This document shows positions 1-64,000 of a DNA stretch of 64,000 nt, piece after piece; within the stretch, counting starts at the first letter, position 1, and the number at the start of each line of letters is the position of its first letter. Where the stretch lies: NCBI GenBank assembly GCA_958295515.1, contig CATQGW010000005.1, positions 124,001 to 188,000 on the forward strand. The letters are read 5' to 3'. A model generated the notes under the pieces. The model was not told where the DNA came from. It saw only the letters and a program-made list of their open reading frames with translations, and did not search any database. The stretch is from an uncultured Dehalococcoidia bacterium (GTDB taxonomy: Bacteria; Chloroflexota; Dehalococcoidia; Bin125). The translations under genes were made by a program, and so were the position numbers.

Positions 1-172
1 TGTTGTCGGAGTCTTCGATCAGGCTGAGGGTGAGGGTGAGGTCGTCGGGGGGAGCGGCGTTAACGGGGGGGGGGGGGGTCAAAACTGCGGCGGCGAGTGC
101 TGCGAGGGCGAGGAGGGTGAGGAGCAGCGCGGTGCGTGGGTGGGTGAGGGCGGTGAGGGTGCGTGCGGGCAT
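1..172 (-). CDS. N-terminus of a secreted protein, truncated by the window start (signal peptide MPARTLTALTHPRTALLLTLLALAALAAAVLTPPPPVNAAPPDDLTLTLSLIEDSDN...)
   Basis: Read by hand on the minus strand from ATG at 172; basic N-terminus, hydrophobic core, then an open frame to the window edge. Absent from the ORF track because it is shorter than 60 aa here. Confidence 0.65.
   Translation of the reverse strand, partial: MPARTLTALTHPRTALLLTLLALAALAAAVLTPPPPVNAAPPDDLTLTLSLIEDSDN
65..78. repeat. Homopolymeric G14 (C14 on the coding strand) tract inside the secreted-protein frame
   Basis: Direct count in the sequence: taac-G(14)-tcaaaa. Confidence 0.9.
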
Positions 173-292
173 GGTGTGGTGTCCCCTTCGTGGGTGGTTT
201 GGGTTTTACGTTAGCAACGGTGGTGGGTTTGGGGGGTTGGCCTGGGGGGGAGGGTTTTACGTTGGTTTACGTTGGGGGGGTGCTCCTCCCGT

Positions 293-1090
293 CATTGCCG
301 CGCTTGCTGCGGCAATCTTGCGGTGGGGGTGGGGGGGGGTGGCGCGGGGGGTTGGTGCTGGTCACGGCGGGATACCCGTGGCAAGCACGGGTATGACGGG
401 AGCTTGCCCTCCTCCGTCATTGCCGCGCTTGCCGCGGCAATCTCGCGGTGCGGGCGGAGGGGGTCGTGCTGGCGCGCGGGGTTGGTGGTGGTCACGGCGA
501 GATACCCGTGGCAAGCACGGGTATGACGGATCTAGAGCACGGGTATGACGGGAGCTAGAGCGCGGGTGTGGCGGGAGCTTTTGGGTGCGGGTGTGGTGGG
601 GGGCTCCTCCCGTCATTGCCGCGCTTGCTGCGGCGATCTTGCGGTGGGGGTGGTGGGGTTGGTGGTGGGCGGGGGTTGGTGCTGGTCACGGCGAGATACC
701 CGTGGCAAGCACGGGTATGACGGATCTAGAGCACGGGTATGACGGGATCTCTTGCGCGGGTGTGGTGGGGGGCCTCCTCCTGTCATTGCCGCGCTTGCTG
801 CGGCAATCTTGCGGTGGGGGCGGAGGGGGTCGTGCTGGCGCGGGGGGTTGGTGGTGGTCACGGCGAGATACCCGTGGCAAGCACGGGTATGACGGATCTA
901 GAGCACGGGTATGACGGGATCTCTTGCGCGGGTGTGGTGGGGGGCCTCCTCCTGTCATTGCCGCGCTTGCTGCGGCAATCTTGCGGTGGGGGCGGAGGGG
1001 GTCGTGCTGGCGCGGGGGGTTGGTGGTGGTCACGGCGAGATACCCGTGGCAAGCACGGGTATGACGGATCTAGAGCACGGGTATGACGGA
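293..1090. repeat. Cluster of five paired-hairpin repeat units (GTCATTGCCGCG..CGGCAATCT + spacer + GAGATACCCG..CGGGTATGACGG)
   Basis: Units at about 293-400, 413-520, 609-722, 780-892 and 952-1064; extra half-elements gagcacgggtatgacgg. Confidence 0.9.
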
Positions 1091-1096
1091 TCTGGG

Positions 1097-2311
1097 TTAG
1101 TTGCGGAAGATGGCGGAGGAGATGGGGGCGGAGGCGGGGCCGGCGGCTACCAGGCAGGTGTGGGGGTTTTTTAGGGGGTTGGGGGAGTCGCCGCGGAGTT
1201 GGCGGACGGCTTCTACGGCTAGGTTGAAGCCGTGGGTGTAGGCCTCGGCGAGGTTGCCGCCGGAGGTGTTGATGGGGAATTGGCCGGCGTGGGGGGCGTT
1301 GGGGTCGGCGAGGTCGGGGTGTTCGAGGCGGCCGCCTTCGACGAAGGGGCCGCCTTCGCCGGGTTGGCAGAATTTGTGGTCTTCGATGGTGGTGAGTACC
1401 TGGCCGGTGAAGTTTTCGTAGAGCTGGGCGCAGTCGATTTCGTCGGGTCCGATGCCGGCGGCGGCGTAGAGGCGGTCGACCATGGTGCCGTAGTTGGAGC
1501 CGAGGAAGTCGGGGTGCCAGAAGCCGTCGACGACGTTGTTCTGGCGGTGTCCGGAGCCCTGGACGGAGGCGGCGAGGTAGACGGGGGTGTTGGGGAAGTC
1601 GCGGGCGAGTTCGGCGGGGGCGAGGATCATGGCGGCGGCGCCGTCGGTTTCGAGGCAGCAGTCGTAGAGGCGGTAGGGGTCGGCGATGATGCGGGAGTTT
1701 TGGTGGTCTTGGAGGGTGATGGGGCGTCCGTGCATTACGGCGCGGGGGTTGCGCTGGGCGTGTTTGTTGGCGGCGACGGCGATGTGTCCGAGTTGTTGGG
1801 AGGTGGTGCCGTATTCGTGCATGTGTCGGCGGAAGCGCATGGCGAGGAATTGTGCGGGGGACATGAGGCCCTGGGGGATGTTGAAGGCGTAGGGGCCGCG
1901 CAGGCGTGCGGCGCGTCGGCTGAGGCCGAAGCGTCCGAATTCGCCCTGGGCGAGTGCGCGGTAGACGACGACGAAGCGTGCGTAGCCGGCGTGGATGGCG
2001 GCGGCGGCGTTGCCGATGGCGGCGCAGACGCCTCCGCCGCCGCCGCCGTAGACCATGCCGGCGTAGCCGTAGTGGGGCAGGTCGAGGGCGGTGGAGAGTC
2101 GGTTGGGGTCGTTGCGGTCGGCGGAGTAGGAGGAGAAGCCGTCGATTTGGCGGGGGTCGAGTGCGGCGTCGCGGGCGGCGGCGAGGATGGCTTCGAGGGC
2201 GAGTTGGAATTCGGGGCGGCCGATTTGGCCGTGTTTGGTGTATTCGGTTTCGCCGACGCCGAGCACGCAGACGGCGTCGCGGATGCTGTGGTCGGGTTGG
2301 TGGTCGCTCAT
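1097..2311 (-). CDS. Thiolase-family / SCP2-type lipid-transfer acetyltransferase-like protein
   Basis: 404 aa; thiolase-like layout (VLGVGETEYTKHG, DCAQLYENFTGQVL, NTSGGNLAEAYTHGFNLAVEAVRQLRG). Confidence 0.8.
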   Translation of the reverse strand: MSDHQPDHSIRDAVCVLGVGETEYTKHGQIGRPEFQLALEAILAAARDAALDPRQIDGFSSYSADRNDPNRLSTALDLPHYGYAGMVYGGGGGGVCAAIGNAAAAIHAGYARFVVVYRALAQGEFGRFGLSRRAARLRGPYAFNIPQGLMSPAQFLAMRFRRHMHEYGTTSQQLGHIAVAANKHAQRNPRAVMHGRPITLQDHQNSRIIADPYRLYDCCLETDGAAAMILAPAELARDFPNTPVYLAASVQGSGHRQNNVVDGFWHPDFLGSNYGTMVDRLYAAAGIGPDEIDCAQLYENFTGQVLTTIEDHKFCQPGEGGPFVEGGRLEHPDLADPNAPHAGQFPINTSGGNLAEAYTHGFNLAVEAVRQLRGDSPNPLKNPHTCLVAAGPASAPISSAIFRN

Positions 2312-2435
2312 GGGGGCCTCCGCTGGTTGCTCGTGGGGTGCAGGGTATCGGGCAGGGCTTGGGCTGATTCGCGTATCCTGTGCGGGCGCGCGGATTGCGG
2401 CGCGTGTGAGAGTTCGAATCTGGGGGGACGGAACG

Positions 2436-3722
2436 ATGGCTGACTTTGCGGGATTGCCGGTGGTTGGGCCGGAAGAGGTGGGGTTCGATTCGGCGCGGTT
2501 GGCGCGGATCGATGCGACGATGGGAGCGGCGGTGGAGCGTGGGGCGGTGCCGGGGGTGGTGACGGTGGTGGCGCGGCAGGGGAAGGTGGCGCACTGCGGG
2601 GTGTCGGGCTACTTGGATGTGGAGCGGAAGACGGCGCTGCCGCTTGATGCGCTGTTCCGGATGTATTCGCAGACGAAGCCGGTGGTGGCGGCGCTGACGA
2701 TGCAGCTGCAGGAGGAGGGGTTGTTCTTCCTGGATCATCCGATCACGAACTGGTTGCCGGAGTTTGAGGGTCGGGAGGTGCTGGCTCCGCTGGCGTCGAC
2801 GCAGCATGTGCGGGGGGAGCCGCTGGCGCTGGGGGCGACGCAGGCGATGACGCGGCAGATCACGATTCGGGATTTGATGACGATGACTTCGGGGCTGCCG
2901 AGTATGGGGAATATGCCGGCGGCGCTGTCGCCGCTGCTGAATCAGGTGTGGGACGGTTCGGGTTTCTCGGCGAACGACGCGGGGCAGGCGGATCCGGAGC
3001 GGGTGCATCTGGATATGGTGCTGGCGGCGGCGGCGCTGCCGAACGCGCGGCAGCCTGGAGAGGGCTGGGAGTACGGGTTCGATTTCGATGTGCTGACGGT
3101 GCTGTTGGAGCGGGCGACGGGGCAATCGCTGGACACGCTGCTGCAGGAGCGGATTTTCGGGCCGCTGGGGGTTGAGGACTGCGGGTTTTATTGCTCGCCG
3201 TCGGACGCTGAGCGGCTGGTGACGAATCATCATTGGGGTGAGGACGGGGCGTTGATTCCGCGGGAGCGTCCGGAGGATTCGGAGAAGGTGCGGGAGTCGC
3301 TGGGGAAGCAGGTTTCGGGCAACGGGTTGTTCGGGGGGGCGCTGATGACGCCGGCGGCGTACACGCGCTTCGCGCAGATGCTGCTGAACGGCGGGGAGCT
3401 GGATGGGGCGCGGATTTTGGGTCGGAAGACGATTGAGCTGATGACGGCGAACCACATCGGGGACTGGGACATCGATCTGGCGGTGGGGCCGGGCTATGGG
3501 TTCGGTCTGGGGTACTGCACGCTGAAGACGATTGGTCGGGGGGCGCTGCCGGGCTCGCCGGGGACGTACGGCTGGGGCGGGGCGGCGGGGACGTGGTTCT
3601 TCGTGGATCCGGTGGAGGAGCTGATTGGGCTGTTCTTCACGCATGTGTTCATGTACCAGTTCAACCCGATGGCTGATCTGGCGGAGCGGTTCCAGAAGCA
3701 CACGTATGAGGCGCTGACCTAG
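2436..3722 (+). CDS. Serine hydrolase, class C beta-lactamase-like family
   Basis: Start reassigned to ATG 2436 (MADFAGLPVVGPEEVGFDSARLARID); SQTKP (SxxK) and GYGFGLGY / TYGWGGAAGTWFFVDP. Confidence 0.85.
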   Translation: MADFAGLPVVGPEEVGFDSARLARIDATMGAAVERGAVPGVVTVVARQGKVAHCGVSGYLDVERKTALPLDALFRMYSQTKPVVAALTMQLQEEGLFFLDHPITNWLPEFEGREVLAPLASTQHVRGEPLALGATQAMTRQITIRDLMTMTSGLPSMGNMPAALSPLLNQVWDGSGFSANDAGQADPERVHLDMVLAAAALPNARQPGEGWEYGFDFDVLTVLLERATGQSLDTLLQERIFGPLGVEDCGFYCSPSDAERLVTNHHWGEDGALIPRERPEDSEKVRESLGKQVSGNGLFGGALMTPAAYTRFAQMLLNGGELDGARILGRKTIELMTANHIGDWDIDLAVGPGYGFGLGYCTLKTIGRGALPGSPGTYGWGGAAGTWFFVDPVEELIGLFFTHVFMYQFNPMADLAERFQKHTYEALT

Positions 3723-4171
3723 GGGCGCTTGGGGTCTGCGGGCGGGAGCGAGCGCCAGAGGGCGAAGGCGAGGATGGGGAGGGCGATCCAGGAGCCGTAG
3801 GCGCCGGGCGGGGGCTTTTCGACTTGCAGGGGCTTGGCGCGCCCGACGGCGATGCGTCCGACGGCGTCGAGCAGGTTGATCAGGAGGACGAGGGGGATGA
3901 GTCCGCGGTAGCGGAGCAGGGCAAGCCAGGCGATGGCGGCGAGGAGCAGTTGTTCGAGTCCCCATTGGGCGAAGATGGCGACGATGTTTTGTCCGCCGGG
4001 GAGGTCGAGGTCGATGCGTGCGATGGAGGCGGCGCCGCCGTCGTGTCGGAGGATGTGGATGAGGCTGCGTGCGGTGATGATGATGGAGAGGATGGTGGTG
4101 AGGTGTGGGATCCAAGGGTCGCCGCGGTAGTGTTGGGTGTCGTGTGGGAGGATTGCGGAGGGGTTGCGCAT
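3719..4171 (-). CDS. Small integral membrane protein
   Basis: 150 aa with hydrophobic segments; overlaps the stop of the convergent hydrolase. Confidence 0.6.
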   Translation of the reverse strand: MRNPSAILPHDTQHYRGDPWIPHLTTILSIIITARSLIHILRHDGGAASIARIDLDLPGGQNIVAIFAQWGLEQLLLAAIAWLALLRYRGLIPLVLLINLLDAVGRIAVGRAKPLQVEKPPPGAYGSWIALPILAFALWRSLPPADPKRP

Positions 4172-4332
4172 TTTTGGGGTTCCGGTTGGGTGGATGGTGC
4201 TGGGGATGGTAGGGGGTGGGGTTTGTGGTGGTTGTTGCTGTTTTTGTTTCCGTCGTTTCGGGCTTGGGTGGGGGTCTCGTGGCGGGGCTTGGGGGGTGGG
4301 GCGGGGTTGGTGGCTGAGCGGGGGTTGGTGGT

Positions 4333-4767
4333 GGGCACGGCGAGATACCCGCGGCGGGGCGCGGGTATGACGGAAGTGGGGGCGCGGGTATGACGGATCT
4401 CAGGGGCGGGGATGGCGGGGCGGGGGTGTGACGGGGTGGGAGGGCGAGGGATGGTGGCTGAGCGCGGGGTTGGTGGTGGTCACGGCGAGATACCCGCGGC
4501 GGGGCGCGGGTATGACGGATCTCAGGGGCGGGGATGGCGGGGGGCGGGGGTGTGACGGGGTGGGAGGGCGAGGGGTGGTGGCTGCGCGCGGGGTGGTGCT
4601 GGGCACGGCGAGATACCCGCGGCGGAGCGCGGGTATGACGGAAGTGGGGCGCGGTATGACGGAGAGTGGGGGGTGTGGCGGTGGTGGGAGGGTGGGGGTT
4701 GGTGGCGAAGCGAGGGGTGGTGCTGGGCACGGCGAGATACCCGCGGCGGAGCGCGGGTATGACGGAT
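4333..4767. repeat. Four copies of the GAGATACCCGCGGCGG(G/A)GCGCGGGTATGACGG hairpin with shared spacers
   Basis: Copies near 4333, 4478, 4598 and 4719. Confidence 0.85.
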
Positions 4768-4881
4768 CTCAGGGGCGGGGATGGCGGAGGCGGGGGCGCG
4801 GGGTATGACGGAAGGGTGGTGCGGGTGGGGCGGAGGGTTCTGGCGCGGTGGGGCGGGGGTGGGGGCTAGGGGTTGTGGGGG

Positions 4882-6044
4882 TTATTCGCCGATGGTGCGT
4901 TGGGGGAAGTTTTTGGCGGGGTGGGTCTTTAGGACTTGTTCGTTTAGGTCGATGCCTAGGCCGGGGGTGTTGGGGAGTTGGATGTGGCCGTCTTGTACCT
5001 GGAATGGGGGAGTGGCGGCTTGTTGGGCCCAGTCTTCGAAGTTGACGAAGTATTCGGTGATGAGGAAGTTGGGCATGGTGGCGGCGGTTTGGAGGGTGGC
5101 GGCGAGGGCGATGGTGGTGCTGTTGTAGTTGTGGGGGGCGACGGCGACGAAGTAGATTTCGGCCATGGCGGCGATTTCGGAGAGTTCGCGGATGCCGCCG
5201 ACGTTGGCGACGTCGGGGTTGATGATGTCGACGGCGGCTTGCTCGAAGACTTCGCGGAATTCGAATTTGGTATAGAGTTCTTCGCCGGTGACGGTGGGGA
5301 TGTTGATTTGGCGGGTGGCCTGGGCGAGGGCGTTGACGTTTTCGGCCCAGACGGGTTCTTCGAACCAGAAGGGTTGGTATTGCTCGACGGCGCGGGCGAG
5401 GCGTACGGCGTGCATTGGGGCGAGGCGGCGGTGGATTTCGAGTAGGACGTCGACGTCGGGGCCGACGGCGTCGCGGACGACGCGGACGCGCTCGACGGCG
5501 AGTTCTTCCTGTTGGCGGAAATCCAGCTGCGCCAGCGTCCGGGGACGGGGTCGAATTTGAGTGCGGTGAAGCCGCGCTCGGCCATGGCTCGGGCGCGTGC
5601 GGCGAGCTCGTCGAGGGAGTCCATTTTGGCCCAGCCGTTGGCGTAGACGCGGAGGCTTTGGCGGATTGCGCCGCCGAGCAGTTCGTGGACGGGGGCTTCG
5701 GCGCGCTTGCCGGCGAGGTCCCAGAGGGCCTGTTCGATGCCGCTGACGGCGCTGTAGAGGTCCATTGCGCCGCGGCGGTTGCCGAAGTCGTTGTAGACGG
5801 CGTCGGTGAAGGGTTTGATTTTGCGGGCGTCCCAGCCGATCACGTAGCGGCGGAGTTGGTCGAGGTGGGCGGTGATTTGGATGTCGCGGTCGGACTGGGT
5901 GTAGCACTCGCCCCAGCCGTGGCGTCCGTCTTCGGTTTCGAGGCGGACGAAGAGCAGATTTTTGCCGGCGATGTAGCGGTCGGGCTGGCCGGTGTCGGGG
6001 GGTGTGGGGTGGACGAGGTGGTAGCGCAGGTCAACGATGCGCAC
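4882..6044 (-). pseudogene. Enolase-superfamily (mandelate racemase/muconate lactonizing-like) dehydratase, interrupted by a one-base frameshift near 5517
   Basis: N-terminal half in one frame (VRIVDLRYHLVHPTPP...GFTALKFDPVPGRWRSWIS), C-terminal half in another (RQQEELAVERVRVVRDAVGPDVDVLLEIH...PHNYNSTTIALAATLQTA). Confidence 0.85.
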
Positions 6045-6117
6045 GGGGGCTCCAATCCGAAGGTCTTGGGAGCAGGGCGGGCGCGGGCAGCGGGGTTGCT
6101 GCCCGCGCCGCCGCTGC

Positions 6118-7296
6118 TCAGTCGCCGTGGAAGATGGACATGAACATGCGCCAGACATGCGCCGGGAAGGCGGTGTCGTAGTTGGCCCAGTCGCTGTACT
6201 GGGGAAGCTGCACGAGCTCGCGGATGGTGCCGAGCAGGCCGAAGATGGCGAAGGGGTTGCCGGGGTTGGCCTCGACGGTCTCGTTGATCGTGTTGATCAC
6301 GGCGTCGTAGAGGTCGTTGTAGTAGGCGGTGTTCTCGGCGAGGGCGTCGATGCTGTTGCCGGGGGAGTGGCCGTTGATGGCGTACTTGATGTCCCAGGTG
6401 CTGAGCTCGTTGAGGATTTTGTGGACGCCGGCGAAGTTTTTGTCGTCGACCCAGGCGGCGCCGGTGAGGGCGCGGGGCTCGTACATGTCGGCGGTGTGGA
6501 TGACGCCCTCGTTGGGCATCCAGATGATGGTGGTGGCGTCGCCGTCGCCGGGGCCGAGGTAGTGGAGTTCGACCACGGTGTCGCCGACGGGGATGCTGAG
6601 GAACTTGTCGAAGGTCTGGTCGACGTCGGGCTTGGGCGCGAGGGCCATGAGGTCGAAGACGGGCAGGGCCTGTTCCTGGACGTAGAGGGTGGCGTCGGGG
6701 AATTCCTCGGTGCCGCCGGCGTGGTCGTAGTGCTCGTGGGTGAGGACGATCATGTTGACGGGATTATCGGTGACCTCGGCGATTTTGGCCTTGATGCCGG
6801 GGACGCGCAGCGGGGTTGAGGGGTCGGAGATGAGCACGTCGTCGCCGGAGATGACGACGAGGGAGCTGTAGGTGGAGCCCCAGAAGTGGTAGACGCCGGG
6901 GGCGATTTCGGTCATTTCGTCGGGCGGCGGTCCCTGGGGCGCGCCGGCGTCCTGCTCGGGCTGTTCCTGCTGGCCGTCGTCCTGAACGGCTTCGGCGGTT
7001 GCGCTGGCGCCGGTCATGGCGCTCTGGGGGGCGATGGTCTGGACGGCGGAGCTGACCAGCCAGCTGCCGGTGGGCGCGGCGGCGGGGACGAAGCGGAGTT
7101 CGGGGAGTAGGCGTTCGCCCCAGGAGCCGTCGGCCTGCTTCTGCTGGACGGCGACTTCGACGCGGCCATCTTCGAGTCGTTGGGCGGCGACGCGGACTTC
7201 CTCGCCGCTGTGCATGGCGGCGAATACGCCGCCGACGGCTGCGCCGCCGATCATGAACGCGAGCAGCAGCATCGCGCCGAGCTTGAGTTTCGACAT
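6118..7296 (-). CDS. Secreted/membrane-anchored MBL-fold metallohydrolase
   Basis: Start reassigned to ATG 7296 (MSKLKLGAMLLLAFMIGG); VLTHEHYDHAGG motif. Confidence 0.88.
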   Translation of the reverse strand: MSKLKLGAMLLLAFMIGGAAVGGVFAAMHSGEEVRVAAQRLEDGRVEVAVQQKQADGSWGERLLPELRFVPAAAPTGSWLVSSAVQTIAPQSAMTGASATAEAVQDDGQQEQPEQDAGAPQGPPPDEMTEIAPGVYHFWGSTYSSLVVISGDDVLISDPSTPLRVPGIKAKIAEVTDNPVNMIVLTHEHYDHAGGTEEFPDATLYVQEQALPVFDLMALAPKPDVDQTFDKFLSIPVGDTVVELHYLGPGDGDATTIIWMPNEGVIHTADMYEPRALTGAAWVDDKNFAGVHKILNELSTWDIKYAINGHSPGNSIDALAENTAYYNDLYDAVINTINETVEANPGNPFAIFGLLGTIRELVQLPQYSDWANYDTAFPAHVWRMFMSIFHGD

Positions 7297-7403
7297 TCCG
7301 GGACCTCCATCTAGGCTTGCGGTTCGCCGGCGGCGGTGGGGCCGACCGGCGTTCCGCAAGCGTAGGGAAGGTTTGGCGCACGCGCCCGCGCGCGGGCAGG
7401 GGG

Positions 7404-9266
7404 CTAGCGGCTGTAGCCGCTGCGGGCGTTGGTGGGCAGGGCGTCGCGCAGGTGTTCGAGCAGGAAGCGGAAGTCGTGGTAGGCGTCGAGGCCGCTGAGC
7501 TGGTTGGCGTGCCAGTCGAGCGCTTCGGCGGCGGTGTCGAGTTCGCGGCGCACGAGCGCGGCGTCGCTGCCTTGCAGCTGCGAGAGGCGGCTGTAGCGAT
7601 CGGAGCTGAGGGCGACGAGCGCGCCGAGATCGAGCAGGGCGAGTTGTTCGTCGCTCCAGCTGCCGCCGTCGTTGACGAGGATTTCGTGGAGTTGGCTGTG
7701 GGCGTCGCCTTCGAGCGGGGTGCGCCAGCGGAGTTCGACGCTGCCGAGTCGGAGCGGCTCGCCGCGCACGGGGCCGGTCAGCTCGAGCTCGAAGAAGACG
7801 GTGGTGGCTGCGCCGACGGGGATTTCGGCGAACTCGCGGCGGTCCTGGTCGAACGAGGCGTCGGAGGTGACGCGGTTTTCGTAGCCGATCATGCGCCAGC
7901 GGCCGACGGTGTCGGGGTCCCAGACGACCTGGGCGCGGGTGGCGTCGGCGAAGGGTCGGGAGAGGGCGAGCCAGTTGTCGCGGCTGAAGACGGTGCGAGC
8001 TTCGGCGGGGGAGCTGAGGTAGCGGTACCAGCCGTTGCCGTACTGGGCGAGTTGTTCGAGCAGGTAGTCGTTGTAGTTTTCGATGCCGACGCCGACGGTG
8101 ATCAGGCGCAGGGGGTTGCGGTCGTCGCGGTCGCCGACGCGATTGAGGATGGCGAAGGGGTCGGTGGCGTCGACGTTGGCGACGCCGTCGGACATGAGGA
8201 TGATGTAGTTGAAGGCGTCGGGTCGGTCGCGGCGCATCTGGTCGGCGAGCTGGACGCCGAGGTCGAGGCCGGCCTGGACGTTGGTGCTGTTGCGGGGGTG
8301 GAGGCGCTCGATCGATTGGCGCACGTTGCGGTCGCCGGGGCGGGTTGGTTCCACAACGAGTTCCCAGATCACGCCGTCGGTGAACTGGACGACGGCGATG
8401 CGGTCCTGTTCGCGGAGTCCGCGTCGGATGCGCTCGGCGGCGGCGCGGGCGATTTCGACGCGGTCGCCCTGGGCCATCGAGCCTGAGGCGTCGAGGACGA
8501 GGGTGACATTGAGCGGTTTGTCGTCGGGCAGTTCGGGGGCCTGGAAGGCGAGCCGCAGCATGAAGCGGTTGTTGTCGAAGGGGTGGATCAGCCAGTCGCT
8601 GGAGATGGCGAAGAAGCGCTCGCCGGCGGGGTGCGCGTAGCGGTAGTCGAAGGAGTTGATCCATTCCTCGGCGCGGACCGAGTCGGGGTCGATGGCGATT
8701 CCCTCGCGTGCCCAGTTGAGGGCGAGCAGGTAGCTGGTGCGATCGACGTCGAGGGAGAAGGTGGCGGTGTCGTCCTCGACGGCGCTGACGAGTTCGCTGC
8801 GCTCGTAGTCGCGGAAGGTGGTGTCGCGGGGCGGGGGTTGCTGGGCCTGGGCTTGCTGGGGCGGGGAAGGGGAGCGCGACTGCCCGGACGCGGACGATTC
8901 CTGGGTGGCCGCCTGCGCTTGCTGTTGCGCGTACTCTTCTTCTTGGCCCCAGGCCTGCGCGGTTGTCTGCTGCTGTTGCGCGTAGCTGGCCTGCTGCTGC
9001 TCTTCGGACTGCTGTCGCTCTACGGATTCGGCGGGCTGCCGGCTGCGGCGCGGCTGCGGCGCGGTCGTCGCGTCCTGTTCGTCCTGCTGCGCCGCCTGCT
9101 CTTGCACCGTGGCGGGCGTCGGTTCGGGCTGGGTGGAGGGCGAGGGTTCGTCGTCCGCGCAGGCGGCGGCTCCGATCAGCAGGGCGGCAGCCGCGAGGAG
9201 CGGCAGCAGCGGCCAGGTGGCGCGCCTGCGCAGTTTCCAGCGGAATCGGTTCTGGTGCTCGGACAT
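7404..9266 (-). CDS. von Willebrand factor type A domain lipoprotein (YfbK-like)
   Basis: Start at 9266 with AGGAGG upstream; lipobox-like IGAAACADDE; Q-rich linker; VTLVLDASGSMAQGDR (MIDAS DxSxS). Confidence 0.88.
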   Translation of the reverse strand: MSEHQNRFRWKLRRRATWPLLPLLAAAALLIGAAACADDEPSPSTQPEPTPATVQEQAAQQDEQDATTAPQPRRSRQPAESVERQQSEEQQQASYAQQQQTTAQAWGQEEEYAQQQAQAATQESSASGQSRSPSPPQQAQAQQPPPRDTTFRDYERSELVSAVEDDTATFSLDVDRTSYLLALNWAREGIAIDPDSVRAEEWINSFDYRYAHPAGERFFAISSDWLIHPFDNNRFMLRLAFQAPELPDDKPLNVTLVLDASGSMAQGDRVEIARAAAERIRRGLREQDRIAVVQFTDGVIWELVVEPTRPGDRNVRQSIERLHPRNSTNVQAGLDLGVQLADQMRRDRPDAFNYIILMSDGVANVDATDPFAILNRVGDRDDRNPLRLITVGVGIENYNDYLLEQLAQYGNGWYRYLSSPAEARTVFSRDNWLALSRPFADATRAQVVWDPDTVGRWRMIGYENRVTSDASFDQDRREFAEIPVGAATTVFFELELTGPVRGEPLRLGSVELRWRTPLEGDAHSQLHEILVNDGGSWSDEQLALLDLGALVALSSDRYSRLSQLQGSDAALVRRELDTAAEALDWHANQLSGLDAYHDFRFLLEHLRDALPTNARSGYSR

Positions 9267-9448
9267 CGCTCTACCTCCTGTGGGAGCCGACGCCGCCCGC
9301 TCCTGTTCGGGCGTGCGCGGCTCCTTGTGGGAGGTAAACGACGGGCGGGGCGGGTTTGTTCCCACGGGGCGGGGCGGTTCCCCTATGATCGGCGCGCAAG
9401 GCAACCGACCTGGCAACCGACCTAGCAGCCGATCTGGAGGAGCTGATC

Positions 9449-10264
9449 ATGGCCGCATCCGCACCGACCCGCGTTCACGTCGTCACCGGGGGCTTTCCGC
9501 CGGGCTCGCACGGGGGGCACGACATGGACTACGCGCGGCTGAAGCTGCTGGAGCTGCTGTACGAGGACGGGAATGTGCGGACGACGACGGGCAACGACTT
9601 CACGGATATGTGGAAGTGGTTGCAGGTGACGGATGTGCTGATCACGTACACGGCGGGACCGGTCGCGGACGATGAGCAGAACGAGGTGCTGAAGGACTGG
9701 ATTGGGAACGGCGGGCACTGGCTGGGTCTGCACGGGACCTCGGGCGGGAAGGCGGCGCGGCTGGGCGAGGGCAAGCGGCAGATGGTGAAGATGAACCACC
9801 ATCAGACGCTGGGGGGGTTTTTCATCAATCACCCGCCGATCAAGCGCTTCACGGTGGATGTGAAGCAGGTGGACTCGCCGATTCTGGAAGGTCTGCCGGC
9901 GCAGTTCGACGTGATCGATGAGCCGTACATGATCGAGGTGACGGATCGTCCGAACACGGACATTCTGCTGACGGCGCCGATTGGTCCGGACACGTATCCG
10001 GATTTCGGCTTCGACTACGAGGAGGACACGGCGATCGAGGCGGACGGGGTGACGCGGGTGTTCGGGTACACGCGGGGGATTGGGGAGGGCGGGGTGTGCT
10101 ACATCGCGCTGGGGCACTGCCACTCGCCGCTGACGAACTCGCAGCCGTTCGTGGAGGAGAACGCGCGGGAGAACGGGGAGATGCCGCGGACGCTGCGGTT
10201 TACGTGGGAGACGGAGGAGTATCGGCGGCTGCTGGGGAATTCGTTGAATTGGGCGCGGGGGTAG
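9449..10264 (+). CDS. ThuA-like domain protein
   Basis: 271 aa; VHVVTGGFPPGSHGGHDMDY, NGGHWLGLHGTSGG, GEGGVCYIALGHCHSP. Confidence 0.8.
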   Translation: MAASAPTRVHVVTGGFPPGSHGGHDMDYARLKLLELLYEDGNVRTTTGNDFTDMWKWLQVTDVLITYTAGPVADDEQNEVLKDWIGNGGHWLGLHGTSGGKAARLGEGKRQMVKMNHHQTLGGFFINHPPIKRFTVDVKQVDSPILEGLPAQFDVIDEPYMIEVTDRPNTDILLTAPIGPDTYPDFGFDYEEDTAIEADGVTRVFGYTRGIGEGGVCYIALGHCHSPLTNSQPFVEENARENGEMPRTLRFTWETEEYRRLLGNSLNWARG

Positions 10265-10350
10265 GGGGCTGGGGGGCGCGCGTTGGTTGCTGCGCCCCGC
10301 CTGCCGTCGTTCTCGCAGCCTGTCTTCCGTCGTTCTCGCGCCCTGTCTTC

Positions 10351-10434
10351 CGTCATTCCCGCGAACGCGGGAATCTCGTGGCGGTACCTGAGAGGTGAGG
10401 CGTGGGGGATTCCCGCGTTCGCGGGAATGACGGA
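10351..10434. repeat. Type C paired hairpin (ATTCCCGCGAACGCGGGAAT / GATTCCCGCGTTCGCGGGAATGAC)
   Basis: Direct inverted repeats; ATTCCC-N8-GGGAAT core. Confidence 0.9.
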
Positions 10435-10529
10435 AAGGGGGCGGGTATGACGGGAAGTGGGGGTGTGGGTGTGACGGGGGTGTGGGCGCGGAGGCGGTGA
10501 GAGTGGGAGGCTGTGCGGGGCTTGGTGCT

Positions 10530-10567
10530 GGTCACGGCGAGATACCCGCGGCAAGCGCGGGTATGAC
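10530..10567. repeat. Type A hairpin (GAGATACCCGCGGCAAGCGCGGGTATGACGG)
   Basis: Inverted repeat identical to copies elsewhere in the window. Confidence 0.88.
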
Positions 10568-10622
10568 GGAACTGCGGGGCGCGGGGGTGACGGAATTTGC
10601 GGGGGTGTGGTGGAGGTGGGGG

Positions 10623-11684
10623 TTAGCCGGCGGGGTGGGCGGGGTCGGGGACTGCTTCGGTTAGGGCGTCGAGGGGGCGTAGGGGGGGGTCGTTGGGGGG
10701 GCGGATTGCTTCGGCTTCGGCGGGGTGGGTGAGGATGGCGGGCTCGGTGGGGATGCGGACGGCGTCGGGGGAGAGGGCGGCGCTGGGGGCGGCGCGCTCG
10801 GGCCAGAGGTCGGCGAAGATGGCGTCGGTGTGGAGGATGAAGCCGAGCGAGCCGGCGGCTTCGGCGAAGACGGGGCGGCAGTTGGGCAGTTCGGCGGCGA
10901 TGGTGCGGCCCATGTGGATGGGGTGGCTCTCGTCGAGCACGCCTTGCCAGAGGTAGATTTGGCTCTGTACGTCGGCGATGTCGAAGCCCCAGGGTTCGAG
11001 GTGCATTCGGGCTTCTTCGCCGGCGGCGGCGGGGCCCTGGCGGAAGGCCTGGCGGAGGTCGGCGATGCGGTTGGCGGAGACGTCGGCTCGGGCGAGGACT
11101 TCGCCGTCGAGGGCGTGCATGCGCTTGATTTGCTGGGCGACAACGCGCTCGGGGTTGCGCAGGACGGCGCGCCCGTAGCCGCGCATCCAGAGGCTGGCGA
11201 GGCGGCGGGATTTGAGGAAGAGGGAGTAGATCAGACGCCACTCGTAGCTCATGCCTTCGAGCGTTTCGGCGGTGTCGATGCGTCCGAGGCCGGAGATGAG
11301 GGCGATGCGGTCGAGTCGTTCGGGGATCAGCAGGCCGCAGGCGAGGACGTAGGGCAGGCCGGCGGAGATGCAGGCGAGGGAGACTGTTTCGAGGCCGAGG
11401 TGGTCGGCGAGCTGGCGGACGTCGTCGGGCCAGTCGAGGATGGTGCGGTCGGGTAGCGGGTCGGAGTAGCCGAAGCCGGGTCGGTCGGGCGCGATCAGTC
11501 GGACGGCGTTGCGCGCGGCGGCGGCGGACATGACGGCGGCGGCGACGCGGGAGGAGGGGATGCCGTGATGGAATATGAGCGGCGCGCCGGCGGGGTCGCC
11601 GTACTCAGCCCAGGCCAGGGTGCGGCCGTCGGCGAGACGCATGGTATGGGGAGGGGGGGCGGCGGGAGATGATTCGGAGTCCAT
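10623..11684 (-). CDS. Alpha/beta hydrolase
   Basis: 353 aa; LIFHHGIPSSR, RLIAPDRPGFGYSDP. Confidence 0.82.
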   Translation of the reverse strand: MDSESSPAAPPPHTMRLADGRTLAWAEYGDPAGAPLIFHHGIPSSRVAAAVMSAAAARNAVRLIAPDRPGFGYSDPLPDRTILDWPDDVRQLADHLGLETVSLACISAGLPYVLACGLLIPERLDRIALISGLGRIDTAETLEGMSYEWRLIYSLFLKSRRLASLWMRGYGRAVLRNPERVVAQQIKRMHALDGEVLARADVSANRIADLRQAFRQGPAAAGEEARMHLEPWGFDIADVQSQIYLWQGVLDESHPIHMGRTIAAELPNCRPVFAEAAGSLGFILHTDAIFADLWPERAAPSAALSPDAVRIPTEPAILTHPAEAEAIRPPNDPPLRPLDALTEAVPDPAHPAG

Positions 11685-11768
11685 TGAAACTCAGGGTATC
11701 GCGGGAAGGGCGAATGCGCACGGTTGGGGGTGTTGGAGGTGGGGTTGGGAGGATAGCCGCTCCGCGTT

Positions 11769-11867
11769 CCGTCATTGCCGCGTTCTGCGGCGGCAATCTG
11801 GCTGGGGGTTTGCGGGGGGTGGGTGCTGGTCACGGCGAGATACCCGCGGCAAGCGCGGGTATGACGG
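11769..11867. repeat. Composite B-A paired hairpin
   Basis: CCGTCATTGCCGCG..CGGCAATCTGGC ... GGCGAGATACCCG..CGGGTATGACGG. Confidence 0.88.
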
Positions 11868-11897
11868 AATTTGCCGGGCGGGTGTGACGGAGATGGG

Positions 11898-13628
11898 TTA
11901 GACCTTGGTGGGGTCGTCGACGAGGAGCTCGGCTTGGAGGTCGTCGGCGAGGGATTCGGCGAGGTCGGCTTCGCCGAGGGCGCCTTCTTCGATGGGCATG
12001 CCGAAGGCTTCGGCGTAGCGGCGGTAGGAGGCGTACTGGTCGCCGTATTTCATGTGGCCGGCGGTGTGGTGGGCGGCGGCGAGCAGGAGGGTGTCGCGCT
12101 GGCCGGCGCCGGTGCGTGCGTAGTCTTCGAGCATGCAGAGGCCGATTTCCTGGTTGTGGGGATCGTTGCCCTGCTTGGCGATGCCGCCGGCGAGGGTTTC
12201 GACGAGCGGTGCGCGGTCGTAGCCCTGGTCGAGGTAGCGCTGGGTCCAGGCGACGCTCTGTTCGGTGTCGAGCTGGATCATGGCGTCGGAGAGATTGTCG
12301 AGCAGGCGGGACTGGGGGAGGGCGTCGGCCTCTTCGGCTTTGGCGTAGCCGGCCATGAAGGTGGCGGAGCCGCGGGTGCGGTTGCCCTTGGAGTTGGCGA
12401 CCCAGTGGGCGCACTGGTTGATGAAGTTGGCGGCGATGAAGAGCAGCTTGGTGCGGTGGGGGTGCTCGAAGTTCTTGTAGAACCAGCCGAGCGTGTTGCA
12501 GTATTCGTAGCCGTGCTGGGGCATGGAGAAGTTGGCGGGCTCGCCGCATTCGAGCACGACGCGGGCGGCGGCGATCTGGATCGAGTCGAGGATCGAGCGG
12601 GGGGAGCGCCCGGCCTTGAGCAGGGCGACGAGGTCTTCGATGTAGGCCTCTTCGGGCTCGCGGATGATGGCGCGGATCAGGGCTTCGGACTCGGGTTCGG
12701 AGAGGGGGGTCTGGTTGGCGAAGAGTTCGGCGTCGCGGCCGCTCACGCTGGTGGCGGCGAGGGAGGAATCGGGGGCTTTCTCTTCGAGGTGGTACATCAT
12801 CAGCTGGCAGGCGGATTCGTAGAGCGAGTACCAGCGGGGGCCGACGGCGATATCGGGGACGCCGGCGTAGAGCACGTGGTCGGCGTCTTCCCAGCCGATG
12901 GCGCGGCCGAGTTCGATGGTGGCGCGGGAGCGGAAGGACTTATGTCCAGTGGTGTAGGAGCGGTTCCAGAAGATTCGGTCCTGGACATCAATGAGGCCGG
13001 CGAAGATCATCTGGGCGAGCAGTTCGGAGCGGCGCTCGCGGTGCTGCCAGAGGCCGAGGAAGAGGGCGTATTCGTCGTCGACCTGGCCGCGCTGGACGAG
13101 GGTGAGCCACTCGCTGAGGCCTTCCTCGAAGGTGCCGGTCCACTCGGCGGGCTCCTGCTCGGCCCAGTGGGCGGTGGGGGGCGCGGGGCCGTCGGGGTAC
13201 CTGGCGGGGTCGTAGGTGCGGCGGGAGTAGTGGCCGGGCATTTTGCCGAGCAGCTGGTTCCAGATGTCGAGGCCGGTGGGGACGTACCAGACGGTCTGGG
13301 TGAGGGGCAGGCGGCGGAGTTCCTCGGGCACCAAGTTTTGCAGGTGCAGGGTGGCGCGGGAGCTGAGCAGGCAGTGGTCGTTGTTGACGAAGCGGACGAC
13401 GCCGGCGTCGATGCGCTGGTGGTAGGGGACATGGGTGTAGGGGGCGTGGGCGCGGATGGTCTCGGAGAGGATTTCGGTGGTTCCGCGGCCGCGCTTCATG
13501 AGGTCGAAGGCGAGCGCGGTGGCCTGCTTGTTGTCGCGCTCGAGGATCGTCTCGCGGTAGTGGTCGTAGAGAGCGGTGGTTTCACGGTCCATCGCGGCGG
13601 TCGCAGCCATCATGCCTCCTGACATCAT
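11898..13628 (-). CDS. Conserved-looking 576-aa protein of unknown function
   Basis: Long coherent frame with balanced composition; no family recognised. Confidence 0.7.
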   Translation of the reverse strand: MMSGGMMAATAAMDRETTALYDHYRETILERDNKQATALAFDLMKRGRGTTEILSETIRAHAPYTHVPYHQRIDAGVVRFVNNDHCLLSSRATLHLQNLVPEELRRLPLTQTVWYVPTGLDIWNQLLGKMPGHYSRRTYDPARYPDGPAPPTAHWAEQEPAEWTGTFEEGLSEWLTLVQRGQVDDEYALFLGLWQHRERRSELLAQMIFAGLIDVQDRIFWNRSYTTGHKSFRSRATIELGRAIGWEDADHVLYAGVPDIAVGPRWYSLYESACQLMMYHLEEKAPDSSLAATSVSGRDAELFANQTPLSEPESEALIRAIIREPEEAYIEDLVALLKAGRSPRSILDSIQIAAARVVLECGEPANFSMPQHGYEYCNTLGWFYKNFEHPHRTKLLFIAANFINQCAHWVANSKGNRTRGSATFMAGYAKAEEADALPQSRLLDNLSDAMIQLDTEQSVAWTQRYLDQGYDRAPLVETLAGGIAKQGNDPHNQEIGLCMLEDYARTGAGQRDTLLLAAAHHTAGHMKYGDQYASYRRYAEAFGMPIEEGALGEADLAESLADDLQAELLVDDPTKV

Positions 13629-13780
13629 GCCTCAAGTGCGCGGTCGCAGGGCGCGGTCGTGGGGGCAGTATAGGACGGGCGGCGGCGCAGGATCGCGGGC
13701 GGCTGCAAAAGAGTGGGGGAATGTCGTATATTCGGCGCAGTAGGCGCGGGCGGAGATGCCAGCGCAGCGGAGGCGAGAGC

Positions 13781-15187
13781 ATGGCGACTGAGGAACAGCG
13801 GAGTCTGGCCGCGCACCTGATGCGGCGCGCGGGGGTTGGCGTGACGCCGGCGGAGTTGGACGAGCTGGCGGAGCGTCCCTACGAGGAGCTGGTGGAGGAG
13901 CTGATCACGCCCGGCGATGGGCTGGACGCGGACGACGATCTGGTGTTCCGCTACTACCCGGCGCTGGCGAACTCGGACACGCCGTGGCCGTGGAGCGCGC
14001 GCTGGATTTACCGGATGGTGAACAGCGAGCACCCGCTGCGGGAGAAGATGGCGCTGTTCTGGCACCACATTTTCGCGACGGCGTATTTCAAGTCGGAGCA
14101 CGGGCCTTCGATGCCGGGCCAGATCGAGATGTTCCGTCGGGCCGGGCTGGGCAACATGCGGGAGCTGCTGCTGGAGCTGTCGCGGGATCCGGCGATGATT
14201 CACTGGCTGGACAACTGCGAGAACCTGAGCGAGCGCCCGAACGAGAACTACGGGCGGGAGCTGCTGGAGTTGTTCTCGATGGGTGTGGGGAACTACACGG
14301 AGGACGACATCAAGGCGGCGGCGTATTCGTTCACGGGCTGGACGTTCGAGCAGCCGCTGCCGCTGTACCCGCACGGGGGCTTCAAGTCGCGCTTCGTGTA
14401 CCGCGAGGACTTGCACGACGACTCGGAGAAGACGTTCCTGGGGCAGACGGGTCGGTTCGACGGCGGGGACATCATCGACATCATCGTGCAGCAGCCGGCG
14501 ACGGGTCGGTTCATCGGGCGGCATCTGTACAACTTCTTCGTGGCGGATGAGCCCGGCGTTTCGGCCTGGAGCGTGCAGGAGCCGCGCGATCCGGAGGCGG
14601 TGGGGCGGCTGCAGAGCATGTTCCTGGAGTCGGACGGGGACATTCGGGCGGTGATGCGCGAGTTGTTCAACTCGGACTTCTTCAAGGCGGCGCGCTACGA
14701 GCGGGTGAAGTGCCCGGCGGAGTGGGTGGCGGGCGCCTACCGGCTGTCGGGCAAGCTGGGCTTGCCGGAGCCGGAGATGTGGAGTCTGCACATGCAGATG
14801 GGCGCGATGGGCCAGTCGCTGATGGATCCGCCGAGTGTGGAGGGTTGGCACACGGGCAAGGAGTGGATCGACGGCGGGACGCTGATGGAGCGGATCAATT
14901 TCGCTTCGAAGCTGGTCTCGGATCCGTCGACGCCGGGGGTGCAGACGCTGACGGAGCGTCTGGCGGCCTCGGGCGAGAGCGCGAGCCCGGCGGAGTTGGT
15001 GGAGGCGGCGCTGGATTACGCGGGGCCGCTGACGGTCAGCGAGGCGACGCGGGAGGCGCTGATCGACGCCGCGCGGGCGGACGGCGATCTGGCGTTCGAC
15101 AGTTCGGAAGCGCGGGAGGCGAGCGCGAAGCGGGTGTCGCAGACGCTGCGGCTGGTGATCGCCTCACCGGAGTACCAGTTCGCCTAG
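13781..15187 (+). CDS. DUF1800 family protein
   Basis: AAHLMRRAGVGVTPAELDELA, MALFWHHIFAT, ENYGRELLELFSMGVGNYTEDDI. Confidence 0.9.
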   Translation: MATEEQRSLAAHLMRRAGVGVTPAELDELAERPYEELVEELITPGDGLDADDDLVFRYYPALANSDTPWPWSARWIYRMVNSEHPLREKMALFWHHIFATAYFKSEHGPSMPGQIEMFRRAGLGNMRELLLELSRDPAMIHWLDNCENLSERPNENYGRELLELFSMGVGNYTEDDIKAAAYSFTGWTFEQPLPLYPHGGFKSRFVYREDLHDDSEKTFLGQTGRFDGGDIIDIIVQQPATGRFIGRHLYNFFVADEPGVSAWSVQEPRDPEAVGRLQSMFLESDGDIRAVMRELFNSDFFKAARYERVKCPAEWVAGAYRLSGKLGLPEPEMWSLHMQMGAMGQSLMDPPSVEGWHTGKEWIDGGTLMERINFASKLVSDPSTPGVQTLTERLAASGESASPAELVEAALDYAGPLTVSEATREALIDAARADGDLAFDSSEAREASAKRVSQTLRLVIASPEYQFA

Positions 15188-15245
15188 GGCGAGCGGAAAG
15201 ACCAAGCACAGCAGGTCGGCACGAGAGAGCGGAAGGAATCGAGCA

Positions 15246-16400
15246 ATGAGCGGCAACGGCAAAGACCCGGTCCTGGTGGTGGTGCAGCTTTCGGGCGGCA
15301 ACGACTTCATGAACACGCTGGTGCCCTACAACGAGGGGCACTATTACGACGCGCGCCCGCTGGTGAACATCCCGCAGGACGAGGTGCTGCCGATCTCGGA
15401 GACGCTGGGGTTCAACCCCAACGCGAGTCGGCTGAAGGAGCTCTACGACGGGGGGGATGTGGCGGTGATTCAGGGGGTGGGCTACCCGAATTCGTCGCGC
15501 TCGCACTTCCGCGGGATGGACATTCTGCACACCTGCGAGCCGGACCGGATTTCGACGGAGGGCTGGGTGGCGAAGCTGACGCAGCGGCTGGATCCGCAGT
15601 CGGAGCAGCCGCTGACGGCGGTGAACATCGGTCGCGGCCTGCCGCGGGCGATGGTGGCGCCGGGCGTGACGGCGACCTCGGTGGGGGATCTGGACACGTA
15701 CGGGCTGATGACGGACATCGAGCTCGAGGAGGAGCGGAACCGCGACCTCGAGGTGTTCAAGCGGATGTACACGCCGGCGGTGGGGGCGGGGCTGGTGATG
15801 GACTACCTGCGCCAGACGGGGATCGACTCGCTGGCGGGGGCGGACATTCTGGCTGAGGTGCCGGGGATGTACGAGTCGTCGGTGGAGTACGGCTCGAATC
15901 CGATTGCGAAGGCGCTGCGTGATGTGGCGCGGATTCACACGGCGGGGGTGGGAACGCGGATTTTCTACACGAATCACATCGGCTGGGACACGCACTCGCA
16001 CCAGCCGCAGCAGCATCCGGGTCTGCTGCGCGACGTGACCAGCGCGCTGGCGGATTTCATGACGGATTTGCGTGAGCACGACGCGGCCGAAGAGGTGGCG
16101 ATTCTGGTGTTCACGGAGTTCGGGCGGCGGATGAAGGACAACGGCTCGGGCACGGATCACGGTTCGGGCGGTGGCGCGTTCATCATCGGCGCGAACGTGG
16201 ACGGCGGGCTGTACGGGGAGTACCCGTCGGTGGCGCCGAAGGACTGGCTGAACGGCGAGGATCTGAAGCACTCGGTGGACTTCCGGGGCGTCTACGGGAC
16301 GATGGTCGAGCAGTGGATGGGCGAGGATCCGCAGGACATCGTGGTGGGCGATTTCGAGCAGGTGCAGCCGTTCGAGCGCACGCTGGTCGGGGCGAACTAG
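15246..16400 (+). CDS. DUF1501 family protein
   Basis: VVQLSGGNDFMNTLVPY, SRSHFRGMDI, FTEFGRRMKDNGSGTDHGSGG. Confidence 0.9.
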   Translation: MSGNGKDPVLVVVQLSGGNDFMNTLVPYNEGHYYDARPLVNIPQDEVLPISETLGFNPNASRLKELYDGGDVAVIQGVGYPNSSRSHFRGMDILHTCEPDRISTEGWVAKLTQRLDPQSEQPLTAVNIGRGLPRAMVAPGVTATSVGDLDTYGLMTDIELEEERNRDLEVFKRMYTPAVGAGLVMDYLRQTGIDSLAGADILAEVPGMYESSVEYGSNPIAKALRDVARIHTAGVGTRIFYTNHIGWDTHSHQPQQHPGLLRDVTSALADFMTDLREHDAAEEVAILVFTEFGRRMKDNGSGTDHGSGGGAFIIGANVDGGLYGEYPSVAPKDWLNGEDLKHSVDFRGVYGTMVEQWMGEDPQDIVVGDFEQVQPFERTLVGAN

Positions 16401-16468
16401 GGGCGTTTGGGCGCGTCGTTGAGGCGCGTTTGGGCGTTCGTCGGAGCGAGAGACGAGGGAGGTTCACG

Positions 16469-17470
16469 ATGGCATTCCCACACGCGCTGCTGCGCGCCGG
16501 CTACCCGTACGTGCGGGTGCTCGGGATGCGGCGGGTGACGACGTATCCGGTCGATATCGCGGTGGGCGAGGATCGGATTTACACGATCGGCCGCTCGGAG
16601 CTGGGGGTGGGCGGAAACATCCGGATGGTCTCGCTCGACGACGAGGATCTGGGCACGATGGCGGACACGGGGCTGGTCTGGCCGGTGGCGCTGCTGCGGG
16701 ATCACGCGAGCGGCGATCTGTGGGCGCTGGACGAGGCGTCGCACAAGGTGACGGTCTACTCGGCGGAGGGTGAGCAGCTGCGGCAGTGGGGCGAGCAAGG
16801 CTCGGAGCCGGGGCAGCTGGACCGCCCATCGGGGATGGAGTTCGACGCGGACGGCAACCTGTGGGTTGTGGACACGATGAATCATCGGTTGCAGCGCTTC
16901 ACGCGCGAGGGGGAGTATCTGAGCGGCTTCGGGGAGTTCGGCGACGGACCGGGGCAGTTCAATATGCCGTGGGGGGTGGCGATCGATGTGGAGGGGAATC
17001 TGTACGTCTCGGACTGGCGGAATGATCGGCTGCAGAAGCTCAGTCCGAGCGGCGAGCATCTGCTGACGATCGACGGGGCCAGGACGGTGGGCGTGGAGTT
17101 TGGGCGTCCGACGGGCGTTTCGGTGGACGAGCACGGCGATGTGTATGTGGCCGACCGTGACCGCGACCGGGTGCTGCTGTTCGACAAGACGGGCCGCTAC
17201 GTGCAGCAGTTCACGGGGGAGGCGACGCTCTCGAAGATGGGGCGGACGTACATCCTGGCGAACCAGAAGACGCTGCGGCTGCGGGAGATGACGTCGATCG
17301 ACCCGGTGAAGAACCTGCGGCATCCGCAGGGGCTGCGGGTGGAGGGGAGCAAGCTGTACGTGTGCGATTTCGGATCGCATCGGGTGCAGATTTTCGAGAA
17401 GGAGGCGTACCCGCTGAGCGAGGACGAGATCATGCCGGAGCCGAGCGCGCCGACGCTGATGACGACCTAG
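16469..17470 (+). CDS. NHL repeat-containing beta-propeller protein
   Basis: Repeated PSGMEFDADGNLWVVDTMNHRLQRF-type blades; start reassigned to ATG 16469. Confidence 0.85.
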   Translation: MAFPHALLRAGYPYVRVLGMRRVTTYPVDIAVGEDRIYTIGRSELGVGGNIRMVSLDDEDLGTMADTGLVWPVALLRDHASGDLWALDEASHKVTVYSAEGEQLRQWGEQGSEPGQLDRPSGMEFDADGNLWVVDTMNHRLQRFTREGEYLSGFGEFGDGPGQFNMPWGVAIDVEGNLYVSDWRNDRLQKLSPSGEHLLTIDGARTVGVEFGRPTGVSVDEHGDVYVADRDRDRVLLFDKTGRYVQQFTGEATLSKMGRTYILANQKTLRLREMTSIDPVKNLRHPQGLRVEGSKLYVCDFGSHRVQIFEKEAYPLSEDEIMPEPSAPTLMTT

Positions 17471-17487
17471 GTTCGAGCGGGCGCGCG

Positions 17488-17826
17488 ATGCCGATGGTGT
17501 TCGGCTTCTCGAAGCATCGCCGGGAGTTGCTGGAGGCGGAGTTTCTGCGGATTGCGGGGGAGATGCGGCTGCTGGGGGTGGAGCGTTTCTGGTTGACGGG
17601 CGATCTGGCGGCGGACGCGGTGACGGCGGAATCGGAGCTGGAGCTGCTGGTGATCAAGGAGATGGACGAGCCGTATCAGCGTCGGGCGGACTTTTTCAGC
17701 ACGCATTTGCGCCCGCGGGTGGGGACGCGCTTTCTGGTCTATACGCCGGCGGAGTTTGAGCGTTTCGAGGAGCGCGATCCGCATATCCGGCGGGCGACGG
17801 CGTTGAGCGACGCGATCGATGTCTGA
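17488..17826 (+). CDS. MNT-type nucleotidyltransferase-like protein with altered active-site motif
   Basis: LTGDLAADAVTAESELELLVIKE at the GSxxxG..SDxDL position; overlaps the HEPN gene by 8 bp. Confidence 0.65.
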   Translation: MPMVFGFSKHRRELLEAEFLRIAGEMRLLGVERFWLTGDLAADAVTAESELELLVIKEMDEPYQRRADFFSTHLRPRVGTRFLVYTPAEFERFEERDPHIRRATALSDAIDV

Positions 17827-18253
17827 GGGGTCGGCCAACGCTGCGGAGGCGGAGGCGGCGCGCTGGCTGCGGCAGGCGGAGCGGGACCTGGAGGCGGGGG
17901 AGCACAACCGCGAGGGTGGGTTTCACGCGGTGGCCTGCTTTCTGGCGCAGCAGGGGGCGGAGAAGTCGTTGACGGCGTATCTGGTGGCGCGGGGGGCGGA
18001 GCGGGTCTGGGGGCACGCGCTGGCGGATCTTTGCGAGGACGCGATGGCGCTGGATGCGTCGTTCGACGTGATTAAGTCGGTGGCGCTGCTGCTGGACAAA
18101 CACTTTCTGGGCGCGCGCTATCCGTCGGCGCTGCCGGGCGGGGTGCCGCACGACGCGTATGACGATGTGGATTCGCAGCGGGCGCTGGAGATTGGGCGGG
18201 ATGTTCGGGAGTTCGTGCTGCGGCGTCTGGCGGGCGAGGGTGAGCGGCGATGA
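17819..18253 (+). CDS. HEPN domain protein
   Basis: AEAARWLRQAERDLEAGEHNREGGFHAVACFLAQQGAEKSLTAYLV...GARYPSALPGGVPHDAYDDVDSQRALEIGRDV. Confidence 0.88.
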   Translation: MSEGSANAAEAEAARWLRQAERDLEAGEHNREGGFHAVACFLAQQGAEKSLTAYLVARGAERVWGHALADLCEDAMALDASFDVIKSVALLLDKHFLGARYPSALPGGVPHDAYDDVDSQRALEIGRDVREFVLRRLAGEGERR

Positions 18254-18543
18254 TTCAGTTTCGGCATGCGCGGCTGAACGAGTACCACTGCGCGATGCTG
18301 CGGGATTTGCTCGATGTGCAGGATGATCCTGAGCGTCCGCGGGTGCTGGTGGAGGATGCGGTGGGAGATGGGGGGCTGGCGTTTCGACCGTCGCTGCGGC
18401 ATCGGGGCTATCACCCGGATGTGCTGGCGACGCTGGCGCAGCACGGGCTGGTGGATTTGACGCGGGCGGGGGATGGTTGGTTTCGGGTTTATGTCACGCC
18501 GGTGGGGCGCGATTACTACGACGACATGTGCGCGCTGACCTGA
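18250..18543 (+). CDS. Small protein, possible winged-helix, translationally coupled to HEPN
   Basis: 4-bp overlap with the HEPN stop; C-terminal RGYHPDVLATLAQHGLVDLTRAGDGWFRVYVTPVGRDYYDDM. Confidence 0.55.
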   Translation: MIQFRHARLNEYHCAMLRDLLDVQDDPERPRVLVEDAVGDGGLAFRPSLRHRGYHPDVLATLAQHGLVDLTRAGDGWFRVYVTPVGRDYYDDMCALT

Positions 18544-18546
18544 GTT

Positions 18547-19458
18547 GTGGCCGCCGAACTGACGCCGCAGCGCGTGGGCGCGATTCGCCGGCGGCTGCTG
18601 GACTGGTACGACGCGCATCAGCAGCCGTTTCCGTGGCGCACGTCGCAGGATCCGTGGGCGGCGCTGGTGGCGGCGGTGTGCGCGCAGCAGACGCAGATGC
18701 CTCGCGTGCTGGAGTTGTGGGAGCGCTGGATGGCAGCGTTCCCGACGCCGGCGGATGCGGCGCGGGCGTCGGACGCGGAGGCGCTGCGGGTTTGGGGGCG
18801 AGGGGGTTATCCGAAGCGGGCGCTGTATCTGCGGCGGGCGGCGGAGGTGTGTCTGACCAGATACGGAGGGGCGGTACCAGATAGCGAAACGGAGCTGCTG
18901 GAGCTGGCGGGGGTGGGGCCGTTTACGGCGGCGATAGTACTAGCGTTCGGTTTTGGTATCGATAGCGCGGCGGTCGATACCAATGTGGTTCGGCTGTTTG
19001 GTCGGCTGGTATTGGGCGATCTGCAACCGGCGCGGGAGTCGAGCGCGGGGGAGATACAACGGATCGCCGAACGATTAATGCCGCGGGGGGAAGCGTTGCG
19101 CTGGAATCCGGCGGTAATGGACTTTGGCTCGGCGGTTTGCAAACCGCGTCCGCGCTGCGGGGAATGTCCGCTTGCGCGGCTTTGCCAGGCGCGGCCGCGC
19201 TTTGCGGCGGGTGAACGGGCTGAGCCGGTGCGGGCGCAGGCGCGGTTTGAGGGATCGCAGCGGCAGTTGCGCGGGATGCTGATGCGAATGCTGCGCGAAG
19301 GGGACGATTCGGCAGACAGAGCGGGGTTAATTGAGCGCGGGACGGGCGAAAGCGGGCGGCCCGGGAGAGAGGTAGAAACGGCGCTGGAGGGGCTGATACA
19401 AGACCAATTGGCGCATTGCGTCGGGGGGCGTATATGGTTGGGCGCGAGCGAATGCTAG
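18547..19458 (+). CDS. MutY-like HhH-GPD DNA glycosylase homologue
   Basis: GTG start; PFPWRTSQDPW, AQQTQ, LPELAGVGPFTA-type HhH (ELAGVGPFTAAIV), DTNVVRL, four-Cys C-terminal motif. Confidence 0.8.
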   Translation: MAAELTPQRVGAIRRRLLDWYDAHQQPFPWRTSQDPWAALVAAVCAQQTQMPRVLELWERWMAAFPTPADAARASDAEALRVWGRGGYPKRALYLRRAAEVCLTRYGGAVPDSETELLELAGVGPFTAAIVLAFGFGIDSAAVDTNVVRLFGRLVLGDLQPARESSAGEIQRIAERLMPRGEALRWNPAVMDFGSAVCKPRPRCGECPLARLCQARPRFAAGERAEPVRAQARFEGSQRQLRGMLMRMLREGDDSADRAGLIERGTGESGRPGREVETALEGLIQDQLAHCVGGRIWLGASEC

Positions 19459-19513
19459 CAGTCTGCTACGCTCAGGCGGAGTCGTAACAGGACGACAGGA
19501 AGAGGAGCCGGCA

Positions 19514-20089
19514 ATGGCAAACGGCAGTCCGATCGAACAGGCGCGGGGCCACCTGCAAAGCGCGCGCGACGCGGCGCAAGCCCAGATTGAGCAGTTGCAG
19601 GGAGAGGTGGCGCAGCTCGACGCGGCGCTGGCGGCGCTGCCGGGCGGGGCGCCGGCCGCGCCGGCGCCGGCCGCGGTGGAGAAGCCGAAGCCGGCCAACG
19701 GTCGGCGACGGCGGCGGCGCAAGGCGGCTGCCCCGGAGGCGGAGGCCGCTGCGCCGGCTGCCGCTGCCGCCGAGGAGAAGGCGGCTCCGACGAACGGTCG
19801 GCGGCGACGCGCGACGCAGAGCCGTCCGGGCACGATCAGCGCGGCGGTGGAGAATTTCCTCGATGAGCACCACCCGCGGGCGCTGCACGCCTCGGAGGTG
19901 TTGGAGCACCTGCAGTCGAGCGGCAGCACGCCGGGCGGCAACGCGAAGAACGTGTTGCAGTCGACGCTGAACCGCTTGCAGGAGCGGGGCACGGTGAAGA
20001 ACATCGGCAAGAACCGCTGGCGGCGGGTGCGACCGCGCGGTCGCCAGCCGGGCGGCCAGGGCGAGGCGGCGGCCGAGTCCTCGGAGTAA
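19514..20089 (+). CDS. Coiled-coil / basic Ala-Arg linker / winged-helix-like protein (possible nucleoid-associated protein)
   Basis: N-terminal heptad-like region, NGRRRRRRKAAAPEAEAAAPAAAAAEEKAAPTNGRRRRATQ linker, C-terminal ISAAVENFLDEHHPRALHASEVLEHL..TLNRLQERGTVKNIGKNRWRRV. Confidence 0.65.
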   Translation: MANGSPIEQARGHLQSARDAAQAQIEQLQGEVAQLDAALAALPGGAPAAPAPAAVEKPKPANGRRRRRRKAAAPEAEAAAPAAAAAEEKAAPTNGRRRRATQSRPGTISAAVENFLDEHHPRALHASEVLEHLQSSGSTPGGNAKNVLQSTLNRLQERGTVKNIGKNRWRRVRPRGRQPGGQGEAAAESSE

Positions 20090-20132
20090 GCTTCGCGGGC
20101 AAGCGAAGCGGTAGCAGCCGAAAGGCGGGATG

Positions 20133-20453
20133 ATGCTGTTTGAACTGCGTCAGTACACGATCGAGGCGGGCGAGCGGGAGCGGTTCGTGGAGTTGATGGA
20201 GACGAAGGTGATCCCCTTCCAGGTCTCGCAGGGGATGGTGATTCTGGGCTCGTTCGTGGCGGAAGAGGACGACCAGACGTACATCTGGATGCGCCGCTTC
20301 CGCTCGGAGGAGGAGCGCGAGCAGCTCTACGATGCGGTGTATAACAGCGACTACTGGCGGGACGAGATCACGCCGGCGCTGAGCGGGCTGATGAACCGCG
20401 AGGGGATCACGGTGACGCGGATGAACGCGACGCCGCGCTCGCCGATTCAGTAG
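20133..20453 (+). CDS. NIPSNAP family protein
   Basis: MLFELRQYTIEAGERERFVELMETKVIPFQ; short ferredoxin-like fold pattern. Confidence 0.85.
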   Translation: MLFELRQYTIEAGERERFVELMETKVIPFQVSQGMVILGSFVAEEDDQTYIWMRRFRSEEEREQLYDAVYNSDYWRDEITPALSGLMNREGITVTRMNATPRSPIQ

Positions 20454-20496
20454 CGCGGTTCGCGCCGAGCAGGGTTGTGGGGCGGCGCGGGCGCAG

Positions 20497-21277
20497 ATGA
20501 GCGAGGCGCTGTTTCGGCTTGAGGGCGGGCGCTACGTCCCGACGGATCGCTCGCGCGGGCCGTGGTCGCCGGAGGCGTTGCACGGCTCGCCGGTGGCGGC
20601 ACTGCTGGCGCATGTGGTGGAAGAGCGGCGTTCGGCCGAGCTGGAGTTGGCGCGGTTGACGGTCGATCTGTGCCGTCCGGTGCCGTATGCGCCGCTCTCG
20701 GTGGCGGTGGAGCCGGTGCGCGAGGGGCGGCGGGTTGCGCTGTATCGGCTGGCGATTGAGGCGGATGGGCGGGCGCTGACCTACGCGACGGCGCTCTGTT
20801 TGCGGCGCAATGCGCCGTCGGAGGGGGACGGGGCGCAGTACGATCCGCTGCCGTCGCCGCCGTCTGCGGACTCGCTGCCTGGGGGTGTGCTGGATCGTCG
20901 GGGCAATCCGTGGGTCTCGTATCCGGGGACGCTGGAGATGCGATTTCATCGGGCGCCGGGCGGAGCAGAGCCGGCGGAGGTCTGGATTCGGGCGGACGCG
21001 CGGGTGCTGGAAGGGGTGGAGGCGACGCCTGCGGTGCGGGCGGCCTCAATTGCGGATTTCGTCAGTCCGTTCGCAAATATGGGGGACGGGGCGTCGCCGT
21101 ATGTGAATGCGGACATCACGCTGCAGTTGCAGCGTCCGCCGCGGGGCGAGTGGTTGTGTCTGAGCGTGACGACGCGGGGCGCGCGGGAGGGGGGTGGCGG
21201 TGGCGCAGGCGGTGCTGCGGGATGTGGAGGGGTCGTTTGGTGCGGCGGCGGCTACGTCGATTTATAACGGGGGGTGA
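20497..21277 (+). pseudogene. TesB-like acyl-CoA thioesterase family protein with a frameshift in a G6 run (21189-21194)
   Basis: The track frame ends in low-complexity GGGGGAGGAAGCGG; removing one G restores ...CLSVTTRGAREGVAVAQAVLRDVEGSFGAAATSIYNGG*. Confidence 0.8.
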
Positions 21278-21300
21278 TTGGGGGGCGTTGGTGGTGCCGC

Positions 21301-21452
21301 GGCAATCTCGCTGGGGGTGTGCCGAGGGTTGGTGCTGGTCACGGCGAGATACCCGCGGCAAGCGCGGGTATGACGGAATTCTTACCCGGGTATGGCGGGG
21401 GTTGGTGCTGGGCACGGCGGGATACCCGCGGCGGAGCGCGGGTGTGGCGGAA
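21301..21452. repeat. Partial B hairpin plus type A hairpins
   Basis: GCCGCGGCAATCTCGC...GGCGAGATACCCGCGGCAAGCGCGGGTATGACGG and a second degenerate copy. Confidence 0.85.
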
Positions 21453-21480
21453 GCAGGGTGGGTGTGGCGGGCCTTTGGTG

Positions 21481-22854
21481 TTACAGGCCGAGTTCGGTTT
21501 CGAGGCGGGCGATGGCTCGGGAGATGCGGTTGACTAGTTCGTCGGCTTCTTCGAGGTTGACGGTGAGGGGGGGAGCGTAGGGGATGCTGGCGCCGCCGCG
21601 GGCGAGGACGCCTTCGTCGCGGAGGTATTGGGTGACGCGCTGGGAGACCTGGTCGGACTCCTCGAAGTCTTCGCCGGTGGCGGGGTTGCGCTTGAGTTCG
21701 ATGACCTGCATGAGGCCGGTGCCGCGGGTCTGGTGGACGGTGCGGTGCTCTTCGCGCAGGGCGACGAGGCGGCTGCGGACGTGCTCGCCGATGCGGGCGC
21801 TGTTTTCGACGAGTTCTTCGCGCTCGATGATTTCGAGGTTGCCGAGGGCGACGGCGCAGGCGACGGGGTTGGCGCCCCAGGTGATGCCGCCGATGGAGCC
21901 TTCGGGGCCGGCGTCCTCGAAGGTGCGGGCGATTTCGTCGGAGACCATGGTGGCGGCGATCGGGGAGTAGCCGGAGGAGAGCTGCTTGGCGAAGGTCATG
22001 ATGTCGGGTTCGACATCGAAGTGGTTCATGCCGAACCAGCGGCCGGTGCGGCCGAAGCCGTTGATCACTTCGTCGGCGATGAGCACGATGTCGTACTTGT
22101 CGCAGAGTTCGCGGAGGGTGCGCCAGTAGGCGGCGGGGGGCACGTAGGAGCCGTTGGAGGTGGAGATCGGCTCGGCGATCATGGCGGCGATGGTGTCGGG
22201 GCCCTGGGCGCGGATTTGGTCTTCGATGGTGCGTGCGCAGAAGACATCGCACTCGGGGTAGGTTTTTTCGTAGGGGCAGCGGTCGCAGTTGACGTTGGGG
22301 ACGTGGAGTGCGCCGGGGACGAGGGGTTCGTAGGGGGCGCGGTTGGCGTAGGTGGAGGCGTTGACGCTGAGCGCGCCGGCGGTCATGCCGTGGTAGGAGC
22401 CGATCCGCGAGATCGTCTTGAACTTCTTTTTGTTGCCCTTGAGGAAGTGGTAGTGCTTGGCGATGCGCAGGGCGGTGTCGACGGCCTCGGAGCCGCCGTT
22501 GACGAAGACGGCCTTGCGGAGGCGGGAGGGGGTCAGGTCGGCCAGCTTGGAGGCGAGTTCGACGGCGGGTTCGTTGGCGTAGGCGAAGGTGTTCTGGTAG
22601 GCGAGTTCGGACATCTGGCGGTGCGCGATGTCGGCGAGTTCTTCGCGGCCGTGGCCGACGGCGACGAGCCAGAGGCCGGACATGGCGTCGATGTACTCGC
22701 GGCCCTGGTCATCTTCGAGGAAGATGCCGGAGCCTTTGCGGATGACCAGCAAGCCGTCGTCAGCGGCCAGGTCGGCGTAGGACTGGGTGGGGATCCAGAG
22801 GTGTTCAAGGCCGCGCTGGTGCAAGGCTGCCTGCTGGTCGGTGAGCGTGGTCAT
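21481..22854 (-). CDS. Class III (PLP-dependent) aminotransferase
   Basis: 457 aa; FVNGGSEAVDTALRIAKHYH, ISRIGSYHGMT, IVLIADEVINGFGRTG. Confidence 0.92.
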   Translation of the reverse strand: MTTLTDQQAALHQRGLEHLWIPTQSYADLAADDGLLVIRKGSGIFLEDDQGREYIDAMSGLWLVAVGHGREELADIAHRQMSELAYQNTFAYANEPAVELASKLADLTPSRLRKAVFVNGGSEAVDTALRIAKHYHFLKGNKKKFKTISRIGSYHGMTAGALSVNASTYANRAPYEPLVPGALHVPNVNCDRCPYEKTYPECDVFCARTIEDQIRAQGPDTIAAMIAEPISTSNGSYVPPAAYWRTLRELCDKYDIVLIADEVINGFGRTGRWFGMNHFDVEPDIMTFAKQLSSGYSPIAATMVSDEIARTFEDAGPEGSIGGITWGANPVACAVALGNLEIIEREELVENSARIGEHVRSRLVALREEHRTVHQTRGTGLMQVIELKRNPATGEDFEESDQVSQRVTQYLRDEGVLARGGASIPYAPPLTVNLEEADELVNRISRAIARLETELGL

Positions 22855-22956
22855 GCGGATGTCCTGTCATACGGCTGCGCCGCCTCAGCGCGGGGCCGGG
22901 TGCGGATGCGCGCAGGATAGTGCGTTGGGATGGGTTCTGCGCGGTGGGGCGGGTGG

Positions 22957-23562
22957 TCAGCGTTGCACGGGAGCCGGGGCCCCGCGGGAGCGCAGGTCGA
23001 AGGCCATGATGATCAGGTCGCGCATGTGCCCGTCGCGGTCCATGACCCAGCCGGGCAGGGTGGCGACGACGTGGAAGCCGAGGCTGTTGAAGACGGCCTG
23101 GGCGCCGTGCTGGTCGAGGGTCATGCGTGCGGAGAGGCGTTCGAGGCCCATGCTGTCGGCGATGGCGAAGATTTCTTCGGCGAGGAAGCGTCCGAGCCCC
23201 TGGCCGCGGATGTGGCTGTTGACGGTGACGCGGATTTCGCCGATGTGCTCGGTCCAGCCGGCTTCGTTGTGGACGAGGGATGCCTCGCCGAGGACATTTT
23301 CGCCGTCGACGGCGAGGACGGTGGTGGTGCGGTGGGCGTCGATGTTCTCGAGCCAGCGGTCGATGACACCCTCGTCGGTGATGTCCCAGGGGAGGTACAT
23401 GAGGTCGTCGTGGGAGAGAGCGCGGGCGAAGGAGAGGAAGCGGGGTTTGTCGGCGGCGGACATCAGCCGCACGTCGATTTCGCGTCCGCCGCGCAGGGTG
23501 GCGCGCCGGGGGTAGCGGCGGGCGATCAGTTGTGCCTGTCGGGACCGTGCATCAGTCGCCAT
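22957..23562 (-). CDS. GNAT family acetyltransferase
   Basis: Start reassigned to 23562 (MATDARSRQAQLIARRYPRR); VNSHIRGQGLGRFLAEEIFAIA. Confidence 0.85.
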   Translation of the reverse strand: MATDARSRQAQLIARRYPRRATLRGGREIDVRLMSAADKPRFLSFARALSHDDLMYLPWDITDEGVIDRWLENIDAHRTTTVLAVDGENVLGEASLVHNEAGWTEHIGEIRVTVNSHIRGQGLGRFLAEEIFAIADSMGLERLSARMTLDQHGAQAVFNSLGFHVVATLPGWVMDRDGHMRDLIIMAFDLRSRGAPAPVQR

Positions 23563-23645
23563 GCGGCGCTCCGTTTCCTTGGGGATTTGCTGCGCGGCAA
23601 TCTTAGCACCACGTTGTTGGGAGGTTGGGTGGTGTGGGGGACCCG

Positions 23646-23772
23646 CCGTCATTGCCGCGCTCCGCCGCGGCAATCTCGCTGCGCTTTCCGTCATTCCCGC
23701 GAACGCGGGAATCTTGTGGCGGTACCTGGGAGGTTGCGCGGTGGAGATTCCCGCTTTCGCGGGAATGACGGA
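23646..23772. repeat. Type B hairpin (23646-23680) followed by type C paired hairpin (23689-23772)
   Basis: Direct inverted repeats. Confidence 0.9.
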
Positions 23773-23879
23773 CAAAGGGGGCGGGAATGACGGAAGGGGG
23801 GTGACGGGGTTGGGGATGGGTGTGACGGAGTGTGGGCTGGGGTGGCGGGGTTGGGGTGGGTGTGACGGGGTGGGAGGGG

Positions 23880-24419
23880 TTATTCGGCGGGGGGTTTCCA
23901 GCGGAGGGTGCGGGGTTGGACGCGGGAGGCGCGGTCGCCGGCGTCGTCGGGTTCGAGGAGGACTTGATCGCCGGGGCGGATGATGCCTTCGCGGGCGACG
24001 CGGGCGTAGAGGCGGCTGCGGCCGGGCTCGACCTGCTGGTTGATGCGGTTGAAGTCGCCGTCGCGGAAGCAGTGGGCGATGGTTTTGCAGGGGGCGGCGT
24101 AGGAGGTGACTTCGACGATCACCTGGTCGCCGAGGCGGAGGCGGGCGCCGGGCACGATGCGCCGCCAGTCGAGGCCGCGCACGGTCACGTTTTCGCCGGC
24201 TGCGCCGGCGTGGATGTCGTTGCCGGCGGCGCGCAGGCCGTCGATCACCTCGGCGGACCAGAGGCAGACGGCGCGCTCGCGTCCGCCGTGGTGGCGGCGG
24301 TCGCGCTGGCGGTCGCGGGTCAGTCCGAAGGCGTTGACGACGGCTTCGGTGACGGCGCGTTTGGGCACGCCGCCGGGCGAGACGCTGAGTTGTTCGATTC
24401 GTCCCTCGGCGGTTTGCAT
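23880..24419 (-). CDS. MOSC domain protein
   Basis: LSVSPGGVPKRAVTEAVVNAFGLTRDRQRDRRHHGG..., GENVTVRGLDWRRIVPGARLRLGD. Confidence 0.88.
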   Translation of the reverse strand: MQTAEGRIEQLSVSPGGVPKRAVTEAVVNAFGLTRDRQRDRRHHGGRERAVCLWSAEVIDGLRAAGNDIHAGAAGENVTVRGLDWRRIVPGARLRLGDQVIVEVTSYAAPCKTIAHCFRDGDFNRINQQVEPGRSRLYARVAREGIIRPGDQVLLEPDDAGDRASRVQPRTLRWKPPAE

Positions 24420-24471
24420 GGGCGGCTCCTCGGGTGCGTTGGCAGTGTAGGCAACCGACGGGGGCGGCGGG

Positions 24472-26109
24472 CTATTGCGCGTCGAAGCGGGCGATCATGC
24501 CGTCCACGTAGAGCACGCGAAGGGCGGTGAGCAGGCCGGGCAGCAGCTGGGCGCGCTGCTCGTCGGGCAGGCCGTGGAGCATGGCGTCGATGATCCGGCG
24601 GGCGCTCTGCGCGCCGTCGAGGCCCTGTAGGAGGCGGGCGACGACGAGGCTGATGGGCGCGCCGTGGGGTCGGCTGGGGGAGCTGACGACGGCGCCCCAC
24701 TCGAACTCGCCGTCGCCCACGACGGGCTTGCGCTCGAGCTGGACGCCTTCGGCGAGGATGGGGACGCAGTCGAGCAGTGGGCTGCGTTCGGGCCAGTGGC
24801 GGTCGATCAGGGCGGCGGCGGCGCGTTCGCGCTCGGCGCGCTGCTGCTCGACGGCGGCGACGCCCTGGACGAAGTCGGGGGGCGCTTCGCCGCGTTCGAG
24901 CACGACGCGCTCGTAGCCCTGGGGGGGCTGGCCGGCGACGGCGGCGATGAAGGCTTCGCGGGCGGTGACGGGGTCCTCGCCGCCGACGATGCGGCGGGCT
25001 TCCCAGAAGTAGGAGTCGGCGGTGCGGTTGCTGGCGTAGAAGAGCGCGGCCATTTCGCGGAACTGGTGGTACTGCTGCATGTAGAGCTGGGTGTAGACCT
25101 CGGCGGCGGGGGCGCGCATTTCGGGGGTGCGCAGGGCGCTGGCGACGTAGGCGGCGGCGAGCACGGCGGAGGAGAGGGCGAGATGCACGCCGGAGGAGAA
25201 GAGGGGGTCGATGAAGCAGGCGGCGTCGCCGACGAGGATGTAGCCGTCGCCGACGAGGCGCTGGGAGACGTAGGACCAGTCGCGCACGATGCGTGCTTCA
25301 TCCAGGCGCTCGGCGGAGGCGAGCATGCGGCTGGTGTGGGTGGTGGCGGCGAGTTGGGCTTCGAGGAACTGCGCGGCCTGCTGCTCGGTGAGGCGCTCGG
25401 CGGCCCAGGCGGCATCGACCACAACGCCTACGGACATGATGTCGTCGGGCAGTGGGATCGCCCAGGTCCAGCCGTGGGCGAAGGCTTCGATGAAGATGTT
25501 GCCGGAATCGATGCCTGCGAGGCGCTGCGCGCCGCGGAAGTAGGAGTAGACGGCGAGGTTGCGGAAGAAGTCGTCGGGTTGGCGCAGCGAGAGGCGGCGT
25601 CCGATCAGGCCGGACTGACCGGTGGCGTCGACGACCCAGGCGGCTTCGATGGTCTGTGGGTCGCCGCCGGCTTCGGGTCGGCAGGTGACGGCGGCGGCGC
25701 GCTCGCCGTCGAACCGGACATCGAGAGCGCGCCAGCCTTCGCGCACCTCGACGCCTGCGCGGCGGCTGTTTTCGAGCAGGATCTGGTCGAACTGCGGGCG
25801 GTGGACCTGGTAGGCGTGCGGGTAGCGGGCGTTGGTCTCGCGGAAGTGCCAGGACCAGGGGGCGTCGTCGCGTCCCCAGACCATGGTTGCGCCGTATTTG
25901 GGGGTGAAGCCGGCGGCTTCGATTTCGGGCATGACGCCGAGCGTTTCGAGGATGGGGATGGAGGCGGGGAGGAGGGATTCGCCGACATGTTCGCGGGGGA
26001 ATTGTTCGCGTTCGAGGAGGAGGACGTTCCAGCCCTGGCGGGCGAGGAGGGTGGCGGTGGTGGAGCCGGCGGGTCCGCCGCCGAGGATGATGATGGGGGG
26101 GGTGGGCAT
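24472..26109 (-). CDS. FAD-dependent oxidoreductase, flavin-dependent halogenase-like
   Basis: IILGGGPAGSTTATLLARQGWNVLLLERE, PREHVGESLLP, and a WxWxIP motif (WTWAIP). Confidence 0.8.
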   Translation of the reverse strand: MPTPPIIILGGGPAGSTTATLLARQGWNVLLLEREQFPREHVGESLLPASIPILETLGVMPEIEAAGFTPKYGATMVWGRDDAPWSWHFRETNARYPHAYQVHRPQFDQILLENSRRAGVEVREGWRALDVRFDGERAAAVTCRPEAGGDPQTIEAAWVVDATGQSGLIGRRLSLRQPDDFFRNLAVYSYFRGAQRLAGIDSGNIFIEAFAHGWTWAIPLPDDIMSVGVVVDAAWAAERLTEQQAAQFLEAQLAATTHTSRMLASAERLDEARIVRDWSYVSQRLVGDGYILVGDAACFIDPLFSSGVHLALSSAVLAAAYVASALRTPEMRAPAAEVYTQLYMQQYHQFREMAALFYASNRTADSYFWEARRIVGGEDPVTAREAFIAAVAGQPPQGYERVVLERGEAPPDFVQGVAAVEQQRAERERAAAALIDRHWPERSPLLDCVPILAEGVQLERKPVVGDGEFEWGAVVSSPSRPHGAPISLVVARLLQGLDGAQSARRIIDAMLHGLPDEQRAQLLPGLLTALRVLYVDGMIARFDAQ

Positions 26110-26125
26110 GTGGGGCAGGGTACCC

Positions 26126-26209
26126 CGTCATTCCCGCGAACGCGGGAATCTCGTGGCGGTACCTCGGAGGTTGCGCGGGGGAGATTCCCGCGTTCGCGGG
26201 AATGACGGA
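26126..26209. repeat. Type C paired hairpin
   Basis: ATTCCCGCGAACGCGGGAAT...GATTCCCGCGTTCGCGGGAATGAC. Confidence 0.9.
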
Positions 26210-26279
26210 CAAAGGGGGCGGGAGATGACGGACAGTGGGGATGGCGGGGAGGGGGTGGGAGGTCGTGCGCGGCCTTGGT

Positions 26280-26323
26280 GCTGGGCACGGCGAGATACCC
26301 GCGGCAAGCGCGGGTATGACGGA
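26280..26323. repeat. Type A hairpin
   Basis: GGGCACGGCGAGATACCCGCGGCAAGCGCGGGTATGACGG. Confidence 0.88.
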
Positions 26324-26425
26324 GATCTTCTGCGCGGGTATGGCGCGTAGGTGGGGGTGGCGGAGGTGGGGCGTGGGTGTGGCGGAAGGTGGAGCGGAGC
26401 GGGGGCAGTGAGGAGGGGGGGACGC

Positions 26426-26458
26426 AAAGCCGCCCCGACTTTTGGTCGGGGCGGCTTT
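26426..26458 (-). terminator. Strong GC-rich hairpin downstream of the LLM oxidoreductase gene
   Basis: AAAGCCGCCCCGAC-TTTTG-GTCGGGGCGGCTTT, 14-bp perfect stem; weak U-tract. Confidence 0.75.
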
Positions 26459-26486
26459 GGTGGTGGCGGGGGGGTTGGGGAGGGGG

Positions 26487-27779
26487 TTAGGCCTCCATGG
26501 GCTCGTTGGTTTGGGTGTCTACCTCGAAGGGGCCTTTGAGGTCGAGCTCTTTGCCCATTTCGCGGACGGCGGGGATGACTTCCTCGCCGAAGAGGCGGAG
26601 GGAGCGCATGGAGTCCTCGTGGGTCATTGCGCCGTCGCCGTCCCAGAAGAAGATCGAGCCGGGGCGGAGGGTTTCCAGCACGTGGCGGATCTTGGGGATG
26701 ACCGTCTTCGGGGTGCCGGAGATGATCGAGTACTTCTTGGACTGTTCCTCGTAGGTGCCGAGGAAGTCGGCCTGGTCCTGGGCGTCGGAGTTGGGTGCTT
26801 CGACTTCGGCGCCGGTGGGGACGAGGCTGCGGCCGCGGGCGGCGGCGGCGAAGGTGGAGACGGTGGGCAGCAGCGAGGTGCGGCTGGTGAGGCCGGGCAG
26901 GTTCTGGAGGTTGGCGCGGACCTGGCCCTGGTTGCCTTCGAGGAAGGGGTTGGCGGGGCCGGCGATGTACTTGCGGCCGGCCTCTTCAGCCAGCTCTTCG
27001 GTCTCGTCGACGTGGACCTTGAACAGGTAGCCGTGGTGCTGGGTGCCGGCTTCGTAGCCCTGTTCCTTGGCGACCTCGTCGTAGTACTCGAAGGACTTTT
27101 TGGTGGGTTCGAGTTCGGTGGCGAGCATGATGTAGGGGTAGCGCTGCTCGGCGCACCAGGCGACGGTGTTGCGGCTCATGACGCCGGGGATCCAGATTTG
27201 GGGGTGCGGCTCCTGGTAGGGGCGGGCCCAGGGGTTGACGTAGCGGTACTGGTAGTGCTCGCCCTCCCAGCGGAAGGGGCCGGGGGTGCTCCAGGCCTTG
27301 ACGACGAAGTCGTGGGCTTCCTGGAAGCGCTCCCAGTTGAAGGGCGCCTGGGAGTTGTGTGCGACGCTCTCGCGGCCGGTGCCGCGCACCCAGCCGGTGA
27401 CGAGGCGGCCGCGGGAGATCATGTCGATCTCGGCGAGCTCTTCGGCGAGCCAGAGGGGGTCTTCCCAGATGGGGAGGACGTTGCCGAGCAGGACGATCTT
27501 GGCGCGCTTGGTGATGCGGGCGAGGATCGCGGCTTCGACGTTCATCACGCCGCCCATGCAGAAGGGGGTGGAGTGGTGCTCGTTGAGCATCAGGCCGTCG
27601 AAGCCCATTTCCTCGGCGTAGACCTTTTCGTCGAGGTAGCGGTTGTAGAGGTCGGCGCCGATGCGGGGGTTGTAGTCCCCGTTGGTCATGCCGAGGTCTT
27701 CGATCTCGCGGCCGGTGGAGCCGACCCAACCGGAATCGAAGTCCTGGTAGGGACGCTCGGTGAAGTAGCCAATGAACAT
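26487..27779 (-). CDS. LLM-class (luciferase-like) flavin-dependent oxidoreductase
   Basis: 430 aa; YAEEMGFDGLMLNEHHSTPFCMG, ISRGRLVTGWVRGTGRE. Confidence 0.9.
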   Translation of the reverse strand: MFIGYFTERPYQDFDSGWVGSTGREIEDLGMTNGDYNPRIGADLYNRYLDEKVYAEEMGFDGLMLNEHHSTPFCMGGVMNVEAAILARITKRAKIVLLGNVLPIWEDPLWLAEELAEIDMISRGRLVTGWVRGTGRESVAHNSQAPFNWERFQEAHDFVVKAWSTPGPFRWEGEHYQYRYVNPWARPYQEPHPQIWIPGVMSRNTVAWCAEQRYPYIMLATELEPTKKSFEYYDEVAKEQGYEAGTQHHGYLFKVHVDETEELAEEAGRKYIAGPANPFLEGNQGQVRANLQNLPGLTSRTSLLPTVSTFAAAARGRSLVPTGAEVEAPNSDAQDQADFLGTYEEQSKKYSIISGTPKTVIPKIRHVLETLRPGSIFFWDGDGAMTHEDSMRSLRLFGEEVIPAVREMGKELDLKGPFEVDTQTNEPMEA

Positions 27780-27855
27780 GCGGGTTTCCTTCCCGTGCCC
27801 CGCGGTGGGCGGGGGATGTTGCGCAGGATAGCGCCTGCGCGTTGGGGGCGGCGGG

Positions 27856-28647
27856 TTAGCCGCCGGCGATGTGTGCGGCGACGGCGGCTGCGGCGGTGTC
27901 GGCGGCTTCGAGCTCGAGCAGGTGGCCGAGTCCGGGCAGCACCTGGAGGGTGGCGTTGGGCAGGGCGGCTTCGTAGGCCTGGGCGACGCCGATGGGGGTG
28001 ACGCGGTCCTCTTCGCCCCAGAGCAGCAGGGTGCGCACCTGGGTTTCGCTGAGCAGGTGGGGCAGCTGGCGGTTGAACATCCAGGGCTTCCAGGTGAGCC
28101 GCGCGGTCATTTCGCGGCTGAAGTCCCAGAGTTCTTTGAGTTCGGGGGCGGCCTCGTCGCCGAAGACTTCGGCGTAGGCCTGGTCGGAGGAGAAGCCGAG
28201 CTTCACGTATTCCTCGAACTCGTAGAAGATCACGTCGGCGATTTCGCCTTCTTCGGGCTGGATGCCGGCGGCGCCGATGAGGGTGAGGGAGGTGAGGTCG
28301 TGGTCGCTCATGCTGGCGAGTTCGGCGGCGACCCAGCCGCCGAAGCCGAGGCCGACCAGATGGACGGAGCCGAGCCCGAGGGCTTCGATGGTGCGGCGCA
28401 CGAGGATCGCCATGTCGCGGGTGGAGCGTGCCCAGGCGGGGCGCTCGGACTGCCCGTAGCCGGGCAGGTCGGGGACGCTGACGGCGTGCCCGGCGGCGAG
28501 TTGTTCGTAGAACGGGATCCAGCCGGGGTTGCCGGTGGAGTGGTGGAGGACGACGACGGGTTCGCCGGCGCCGTCCTGGAGGACGCGGACGCTGCCGCCG
28601 GCGACCTGGACGGTGGTTTCGGAGTGGGTTTCGGTTTGTGTCGTCAC
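27856..28647 (-). CDS. Alpha/beta hydrolase
   Basis: VVLHHSTGNPGW, VPDLPGYGQSERP, HLVGLGFGGWVAAELAS, LLLWGEEDRVTP. Confidence 0.88.
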   Translation of the reverse strand: MTTQTETHSETTVQVAGGSVRVLQDGAGEPVVVLHHSTGNPGWIPFYEQLAAGHAVSVPDLPGYGQSERPAWARSTRDMAILVRRTIEALGLGSVHLVGLGFGGWVAAELASMSDHDLTSLTLIGAAGIQPEEGEIADVIFYEFEEYVKLGFSSDQAYAEVFGDEAAPELKELWDFSREMTARLTWKPWMFNRQLPHLLSETQVRTLLLWGEEDRVTPIGVAQAYEAALPNATLQVLPGLGHLLELEAADTAAAAVAAHIAGG

Positions 28648-28735
28648 GCAGGTTGCTTTCCCTTGGCCTAAGTGTCGGGTGTGAGACTATTGCGAACGGC
28701 AATCAATCGCAACCACGGGCGACGGAGCAGCGGCA

Positions 28736-31700
28736 ATGCTGGGACTGGTACGACTGGCGGCGCTGCGCGAGCTGCGGGGTGGCTGGCGGTTGTTGTTGGT
28801 CGCGGCGGCGGTGCTGATCTTCGCGGCTTCGCTGACGGCGCTGCCGCTGGTGTACCGGGCGACGGCGGCGGATCTGGCGCTGCGGGAGTTGATTGAGCAG
28901 AGTCCGGACGCGGTGGGCTTTACGGATCATGCGCGGGCGGGGCGGCCGGCGGCGCAGGAGGATGTGGCGGCGGCGGATCAGACGGCGGCGCGGCTGCGGG
29001 CGGAGCATCTGGGCGGGTTCGAGGGTCTGGTGGGCGAGACGCGGCGGATGAGCGAGACGCCGCTGGGGGTGGCGCGCTGGCTGCGGACGGACAACGGGAT
29101 TCAGGAGGCGCTGCCGGGTTATTTTCTGACGGCGGAGGAGCTGCGGGAGCACGCGCGGTTGGTGAGCGGGCGGTGGCCTGCGCAATCGGCGGCGGAGGTG
29201 GGGGCGGGGCCGCTGCCGGTAGTGCTCGGGGCGGAGCTGGCGGCGGCGGTGGGATTTGATGTGGGCACGGTGATCGTGTGGGGTCCCGGGCTTGAGGCTG
29301 AGGTGGTGGGGATTGTGGCGCCGCCGGCGGACGATCTGCTCGTGTTTCATGGGACTGATGTCTGGTTTGAGCTACAGATCGATATCAGCATCGGCGGGGC
29401 GGAGGAGCCGTTTTTTGCGATCTTCGTCGAGGAAGAGGTGTTGATTGGGGGTCTCGCGGCACGTGGGCTGGAGGTTCCGCTGACGCACCGGATCCGCACG
29501 CAGCTGGATGCGGGGGCGCTGACCAGCGACGATGTGGAGCCGGCGATCGAGGGTTTGGCGGCGTACCTACAGCAGGGCAATCGGCTGGAGGGGGGATCGG
29601 CGTCGGCGCTGCTGCATCGGGTGTTGGAGAATTTTCAGCGTCGCGCGACGTTCAGCGCGGGGCAATCGCTGATCGCGGGGTTGCAGCTGGTGGCGGTGGC
29701 GCTGTTTGCGGTGGCGCTGGTGGGGCGGCGGGTGGCGGCGCGGACGGCGGAGGATCGGGAGCGGCTGGCGGCGCGCGGGGCGCGGGCCTGGCAGCAGGCG
29801 GCGGCGCAGGCGATGTTGGGTTTGTGGATTGCGGCGCCGGCGGCGGCGCTGGGCGCGCCGCTGGCGGCGTTCGCGCTGCACCACTCGGGGTCGCTGGAGG
29901 CGATCGCGCGGGTGAGCGGGGGCGAGCCGCTGGATACGCGGCTGACGACGGAGGCGTGGCTGCTGGCGGTGGGCGGGGCGGTTGCGGCGTGGCTGGCGTT
30001 CGCGGCGCCGGCCTGGCTGGAGGCGCGGCGGCGGGTGGATTTGCGCGAGCGTGGGCGTCCGCAGCGGCAGAGCATTGTGCAGCGGGCCTGGCTCGATGTG
30101 GCGCTGCTGGCGCTGGCGGCGGTGCTGTTCTTGCAGTTTCGCTCGCAGGCGACGGGCGGGGCGCTGGCGGCGTTCGAGCAGGGCGGGATCAATCCGGTGC
30201 TGATGCTCAGTCCAGGTCTGCTGCTGCTGGGCGCGGCGTTGGTGCTGGTTCGGATTGCGCCGCGGGTGCTGAATTGGGCGGCGCGGGGGCTGGGCCGCAC
30301 GGGCGCGCCGGCCTGGGCGCTGCTGGCGCTGCAAAGCGCAGCGCGGCGGCCGGCGGCGGCGATGTCGATGGTGGTGCTGGTCGCGTTCATTACCGCGGTG
30401 GGGCTGATCTCGGCGACGTATGCGGCGACGATCCGGGATACGGAGGAGGAGCGGATTCGTTATCAGGTGGGGTCGGAAGTGCGGGGGGTGTCGATCGGAT
30501 CGAATCTTGCGAACTCGAGTATGGCGCGGGTGACGGAGCCGTTCGATTCGCGGGCGGGCGTAACTGGAGCGTCGGCGGCCTACCGGGGGATTGGGAATAT
30601 TGGCGGGGATCAGAGCGGGAGCCGAGTGATTTTGCTGGGGGTGCAGAGCGAGCGGTTGGGCGATCTGGTGGAGCTGAATGAGGATCAGCTGGGGCTGCCG
30701 GCGGAGGAATTGCTGGCGGCGATTCGGCGGGAGCCGGGCAGTCCGGGGCAGCCGCTGCCGGAGGATGCGGAGGGGCTGGTGGTCTGGGCGCGCAGCGATC
30801 CGGCGGACACCAATCTGGAGATGTTCGCGCGGATCATCGACCGCTACGGGCAGGTGAAAGAGCGCAAGTTCAGCGGGGAGCTGGGCGGCGAGTGGAGCGA
30901 GTTGCGGGCGTCGCTGAGGGGCAGCGTGGAGCGTCCGCTGGCGGAACCGCTGCGGCTGGCGGCGCTGATTCTGCGTCCGCGGGCGCGGGTGGTGCGCGCG
31001 CCGACGGGGGCGCTGTGGCTGGACGAGATGCGCGTGGAAACGGCGGACGGGACGGTTGTGGTGGAGGCGTTTGAAGAGGGCGCGCCGTGGCGCTCGGCGA
31101 TTGGGGTGGCTGGCGGGGATCGCGTGGAGGTGGATTCGGCGAACGCCCGAGCGGGGGATGGGGCGCTGCGCTACGGCTGGACGGGGTTGGGCGCGAACGA
31201 TGAATTGTTGGTGGTGCGCGACTCGCCCAACCTGCCGGTGCGGGCGGCGATTGATCGGGCGTCGCTGGAGGCGGCGGGGCTGTCGGTGGGCGATGTGGCG
31301 CCTGTGCTGGTGGGGGGCGCGGCGATCCCGTTGCAGATTGCGGCGGTGGTGGACTACGTGCCGACGCTGAATCCGGCGCAGGGAGGGTTTGTGGTGGCGG
31401 ATCTGGCGGCGCTGCGGTCGGCGGCGCTGGTCGCGGCGAGCCGCGCGGTGCTGCCGATTACGGAGGTCTGGGCGGGGGCGGAGACGGACGCGGTGCGGGG
31501 GGTGGTGGGCGAGTTGATGGATGAGGTGTATCTGGCGAGCGTGGTGCTGGACGCGGAGCGATCGCTGGAGGAGGCGCGCTCGGATCCGTTTCGCTCGGGA
31601 GGGATCGCAGCGCTCTTCGTGGTGGGATTTCTGGGGCTGCTGCTGATGGGGGCGACGACGCTGTTTCTGACGCTGGCGGCGGAGGGGCGGGAGCGGGCGC

Positions 31701-32026
31701 GGGAGTTCGCGTTGCTGCAAACGATCGGCTACGGACGTACGGCGCTGCGGCTACAGGCAGCGGTGGAGGTGCTGCTGGTGCTGGTGATCGGGGCGGCGGC
31801 GGGAATTGCGCTGGGTCGTGCGGTGGCGGGGGCGCTGCTGGGCTTTCTGGAGGTCACGGCGGAGGGTGTGCGGGCGGCGCCGCCGATGACCGTCTCGGTG
31901 GATTGGCTGGTGGCCTCGCTGGGGGTGGCGGCGCTGGCGGCCTGCGCGCTGGCGGGGGTGCTGCTGGTCGCGCGCTGGGTGGAAGCGCGTGATGCGGCGG
32001 CGCTGCTGCGGGAGTGGGAGGACTGA
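28736..32026 (+). CDS. Large FtsX-like ABC transporter permease
   Basis: 1096 aa; N-terminal TM, large extracytoplasmic region, C-terminal FALLQTIGYGRTALRLQAAVEVLLVLVIG. Confidence 0.82.
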   Translation: MLGLVRLAALRELRGGWRLLLVAAAVLIFAASLTALPLVYRATAADLALRELIEQSPDAVGFTDHARAGRPAAQEDVAAADQTAARLRAEHLGGFEGLVGETRRMSETPLGVARWLRTDNGIQEALPGYFLTAEELREHARLVSGRWPAQSAAEVGAGPLPVVLGAELAAAVGFDVGTVIVWGPGLEAEVVGIVAPPADDLLVFHGTDVWFELQIDISIGGAEEPFFAIFVEEEVLIGGLAARGLEVPLTHRIRTQLDAGALTSDDVEPAIEGLAAYLQQGNRLEGGSASALLHRVLENFQRRATFSAGQSLIAGLQLVAVALFAVALVGRRVAARTAEDRERLAARGARAWQQAAAQAMLGLWIAAPAAALGAPLAAFALHHSGSLEAIARVSGGEPLDTRLTTEAWLLAVGGAVAAWLAFAAPAWLEARRRVDLRERGRPQRQSIVQRAWLDVALLALAAVLFLQFRSQATGGALAAFEQGGINPVLMLSPGLLLLGAALVLVRIAPRVLNWAARGLGRTGAPAWALLALQSAARRPAAAMSMVVLVAFITAVGLISATYAATIRDTEEERIRYQVGSEVRGVSIGSNLANSSMARVTEPFDSRAGVTGASAAYRGIGNIGGDQSGSRVILLGVQSERLGDLVELNEDQLGLPAEELLAAIRREPGSPGQPLPEDAEGLVVWARSDPADTNLEMFARIIDRYGQVKERKFSGELGGEWSELRASLRGSVERPLAEPLRLAALILRPRARVVRAPTGALWLDEMRVETADGTVVVEAFEEGAPWRSAIGVAGGDRVEVDSANARAGDGALRYGWTGLGANDELLVVRDSPNLPVRAAIDRASLEAAGLSVGDVAPVLVGGAAIPLQIAAVVDYVPTLNPAQGGFVVADLAALRSAALVAASRAVLPITEVWAGAETDAVRGVVGELMDEVYLASVVLDAERSLEEARSDPFRSGGIAALFVVGFLGLLLMGATTLFLTLAAEGRERAREFALLQTIGYGRTALRLQAAVEVLLVLVIGAAAGIALGRAVAGALLGFLEVTAEGVRAAPPMTVSVDWLVASLGVAALAACALAGVLLVARWVEARDAAALLREWED

Positions 32027-32027
32027 G

Positions 32028-35000
32028 ATGCGGGGACGGCTGGCGGGCGAGATTATGCGGCTGGGAATGCGGCGGGTGCTGTCGGCGCCGCGGCTCTCGG
32101 CGGTGCTGCTGATCGGCTCGCTGCTGGCGGTGGCGCTGGCGTCGGCGGCGCCGATCTTCATCGAGGCGGTGCGGGATCTGGGGCTGCGTCAGCTGCTGGA
32201 GGAGAGCGAGCCGACGGATTTGGATCTGCGCTTCCTGCAATCGGGGATTGCGGCGGACCGGACGGCGGTCGAGCAGGTGCGGGGGGTGCTGGAGCAGGAG
32301 GCGCGGGAGGCGGCGGGCGGGCTGATCGTGGGTGAGACATTTGCGCTGCGCAGCGGCGGTTATGTCATTCGCCGCTCGGAGCAGGCGGGCGACGCGGCGG
32401 AAGAGGAGGAGGAGCGGCTGCACGCCACCTTTACGGCGCAGAACGATCTCGCCGAACGGGTGCAGCTGAGCGCGGGGCGGCTGCCGCAGGCGGAGCGCGC
32501 GGACGGGGCGATCGAGATTGCGCTGGAAGCGGGGCAGGCGGCGGCGTTCGGGCTGGGTGTGGGGGATGAGCTGACGGTGCAGCCCTTCTGGCTGGGCGCG
32601 CCGGCGGAGAGCGGGGCGGTGGTGGTGGGGGTGTTCGAGCCGCCGGAGGCGCTGCGCGCGTGGTCGACGCTCGACAGCGGTTTCCTGCCGCTCTCGGCGC
32701 GGGAGAGCGAGTTGCGGCTGTGGGCGGCGCAGGAGGATCTGCTGGGGCGGCTGGCGGATCAGTCGCCGACGCTGCGGCTGGCGCTGTTGCAGCGCTTCCG
32801 GCTTGATGTCTCGGGGCTGGTTGCGGAGTCGGCGGATGCGGCGGGGGAGCGTTTGGGCGTGATGGAAACCCGTCTGGCGCAGCAGCTGCCGGGGCTGGCG
32901 CAGGGTTCGGAGTTGACGGCGCTGCTGACGCGCTTCCAGGAGCGTTTCCGCTTCGCGCAGGGGACGCTGCTGATGGTGGTGTTGCAGCTGGTGGGTGCGG
33001 TGCTGGCCTACTCGGTGATCGCGGCGGCGATGCTGGCGGAGCAGCGCACGGAGGACACGGCGTGGCTGCGCAGCCGAGGGGCGCGGCGGCGCGATGTGGC
33101 GCTGCTGCATCTGGTGGAAGCGGCGGTGCTGACGCTGCCGGCGGTGGTGCTGGGTCCGTTGATTGGGATGGGCTTGGTCTCGCTGCTGGGGCTGGTGCCG
33201 CCGTTCGACGAGGCGCTGGGCGGCGGGCTGCTGCCGGTGCGCTTGCCGGCGCTGGCCTGGTATGTGGCGCTGGGGGCGGGCGGTCTGGCGCTGCTGGCGC
33301 AGGCGCTGCCGGCGTACCGCGCGACGGGGCAGACGATCGTGACCACGCGGCGGGCGCGGGGGCGGCCGGCGGAGTCGTGGCGGCAGCGGGTGTTGGTCGA
33401 TGTGGCGATCGTGGCGCTGGGGGCGCTGCTGATCTTCGAGCTGCAATTTTCGGGCGGGCCGGTGGATACGCCGCTGGTGGGCGAGACACGGTTGGAGTGG
33501 CTGGCGGTGGTGACGCCGACGGTGCTGATGGCGGTGGTGGGACTGGCGGTGCTGAGATTATTCCCGGCGGTGATGCGCGCGGCGGCGCGTCTGGCGACGG
33601 CCTGGCGCTGGCTGACGCCGCTGCTGGGCGCGTGGTATCTGGGGCGCACGCCGACGCACTACGCGCGGACGGTGCTGCTGCTGGCGATCGCGGGCGCGCT
33701 GGCGGTCTTCGCCGGCTCGTTCCGGGGCACGCTGGAGTCGTCCTATCAGTCGCGCTCGCTGCACGCGGCGGGATCACAGCTGCGGCTGCTGGAGCCGGTC
33801 TCGGAGCAGGTCCGGCCGGAGCAGGTGGCTGAGCGGACCGGTCGGAATCCGGCGCGGGTGAGCCGGGTGGGCGCGGTGTTCGACGGGGACGAGGAGTCGG
33901 GGCTGCTCCAGCTGGCGGCGTTGGACGCGCAGATCGTGGCTGCGCAGATGGCCGAGGGTGGGGTGGACTGGAGCGTCGAACCCGAGCGATTGCGTGCGCT
34001 CGGAAGCCCGTCCGAACCGATTGAGCGCGCGGTGATTGAGGAATTGGCGGGGCGGATCGTGCTGCGCGTACAGGTGGAGCGGGTGCAGAGCCTGACCTAT
34101 TTCACGGCGCGTTTCCGCGACGCGAACGGGCGCTACTGGGGCTATGTGATCGGGGCGGTCGATGTGGAGCCGCCGGAGAGCGCCGGGGAGGAGCCGCGGC
34201 TGCTGCTGAGCGACGGCGGGGGGCTTGCGGTCGCCGGCGGCGAGGATGTGCGGGAGTGGAACGATATTTCGGTTTCGTTGTTCGCGGATCCGGCGTTCCT
34301 GCTCGCGCCCGAAGGGCTGCAATTTGTGGAGTCGCGGGGACGCTTCCGGCCGGGCGTGGCGGCGCGGCCGGTCGCGCCGCTGACGCTGATCTCGATTGAT
34401 CTGGCGGGGGCGCGGGGGGCGGGGAAGATCGCGATCGACGAGCTTGCGTATGAGCGGCGGGGCGAGCGGGTGGTGTTGGAAGGCTTCGACGCGGGGCACG
34501 GCTGGGAGGCGACGCCGCTGGCGGTGGGGGCGGCGCCGGTGGATCGGCTGACGGCGGCGGCGAATCCGGCGCAGCTGCAGGACGCTTACGGAGGGGCGGT
34601 GGAGTATGCCTGGACGCCGGAGGTGGCGTCGCTGCGGGGCATCCGCTACGCGGACAGCCAGGCGCCGCTGCCGGTGCTGCTGAGCGAGACGGCGCTGGAG
34701 CAGGGGCGGCTGGAGATGGGCGATCTGGTGCGTCTGCGGGTGGGCACTGCGCCGATGGTCTTCCGAGTGGAGGGGGTGTTTGAGCAGTTTCCGACCTGGG
34801 ATCCGGGCGTGGGTCCGCCGCTGGTGATCGTGGATCGGGAGGCGCTGTTCGAGCGGCTCTTCTCGAGCGCGGCGGCGGGCACCTCGCTGGCGGTGCTGGA
34901 CGAGCTGTGGATTGACGCGCCGCTGGCGGTCGTCGCGCCGCTGCTGGCGGAGGCGGAGATTCCGCTGGGGGCGGCGGAGATCATCACGGTTGAGGCGGCG

Positions 35001-35459
35001 CGGGCGGAGATTGAGGCGGATCCGCTGCTGGTGGCGGCCTGGAACGGGGTGTTCATCGGAGCGCTGGCGGCGGTGGGGGTGGCGGCCTCGTTCGGGCTGG
35101 TGGTGCTGATGTCGGTCACGGCGCAGGCGCGGCGGGTGGAGTTCGCGGTGTGCCAGAGCGTGGGGATGAGCGTGCGGCAGATTTTGGGGCTGATCGCGAT
35201 CGAGCAGGTGGCGGTGATCGTGGTGGGTCTGGGGGCGGGGTTGATTGTGGGGACGCAGGCGGGACGGATTCTGCTGGACTTCTTCGCGCTGACGCCGGAG
35301 GGTCGTGATGTGGCGCCGCCGCTGGAGTTCTTGGTGGACTGGGAGACGGTGGGGATTCAGTTTGGGGCGCTGGCGGGGTTGTTTGCGCTCAATCTGGGGG
35401 CGTTTCTGCTGTTTCTGCGTCGGATTGAGCTGCACGGTGCGCTGCGGTTGGCGGCTTGA
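32028..35459 (+). CDS. Large FtsX-like ABC transporter permease, paralogue of the preceding gene
   Basis: Starts next to the preceding stop; FAVCQSVGMSVRQILGLIAIEQVAVIVVG. Confidence 0.82.
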   Translation: MRGRLAGEIMRLGMRRVLSAPRLSAVLLIGSLLAVALASAAPIFIEAVRDLGLRQLLEESEPTDLDLRFLQSGIAADRTAVEQVRGVLEQEAREAAGGLIVGETFALRSGGYVIRRSEQAGDAAEEEEERLHATFTAQNDLAERVQLSAGRLPQAERADGAIEIALEAGQAAAFGLGVGDELTVQPFWLGAPAESGAVVVGVFEPPEALRAWSTLDSGFLPLSARESELRLWAAQEDLLGRLADQSPTLRLALLQRFRLDVSGLVAESADAAGERLGVMETRLAQQLPGLAQGSELTALLTRFQERFRFAQGTLLMVVLQLVGAVLAYSVIAAAMLAEQRTEDTAWLRSRGARRRDVALLHLVEAAVLTLPAVVLGPLIGMGLVSLLGLVPPFDEALGGGLLPVRLPALAWYVALGAGGLALLAQALPAYRATGQTIVTTRRARGRPAESWRQRVLVDVAIVALGALLIFELQFSGGPVDTPLVGETRLEWLAVVTPTVLMAVVGLAVLRLFPAVMRAAARLATAWRWLTPLLGAWYLGRTPTHYARTVLLLAIAGALAVFAGSFRGTLESSYQSRSLHAAGSQLRLLEPVSEQVRPEQVAERTGRNPARVSRVGAVFDGDEESGLLQLAALDAQIVAAQMAEGGVDWSVEPERLRALGSPSEPIERAVIEELAGRIVLRVQVERVQSLTYFTARFRDANGRYWGYVIGAVDVEPPESAGEEPRLLLSDGGGLAVAGGEDVREWNDISVSLFADPAFLLAPEGLQFVESRGRFRPGVAARPVAPLTLISIDLAGARGAGKIAIDELAYERRGERVVLEGFDAGHGWEATPLAVGAAPVDRLTAAANPAQLQDAYGGAVEYAWTPEVASLRGIRYADSQAPLPVLLSETALEQGRLEMGDLVRLRVGTAPMVFRVEGVFEQFPTWDPGVGPPLVIVDREALFERLFSSAAAGTSLAVLDELWIDAPLAVVAPLLAEAEIPLGAAEIITVEAARAEIEADPLLVAAWNGVFIGALAAVGVAASFGLVVLMSVTAQARRVEFAVCQSVGMSVRQILGLIAIEQVAVIVVGLGAGLIVGTQAGRILLDFFALTPEGRDVAPPLEFLVDWETVGIQFGALAGLFALNLGAFLLFLRRIELHGALRLAA

Positions 35460-35472
35460 GTGGGGGGTGCTC

Positions 35473-35572
35473 TGTCATTGCCGCGTTCCGCCGCGGCAAT
35501 CTCGCTGGGTGGTGGGGCGATTGTTGGTGCTGGTCACGGCGTCATACCCGCGGCGGGGCGCGGGTATGACGG
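35473..35572. repeat. Composite B-A paired hairpin
   Basis: GTCATTGCCGCG..CGCGGCAATCTCGC ... GTCATACCCGCGGCGGGGCGCGGGTATGACGG. Confidence 0.86.
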
Positions 35573-35603
35573 AAGTGGCGGGGTGGTGCGGCTCGCGGGT
35601 CCT

Positions 35604-36191
35604 TTAGGCGCTGAGGCGGAAGGGGGGGTAGCGGTCGGTGACCATGAGGAAGGCGTAGGCGCCTACGCGGAGGTTGTAGCGCTGGACGCCGACTACGAAG
35701 TTGAAGAGCGGGCGGGGGTAGGCGCCGGTGAAGAGGATGGCGAGCCAGGCGATGATTTCGGCGATTGTGGCGAGGAGCGTCAGGACGACCATCACGATGT
35801 AGTGGGGCAGCGCGAGGATCCATTTGACGATGGGCAGGAAGCGGTTGAGATCGGTGGCGGCGTTGGGGTAGTCGAGCTCGAGGTGGACGGACTGTTCGTC
35901 CTCGGTGGAGGGGTATTGGTCGGTGAGCAGGGCGAGGTAGGCGTAGATGCGGCCCTGGAAGCGGGAGAATTCGAGGTTGAAGTCGAACCACCAGCGCGGG
36001 TACTTCTTGCGAACCACGATCAGCAGCAGGGTGGGCAGCACGATCGCGTTGTTGGACTGGCTCATGACCCACATGAGGATGAACAGCGGGATCGCGAGGA
36101 TGAGCCGCAGCAGGGTGGTGACCCGGTTCAGGCTCTGGGGGTAGTCGATCTCCAATCGAGCTGGGTAGGCGTCGGTCGGTTGGGTGCTCAT
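35604..36191 (-). CDS. DUF4389-like membrane protein
   Basis: YPARLEIDYPQSLNRVTTLLRLILAIPLFI; ALPHYIVMVVLTLLATIAEIIAWLAILFTGAYP. Confidence 0.8.
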   Translation of the reverse strand: MSTQPTDAYPARLEIDYPQSLNRVTTLLRLILAIPLFILMWVMSQSNNAIVLPTLLLIVVRKKYPRWWFDFNLEFSRFQGRIYAYLALLTDQYPSTEDEQSVHLELDYPNAATDLNRFLPIVKWILALPHYIVMVVLTLLATIAEIIAWLAILFTGAYPRPLFNFVVGVQRYNLRVGAYAFLMVTDRYPPFRLSA

Positions 36192-36229
36192 GGCGCGCTC
36201 CCTGCGTGCGTCGGGGGTGGGGCGGGTCG

Positions 36230-36724
36230 CTACAGCCTAATCGAATTCTTGCCAAGAGTTCGCTCAATCTGGCGCAGGTGGAAGAGTTGGTGGTCGGCGA
36301 CGGTGAGCGCCATGGTGCGGAGCGAGAGGTCGATGATGTCGCCGTCGACGGAGACGTTGGCGGGCTCGCGCAGTTGGGCGCTGTCGAGGCCGTCGAGCAG
36401 GCGCAGGGTGTCCTCGCGCACGGCGGCGGCGGCCCAGCGGAGTTCGGCGAGGCTGAGCTTGGATTCGGTGTCGGGCAGGGTGATGCCGCCGATGCTCGGC
36501 ACGGGGAGAGCGGGCGCGACGGCGCGGCGCAGTTCAAGCAGCTGGGGTTGCAGCCAACGCTCGGCGTGGATGAGGTGCAGGAGGATTTGGGCGACGGACC
36601 ATTCGTTGGGGGCGAGGCGGCGCTGGAGGTCGTCTTCGCTGAGCGAGTCGAGCAGCGCGCCGAGCGCCTGGAGGTTGGCGCGCAGCTCGGCGAGCACGGC
36701 GTCGGTCAGTTCGGTTGCGGTCAT
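36230..36724 (-). CDS. DinB family protein
   Basis: Start reassigned to 36724; PNEWSVAQILLHLIHAERWLQPQL, ADHQLFHLRQIERTL. Confidence 0.82.
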   Translation of the reverse strand: MTATELTDAVLAELRANLQALGALLDSLSEDDLQRRLAPNEWSVAQILLHLIHAERWLQPQLLELRRAVAPALPVPSIGGITLPDTESKLSLAELRWAAAAVREDTLRLLDGLDSAQLREPANVSVDGDIIDLSLRTMALTVADHQLFHLRQIERTLGKNSIRL

Positions 36725-36781
36725 CGGCGGGACACTCTCGGCTAGCCTGCGGGCACGGTAGCGGGCGGGGGAGGAAGCGCC

Positions 36782-37669
36782 GTGGCGCGTGTCGAGGTGA
36801 TTCCCACGCGGGCGGAGCAGTTGGCGCTGGAGCCGAGTATTCCGGCGCGTCACCGGCTGCTGCTGGCGCAGGGGGCGGAGCAGTGGGAGGCGGGGCAGTT
36901 TTTCGACGCGCACGAGACGTGGGAGGAGATTTGGCAGGAGGAGCGGCGGTCGATTCGCAGCTTCTGGCAGGGGCTGATTCTGCTCGCGGCGGGGCTGCAT
37001 CACTGGCGCGGGAAGGGCAATCCGAAGGGTTTGCAGATCAAGCTGGCGAGCGGGGTGGAGCGGCTCGCGCCCTACGCGCCGGGCTATGCGGGGGTTGATG
37101 TGGGGGCGGTGATCGCGGACGCGGCGCGGTTGCAGCGCGAGGCGGTGGGGCTCAGCGCGGAACAGCTGATCGCTGTTCCGGACGAGGGGTTTCCGCCGTT
37201 TCGCTGGCTGGGCGCGCAGCCGCTGGGAGCAGAACCGCTGTTGGTGCGGCGGCTGCGGCCGAGCGCGCGGCTGCCCAGCCGCGCGACCGAGGGCAGCTCG
37301 GGGTTGGATCTGTACGCGGATTTGGGCGGCGAGGGCGAATCGATGCTGCTGACGGCGTCGGTCGCGCTGGTGGGGACGGGGGTGGCAATTCAGCCGCCGC
37401 GCGGTGCGGAGGCGCAGATTCGTCCGCGTTCGAGCTTTTCGCGGCAGGGCATCGATACCTCGTGGGGGACGATCGACGGAGACTACCGTGGGGAGCTGCT
37501 GGTGGGGCTGGCGCTGCGGGGCGGGCACGGGCGGGAGCGTCGGATTCGGCATGGGGAGCGGATTGCGCAGCTGGTGGTGGCGCCGGTGTTGTTATGTCCG
37601 GTGGTGGAGGTGGATGCGCTGGAGGCGAGTGGACGCGGGGCGGGCGGCTTCGGCTCGACGGGGCGCTGA
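36782..37669 (+). CDS. Fusion protein: N-terminal DUF309 domain plus C-terminal dUTPase-like domain
   Basis: FFDAHETWEEIWQEE (DUF309) followed by the dUTPase motifs SSGLDLYAD, RPRSSFSRQGI, GTIDGDYRGEL, GERIAQLVV, GAGGFGSTG in one frame. Confidence 0.88.
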   Translation: MARVEVIPTRAEQLALEPSIPARHRLLLAQGAEQWEAGQFFDAHETWEEIWQEERRSIRSFWQGLILLAAGLHHWRGKGNPKGLQIKLASGVERLAPYAPGYAGVDVGAVIADAARLQREAVGLSAEQLIAVPDEGFPPFRWLGAQPLGAEPLLVRRLRPSARLPSRATEGSSGLDLYADLGGEGESMLLTASVALVGTGVAIQPPRGAEAQIRPRSSFSRQGIDTSWGTIDGDYRGELLVGLALRGGHGRERRIRHGERIAQLVVAPVLLCPVVEVDALEASGRGAGGFGSTGR

Positions 37670-37671
37670 GG

Positions 37672-38034
37672 GTGACGCTGCTGGCGATCGCGCTGGGCGG
37701 CGCGGCGGGGGCGGTGCTGCGCTATCTGCTGGCCGAGGGGATTGGGCGGATCGAGCGCTTTCCGCTGGGCACGCTGGTGGTCAATGTGAGCGGGGCGTTG
37801 GCGCTGGGGTTGGCGGCGACGCTGCTGCTGGAGCGGGTGCAGGTTTCGGAGGCGCTGCGGCTGGGGATCACGGTGGGTCTGCTGGGCGGATACACGACGT
37901 TTTCGACGATTCAGCTGGAGGTGCTACAGCTGCTCGACGAGGGGCGCTGGCCGGTGGCGCTGCTCTACGCGCTGGTGACGCCGGCGGCGGGGCTGGCGGC
38001 GGTTTGGATTGGGCAGCAGCTGGCGCGCATCTAA
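37672..38034 (+). CDS. crcB: CrcB/FluC-family fluoride channel
   Basis: GTG start 2 nt after the dUTPase stop; LGGAAGAVLRYLLAE, FPLGTLVVNVSGALALG, GLLGGYTTFSTIQLE. Confidence 0.9.
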   Translation: MTLLAIALGGAAGAVLRYLLAEGIGRIERFPLGTLVVNVSGALALGLAATLLLERVQVSEALRLGITVGLLGGYTTFSTIQLEVLQLLDEGRWPVALLYALVTPAAGLAAVWIGQQLARI

Positions 38035-38074
38035 GCGGGCAATCGCGCTAGAGTGAGATCGGCGGGGTGCGGAC

Positions 38075-39373
38075 ATGCCCATGATCCGCTCCGATCAGAA
38101 CGAGCACGACAGAGTGCGCTCGACGCGCGTCTTTTTCTTGGGGTTGTTGCTGCTGCTCGGCGCAGCGCTGGCGCTCTCGGCCTGTTTCGGCGGGGACGAC
38201 GCGCCGCAGGCAGCGCCGACGCCACCGCCGGCTTCCGACGATCCGCAGCCGAGCCAGCAGCCCGCGGCGGCGCAGCAGACGGAGCAGCCCGACGAGCCGC
38301 AGGCGGTCAGCGCGACCGAGCCGCAGGAGCAGGCGGCGGAGCCGCAGGCCGATGAAGAAGCTGCGGAGCCTGAGCCGACGGCGACCAATGAGTACGTCGT
38401 GCAGGCCGGCGACACGCTGGCGGATATCGCGTATGCGCACGACGTGCGGCTTGACGACCTGATTCAGCTGAACAACATTCAGAATCCCAACCTGCTGCGG
38501 GTGGGACAGCGGCTGCTGATTCCGAGCGACGAACCGGCTGAGGCGGCGGCGGTCGCCGCTCCGACCGGCGGGGAGAGCACGGAGGAGGAGCAGCAGGAAG
38601 GCGAGCAGGCGGAGGCGGTCGAGACGCCGACGGTGAGTCTGCCGAACACGGCGCTGGCGCTGGCGACGCCGACCAGCACATCGGCGAGTCAGTTTTCGCA
38701 GCCGGGGCCGGACGCGACGACGAACACGATCCCCACGCCGCCGGCGAATTTCATCCAATACGGCGTCGACGCGCTGCCGTGGCTGCAGGGGCGCGGGACG
38801 GTTGATGAGATTCTGCCGATCTTCTTCGCCTGGCCGATGCCGCCGCTGGTGGTGGGCAACAACCGGCTCAATCTGGTGGACACGAACGGGAACGGTCTGT
38901 TCTCGGCGGCGATGGTGTTTACGGACCCGAACTCGTTCGGGGCGGCGGTGCCGTTCTCGAATCTGGTCGTCTACGACCCGGTGCCGGGGCGGGCGGATCG
39001 CTATCGGATCGGCTATGACCACCGTCTGGCCTACGGGCGCGAGGTGCAGGGCTTGCAGCTGCTGAGCGATTTGGATTTGAGCGGCGACGCGATCCGCGAC
39101 ATCACGTTCCGCGAGATTTCCTGCGCGGGCGAGGTCTGCACGAGCGCGTTCTATGTGCTGCGGGGCAGCGGCGACGGCTACCAGGTGGTGACCGGTCCGG
39201 ACGCGCAGATCAACGCGGTGAGCGCAATTCAGGTGGTCGACGGAACGGCGGACGGGGTGCCGGATCTGATTGCGACGGGGGTTTCGGCGGAAGACGGGGA
39301 GACGTATTCGTTCACGCTTGCGGTGCAGGCGGGGGCGCTGGTTGAGGTGTCGCGCATTGCGCAGTCGAACTGA
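38075..39373 (+). CDS. LysM domain lipoprotein
   Basis: LALSACFGGDD lipobox; acidic Q/E/P linker; NEYVVQAGDTLADIAYAHDVRLDDLIQLNNIQNPNLLRVGQRLLIP. Confidence 0.88.
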   Translation: MPMIRSDQNEHDRVRSTRVFFLGLLLLLGAALALSACFGGDDAPQAAPTPPPASDDPQPSQQPAAAQQTEQPDEPQAVSATEPQEQAAEPQADEEAAEPEPTATNEYVVQAGDTLADIAYAHDVRLDDLIQLNNIQNPNLLRVGQRLLIPSDEPAEAAAVAAPTGGESTEEEQQEGEQAEAVETPTVSLPNTALALATPTSTSASQFSQPGPDATTNTIPTPPANFIQYGVDALPWLQGRGTVDEILPIFFAWPMPPLVVGNNRLNLVDTNGNGLFSAAMVFTDPNSFGAAVPFSNLVVYDPVPGRADRYRIGYDHRLAYGREVQGLQLLSDLDLSGDAIRDITFREISCAGEVCTSAFYVLRGSGDGYQVVTGPDAQINAVSAIQVVDGTADGVPDLIATGVSAEDGETYSFTLAVQAGALVEVSRIAQSN

Positions 39374-39432
39374 GGGGGCGTCGCAGCGGCGCTAGACGAC
39401 CGTAAATTCGCGGGGCGCGATACTGAGCGCTC

Positions 39433-41529
39433 ATGTCGCTTGTATATCGACCGGCTCGGCGCTTTGGTGGACGGCCGATCCGCATCCCCTGGCTGCCGGG
39501 GCGGCTCGGCTCGCTGCGGCTGCCGCGCAATCTGGTTCCGCTGCTGCTGGCGGTCGCGGTTGGGGTTGCGGCGGGGCTTGGGGCGGTGGCGCTCGAAGCA
39601 GCGGTGGACCAGCTGACGATCGCCTTCCATGAGCTGCGGGGCGTCCTGAGCGACCTGGCGGGCGGCTGGACGCTGATTGTGGTGCTGGCGATTGCGGCCG
39701 TGCCGGTGGCGCTGATCGTCAGCTACGTATCGGCCGAGTCGCGCGGGGCGGGCGTGCCGTACACGATGATCGCGGTGGAGACGACGGGCGGGTTCGTGCG
39801 CCCGATTGTGGCGCCGGCCAAACTGATCGCGACGGCGTTCACGATCGGGGGCGGGGGATCGGCGGGGCGCGAGGGGCCGATCGTGCTGATCGCGGCCTCG
39901 CTCTCCTCGATGATTGGGCGGATCAGCCGGCAGCCCTCGGACATGCTGGTGCTGATGGTCGCGGCGGGCGCGGCGGGGGGGATCGCGGCGACCTTCAACA
40001 CGCCGATCGCGGGCACGTTCTTTGCGCTGGAGGTGGTGCTGCGCCGTTTCAACGTGCGCAACTTCACGATCGTCGTGGTTTCGGCGGTGGTGGCCAACTT
40101 CATTGCGATTCTGTTCTACGGCGATCAGACGGAGCTGCAGCTGCCGGAGTATCTGGTGGAGGGCTGGCTGGAGGTGGCGCTGCTGGTGCTGGTCGGGCTG
40201 GGTGCGGCGCTGCTGGGTGTGTTCTTCGTGCGTTCGCGCTTTTTCGCGGAGGACGTGTTCGACTTCCTGGGGCTGCCGATGCTGGCACGGCCGGTGCTGG
40301 CGCTGATGGCGGTGGGGGCGCTGGCGCTGATCGACGATCGCATTTTGGGCTCGGGGCTGAACCAGATTTTCACCTTCGCCGCGGGCGATTTCACGGCGGT
40401 CTCGCTGGGCGTGCTGCTCGTGCTGAAGCTGTTCGCCTCCAGCCTGACAATCGGTTCGGGGGCTTCGGGCGGGGCGTTTGCGCCGTTGCTGTTCATCGGC
40501 GCGGCGGGCGGGGCGCTGCTGGGGCTGGGCTTCGAGAACACGATTCCGGGCAACACGGGGCCGCTGGGGGCGTACGCGGTGGTGGGCATGGCGGCGGTGT
40601 TCGCGGCGGCGGCGCGAGCGCCGATGACGTCGCTGTTCATCGTCTTCGAGTTGACCGGCTACGACGGATTTCTGCCGCTGATGGCGGCGGTGGCGCTGGC
40701 GACGGCGCTGGCGCAGCTGATCACGCGGGACACGATTTACAACGTGCGGCTGCGTCGCGCGGGGTTGGGCGTCTACGAGGAGCCGCAGCAGTCGCAGCTG
40801 GACGAGCTGCGGGTGGCGACGACGATGCGGACGGATACGCCGATTGTGGATCGGACGGCCTCAATTCAGGTGCTGGCGAACGCGATGAGTCAGTCGCGGG
40901 GGAACGTGGTGGCGGTGGCGGATCATCGCAATCGGTTCCTGGGGCTGGTCACGGCGACGGATGTGGCGTCGGCGGTGGAGCGCAACGAGGTGGGGCGGAC
41001 AGCGCGGGAGTTGGCGGTGGTGGCGCCGATCACGGTGCATCCGGACGACACGCTGCGTCACGCGCTGGGGGTGCTGGTGGAGCACGATGTGCGGCAGTTG
41101 CCGGTGGTGGCGCGGGATGATCCGTCGCGGCTGCTGGGGATGCTCACGCAGCGCGACATTCTGCGCGAGATTGCGACGCCGGACGAGCGCAGCGTGGCGG
41201 CGCGGGACGCAGCGCCCAGCGCGCCGGTGCGGCGGCTGAGCGGAGCGGTGCAGATTGAGGCGAATGTGGAGCCGGGCTCGGTGGCCGACGGGCAGATGGT
41301 CTCCAATCTGCCGCTGCCGGAGGCGGCGGTGGTGACCGCGATTCACCGGCGCGGCACGGTGGTAATTCCGCGCGGTTCGGTGACGCTGGCGGCGAACGAT
41401 CTGGTGGTGGTGCTGACGGATCCGAACGAGGAAGCGCCGGTGCGGGCGTGTTTCAGCGCGCCGCGGGGGACGGGGCGCACGCAGTGGTGGTTCCTGCCGC
41501 ATCCGCCGGAGCCGCCGCCGGGCGGCTGA
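39433..41529 (+). CDS. ClC family chloride channel/transporter with CBS pair and C-terminal TrkA-C/RCK-like domain
   Basis: GGGGSAGREGPIVLI, GSGASGGAFAPLLFIGA; CBS pair from about aa 460; VEPGSVADGQMVSNLPLPEAAVVTAIHRRGTVVIPRGSVTLAANDLVVVLTD. Confidence 0.88.
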   Translation: MSLVYRPARRFGGRPIRIPWLPGRLGSLRLPRNLVPLLLAVAVGVAAGLGAVALEAAVDQLTIAFHELRGVLSDLAGGWTLIVVLAIAAVPVALIVSYVSAESRGAGVPYTMIAVETTGGFVRPIVAPAKLIATAFTIGGGGSAGREGPIVLIAASLSSMIGRISRQPSDMLVLMVAAGAAGGIAATFNTPIAGTFFALEVVLRRFNVRNFTIVVVSAVVANFIAILFYGDQTELQLPEYLVEGWLEVALLVLVGLGAALLGVFFVRSRFFAEDVFDFLGLPMLARPVLALMAVGALALIDDRILGSGLNQIFTFAAGDFTAVSLGVLLVLKLFASSLTIGSGASGGAFAPLLFIGAAGGALLGLGFENTIPGNTGPLGAYAVVGMAAVFAAAARAPMTSLFIVFELTGYDGFLPLMAAVALATALAQLITRDTIYNVRLRRAGLGVYEEPQQSQLDELRVATTMRTDTPIVDRTASIQVLANAMSQSRGNVVAVADHRNRFLGLVTATDVASAVERNEVGRTARELAVVAPITVHPDDTLRHALGVLVEHDVRQLPVVARDDPSRLLGMLTQRDILREIATPDERSVAARDAAPSAPVRRLSGAVQIEANVEPGSVADGQMVSNLPLPEAAVVTAIHRRGTVVIPRGSVTLAANDLVVVLTDPNEEAPVRACFSAPRGTGRTQWWFLPHPPEPPPGG

Positions 41530-41545
41530 GGCGTAGCATTCAGCA

Positions 41546-41959
41546 ATGCCCGAGCGCGTCTTCACCCTCGCCCAGGCGCGGCGCTCGCTGCCCAATGTGG
41601 CGGCGGTGGTGATCGTGCTGCAACGGCGCGTGCAGCGGCTGGACCAGCTGCATGCGCTCGGCGAATCGATGCGTCGCAGCGGGTTGACCGACGGGCAGCC
41701 GACGGTCGCCGACGATCGGGAGTTGCGGGCGGAGATCACCAAGCTCGAAGAGCAGGCGCAGACCTTGGTTGAGCACATCGGCGAGCTGGGGGTAGAACTC
41801 AAAGATCCGCGGCGCGGGCTGGTGGACTGGGTGGCGGAGCGGGAGGGGCGGCAGGTCTATTTGTGCTGGCAGGCGGGGGAGCGGACGATCGGCTGGTGGC
41901 ATGAGATCGCGGAAGGGTTCGCGGGGCGGCAGCGGATCGCGGTCGAGGAGTGGGGCTGA
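41546..41959 (+). CDS. DUF2203 family protein
   Basis: [14 protein letters not shown]...[39 protein letters not shown]. Confidence 0.85.
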
Positions 41960-42726
41960 GCTTGCCGCATCACCGCGCCCTGGCCGCGCCTCCCGCCCGC
42001 AGCGCCGCGCCGTCGTATCCCGAGCTGGTCGCGCACCACGATGCGATCTACGACCTGCTGCTGGACGGCCGACTGGCGCGGGAGGCGTCGCCGCTGCTGG
42101 ATCTCGGCAGTGGGGACGGCGCGACATTGGGCGCAATCACGGCGGGCACGCCGCTGCGTGCGGTGGCGCTGGATCCTCGCCCGCCGCCGCGTTGGAACGG
42201 TCCGCCCGAAACGCAGCGGGCGCGCGGCGACGCGCTTCGTCTGCCGTTCGCGGACGATTCGTTCGCCAGCGGCTTGCTGGTTGATGCGTTTGAGTGGCTG
42301 CGCGAGCCGGCGGCGGCGCTGCAGGAGGCGGCGCGGGTGGTGCGCGGGCCGATTGTGGTGGTGCAGACCGACTGGCCGGCGTTGTGGTTCGACAGCGAGG
42401 ATCCGGATATGGCGCGGGAGTTGGTGCGTCGCTGGTCGGAGGGCGCGGTGGAGCCGCTGCGAGCGCGGCTGGCGGAGGAGGTCGAGCGCGCGGGTCTGGC
42501 GGTTGAAGAGTTGCGCTCGGTCACGATTCGGGCGCAAACGCTGGAGGTGGGTTCGCTGGCGGCGGAACAGCTGCGGGCGATCCGGCGCTGGCTGGTGGTG
42601 GAGCGTCCGCAGACGCGGGCGAGCCGCTTTGATCGGTGGCGTCGCGAGTTGGATCGTCGCGCGGCGGCGGGGCATTTTGAGATGGTGGTGCGTCGGTATG
42701 TGTTGGTGGTGCGGCGGGGGGTGTAG
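41950..42726 (+). CDS. Class I SAM-dependent methyltransferase-like protein
   Basis: [37 protein letters not shown]. Confidence 0.78.
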
Positions 42727-42741
42727 GTGCTGGGGCGTTTT

Positions 42742-42859
42742 GTCATTGCCGCGCTCCGCTTCCGTCATTGCCGCGCCGCGCCGCGGCAATCTCGCCGTGG
42801 GTCTGCCGGCCTTGGTGCCAGTCACGGCGAGATACCCGTGGCAAGCACGGGTATGACGG
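42742..42859. repeat. Composite B-A paired hairpin plus trailing half-elements to about 42905
   Basis: GTCATTGCCGCG...CGGCAATCTCGCC...GAGATACCCGTGGCAAGCACGGGTATGACGG. Confidence 0.88.
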
Positions 42860-42922
42860 GATTAAGGGCGCGGGTATGACGGGATTAAGGGCGCGGGTAT
42901 GACGGGGTGGTGGAGGGGTTTG

Positions 42923-43819
42923 CTAGTGGTCTTGAGGGTTGGTGGGGGGCTGGTGGGCGGGGCCGTGGGGGTGGCCCTGGTGATGATCGTGGTCTTCGGC
43001 GAAATGGAAGCGGAGGTTGCCGGCCAGGGGGGCGGTTTGTGGGTCGTCGCCGTCGCTTTTGGAGACGATGGCCAGCTCGCGGCCGAAGGTGCGGCGTAGG
43101 ACATCCTCGCTGAATACTTCGCTGGGGCGGCCGACTGCGATGATCTCCTGGCGCAGGCAGACAACGTAGGCGTAGTGGTCGACGACTGAGGCGAGGTCGT
43201 GGGTGGCGATCACGACGGTGGCGCCGGTGGCGGCGACATCGCAGAGGGTTTCCATCAGGTCGTCGTCGGCTACGGCGTCGAGCGAGGCGGCGGGTTCGTC
43301 GAGCAGCAGGAGCGAGGGCTCGCGGGCCAGGGCGCGGGCGATCAGCACGCGCTTCTGCTGGCCCATGGACAGCTCGGAGATTTCGCGTCGGCGCAGATGG
43401 GCGACTTTCATGGTCTCCAGCGCGCGCTCGACGGCGCCGTTGGGATCGGAGAGCGGGCCGCGGCGCAGGCGACGCCGCCAGTCGAAGCGGTAGCGGCCCA
43501 TCTCGACGACTTCGCGCACGGTGATCGGGAAGCGCCAGTCGACGGAGCCGGCCTGGGGCATGTAGCCGATTCGGGCGCGGGCGCGTTGGGGCGGGCGGCC
43601 GTCGATCAGCACCTCGCCGCGCCAGGGGCGGAGCATGCCCAGAATCGCCTTGAGCAGGGTCGACTTGCCGGAGCCGTTGCCGCCGACCAGCGCGGTCAAC
43701 GCGCCGCGGGGGATTTCGAGCTCGATGTTCTCCAGCACCGGGGTGCGTCCGTAGCCGACGGTGACGCCGTTGAGCCGGATCTCTGCGCCGACGGCGGTAG
43801 GGGGATTGGCGGTGGTCAT
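42923..43819 (-). CDS. ABC transporter ATP-binding protein, metal (ZnuC/MntB-like) family with His-rich C-terminus
   Basis: LVGGNGSGKSTLLKAILG, LSMGQQKRVLIARAL; C-term HFAEDHDHHQGHPHGPAHQPP. Confidence 0.9.
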   Translation of the reverse strand: MTTANPPTAVGAEIRLNGVTVGYGRTPVLENIELEIPRGALTALVGGNGSGKSTLLKAILGMLRPWRGEVLIDGRPPQRARARIGYMPQAGSVDWRFPITVREVVEMGRYRFDWRRRLRRGPLSDPNGAVERALETMKVAHLRRREISELSMGQQKRVLIARALAREPSLLLLDEPAASLDAVADDDLMETLCDVAATGATVVIATHDLASVVDHYAYVVCLRQEIIAVGRPSEVFSEDVLRRTFGRELAIVSKSDGDDPQTAPLAGNLRFHFAEDHDHHQGHPHGPAHQPPTNPQDH

Positions 43820-43869
43820 GGGCTGATCATCGCACGGATCGCCGACAGGCGCGCTGATACGCTCGCCGT

Positions 43870-44778
43870 ATGCCGTCGGCTACGGATGCGCTGGGCACTG
43901 AGATCACGCTCGAGAGCCCGCCGCGGCGGATTGTCTCGCTGGTGCCCTCGTTCACGGAGCTGACCGCGGCGCTGCGGCTGGGCGGCCGGCTGGTCGGCGT
44001 GACGCGCTTCTGCACGGACCCGCCGGAGGTGGTGAATCCGGTGCGGAAGGTGGGCGGGACCAAGAATCCGGATGTGGAGCGGATTATCGAGCTCGCGCCG
44101 GAGATTGTGCTGGCGAACCGCGAGGAGAACCGCGAGGAAGATGTGGCGGCGCTGCGGGCGGCGGGGCTGGCGGTGTATGTGGGCGAGGTGCGCACGGTGG
44201 AGCAGGCGCGGGAGGAGATCGCGCGGGTGGCGGGGCTGCTGGGGGCGGTCTCGCTGCAGCAGACGCGGCCGATTGAGCAGGTGCTGGAGGAGCACGAGCA
44301 TCTCAATCGGGTGCGTCCGAAGGTGCGGGCGGCCTGCCTGATCTGGCGCAATCCGTTCATGGCGGCGGGCGGCGGCACGTACATCGGGGACCTGCTGCGG
44401 GCGGCGGGGGGAGTCAACGTGTTTGAGACGCATCGGGGCGACGATCGCTATCCGCGGGTGACGCTGGCGGAGTTGGCGGAGGCGTCGCCCGACGTGATTC
44501 TGCTGCCCTCGGAGCCGTATCGCTTTGGCAAGCGTCACCGCGAGGAGCTGCTGGCGCAGCATGGCATCGCGGCGGCGCGAGCGGGGCGGGTGCTGCTCTG
44601 CGACGGGCAGATGATGACCTGGTGGGGGGTGCGCACGGCAGGAGCGCTGCGCGAAGTGGGGGAGCTGCTGGACGGGGCGCGTCCGAACTGGCGGGGCGAG
44701 CAGGATCTGGAGCTGCCCGAGCTGCCGCCGGGGTTGAATCTGCAGGTGGACCGGCAGGACACGGTGGATCAGGGTTAG
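43870..44778 (+). CDS. Cobalamin/iron-siderophore-type (BtuF-like) binding protein, no obvious signal peptide
   Basis: PRRIVSLVPSFTELTAALRLGGRLVGVTRFCTDP, GGTKNPDVERIIELAPEIVLAN. Confidence 0.82.
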   Translation: MPSATDALGTEITLESPPRRIVSLVPSFTELTAALRLGGRLVGVTRFCTDPPEVVNPVRKVGGTKNPDVERIIELAPEIVLANREENREEDVAALRAAGLAVYVGEVRTVEQAREEIARVAGLLGAVSLQQTRPIEQVLEEHEHLNRVRPKVRAACLIWRNPFMAAGGGTYIGDLLRAAGGVNVFETHRGDDRYPRVTLAELAEASPDVILLPSEPYRFGKRHREELLAQHGIAAARAGRVLLCDGQMMTWWGVRTAGALREVGELLDGARPNWRGEQDLELPELPPGLNLQVDRQDTVDQG

Positions 44779-45593
44779 ATCGGGCGGCCGCTGTCGAACA
44801 TCAGCGCGTAACCGGCGATTTCGCCGGCGAGCACGGCGGCGGTGGTGAGGTAGAGCAGCCCGGTGGCGGCCATCATCGAGCGCATTTTGGAGGTGGTCCA
44901 GGCCATCCAGCCAAAGATCAGCGGGAGCGCGAAGCCGACCACGATGCGCAGCCAAAAGGTGACATCGTCGGCCAGGGCGCGGTCGCGTCCGCCGATCGGG
45001 GTTTCGACGGCGACGGCGAGGGCAATGCCGAAGAGCGCGAGTTGAATCAGAACGATCAGCAGGAAGGCGGCGGTGAGTTCGTTGAGCGGTCGGGCGGGCA
45101 GACGGGGGGTGACGAGGTACCAGTGTCCGAGCGTGAGGCCGACGGCGGCGAGTCCGACGGCGAGGCTGCCGGCGAGCAGGCTGAGCGCGAGCAGTCCGCG
45201 CGGCGAGCCTTCGAGCATCGCGGCAGTGAGCGCGAGGGCGGCGAGGGCGGCGGCGCTGAGCGCCCAGCCGAGTTGGCGGCCGAGCGCTTCGCGTCCGCTG
45301 TAGAGCGCGGCGTTATGTAACACGCTGAGGGCGGTGGCGGCGGCGAGCAGCCAGACGAGAGCCTGGCGTGGCGCGGCGGCGACGGCGTAGCCCTCGACGA
45401 TGTCGCCGCCGAGCGTGAAGGCGACCCAGAAGGCGAGGCCGAGGATGAGCGGCAGCATGATCGTGGTGGCGCGGATGAAGCCGCGGGTGGCGTGTCCGCG
45501 CACGTCGACGATCTGCATCACGAGCGCGCCGCCGACGGCCAGCTCGAGCAGGATCAGGAAGAGCGTGTAGGGCAGTGCGGAGGAGGCGGTCAC
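44775..45593 (-). CDS. Multi-pass integral membrane protein of unknown function
   Basis: 272 aa with about 8 hydrophobic segments. Confidence 0.7.
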   Translation of the reverse strand: MTASSALPYTLFLILLELAVGGALVMQIVDVRGHATRGFIRATTIMLPLILGLAFWVAFTLGGDIVEGYAVAAAPRQALVWLLAAATALSVLHNAALYSGREALGRQLGWALSAAALAALALTAAMLEGSPRGLLALSLLAGSLAVGLAAVGLTLGHWYLVTPRLPARPLNELTAAFLLIVLIQLALFGIALAVAVETPIGGRDRALADDVTFWLRIVVGFALPLIFGWMAWTTSKMRSMMAATGLLYLTTAAVLAGEIAGYALMFDSGRPI

Positions 45594-45614
45594 GGCTGCG
45601 GCCTCCGCGTCGGC

Positions 45615-45827
45615 TCAGTTGGAGAGCTTGAGCAGCAGGATTTCGCGGCGCAGGCCTTCATCGCCGACCTCGACCTGGACGCGCAGGACGCGGTAGCGGT
45701 CGTCGCGCCCGCCGCGGCGGAAGCGCAGGACATCGCCTTTGGACCAGGGGTAATCGGTCTCCAGCGTGTCGAGCAGCACGTCTTTGCGCTCGGTGAAGGT
45801 GTCTGATTCCCACAGTTCGGTCAGCAT
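45615..45827 (-). CDS. Small protein of unknown function
   Basis: 71 aa from ATG 45827: MLTELWESDTFTERKDVLLDTLETDYPWSKGDVLRFRRGG. Confidence 0.5.
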   Translation of the reverse strand: MLTELWESDTFTERKDVLLDTLETDYPWSKGDVLRFRRGGRDDRYRVLRVQVEVGDEGLRREILLLKLSN

Positions 45828-45955
45828 CCGGTCGTTTCTCCTCGGCCTCGGGCGGTCGGGTCTGATCCTACCCGCGCGCGGGCTAATGCGACTCAGCAGC
45901 CGGCTCATCTGTCACAATCTCCACACATCCCCACGCAAGTCGGAGCAAGGCGGCG

Positions 45956-46399
45956 ATGAGCGACGGCGAACGGTGGATCATCAAGGCGCTGCACGAGGCG
46001 TCGGGCGAGCTGCGCGAGTTGCTGGTCAACGCGCTGCTCGAGGGCGATGAGGACGCGCCGCGGCTGATCCGCGAGGCCTGGCAGCGGGAAACGGTGGCGG
46101 GCTGGCAGCTGGCGCACCTGATTTTCCGCGAGGCGGATCCGTTGCCGCTGCACAGCCTCGAGTGGCTCGAGCAGCGGCACGAGCAAATCCCCGACGCCTA
46201 CGAGCAGGTGCGGCAGTTCGACGAGCTGCGCGGGCAGATCACCGGCGTGCTCTCGATGATTGGCCCAAGCGAGTGGGAGCAGAGCGGTCACCACCGCTTC
46301 CGCGGCCGGCTGACGGTGCGGGAGGTCTGCCGCGATTTGCACCAGGGGGATTTGGAGTTGCTGGTGGCGCTGCGCCGGCGCGCAGCGGCTGCGGGCTGA
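45956..46399 (+). CDS. DinB-like four-helix protein
   Basis: VAGWQLAHLIFREADPLPLHSLEWLEQRHEQIP ... RLTVREVCRDLHQGDLELLVALRR. Confidence 0.6.
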   Translation: MSDGERWIIKALHEASGELRELLVNALLEGDEDAPRLIREAWQRETVAGWQLAHLIFREADPLPLHSLEWLEQRHEQIPDAYEQVRQFDELRGQITGVLSMIGPSEWEQSGHHRFRGRLTVREVCRDLHQGDLELLVALRRRAAAAG

Positions 46400-46521
46400 G
46401 GGGGTGCGCTTGCGCGACTTTGCAACTCCAATTCCGTCATTCCCGCGGCCTCTTTTCGTCATTCCCGCCCTTCCCCCCGTCATTCCCGCGGCTTCTCCTT
46501 GTCATTCCCGCGGCTTCTCCT

Positions 46522-46794
46522 CGTCATTCCCGCGAACGCGGGAATCTCGTGGCGGTACCTCGGAGGTTGCGCGGGGGAGATTCCCGCTCGGGGGCGGGAA
46601 TGACGGAAAGGAGGGGGCGGGTGTGACGGAAGAGGGGGGCGGGAATGACGGAGGGAGGGGGGCGGGTGTGACGGAGACGGGTGTCTCCCCGTCATTCCCG
46701 CGGCCTCTTTTCGTCATTCCCGCGAACGCGGGAATCTCGTGGCGGTACCTGGGAGGTCGCGCGGTGGGGATTCCCGCTTTCGCGGGAATGACGG
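46522..46794. repeat. Two type C paired hairpins (46522-46607, 46712-46794) plus half-elements from 46436
   Basis: Direct inverted repeats with the shared spacer TCTCGTGGCGGTACCT. Confidence 0.9.
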
Positions 46795-46816
46795 AAAAGG
46801 GGGCGGGCGGTGTTGT

Positions 46817-47680
46817 CTAGTTTGGGTTTAGGCCGATGGCTTGGGCGATTTCTTGGGGGGCGGCGGAGTAGTTCATGGTGTAGATGTGCAGGCCGGGGGC
46901 GCCGGCGTTGAGCAGATTTTGGGCTAGGGCGACTGCGAACTCTACGCCTACGGCGCGGCGGGCGGCGGGGTTTTCGCCGGCGGCTTCCAGGCGCTCGCGG
47001 ATGGAGACGGGGAACTCGAGGCCGTTGAGCGCCGACATTCGGGCGATGCCGTTGATGTTGGTGGGCGGCATCAGGCCGGGGATGATTGGGGTGTGGACGC
47101 CGCGGGCGGCCATCTGCTCGGTGAAGCGCTCGTAGTGCGCGGCGTCGAAGAAGAACTGGGTGATGGCGAAGTCGGCGGCGGCGATTTTGGCGGCTTGATG
47201 CTCGCGGTCGGCCGCTTCGGAGACGGCCAGCGGGTGGCCCTGGGGGTGGGCGGCGACGCCGATCGCCATTGCGGTGCGCTCGCGCACGAAGGCGGCCAGC
47301 TCGCGCGCGTAGCGGAACGCGCCGCTGGGCAGCTCGTCGGAGCCCTGCGGCAGGTCGCCGCGCAGCGCGAGCAGGTTGTCAATGCCGTCGGCGGCGTACT
47401 GATCGACGATTGCGCCCACCTCGTCGCGGGTGTGGGCGACGCAGGTCAGATGCGGCATTGCTTCGACGCCGAAGGCGTTGCGAATTCGCGCGACCCACTC
47501 GCGGGTGGGGCCGCGAGTCGCGCCACCGGCGCCGTAGGTGACGGACATGAACGCGGGCTGGAGCGGGGCTAGACGCCGGAGCGTGCGCTCCAGACGGCGC
47601 ACGCCGTCGGGGTCGCGCGGCGCGGAGAACTCAAAGGAGAGCGCGGGGCCTGCGGCGAGCAGCTGCGGGATGCGGGTCAC
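46817..47680 (-). CDS. metF: Methylenetetrahydrofolate reductase
   Basis: SFEFSAPRDPDGVRRLERTL, PAFMSVTYGAGG, PHLTCVAHTRDEV, ALRGDLPQG, ITQFFFDAAHYERF. Confidence 0.93.
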   Translation of the reverse strand: MTRIPQLLAAGPALSFEFSAPRDPDGVRRLERTLRRLAPLQPAFMSVTYGAGGATRGPTREWVARIRNAFGVEAMPHLTCVAHTRDEVGAIVDQYAADGIDNLLALRGDLPQGSDELPSGAFRYARELAAFVRERTAMAIGVAAHPQGHPLAVSEAADREHQAAKIAAADFAITQFFFDAAHYERFTEQMAARGVHTPIIPGLMPPTNINGIARMSALNGLEFPVSIRERLEAAGENPAARRAVGVEFAVALAQNLLNAGAPGLHIYTMNYSAAPQEIAQAIGLNPN

Positions 47681-47705
47681 GGACGCAGCCGAGGCCCGCC
47701 GGCGG

Positions 47706-48092
47706 CTAGACGCAGGAGCGGGCCTGGGAGGCGCCGCCCTTGTCGGCGGTGTCGAACGACGAGCCGCAGGCGCAGGAGTGCGAGGCGTTGGGGTTGGAGA
47801 TGCTGAAGCCCTGCTTCATCACGTCGTCGATGTAGTCGACGCGCGAGCCGGTCAGCAGCGGCGCGCTCTCGTCGTCGATGAGGAAGCGCACGCCGGCCTT
47901 TTCGATCACCACATCGCCGTCCTCGACGTCGGTGGCGAGGGCCATGCCGTACTGGTAGCCGGAGCAGCCGCCGCCGACCACGAAGACGCGCAGCGCGCCG
48001 TCCGCGAAGCCCTTCTCCTCGAGCAGCGACTTGGCCTTCTCGGCCGCCAGGTCGGTCACGTCGAGCATCTCGGTCATCTGAAAGGTCGTCAT
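47706..48092 (-). CDS. HesB/IscA-family iron-sulfur cluster assembly or insertion protein
   Basis: LRVFVVGGGCSGYQYGMAL ... SFSISNPNASHSCACGSSF-type (FSISNPNASHSCACGSSF); start reassigned to 48092. Confidence 0.92.
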   Translation of the reverse strand: MTTFQMTEMLDVTDLAAEKAKSLLEEKGFADGALRVFVVGGGCSGYQYGMALATDVEDGDVVIEKAGVRFLIDDESAPLLTGSRVDYIDDVMKQGFSISNPNASHSCACGSSFDTADKGGASQARSCV

Positions 48093-48177
48093 CGGCGGGT
48101 CCCCCTTCGCTCTCATCGCGCGTTCGGTCAACACAGCATAGCGCACGCGCAGGCGGGCGCGCGGATAGACTGGGGCA

Positions 48178-49341
48178 ATGGAACGCGCATATCTGGACCA
48201 CGCCGCAACGACGCCGCTCGACCCGCGAGTGCTGGAGGCAATGCTGCCGGCGCTGCGCGACGGCTGGGGCAATCCCTCCGGGGTCTACCGCGAGGCGCAG
48301 GCGGCGCACGCGCTGTTGGATGAGGCGCGCGACAGCATCGCGGCGACGCTGGAATGCGCGGCGCGCGAGATCATCCTCACCTCCGGCGGCACGGAGTCGG
48401 ACAATCTGGCGATCCGCGGGGTCGCGCAGGCGCGGGCGCACGCGGGGCGGCACCTGATCACCTCGGCGATCGAGCATCACGCGGTGCTGCATCCGATGGA
48501 GGCGCTGGAAGCCGAGGGCTTCGAGCTGACCGTGCTGCCGGTGGACGGCGAGGGCTTTGTCGATCCGTCCGAAGTCGCGGCGGCGGTGCGGGAGGACACG
48601 ATTCTGGTCTCGGTGATGGCGGCGAACAACGAGATCGGCACGGTGCAGCCGATCGCGGAGATCGCGCGGGCGGTCAAGGAGCGCAATCCGCGCACCGTGA
48701 TGCACAGCGACGCGGTGCAGGCGGCGGGCGCGATCGACGTGCGGCCCGACGCGCTCGGCGTGGATTTGCTGTCGCTGACGGCGCACAAGATTTACGGGCC
48801 CAAGGGCGTGGGATTGCTCTACCAGCGGCGGCGCACGCCGCTCGAGCCGCTGCTGCTGGGCGGCGGGCAGGAGGAGGAGCGCCGCGCGGGGACGGAGAAT
48901 GTGGCCTCGGCTGTCGGTCTGGCGACGGCGCTGCGGCTGGCCTGCGAGGAGCAGGCGGCGCGCACGGCGCACGCGCGCGGGCTGCGCGACGCGCTCTGGC
49001 GCGAGCTGCGCGAGCGCGTGCATCCGCTGCGGCTCAACGGTCCGGCCGATTTCGAGCGGCGGCTGCCCAACAATCTGCACGTCTGCTTCCCCGGCGTGGA
49101 GGGCGAGAGCATCCTCTTGCAGCTGGATATGGAGGGCGTGGCGGCGAGCAGCGGTTCGGCATGCTCGACGGGCAGCACGGAGCCGTCGCACGTGCTCTCG
49201 GCGCTGGGAGTGGACGCGGATACGGCGCACTCGGCGCTGCGGCTGAGCGTGGGGCAGAGCAATACGGAGGCGCAGGTCGAGCAGGCGGCGGCGGCAATCC
49301 CGCAGATCATCGAGCGTCTGCGCGCGCTGGCGCCGGTGTGA
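48178..49341 (+). CDS. Cysteine desulfurase (NifS/IscS family)
   Basis: AYLDHAATTPLDPRVLEAMLP, SGGTESDNLAIRG, LTAHKIYGPKGVGLLY, SSGSACSTGS. Confidence 0.95.
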   Translation: MERAYLDHAATTPLDPRVLEAMLPALRDGWGNPSGVYREAQAAHALLDEARDSIAATLECAAREIILTSGGTESDNLAIRGVAQARAHAGRHLITSAIEHHAVLHPMEALEAEGFELTVLPVDGEGFVDPSEVAAAVREDTILVSVMAANNEIGTVQPIAEIARAVKERNPRTVMHSDAVQAAGAIDVRPDALGVDLLSLTAHKIYGPKGVGLLYQRRRTPLEPLLLGGGQEEERRAGTENVASAVGLATALRLACEEQAARTAHARGLRDALWRELRERVHPLRLNGPADFERRLPNNLHVCFPGVEGESILLQLDMEGVAASSGSACSTGSTEPSHVLSALGVDADTAHSALRLSVGQSNTEAQVEQAAAAIPQIIERLRALAPV

Positions 49342-49952
49342 CCGCTGCGCTCGAGCTTCCGCTTGACCTCCCGCCCGCACCGATCCCGCTGCGCTTGCCC
49401 GGCGATTGGGAGATCACCGACGACCTGCTGCTACAGCTCAGCTCGCTCAACGAGGTCTGGTTTTTCGAGGCCGACGCGAGCGGCGCACTGCTGATTGCGC
49501 CCGGCTCGACGCTGCGCGGCAGCACCCGCGGCGTCGAGTTCATCGCCCAGCTCGTGCTGTGGTCCGACACCGGTATCGGCGGCGCGGTGCTCGGCGGACG
49601 CGGACTCCTGCGACTGCCCGACGGCAGCCGGCGAATCCCTCGTGTGGCCTGGATCAGCGAGGAGCGCCTCACGCAAATCCCGCTCGAAGACGCCGAGCGC
49701 GTCTGGCCGGTCGTGCCTGACTTCGTCGTCGAAATCCGCCCCTACCACGGGCAGATTGACTACCTGCACGAGAAAATGTCCGTCTGGATGGCGACTGGGG
49801 CGCGGTTGGGCTGGCTGCTTGATCCGTTCAAGGAGCAGGTGCATATCTACCGCGCGGATGCGGAGGTCGAGGTGCTGGAGCGTCCGTCGGAGTTGAGGGA
49901 TGAGGGGGTGCTGCCGGGGCTGAGTGTGGATCTGGAGCGGGTTTGGGGGTAG
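49338..49952 (+). CDS. Uma2 family PD-(D/E)XK-like endonuclease
   Basis: GTG start overlapping the desulfurase stop; VPDFVVEIRPYHGQIDYLHEKMSVWMATGARLGWLLDPFKEQVHIYR. Confidence 0.85.
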   Translation: MTAALELPLDLPPAPIPLRLPGDWEITDDLLLQLSSLNEVWFFEADASGALLIAPGSTLRGSTRGVEFIAQLVLWSDTGIGGAVLGGRGLLRLPDGSRRIPRVAWISEERLTQIPLEDAERVWPVVPDFVVEIRPYHGQIDYLHEKMSVWMATGARLGWLLDPFKEQVHIYRADAEVEVLERPSELRDEGVLPGLSVDLERVWG

Positions 49953-50012
49953 GTGTGCCGGTGGTGGTTCACCCCTTGATCTGTTGCAAATCGCGGCGAG
50001 ATACAGACACGC

Positions 50013-50351
50013 CTATTCCGTCGGATCAGACACGTACGCGACGTCGGCAGCGGCGGGACCCACCGGGCTGTTGGCGGACAGCATGGTCTCGAGCGTCACT
50101 CCGAGGGCGGTATCTCGCCTGACCAAGCTGAGAAGCTGAGCGTAGGCGATCACCCAGAGAACGTACTCACCAGGCACCTGCGCCGCGATCGTCGCGTCGG
50201 GCTCCCAGTCGCCACCGTCCGGCACACCGTGCAACTCGTCCAGCTGGGCGCGGCAAGCCGCCAAGGCCATCACTACGCGCCTGGCGTCCGGCATGGCTGC
50301 CGCTGCCGGGCCGCGTGCCATTTCGATGAAATCCATCACGTCTTCGGTCAT
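50013..50351 (-). CDS. Small acidic protein of unknown function
   Basis: 112 aa ORF in the lower-GC island. Confidence 0.5.
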   Translation of the reverse strand: MTEDVMDFIEMARGPAAAAMPDARRVVMALAACRAQLDELHGVPDGGDWEPDATIAAQVPGEYVLWVIAYAQLLSLVRRDTALGVTLETMLSANSPVGPAAADVAYVSDPTE

Positions 50352-50463
50352 GTTGGCCTCCAGTCATTTGGGCGGCGCCGTGTGCGCCACCGCTTGTCTG
50401 CAAGTCATTATGCCTTTCTATGGCACCTACGGCAAACGCGAATAATGTCGCCTAGACTACAGT

Positions 50464-50558
50464 GTGTCCTAGTTGGTACACCACGGAGTATGTGGTGCCG
50501 CTAAAGCAACGTGTCGTTGTGCAGCGGCACGGGCGCCTTGCAGGGTGGGCTAGGACAC
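50464..50558. repeat. Structured palindromic segment bounded by GTGTCCTAG/CTAGGACAC
   Basis: 9-bp perfect outer inverted repeat; inner GGTACACCAC..GTGGTGCC and CAACgtgtcGTTG stems. Confidence 0.55.
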
Positions 50559-51173
50559 CGCGTAACCTATGCCTACCCCAGCACCAGACGCAATCAGACC
50601 TATGAGCAGTTGCCATCCACGGGCCCGCCACTTTGCGTGACTGTCCTCCGCCATAAGCTGAGTGATCTGCTGCTCCGCCAAGTTGATCGAGCTAAAGCGG
50701 CGCACTGTTAGCGTTCGCTGACGGCGTAGAGCTGATCCTGGCTGCACCTGATCAGCCGCAGACGGGCCAGCCGCCCAGCTGGTCGGCACCCATCGCCCAC
50801 ATGTACACAACAGGTCCAGACTGTACGACTCTGTTCGTCCCATGAGGTGGTTCACGATCGTCATATCACGACGCACTACCAAAGACTGCGAATCGCTATC
50901 CGTCCACGGACCAGCAACATCAACGCGGTAATTCTTGCGCTTAAGTCCGAGCCAGATGGGGGCCGACTCGAATAGCCCTTGTGGCTCCAGCACCTCGCGA
51001 CGACAGCCGCAATAACCGCCAAGGCGTCGCCACAGCGGTTGTCCGCGGAGGAATAGCCAAGTGTGGAAATCCCACCTGAGATTGAACCAAGTTTCTCTGG
51101 CTCGATCTCTCGCTCGTTCCTTCCAATTGCTGATTCTCCGTCTGCCTTGCGTTTCCTGCATCTGGTTTCCCAT
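50550..51173 (-). CDS. Protein of unknown function with C-terminal TM segment
   Basis: 207 aa; strong AGGAGG upstream of ATG 51173; WQLLIGLIASGAGVGIGYAVS tail. Confidence 0.65.
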   Translation of the reverse strand: MGNQMQETQGRRRISNWKERARDRARETWFNLRWDFHTWLFLRGQPLWRRLGGYCGCRREVLEPQGLFESAPIWLGLKRKNYRVDVAGPWTDSDSQSLVVRRDMTIVNHLMGRTESYSLDLLCTCGRWVPTSWAAGPSAADQVQPGSALRRQRTLTVRRFSSINLAEQQITQLMAEDSHAKWRARGWQLLIGLIASGAGVGIGYAVS

Positions 51174-51212
51174 GACTATCCTCCTAGCTCAGTGGCATAC
51201 GCGCCAACTAGA

Positions 51213-51218
51213 ATTATA
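51213..51218 (-). promoter_or_regulatory. Candidate -10 box (TATAAT) of the 50550..51173 gene
   Basis: Perfect TATAAT on the minus strand about 40 nt upstream of ATG 51173; no convincing -35 at 16-18 bp. Confidence 0.4.
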
Positions 51219-51259
51219 CAGGGACCAGCGCGATGCCACAGTCAAATGGGCACGTTGGA

Positions 51260-51634
51260 TCACTGATCGATCACCCCGGGTTGCGTCACATCCGCGCGGA
51301 ATTGGCGGATGTCGTACCAGTAGCAGCCGATGCAGGAGCCTCGGTAGACGCCGTTGCCTTTGGTTTGGGCGATGGCGAAGCCTAGCTTGGTGGCGTCGAA
51401 GCGCTGGTTTGTCTCGCGGCACTCGCGGCAATGCTGACGCTTGGCGTTGTTCGCCGCCTTCGAGAGCGGCTGGAAATCGTCGATGGTCAGCTTGGAGGCG
51501 TCGCTGAGGCGCGGGTCATCCCGACGGCCGTCCTTGTGGTCGCACTCCGGGTTCGGCGTGTTGAACGCGGCGCAGCGTTGCGCGGTGATCGCTGCGCGGA
51601 TGTGTTCGGGGACTGTGGCAGTCGGCGTCGTCAT
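51260..51634 (-). CDS. HNH-type nuclease with zinc-ribbon-like cysteine pairs
   Basis: CDHKDGRRDD...NNAKRQHCRECRETNQRFDATKLGFAIAQTKGNGVYRGSCIGCYWYD. Confidence 0.75.
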   Translation of the reverse strand: MTTPTATVPEHIRAAITAQRCAAFNTPNPECDHKDGRRDDPRLSDASKLTIDDFQPLSKAANNAKRQHCRECRETNQRFDATKLGFAIAQTKGNGVYRGSCIGCYWYDIRQFRADVTQPGVIDQ

Positions 51635-51921
51635 CGCTCACGCTCCCTCGCTCGGTCGCTCCGCGCTGCCCAGCGCCCCATCTCGTAGACGGTGCTGTCC
51701 ATCGCCAGATGTGCGCTTGCGGAGAAGCAGATGCGCATCGTCGCGCTGATCACCGCCGCCTCGGCGTCCACGAACTCCGCATCCGACCGATCGAGCGCAT
51801 CGAGCTGCGCCCGTGCAGCCAGATATTCGCGGCAGACATCGTCAATCGGTGGGATCGGCTCCAGCTCGGGATAATTCCAGTCGCCCACGTTCATCAAGGA
51901 GTTCTTCGACTCTGACATCAT
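51631..51921 (-). CDS. Small protein, paralogue of the 51918..52307 product
   Basis: 4-bp overlaps with both neighbours; DWNYPELEPIPPIDDVCREYLAARAQL ... MGRWAARSDRAR. Confidence 0.65.
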   Translation of the reverse strand: MMSESKNSLMNVGDWNYPELEPIPPIDDVCREYLAARAQLDALDRSDAEFVDAEAAVISATMRICFSASAHLAMDSTVYEMGRWAARSDRARERER

Positions 51922-52307
51922 TCAGCCTCCGGAGGCGGCCAGTTGAAGGCTGGGTGGTACCCGGCGCTTGAGAGCCGAGCTACCTCGTGGGCGACAGCCC
52001 GGCCCATCGCCATCGGCGTGAGGTCCGCCGCCAACTCTGCCGCCGCCGCGACTGCGAGATTGGCGATGCACTCCCTCACTCGCCGATCGCCCTCCGGCAT
52101 CCGCGGATCGCCGACCAGCAAATCGTCGCTGAACTCCGCGGCCGTCAAGAACTCGCGGCACGCCTGAGACAGGGGGACTGCCTGTCGGACCGCCGGGTAC
52201 CAATCTCTCGGATCGATGGATTCGTAGGGCGGGGAGGTGGAGTCGTCAGCCAATGGTCTGTCCGATCGGGACGGCGCGGTTGTCGCGCCGCCTGCACAGG
52301 ATATCAT
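51918..52307 (-). CDS. Small protein, paralogue of the 51631..51921 product
   Basis: DWYPAVRQAVPLSQACREFLTAAEF ... MGRAVAHEVARL. Confidence 0.65.
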   Translation of the reverse strand: MISCAGGATTAPSRSDRPLADDSTSPPYESIDPRDWYPAVRQAVPLSQACREFLTAAEFSDDLLVGDPRMPEGDRRVRECIANLAVAAAAELAADLTPMAMGRAVAHEVARLSSAGYHPAFNWPPPEAE

Positions 52308-52412
52308 GCATATGTTCTACTCAACGCGATGACGCCACCCAAAAGCCGCCCTTTGGCAAGGGGAGGCACCGCGCAGTCGTGGCGAGGCTTCGCGGCGCTC
52401 AGAGCCGAACGG

Positions 52413-52835
52413 CTACTCCAAATCGAGGTCCACGAGCTTGACCCAGTTCTCGTCCCGCCACTCCTCTGGTCCGCTCGCCGCCCTTGCGAGAATCACGCTG
52501 GCAGCGAGCGACGGCGAGTGAAACAGGTAGTCGGTCTCGAACACGTAGATAGCGCCGCGTCGTACGAGCGTGCCGTCCTCGATCAGCGAGTCGCGCAAAT
52601 CCCGCGCGCCCCGATCTTCGGGACGCCCGAACGCCGGCGCAGTCTCCGCGAACGCCTCTGACCCGCGAAGCACAAGAAACTCCGGTGCCAGATAGAAGCC
52701 CTTAGCCGTCACGATGACATCCGTCCCCTGCCGCCCGGAGCGGATCTGCAGCCGGACCAGCGGGTATCCCAGCTCACCAGACGGCGGCAGCCTTCTGAAT
52801 TTGATGTCCACGATTCGCTCCAATTTCCACGCCAT
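52413..52835 (-). CDS. DUF4357-like domain protein
   Basis: VTAKGFYLAPEFLVLRGSEAFAETAPAF...RDSLIEDGTLVRRGAIYVFETDYLFHSPSLAASVILARAASGPEEWRDENWVKL. Confidence 0.75.
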   Translation of the reverse strand: MAWKLERIVDIKFRRLPPSGELGYPLVRLQIRSGRQGTDVIVTAKGFYLAPEFLVLRGSEAFAETAPAFGRPEDRGARDLRDSLIEDGTLVRRGAIYVFETDYLFHSPSLAASVILARAASGPEEWRDENWVKLVDLDLE

Positions 52836-52956
52836 GCGAGGGCGCGCGCAGAGAGTACATGCGCGCGGCCTGACTGTCGCTGATGAGGGCGGGGCGCGGG
52901 TGGGACGGGATTGGCGGGGGCGCTGCTAGACTGAGCGGCGACGGGAAGGGGAGCGC

Positions 52957-53661
52957 GTGGTTCAGCGAACGATTGACACTGGCGGGGCGCCGATTCCGCT
53001 GCTGGAGCCGATCACCGATGTCGAGGACGAGCTGCGCTCGCAGCTGCTCGTCTCCACGGTGGACAAGGTGTTCGGCTGGGCGCGGCGCTCCTCGCTCTGG
53101 CCGGCGATGTTCGGGCTGGCCTGCTGCGCGATTGAGATGATCGCGACGGCCAACGCGCGCTACGACCTGGCGCGCTTCGGCGCGGAGGTCTTCCGCGCTT
53201 CGCCGCGCCAGGCGGACTTGATGATCGTGGCGGGCACGGTGACCTGGAAGATGGCCCCGCCGGTGCGCCGCATCTACCTGCAGATGGCGGAGCCGAAGTG
53301 GGTGATCTCGATGGGTTCGTGCTCGAACATCGGCGGGCCGTTCGCGCACGGCTACTCGACGCTGCCGGGCGTGAACAACGTGGTGCCGGTGGATGTCTAC
53401 GTGCCGGGCTGCCCACCGCGCCCGGAGTCGCTGCTGGCGGGGCTAATGCTGCTCCAGCAGGTGATCGAGGAGGAGCACGCGAACGGGCACCGCAAGCGGC
53501 GTCCGGAGCCGAGCGGCGATTTCTCGAAGATGCTGCCGGAGGGGGATCCGATTCGGGCGGAGCTGGAGTCGCTCTTCCCGCCCTATCTCTCCGCCGACGG
53601 GCAGCCGCGGCACCGCAGCGGGGCGCTGACGCACGACGAGAATTTCTTTTCGAGCCGCTAG
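52957..53661 (+). CDS. nuoB: NADH-quinone oxidoreductase subunit B
   Basis: [69 protein letters not shown]. Confidence 0.95.
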
Positions 53662-53684
53662 CGGCGCAGGAAGGGAAGCGGAGG

Positions 53685-54170
53685 ATGGTCTTCGGGCAAG
53701 GCATCGCCAAGGGGCTGCTGACGGTGGTGAAGCACGTGCGCCGCGCGCCGGTCACGGTGCAGTTCCCCGAAGAGGAGCGGGACATTCCGCCGCGCGCGCG
53801 GACGAATCTGGTCTGGTTCGTGGAGCGCTGCACGGGCTGCTCGACCTGCGCGCAGTCCTGCCCCGACGGCTGCATCCTGGTGGAGACGGAGCCGCGCGAG
53901 GACGGCTCGTTCCTGGTCAACCGCTACGAGATCGATTTCCGGCTCTGCATGTACTGCGGCCTCTGCGCGGAGGCCTGCCCCTACGAGGCGATCCAGGTGG
54001 GCGGCTCCTACACCAACGTGGTGACCAATCCGAATCACCTGTACAAGGACAAAGACGGCCTGATCGAGCTGGCCAACGAGTATCTGGAGCAGCACGATTG
54101 GGTCTACCCCAACGGCCAGCCGGCCGTAGAGCAGTCAGTGCATCCCACAGAGCAGCGGCAGCACCACTAG
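53685..54170 (+). CDS. nuoI: NADH-quinone oxidoreductase subunit I, 2[4Fe-4S] ferredoxin type
   Basis: CTGCSTCAQSCP and CMYCGLCAEACPYEAI; start reassigned to 53685. Confidence 0.93.
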   Translation: MVFGQGIAKGLLTVVKHVRRAPVTVQFPEEERDIPPRARTNLVWFVERCTGCSTCAQSCPDGCILVETEPREDGSFLVNRYEIDFRLCMYCGLCAEACPYEAIQVGGSYTNVVTNPNHLYKDKDGLIELANEYLEQHDWVYPNGQPAVEQSVHPTEQRQHH

Positions 54171-54255
54171 AGGGCTGCGCCCCGCCCCGTCATTCCCGCG
54201 CTCCCTTTTTCGCCATACCGGTGCTCCCTCTTTCGCCATACCCGTGCTCCTTTTT

Positions 54256-54586
54256 CGTCATACCCGTGCTTGCCACGGGTATCTCGCCGTGACCTGCACC
54301 AACCCCTGCGCGCACCTCCCCCGCCATTCCCGCGCTCCCTTCTTCGTCATACCCGTGCTTGCCACGGGTATCTCGCTGTGACCTGCACCAGCCCCTGCGC
54401 CCCCCTCCGCCGCCATTCCCGCGCTCTCTTTTTCGTCATTCCCGCGCTCCTCTTTCGTCATACCCGTGCTTGCCACGGGTATCTCGCCGTGACCTGCACT
54501 AGCCCTCGCGCGCACCTCCCCCGCCATTCCCGCGCTCCTTTCTTCGTCATACCCGTGCTTGCCACGGGTATCTCGCCGTGACCTGC
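54256..54586. repeat. Four plus-oriented type A hairpins (GTCATACCCGTGCTTGCCACGGGTATCTCGCYGTGACC)
   Basis: Copies near 54256, 54345, 54457 and 54546. Confidence 0.9.
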
Positions 54587-54608
54587 ACCAGCCTTCGCGC
54601 ACCTACTC

Positions 54609-54692
54609 CGTCATTCCCGCGAAAGCGGGAATCTCGTCGCGGGGCTTTGGAGGTTGCGCGGGGGAGATTCCCGCGTTCGCGGGAATGACGGA
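54609..54692. repeat. Type C paired hairpin; an inverted type A copy follows at about 54804-54836
   Basis: ATTCCCGCGAAAGCGGGAAT ... GATTCCCGCGTTCGCGGGAATGAC. Confidence 0.9.
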
Positions 54693-54849
54693 AAAGGGGG
54701 CGCGGGTATGACGGGGGTGGGGGCGCAGGTATGACGGAAGTGGGGGCGCAGGTATGGCGAAAAGGGGGCGCAGGAGGCCGCACGCTGCCTTGGTAGTGCT
54801 CACCGCGAGATACCCGTGGCAAGCACGGGTATGACGAAAAGGGGGAAGG

Positions 54850-57150
54850 CTATTCCGCGTCGTCGAGGAGGGCGTCGAGGAGGCGGGTGGGGCTGGCGGG
54901 GAGTTGGTTGATGCGTAGGCCGGTGGCGTTGTGGATGGCGTTGGCGATGGCGGCGAGCGGGGGGACGATCGGGACTTCGCCGACGCCGCGGACGCCGTAG
55001 GGGTGGCCGGGGTTGGGGACTTCGACGAGGATCGTCTCGATGTCGGGCAGGTCGAGCGCGGTGGGCATGCGGTAGTCGAGCAGGCTCGCGTTCTGCATCC
55101 GGCCGTCGTCGCTGTAGAGGTATTCCTCGCTGAGCGCCATGCCCGCGCCCTGCGCGGCGCCGCCCTGCACCTGGCCTTCGACGTAGGCGGGGTGGATTGC
55201 GGTGCCCACGTCCTGGACGGCGGTGTAGCGCAGGATGTCGACTTTGCCGGTGTCGGGATCGACGGCGAGATCGACGATGTGGCAGCCGTAGGCGGGGCCG
55301 GGGCGGTTGGGCAGGACGTCGGCCTGGCCCTGGATCATCCCGCCGGTCTGCTGCATTTTGCGGCAGAGTTCGCTGAAGCTGAGCTGCTGATCGTCGGGGC
55401 CGCGGATGATGCCGTCGTCGCCGTAGGCGACCTGCTCAGGTTCGGTCTCCCAGATCAGGGCGGCGCGCTGCTCCATCTGGCGGCGCACATCGAGCGCGGC
55501 CTCGTGGACGGCGATGCCGGTCGCGTAGGTGACGCGGCTGCCGCCGGTGACGTGGGTGTAGCCGATCGAGTCGGTATCGACGACCTGCGGGCGGACCTGT
55601 TGGTAGTCGATGCCCATCGTTTCGGCGAATTGCATGGCGAGGCCGGCGCGCTGGCCGCCGATATCGACGGAGCCGACCGAGAGGTTGACGCTGCCATCGG
55701 AGTTGAGCGAGGCGTAGGCGGCGGATTCCATGCCGGCGTTGGTCCAGAAGCCCATCGAGACGCCGCGGCCGACGTATTCGCCCTCGATTTCGGAGCGGTA
55801 GTGGGGGCTGTCGATGGCGGCTTGCATCGTCTCCTGCGCGCCGATTGTGGGGAGCACGACGCCGTCGGCGCGGCGGGTGCCTTCGCGGGCGGCGTTCTGG
55901 GCGCGGAGCTCCATGGGGTCGCGTCCGAGCCGCTCGGCGAGCTGGTCCATCAGGCTTTCGACGGCGAAGGTGCCCTGCGGGGAGCCGGGCGCGCGGTAGG
56001 CCTGGCACTTGGGCTTGTTGGTCACCACGTCGAGCGCGTTGGCGTAGAGGTTGGGGATGTCGTAGGAGGAGAACATGCAGGTCGCGCCCGCGCCGACGGG
56101 CGAGCCGGGGTAGGCGCCGGCCTCGTAGGCGAGGGTGGCTTCGGCGGCGACGAGCGTGCCGTCGGACTTCGCGCCGAGCTTGCAGCGGACGTAGGTGGAG
56201 GAGGTGGGGCCGGTGCCGATCAGCACTTCCTCGCGGTTCATGTACATCTTGACCGGGCGGCCGGTGATGCGGGACATGAGCGCGGCGAGCGGCTCCATAT
56301 AGGCGGGCAGCTTGCCGCCGAAGCCGCCGCCGATCTCCATCGGCACGACTTTGACCTGCGAGAGCGGGATATCGAGCATCCGCGAGAGCGTGGCGCGGGC
56401 GACGAACGGTCCCTGGGTGGAGACCCAGACGGTGAGTGTGCCGTCGGCGTTCCACTGCGCGGTGCCGTTCTGCGGCTCGATGTAGCCCTGGTGGGCGGCG
56501 GCGGTCTCGAATTCGCCCTCAACGATGAGGTCGGCATCGGCGAAGGCGGCGGCCGGGTCGCCCTGCTCGAATTCGAGCTGGCTGGCGATGTTGGTGAAGC
56601 GCTCGCCGCGGCCCTCGCCGGGCACGAAGCGGGCGACCATCTCGACGGTGCGCATGCCCTCGTGGAGCAGCGGCGCGCCATCGGCCATCGCGTCGTGGAC
56701 GTTGAGCACGGGCGGGAGCGGCTCGTATTCGACCTCGATCAGTTCGAGCGCATCCTCGGCGATGTGCGGATCGGTGGCGCAGACGGCGGCGACGGCGTGG
56801 CCCTGGTAGAGCGCTTTGTCGGAGGCGAGCGTGTTGTCGAGGATCCACTTGTAGGGGGAGACGGTTTCGCCGAGGTCGACGATTTCGTCGGACGCGCCGG
56901 GCAGGTGGTCGTGGGTGACGACGCAGCGGACGCCGGGCAGCGCTTCGGCCTTGGCGGTGTCGATGCTGAGGATGCGCGCGTGGGCGTGGGGGCTGCGCTT
57001 GATCCGCCCGAAGAGCATGCCGGGCAGGTTGATGTCGGCCCCGTAGCGGGCGCGTCCGGTGACTTTTTCGACGCCGTCGGGTCGGACGGGGCGGGTGCCG
57101 ACGACCTTGTACTCGCGCGTGGACTGCTGGGGCGCTTCGCTGGTGGTCAT
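54850..57150 (-). CDS. Xanthine dehydrogenase-family molybdopterin-binding (large) subunit
   Basis: 766 aa; RPDGVEKVTGRARYGADINLPGML, GGGFGGK, QAYRAPGSPQGTFAVESLMDQLAERLGRDPMELR, GVRGVGEVPIVPPLAAIANAI. Confidence 0.93.
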   Translation of the reverse strand: MTTSEAPQQSTREYKVVGTRPVRPDGVEKVTGRARYGADINLPGMLFGRIKRSPHAHARILSIDTAKAEALPGVRCVVTHDHLPGASDEIVDLGETVSPYKWILDNTLASDKALYQGHAVAAVCATDPHIAEDALELIEVEYEPLPPVLNVHDAMADGAPLLHEGMRTVEMVARFVPGEGRGERFTNIASQLEFEQGDPAAAFADADLIVEGEFETAAAHQGYIEPQNGTAQWNADGTLTVWVSTQGPFVARATLSRMLDIPLSQVKVVPMEIGGGFGGKLPAYMEPLAALMSRITGRPVKMYMNREEVLIGTGPTSSTYVRCKLGAKSDGTLVAAEATLAYEAGAYPGSPVGAGATCMFSSYDIPNLYANALDVVTNKPKCQAYRAPGSPQGTFAVESLMDQLAERLGRDPMELRAQNAAREGTRRADGVVLPTIGAQETMQAAIDSPHYRSEIEGEYVGRGVSMGFWTNAGMESAAYASLNSDGSVNLSVGSVDIGGQRAGLAMQFAETMGIDYQQVRPQVVDTDSIGYTHVTGGSRVTYATGIAVHEAALDVRRQMEQRAALIWETEPEQVAYGDDGIIRGPDDQQLSFSELCRKMQQTGGMIQGQADVLPNRPGPAYGCHIVDLAVDPDTGKVDILRYTAVQDVGTAIHPAYVEGQVQGGAAQGAGMALSEEYLYSDDGRMQNASLLDYRMPTALDLPDIETILVEVPNPGHPYGVRGVGEVPIVPPLAAIANAIHNATGLRINQLPASPTRLLDALLDDAE

Positions 57151-57381
57151 GCTCTGCTCCGCCTCCTCTACCCGTGCTAATGCTGCGGGTTGCGTGCCAA
57201 CAAGTGAACAGATAGGCTAACGGAAGTGTGTCGTTCTCGCACGCCAATGGCACGGAAGCGGGCATGCGCGGGGGAAGGTGGGCCATTGTTGCGCCCCTCA
57301 GGCCATCTGAAGTCCATAGCTCGCGGCAGCGGACGCTTGATCAATCTCCATCCGGGCATGTTGAGGCTTCGCGGCCATCGG

Positions 57382-59097
57382 ATGTTCACGACAAGCCCCA
57401 GCGCCACGCTGTGGTGGCTGATGCTCGTCCTAGTCGCGATTGCCGGATTCTCGCTGCTCGCTGACTCGGCAAGTGCCAACGAGCCCGGGGAGCGTCGAAT
57501 TGTCCTCCGCCCGGGCTTGAATGCTGTAGGTTGGGTCGGCGACGAAACCTTTGTCTCAGATGTCTTTGCAGAACTCCCCGAGGCCTCAGCAGTATACGCA
57601 TGGGATGCCCTTAACCAACGCTACCTGGTCGCAGCGCGGCTGGCGCCGGCGTCGCTTTGGACGCTAGAGACCGTCACGCCCGGAATGGGCATCCTGGTGT
57701 CAATAGAAGGCGACGCTGCGGTGGAGTGGCGGATACCGCTCACACCAGTCAGCGGCACTGTGCGCATTTTCCCAGGAATGAACCTCGTCGCATGGTCAGG
57801 AAGAGATAACACACCACTTGCTCATGCACTGAGAGGCGTAGGTACGTCGATCGGCGACGTATACGTCAACGACAGTGGAGCGGCTGAGTGGTCCGCATTC
57901 GCTCCCAGCGATTCGAGCGGGACCGGCGCTCCTGATCTGATCGACCGTGGCGAGGCTCTCTGGGTCTTTTCGGCGCGCCGGCTCAATTGGCTACAGCCAA
58001 CCTATGTCCTGCCACAGATCACGGCAGACATTTCCGACAGCGACAAGGCCCGAGTGCTAGGCGCGCTAGGCGACGCCGGTGCATTCTTTGACCGAGCCTA
58101 CGGTATCCAAGCTGACCCTGCCCGGCTCCTTCTTGCGTTCCGGAACGCGCCCGACTGGCCTCATGCAGGCGGTGGTGTCGATTGGTTCCCATCTGCTGAG
58201 ATCACGTTCACGAACGTTGAACGTTTCACGGACTCCTATCTCTCCGAGTTCGTGGCGCACGAATACGCTCACGTTTTGCAAGGTCAACTGGACACCACGG
58301 CGTTCTTCGAATCGAATGAATATACCATCGGCTACACATCGGTGGGTTCAGCTGCGCCGTGGTGGATGAAGGAAGGCGGTGCGTATTTCGTCGCGGAAGG
58401 TCGCTATGGCGTTGAGATAGGCCTGTCCGATGTGCTACAACACGCACGCTTAAGCCTCAGCAATACGTCGCCACCGCTGCGAACCCTCGTTCGTCGTGGC
58501 GATTGGACAGTGCCGTACGCGGCGTATTCCCGCGGTGCGCTGGCAATGCAACAACTCACTGCTAAAGCTGGCGACGACTCGTTGTTCGAATTCTGGCGAG
58601 TGCTTGCAGCGCCAGACGAATCGCCCATACCACTCGAGGAACTGGATCCGGCATGGCAAAGTGCTTTCAAGTCAGTATTCGGCGTGGCAGTTGACGACTT
58701 TTACAACGAATTTCGCGAATGGCATTGCGCGCAAGCGGTCGAGAACGGCGACGTAAAGAGCGACGACTGCGCGGCGAGGGCGACGCGACTTGTTCGCGGC
58801 GCGCTCTATTTTAACTGCGGGCTGAACCCCGCCAGAGACATACGGTTACTCCAGCAGATCGACGGCGCGTGGACCCCGCTAGACTGGTGGCTTACCGATG
58901 GCGGTTATTTTGCGCTCGCAGCACCAGCTGACGGACTGTACGTCATCGAAGTGAAATGGAGCGATCGTTCGCAATACTTCGGTGTCAATGGGATCAATGC
59001 TGTGTTGTCTGACGCCATTCCCTATCAGGTCGATCGTTCCGGAATCGACGTCAAGCTCTCTCGTTTGTACCGCCGAACGGAGGATTGTCCACCCTAG
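57382..59097 (+). CDS. Secreted zinc metallopeptidase-like protein with N-terminal PGxNxVxWxG/YAWDAxNQR module
   Basis: Signal peptide LWWLMLVLVAIAGFSLLADSASA; HEYAHVLQ (HExxH) and WWMKEGGAYFVAEG downstream. Confidence 0.75.
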   Translation: MFTTSPSATLWWLMLVLVAIAGFSLLADSASANEPGERRIVLRPGLNAVGWVGDETFVSDVFAELPEASAVYAWDALNQRYLVAARLAPASLWTLETVTPGMGILVSIEGDAAVEWRIPLTPVSGTVRIFPGMNLVAWSGRDNTPLAHALRGVGTSIGDVYVNDSGAAEWSAFAPSDSSGTGAPDLIDRGEALWVFSARRLNWLQPTYVLPQITADISDSDKARVLGALGDAGAFFDRAYGIQADPARLLLAFRNAPDWPHAGGGVDWFPSAEITFTNVERFTDSYLSEFVAHEYAHVLQGQLDTTAFFESNEYTIGYTSVGSAAPWWMKEGGAYFVAEGRYGVEIGLSDVLQHARLSLSNTSPPLRTLVRRGDWTVPYAAYSRGALAMQQLTAKAGDDSLFEFWRVLAAPDESPIPLEELDPAWQSAFKSVFGVAVDDFYNEFREWHCAQAVENGDVKSDDCAARATRLVRGALYFNCGLNPARDIRLLQQIDGAWTPLDWWLTDGGYFALAAPADGLYVIEVKWSDRSQYFGVNGINAVLSDAIPYQVDRSGIDVKLSRLYRRTEDCPP

Positions 59098-59285
59098 AGA
59101 TGATCCACTTCAACGATCATATCGAAGCTGTCACGGCGCGAACAGCATTAACATCTTATGGCCTTGTGTAATCCGTCACCAAGTCGATCAGACCAGGGTC
59201 AACGTTGATTTTTCTGGCGGGGCGATCTGTGCCAAGCCGTAGACGGCGAAACGGATTCAGGCGTGGCGCAGGCGGCGTTGGCTCC

Positions 59286-59582
59286 TTACTCGCCCCCGCT
59301 CATTGCGGGGAGGATGTGTACTTCGGCGCCGGCCGGGACGCGGGCGAGCAGTCCGAGCGGCTGTTGTTCGCTGTTGACGGCGACGGAGAGGCCGCGCCGC
59401 AGTCGGTCGTCCTCGACCAGCGTGTCCCGGAAGCCGGGCCAGCGGGTTTCGAGATCGTCAACGATTTGGCGGACGGTGCGCCCGGAGACGGTGAGGGAGC
59501 GCGCGCCGCCGCAGAGGCTGCGCATCGCGGGCGGCACGAAGACCGTCACATCGGGCGCGGCGGTGGGCGCTTCGCCGGGCAT
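59286..59582 (-). CDS. MoaD/ThiS-family ubiquitin-like sulfur carrier ending in GGE
   Basis: VTVFVPPAMRSLCGGARSLTVSGRTVRQIVDDLETRWPGFRDTLVED...VAVNSEQQPLG...VPAGAEVHILPAMSGGE. Confidence 0.8.
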   Translation of the reverse strand: MPGEAPTAAPDVTVFVPPAMRSLCGGARSLTVSGRTVRQIVDDLETRWPGFRDTLVEDDRLRRGLSVAVNSEQQPLGLLARVPAGAEVHILPAMSGGE

Positions 59583-59617
59583 CGCTGGCCTCTCCGCTGG
59601 CGAAATTGCGGCGTGGC

Positions 59618-60454
59618 TTAGAGCGCGACGCTGCCTTCGGCGACGACGGCGATCACGCCGTTGTCTTTTTCGACCCAGCAGAAGAGGTCGCGGCGGCTGG
59701 GATCGTCGGCGTTGGTTCCCTGCAGGACGCCGCGGACGCGGACGGTCTCGTTGGGCCAGACGATGTTGGCGAATTTGATCAGCAGCCGCCCGCTGGAGGC
59801 CCAGGCCGCGCCGAAGCGCTGGTCGAGCAGTTCGCCGAGCAGGGACATCGTCATTTTGCCGCCGACCACGACATCGGTGAAGCCGAGTTCGGCGGAGGCT
59901 TCCTTGTTGGTGTGGTAGTTGCGGTCGCCGTGGAAGAACGCGCCGCACATTTCGAGCGTGATGGTGCGCTCGAGCGGGCCGAATGCCTCGCCTTCGGGCA
60001 CATCGAACTTGCGCGCGCCCTCTTTCTTGGAGGGGTCGCGCAGGGTGACCTCGCCCTCGCTCTGGTAGAGCACGAAGGACTGGTGGTGGCGCTGGACGAC
60101 GACGACATCGCCGTCGGGATCGCGCAGTTCGGTTTCGGTCAGGATCACGGTGCGGTCGCGGCGCTCGTAGACGTCCAGCGATTTGGCGCTGGCGGTGTAG
60201 CGCAGGCCGGGCTGGAGGGGGGCACGGAAGTCCCACTCCTGGCGCAGCCAGAGGTTGCCGAAGTCGTTGGCGAAGTGCATGCGGGTGGAGAGGTCGGCGT
60301 TGGCGGCGACCATCGTGGGCACGACGGCGAACTCGGCGGGCGGTTCGAGGTCGAGGCCCTCGTAGTAGTCGTTCAGCGCGGTGTCGTCGATCAGCACCTC
60401 GGCGCTGCCGAGGTCGACGCCGGCCTGGGGTTGTTCGTACTTGGTGATGGCCAT
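59618..60454 (-). CDS. MaoC-like hotdog-fold protein
   Basis: Start reassigned to 60454; VVVGGKMTMSLLGELLDQRFG, IKFANIVWPNETVRVRGVLQG. Confidence 0.75.
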   Translation of the reverse strand: MAITKYEQPQAGVDLGSAEVLIDDTALNDYYEGLDLEPPAEFAVVPTMVAANADLSTRMHFANDFGNLWLRQEWDFRAPLQPGLRYTASAKSLDVYERRDRTVILTETELRDPDGDVVVVQRHHQSFVLYQSEGEVTLRDPSKKEGARKFDVPEGEAFGPLERTITLEMCGAFFHGDRNYHTNKEASAELGFTDVVVGGKMTMSLLGELLDQRFGAAWASSGRLLIKFANIVWPNETVRVRGVLQGTNADDPSRRDLFCWVEKDNGVIAVVAEGSVAL

Positions 60455-60570
60455 GGTGTGGTCTCCGTCCGGATCGCAGGTGCGGGCTGGGTAGCCCGAA
60501 TGATACGTGGTCGGCAGGTCAGTTGCCTCTTTGCGGGCGTGCGTGGGCTGTCGGTGGCTGTTGCCTCTCC

Positions 60571-63500
60571 TCAGGGGACTGGCGGGAGCGGCTGCGGCCA
60601 GATGACCGGTTGCTCGGCGTCGATCAGCAGCCAGAGGATTGCGCCGGTGGGGAGGCGTTGGAGGGTGTTGAGCGTGGAGGGGAGCTCGGGGGCGAAGCCG
60701 AGCCAGCGCTGGTTGGCGGCGTCCCAGGCGTAGGCGCGCAGCGCCTGGCGGGCGATGGGAGTCAGCGCGGCGGTGATCCGCGTGGGCAAACCCTGCCAGG
60801 TCACGGTGTTCCAGCCGGGCTGTAGCAAAACGCGGCGCAGGTCGTCGTAGCGCCAGGCGTCGCGCAGCTGCGCGGCGCGCCCGTCGGAGCGGAGCACGGT
60901 CAGATCGGTTGCGCCCTGCCAGGATGCGGCGGGCGTTTCGACGATGATCGTTTGGCTGTCGGCGGAGCGCACCAACGCTTCCGCGCCGCCGATGAAGACG
61001 CGCGGCGGCGCGCCGTCGATGCGGAAGCGCGCGCCGACGATGGTCAGCAGCTCGCCGCCGGGGTAGCCGCCGATCCGCGGGGAGAGGGAGCGGATTTGGG
61101 GGGCGGGGGCGGCGGCTCGGCCGGCGCTGACGCCGAGCGCGCCGCCCTGCGCGTCGTGCGCGAGCACCCAGAAGCGGTCGGCGGTCCCCACATCGATCCG
61201 CTCGAAGGCGAAGCTGCCGTTTTGGACGGGCGCGCCGGCCAGATACTGCGCCGCCGCGTCGCCGCTGGCGGCGTAGAGGTCCACCGAGGCCGCGCCGGGG
61301 GCTGCGCCGCGCAGCGCAGCGACGCCCTGGGCGAATTCCAGCTCGAGGATGCGCGGAGCGGCGGTTTGTTCGTCGGCGGTCGCAATCCACGCGCCGCCGT
61401 TGGACCAGATACGGTTGCCGCGCAGGGCCGGCGCGGCGGCATCGGCGGCTTGAGAGAGGGCGGGGCCGGCGTTGAACGCGATCCGGTTGCCGTCGGTGAG
61501 CTCGGCTGAGGTCAGGGCAGCGGCGGTCGCGCGGAGCAGCAATTGGGATGACGCGCCGGACTGGAAGCGGAGCTGCGTTTCGAGCGGCGCGCCGTTGAGC
61601 GAGAAGCGGATCGTTACACCAGGGCCGGCGATCGCCGCCTGGAAGCGGGCGTCGGAGCCGATTTCAATGCGTCCTGCCGAGCGGCGGTCGAGCCAGAGGT
61701 CCAGCGCCGCGCCGGGGGCGGCGGGCAGGCCGTCGATCAGCAGCACGCCGCGCAGCAGGTGCAGTGCGCCGGCGCGCGGTTCGAGCTCGGTGAGCGCGAG
61801 CGGGGCGATCGGCGGGGGCGCGTTCTGCAGGTCGGGAGGCGGCGCGCGCTCAGCGCCGACGATCAGTCTGCCCGCGCCCGCTTCGAGCTGCACGCCCGGG
61901 CCGCCGTTGCCGTTTGGTGCGCCGTCGCGTTCGAGGCCGATTCTGCTGTGGGTCAGCCGTCCTGAACCGTCCGCCTCGACGACGATGCCGGGGCCGCGGT
62001 TGCCGACGGCGACGATCTGCTCCAGCGCGGCGTCGGGCGCGGCGATCACGAGGCCGCGCCCGTTCTGGGCGAGGCGCAGCCGCAGCGCCTGGGCGTTGTC
62101 GCCGGTGACGACGACGCCGGCGTCGGCTGCGCCGACGATTTCCAATCCTGCGAGGGTGATGCCTGCGCCGGCCAGGACCAGACCGGCGGCGGTGTTGTGG
62201 GCGTCGAGCCGCCAGCCTGCGCCGTCGAGCACTGCGCCGTCGCGCTCCAGCGGCGGGAGCGGCGATTCGAGTGTGATCACGCGCGGCGTAATGCCGTTGT
62301 CGAAGGCGATGTAGTCGGCTTCGCCGGCGTTGACGCGGGTGATCGCGTCGCGCAGCGTGTACTCGCCGCGGTCGGCGGCGGAGGCGACCGTGATCAGCCG
62401 TTCGCGGGCGGCGGCGAGCGCCGCTTCGGCGTTGATCCGGCCGGCGCCGGAGCGCGTGTCATGACCTTCGGGCCCGATGTCGATCGCGGTTTCCAGCAGC
62501 AGTTCGCGCAACAGGCGTCGCTCGACAGCGGCGCTGCCGCCGTTGGCGGCGAGCAGCGCGGGCTGCGCTTCGAGCAGCAGCGCGGCGACGGCGGCGACGT
62601 GCGGTGCGGCGGCGGAGGTGCCGAAGAAGCGCTCGCCGAACTCGGTCGCGCCGGAGATGCGCACGCCGTCCACCGCGGCGATATCCGGCTTGGCCGCGCC
62701 ATTGTTGGTCGGTCCCTGGCTGCTGTACTGCGCGGTGCGGTTGAGTCCATCCTGATCGTGGGCGATCGCGGCGACAGTGATCACGCCGCCGCCGGCGTCG
62801 GCCTGAGCGAGCAGGCTGCTCTCGCCGGTGGCGGTTTCCAGGGCGGACGCGGCGGTTTCGCGGCTGCGGTGCAGAACGAAGAGTTCCAGCTCGAGCGGGT
62901 CGGCGGCGGCGCGCCAGTTCTGCACGACCAGCCCGAAGCGGGCGTCGGCGGCTTCGTTGGTATAGACGAGCAGCTCCTGGGGATTGAGCGCGTCGATCGC
63001 CTGGCGGCGCTCGCTGGAGGCGACGACCGCGCCGCTCTGGTCGAGCAGGTAGAGGTCGAAATCGTGCTCGGCGCGGCCCCAGGGTTCGTCCCAGTGGAGC
63101 GCGACGACGACGCGCTCGCCGTGTTCGAGTCGGAAGCGGTTGAGCGGCGCGCCCTGCCGCCAGGTGTGCAGCGGTCCGGGGTTGGGCAGTCCCAGCGCCG
63201 CGCCGTCGACGCCGGCCGAGAAGCGGCCCGACCAGTGCGTCTGCGCCCAGTTGCCGGCGGCGGTGATGTAGGCGCGCAGCGGCCAGTCGGGGTGGGCCAG
63301 CGCGGCTGCGGTGTTGCGCGAGACATCGCTCTGCTGATCGTCGGGATAGAGAAAGCCGACGTCGTCGACGATCACATCAACGCGCTGGGCGAAGTAGCGC
63401 ACGGCGGCGATCATGTCGGTGTCGGTGGCGACCGCGCCGAAGGAGAGTTGCGCGCCGGGCGCGAGGTCGTGGACGAGTTCGAGCATCGCGGTGCCTTCTG

Positions 63501-64000
63501 CCCCCTGTTCGAGCCAGCCCGCGCCGAAGGCGAGCGCTTCCGCCAGCTCTGGGGCGTCGCCGCGCTCCTGTACGTCGGCGAGGCCGCGAATGCCGTCGGA
63601 GATGATTGCCACGCGGACGCCGCTGCCATCGACGCCGAAGCGCGCTCGGGCGGCGGCCGCGCCCAGCACTTCATCGCCCTCGGAGATCGTGGAGCCGCTG
63701 GCGAAGAGCGCGTAGTGAGGGGCGGCGACCTCGCGCACGCCGTCGGCGGCGCGTAGGGCGGGCAGCTTCGAGGCGGCGATCCAGCCCTGCACGCGACCCA
63801 GATCGGGCAGCGCCAGCTCGATCTCCAGCCCGAGCGCGGTCAGGTGGGAAAGGTCGGCGAGTTGGTCGGTGAGGCGCAGATCGACGTGCAGGCGGGCGTC
63901 GTCGGGCGGCCCGGCCTGCGCGCCGCCGGGCCGGAACACGGTTGGGCAGGCGACGATCGCCGCCAGCAGCAATACCCGCGCCCAGAGGCCAAACCGCGCC
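60571..64000 (-). CDS. Secreted S8-like peptidase with beta-helix-like region, IPT-like domain and C-terminal PGxNxVxWxG/YAWDAxNQR module; 5' end beyond the window
   Basis: VRVAIISDGIRGL, EGTAMLELVHDLAPGA, FFGTSAAAPHVAAVAALLL; frame remains open upstream of 63972 (ARFGLWARVLLLAAIVAC). Confidence 0.82.
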   Translation of the reverse strand, partial: ARFGLWARVLLLAAIVACPTVFRPGGAQAGPPDDARLHVDLRLTDQLADLSHLTALGLEIELALPDLGRVQGWIAASKLPALRAADGVREVAAPHYALFASGSTISEGDEVLGAAAARARFGVDGSGVRVAIISDGIRGLADVQERGDAPELAEALAFGAGWLEQGAEGTAMLELVHDLAPGAQLSFGAVATDTDMIAAVRYFAQRVDVIVDDVGFLYPDDQQSDVSRNTAAALAHPDWPLRAYITAAGNWAQTHWSGRFSAGVDGAALGLPNPGPLHTWRQGAPLNRFRLEHGERVVVALHWDEPWGRAEHDFDLYLLDQSGAVVASSERRQAIDALNPQELLVYTNEAADARFGLVVQNWRAAADPLELELFVLHRSRETAASALETATGESSLLAQADAGGGVITVAAIAHDQDGLNRTAQYSSQGPTNNGAAKPDIAAVDGVRISGATEFGERFFGTSAAAPHVAAVAALLLEAQPALLAANGGSAAVERRLLRELLLETAIDIGPEGHDTRSGAGRINAEAALAAARERLITVASAADRGEYTLRDAITRVNAGEADYIAFDNGITPRVITLESPLPPLERDGAVLDGAGWRLDAHNTAAGLVLAGAGITLAGLEIVGAADAGVVVTGDNAQALRLRLAQNGRGLVIAAPDAALEQIVAVGNRGPGIVVEADGSGRLTHSRIGLERDGAPNGNGGPGVQLEAGAGRLIVGAERAPPPDLQNAPPPIAPLALTELEPRAGALHLLRGVLLIDGLPAAPGAALDLWLDRRSAGRIEIGSDARFQAAIAGPGVTIRFSLNGAPLETQLRFQSGASSQLLLRATAAALTSAELTDGNRIAFNAGPALSQAADAAAPALRGNRIWSNGGAWIATADEQTAAPRILELEFAQGVAALRGAAPGAASVDLYAASGDAAAQYLAGAPVQNGSFAFERIDVGTADRFWVLAHDAQGGALGVSAGRAAAPAPQIRSLSPRIGGYPGGELLTIVGARFRIDGAPPRVFIGGAEALVRSADSQTIIVETPAASWQGATDLTVLRSDGRAAQLRDAWRYDDLRRVLLQPGWNTVTWQGLPTRITAALTPIARQALRAYAWDAANQRWLGFAPELPSTLNTLQRLPTGAILWLLIDAEQPVIWPQPLPPVP

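Follow-up and report, generated by a model that had tools for sequence, protein, structure and literature searches.

Three short, overlapping genes in a 64,000-nucleotide stretch of DNA from an uncultured Dehalococcoidia bacterium (the window) raise the question of what a small HNH nuclease may do when it is encoded behind two small paralogous proteins and is accompanied by no methyltransferase gene. A preliminary description of this DNA regarded the trio as a possible defense, toxin-immunity, or restriction-like module and could name no described system with this layout. This still holds for PADLOC 2.0, which has no model for the trio: the first two products (P0001 and P0002) have no match and the third (P0003) matches only at E of at least 0.01. 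The label "restriction-like" is borne out by the membership of P0003 in the NlaIII/IceA family and by the restriction-modification (R-M) interval in which the genes lie, whereas the results lend no support to a conserved new module. The trio is neither a catalogued system nor a demonstrated new one, but a pared-down form of a known type of restriction enzyme within an operon of unusual makeup.

Operon organization

The trio is known from one genome and consists of three minus-strand ORFs in the order P0001, P0002, and P0003, whose previously reported positions (52307-51918, 51921-51631, and 51634-51260) and 4-bp overlaps proved exact. P0001 (51918..52307) encodes 129 aa, or approximately 111 aa if translation begins at a TTG at 52253, a possible start because the first ~19 codons score worst. 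P0002 (51631..51921) encodes 96 aa and P0003 (51260..51634) encodes 124 aa. Both junctions are ATGA overlaps of 4 bp on the minus strand (51918..51921 and 51631..51634), and good Shine-Dalgarno (SD) sequences precede P0002 (GGAGG) and P0003 (GGGAG). Codon usage is host-like in P0002 (+0.28 bits per codon) and P0003 (+0.31), with all their remaining frames negative; the coding signal of P0001 is weaker (-0.07 bits per codon) but is still the highest of its six frames. Because 4-bp overlaps are frequent in this GC-rich window, where 28 pairs of ORFs of at least 90 aa show them and many are spurious, the overlaps alone constitute weak operon evidence, and the case for an operon is made by overlaps, SD sites, and codon usage taken together. 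Two successive ATGA junctions, each downstream gene having its own SD sequence, suggest that the three genes are co-translated.

The products also differ in charge, P0001 and P0002 being acidic (both pI 4.6) and P0003 basic (pI 8.6). An acidic gene that precedes and overlaps a basic one is the layout of type II toxin-antitoxin systems, and toxin-antitoxin and nuclease-immunity operons in general share the arrangement of acidic small proteins first, a 4-bp overlap, and a basic nuclease last. The trio differs from them in having two paralogous partners that match no antitoxin or immunity family and whose inhibition of the nuclease is putative. R-M operons with a controller (C) gene likewise contain a small ORF overlapping the endonuclease gene; unlike these, the trio has no cognate methylase, and neither P0001 nor P0002 has a helix-turn-helix (HTH) match above the cut-off.

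Catalytic domain of P0003

P0003 matches the Pfam family ICEA (PF05315; E=1.1e-22, 81 bits against a cut-off of 24) at profile positions 110-200 of 218 only, compared with positions 4-200 for a full-length relative. By homology, it is the C-terminal catalytic half (a beta-beta-alpha-metal HNH domain with a 4-Cys zinc site) of an NlaIII/IceA-type restriction endonuclease. An oddity that the preliminary description could not have revealed is that P0003 comprises no more than the catalytic part of such an enzyme and has no cognate methylase. Its identity to the closest full-length enzymes is 58-65%; no relative of P0003 was found in the PDB.

HNH and beta-beta-alpha-metal endonucleases, of which ColE9 is an example, cleave DNA with a histidine general base and one divalent metal (PMC2816704), and HpyAV has been modelled on ColE9 and mutated (PMC2816704). 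P0003 keeps all 27 columns that are invariant in an alignment of 11 members, including D32, H33, N62, K65, R66, and the cysteines C69, C72, C101, and C104. The HNH-type residues recognized earlier are present, but the third "H" (KRQHC) is not a conserved active-site residue, since relatives have H, Y, or F at this position (H68). The two CxxC pairs (CREC and CIGC) are present as described, with all four cysteines invariant. The frame is open, with no stop or frameshift. At columns invariant in other intact close relatives, P0003 deviates in 4 of 43, and an intact same-family enzyme fares no better (5 of 48), which indicates that the domain is not visibly decaying.

Relatives of the nuclease and their methylases

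NlaIII and IceA1 (PF05315) are type II restriction endonucleases specific for CATG and adjoin their methylases, M.NlaIII and M.HpyI. In Helicobacter pylori, IceA1 functions as an isoschizomer of NlaIII (PMC2816704), and iceA lies next to hpyIM, a methylase gene, an arrangement shared with the NlaIII R-M system (PMC13340068). P0003 shares their HNH and 4-Cys catalytic domain; it differs in lacking their N-terminal ~85 aa, in belonging to a genome without a cognate methylase, and in being preceded by two orphan paralogues.

A scan of 85,462 genomes yielded 25 relatives of P0003, IMG/VR yielded two with a single sequence as query and 40 with a profile, and one came from the same taxonomic family. 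Intact relatives measure ~190-320 aa and, in every case inspected, carry an additional N-terminal domain in which an NGGxWxRxDG-like motif is conserved; 2 of 25 viral copies fail the strict motif test yet keep a full-length N-terminal region. Among the intact relatives inspected (genomes and 25 viral loci), none is a shortened nuclease accompanied by these partners. The family occurs widely without P0001 and P0002, which by the criterion given in the preliminary description speaks against a conserved module. NlaIII-type endonuclease genes are also found on viral contigs of up to 358 kb, many with a methylase alongside (L104-L142, IMG/VR).

Of 27 loci, 20 have a methylase of the DPPY or SPPY type no more than ~2.6 kb away, in 11 of them directly upstream on the same strand, and the neighboring methylases sampled with Pfam are of the N6_N4_Mtase or D12 class. 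Degradation of the endonuclease gene is common in the family: 6 of the 27 genes are disrupted by a frameshift, stop, or deletion (L004, L006, L023, L025, L026, and L027), and most H. pylori iceA1 alleles are frameshifted (PMC13340068). An open methylase gene still adjoins three of the disrupted copies (L004, L006, and L026). Broken relatives usually retain recognizable pieces of the N-terminal domain (L004, L006, L023, L025, and L026); L025 is a short copy of 126 aa with an internal deletion.

Absence of the N-terminal domain and the methylase

P0003 begins at the domain boundary: the N-terminal domain of the family (profile positions 1-109, with the NGGxWxRxDG motif) is absent, and the start codon and SD sequence lie exactly at this boundary, overlapping the stop of P0002. 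A tblastn search of 49.9-53.0 kb with two N-domains and two methylases found no significant remnant of either. An apparent upstream extension of P0003 with 49% identity crosses a stop and is attributable to chance. P0001 and P0002 were also considered as pieces of the lost domain, to which they have no sequence similarity.

That no methyltransferase is visible in the window was correctly noted before, and the absence of the cognate type extends to the whole genome. No cognate adenine methylase adjoins P0003 and no full-length match occurs in the genome, which is 94% complete; the methylase query matched other methylases solely in the C-terminal motif region that they have in common. A second ICEA gene was not found in this genome either. 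A literature search retrieved no publication on orphan HNH endonucleases without a methyltransferase. CATG avoidance was considered as a trace of past restriction and is uninformative: the window contains 149 sites against 164 expected (observed/expected 0.91), which is not a clear depletion.

The small paralogues P0001 and P0002

P0001 and P0002 are paralogues, as had been proposed from their shared motifs. BLASTP aligns them with 33% identity over 70 aa (E=8e-8), and their Smith-Waterman score of 93 was reached by none of 5000 shuffles (mean 28.6, sd 5.1, maximum 64). Identity by codon position is 47/49/36% for positions 1/2/3; since third positions are less alike and identical residues often have different codons, the likeness resides at the protein level and is old. 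AlphaFold2 models computed from the two sequences only predict helical proteins, with core helices at 46-62, 70-92, and 98-114 in P0001 (mean pLDDT 70) and helices at 26-41 and 50-95 in P0002 (mean pLDDT 83).

The expectation that the small proteins would be conserved was not realized, as no homologue was detected beyond the host genome. The profile searches covered ~1000 genomes, the full genome collection having been scanned with the nuclease only as query, and gave no convincing homologue in 394 genomes of the class, 399 of the phylum, 247 of another class, or 9 genomes with nuclease relatives, nor in IMG/VR, phages, or plasmids. Weak matches (E 0.002-0.08) are partial and lie mostly within much longer frames. 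The neighborhood sought in other genomes was likewise seen only once. Confined to a single genome, with no second trio and no further copy of P0001 or P0002, the locus offers no comparative evidence for function.

Family libraries assign neither protein to an antitoxin, immunity, or DNA-binding family, the best match being RsmI_C at E=0.028. The structure search that had been recommended, run against the PDB, gave no fold match for either model at E of 0.001 or below, and the P0002 model had none among the viral folds of BFVD at the same threshold. The models thus provide no tie to an inhibitor or DNA-binding family.

The iscS-nuoB interval

The trio lies between iscS (48178-49341) and nuoB (52957-53661), which are both conserved among relatives from the same family. 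The intervening segment (49341..52957 in the window) spans ~2.5 to 7 kb in related genomes with both ends seen, and its cargo varies among them (L091-L101): one carries a Type III R-M pair (L093), another a DNA methylase whose tail is Mrr-like (L096; partial in L092), and others tandem Uma2 genes, a SAM-methyltransferase, and an AlkZ-like protein. Judged by this gene content, the interval is a variable-cargo spot and R-M hotspot in the family. The trio genes themselves were never found there in the related genomes with both ends seen.

Several neighboring features accompany the trio. P0005 (52413..52835, minus strand, 140 aa), a DUF4357 protein, matches just the C-terminal third of the profiles for PDC-S14, a candidate phage-defense family in PADLOC, and for DUF3780, and may be a short form or a fragment. 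Downstream of the trio, a 207-aa ORF (50550-51173) has no family match; its product is very basic (pI 10.6) and ends in a hydrophobic C-terminus, and its codon usage is unlike that of the host. Just past nuoB/nuoI, tandem short repeats (CGTCATACCCGTGCTCC-like units) occupy 54188-54822, where ORFs on both strands repeat "MPRVSRRDLHQP".

Functional interpretation

The reading favored here, to which we give nearly an even chance, is that the trio comprises an NlaIII-type nuclease devoid of its recognition half and, coupled to it in translation, two acidic partners, all in an R-M hotspot. As the sequence shows, P0003 has become separated from its N-terminal half and from the adenine methylase, and it now stands as the last gene behind the two acidic helical paralogues. 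Its most likely role would be that of a small DNA nuclease reliant on P0001 and P0002 for its activity. Without the N-terminal half, it should lack site specificity of its own and would not recognize CATG alone, which could explain how the cell survives without a methylase; the missing methylase means that some other safeguard would be needed. Coupled translation would produce P0001 and P0002 ahead of P0003, and they may bind the basic nuclease, either holding it inactive in an antitoxin- or immunity-like manner or bringing it to a target, possibly in defense. A tentative and rather doubtful proposal is that, in a nuclease derived from NlaIII and working without a methylase, two separate paralogous helical proteins have taken the place of the lost recognition half and inhibit or target the enzyme.

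The main competitor, a serious possibility though short of an even chance, is a young, decaying remnant: an NlaIII-type R-M system would have inserted, a deletion would have taken the methylase and the endonuclease N-half, and the harmless C-terminal fragment, translated but inert, would have been joined to an unrelated two-gene operon. Such a history accords with the joint absence of N-domain and methylase, and it is favored by the restriction of the trio to a single genome, by the frequent decay in the NlaIII/IceA family, where the 126-aa L025 and the frameshifted iceA1 alleles provide precedents (PMC13340068), and by the partial neighboring defense gene, P0005 resembling a C-terminal piece as well. 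The single-genome occurrence, the decay in the family, the partial P0005, the weak coding signal of P0001, and the lack of fold matches for the small proteins speak against function. However, a recent deletion should leave scraps of N-domain or methylase, and none was found nearby; nor does P0003 show a stop, a frameshift, an altered invariant residue, or an excess of substitutions. Function is favored by a domain that is intact, evolves normally, and possesses a start codon and SD sequence of its own exactly at the domain boundary, and the acidic partners beside a basic nuclease, the old protein-level paralogy, and the presence of R-M cargo at the same interval point in the same direction. 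Function and remnant are nearly equal in probability, with function ranked slightly higher.

Two other explanations appear far less probable. P0001 and P0002 could be recognition subunits that replace the N-domain of a split, multi-subunit, methylase-free restriction enzyme discriminating foreign DNA in some other way; they occupy the place of the N-domain, are translationally coupled to the nuclease, and could heterodimerize as a pair. Their strongly acidic character, their lack of similarity to the N-domain or to any DNA-binding family, and their structure models without matches make this improbable. Lower still is the probability that P0001 and P0002 form a small operon of their own and that P0003 merely lies behind it. 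The abundance of 4-bp ORF overlaps in the window and the lack of any link between the small proteins and NlaIII-type nucleases elsewhere would fit such a coincidence, but two successive ATGA junctions with SD sequences before both downstream genes suggest co-translation and speak against it.

Restriction endonucleases ordinarily rely on both a recognition domain and a methylase. The P0003 operon, which lacks both yet retains an intact set of active-site residues, may represent R-M decay caught mid-course or the re-use of such a nuclease with proteins as its control, and as three short genes of ~1 kb in all, it could easily be tested in the laboratory. If the reading of P0003 as an NlaIII-derived nuclease controlled by its partners is true, the operon would reveal a new way in which a restriction enzyme can be re-used as a partner-controlled nuclease.
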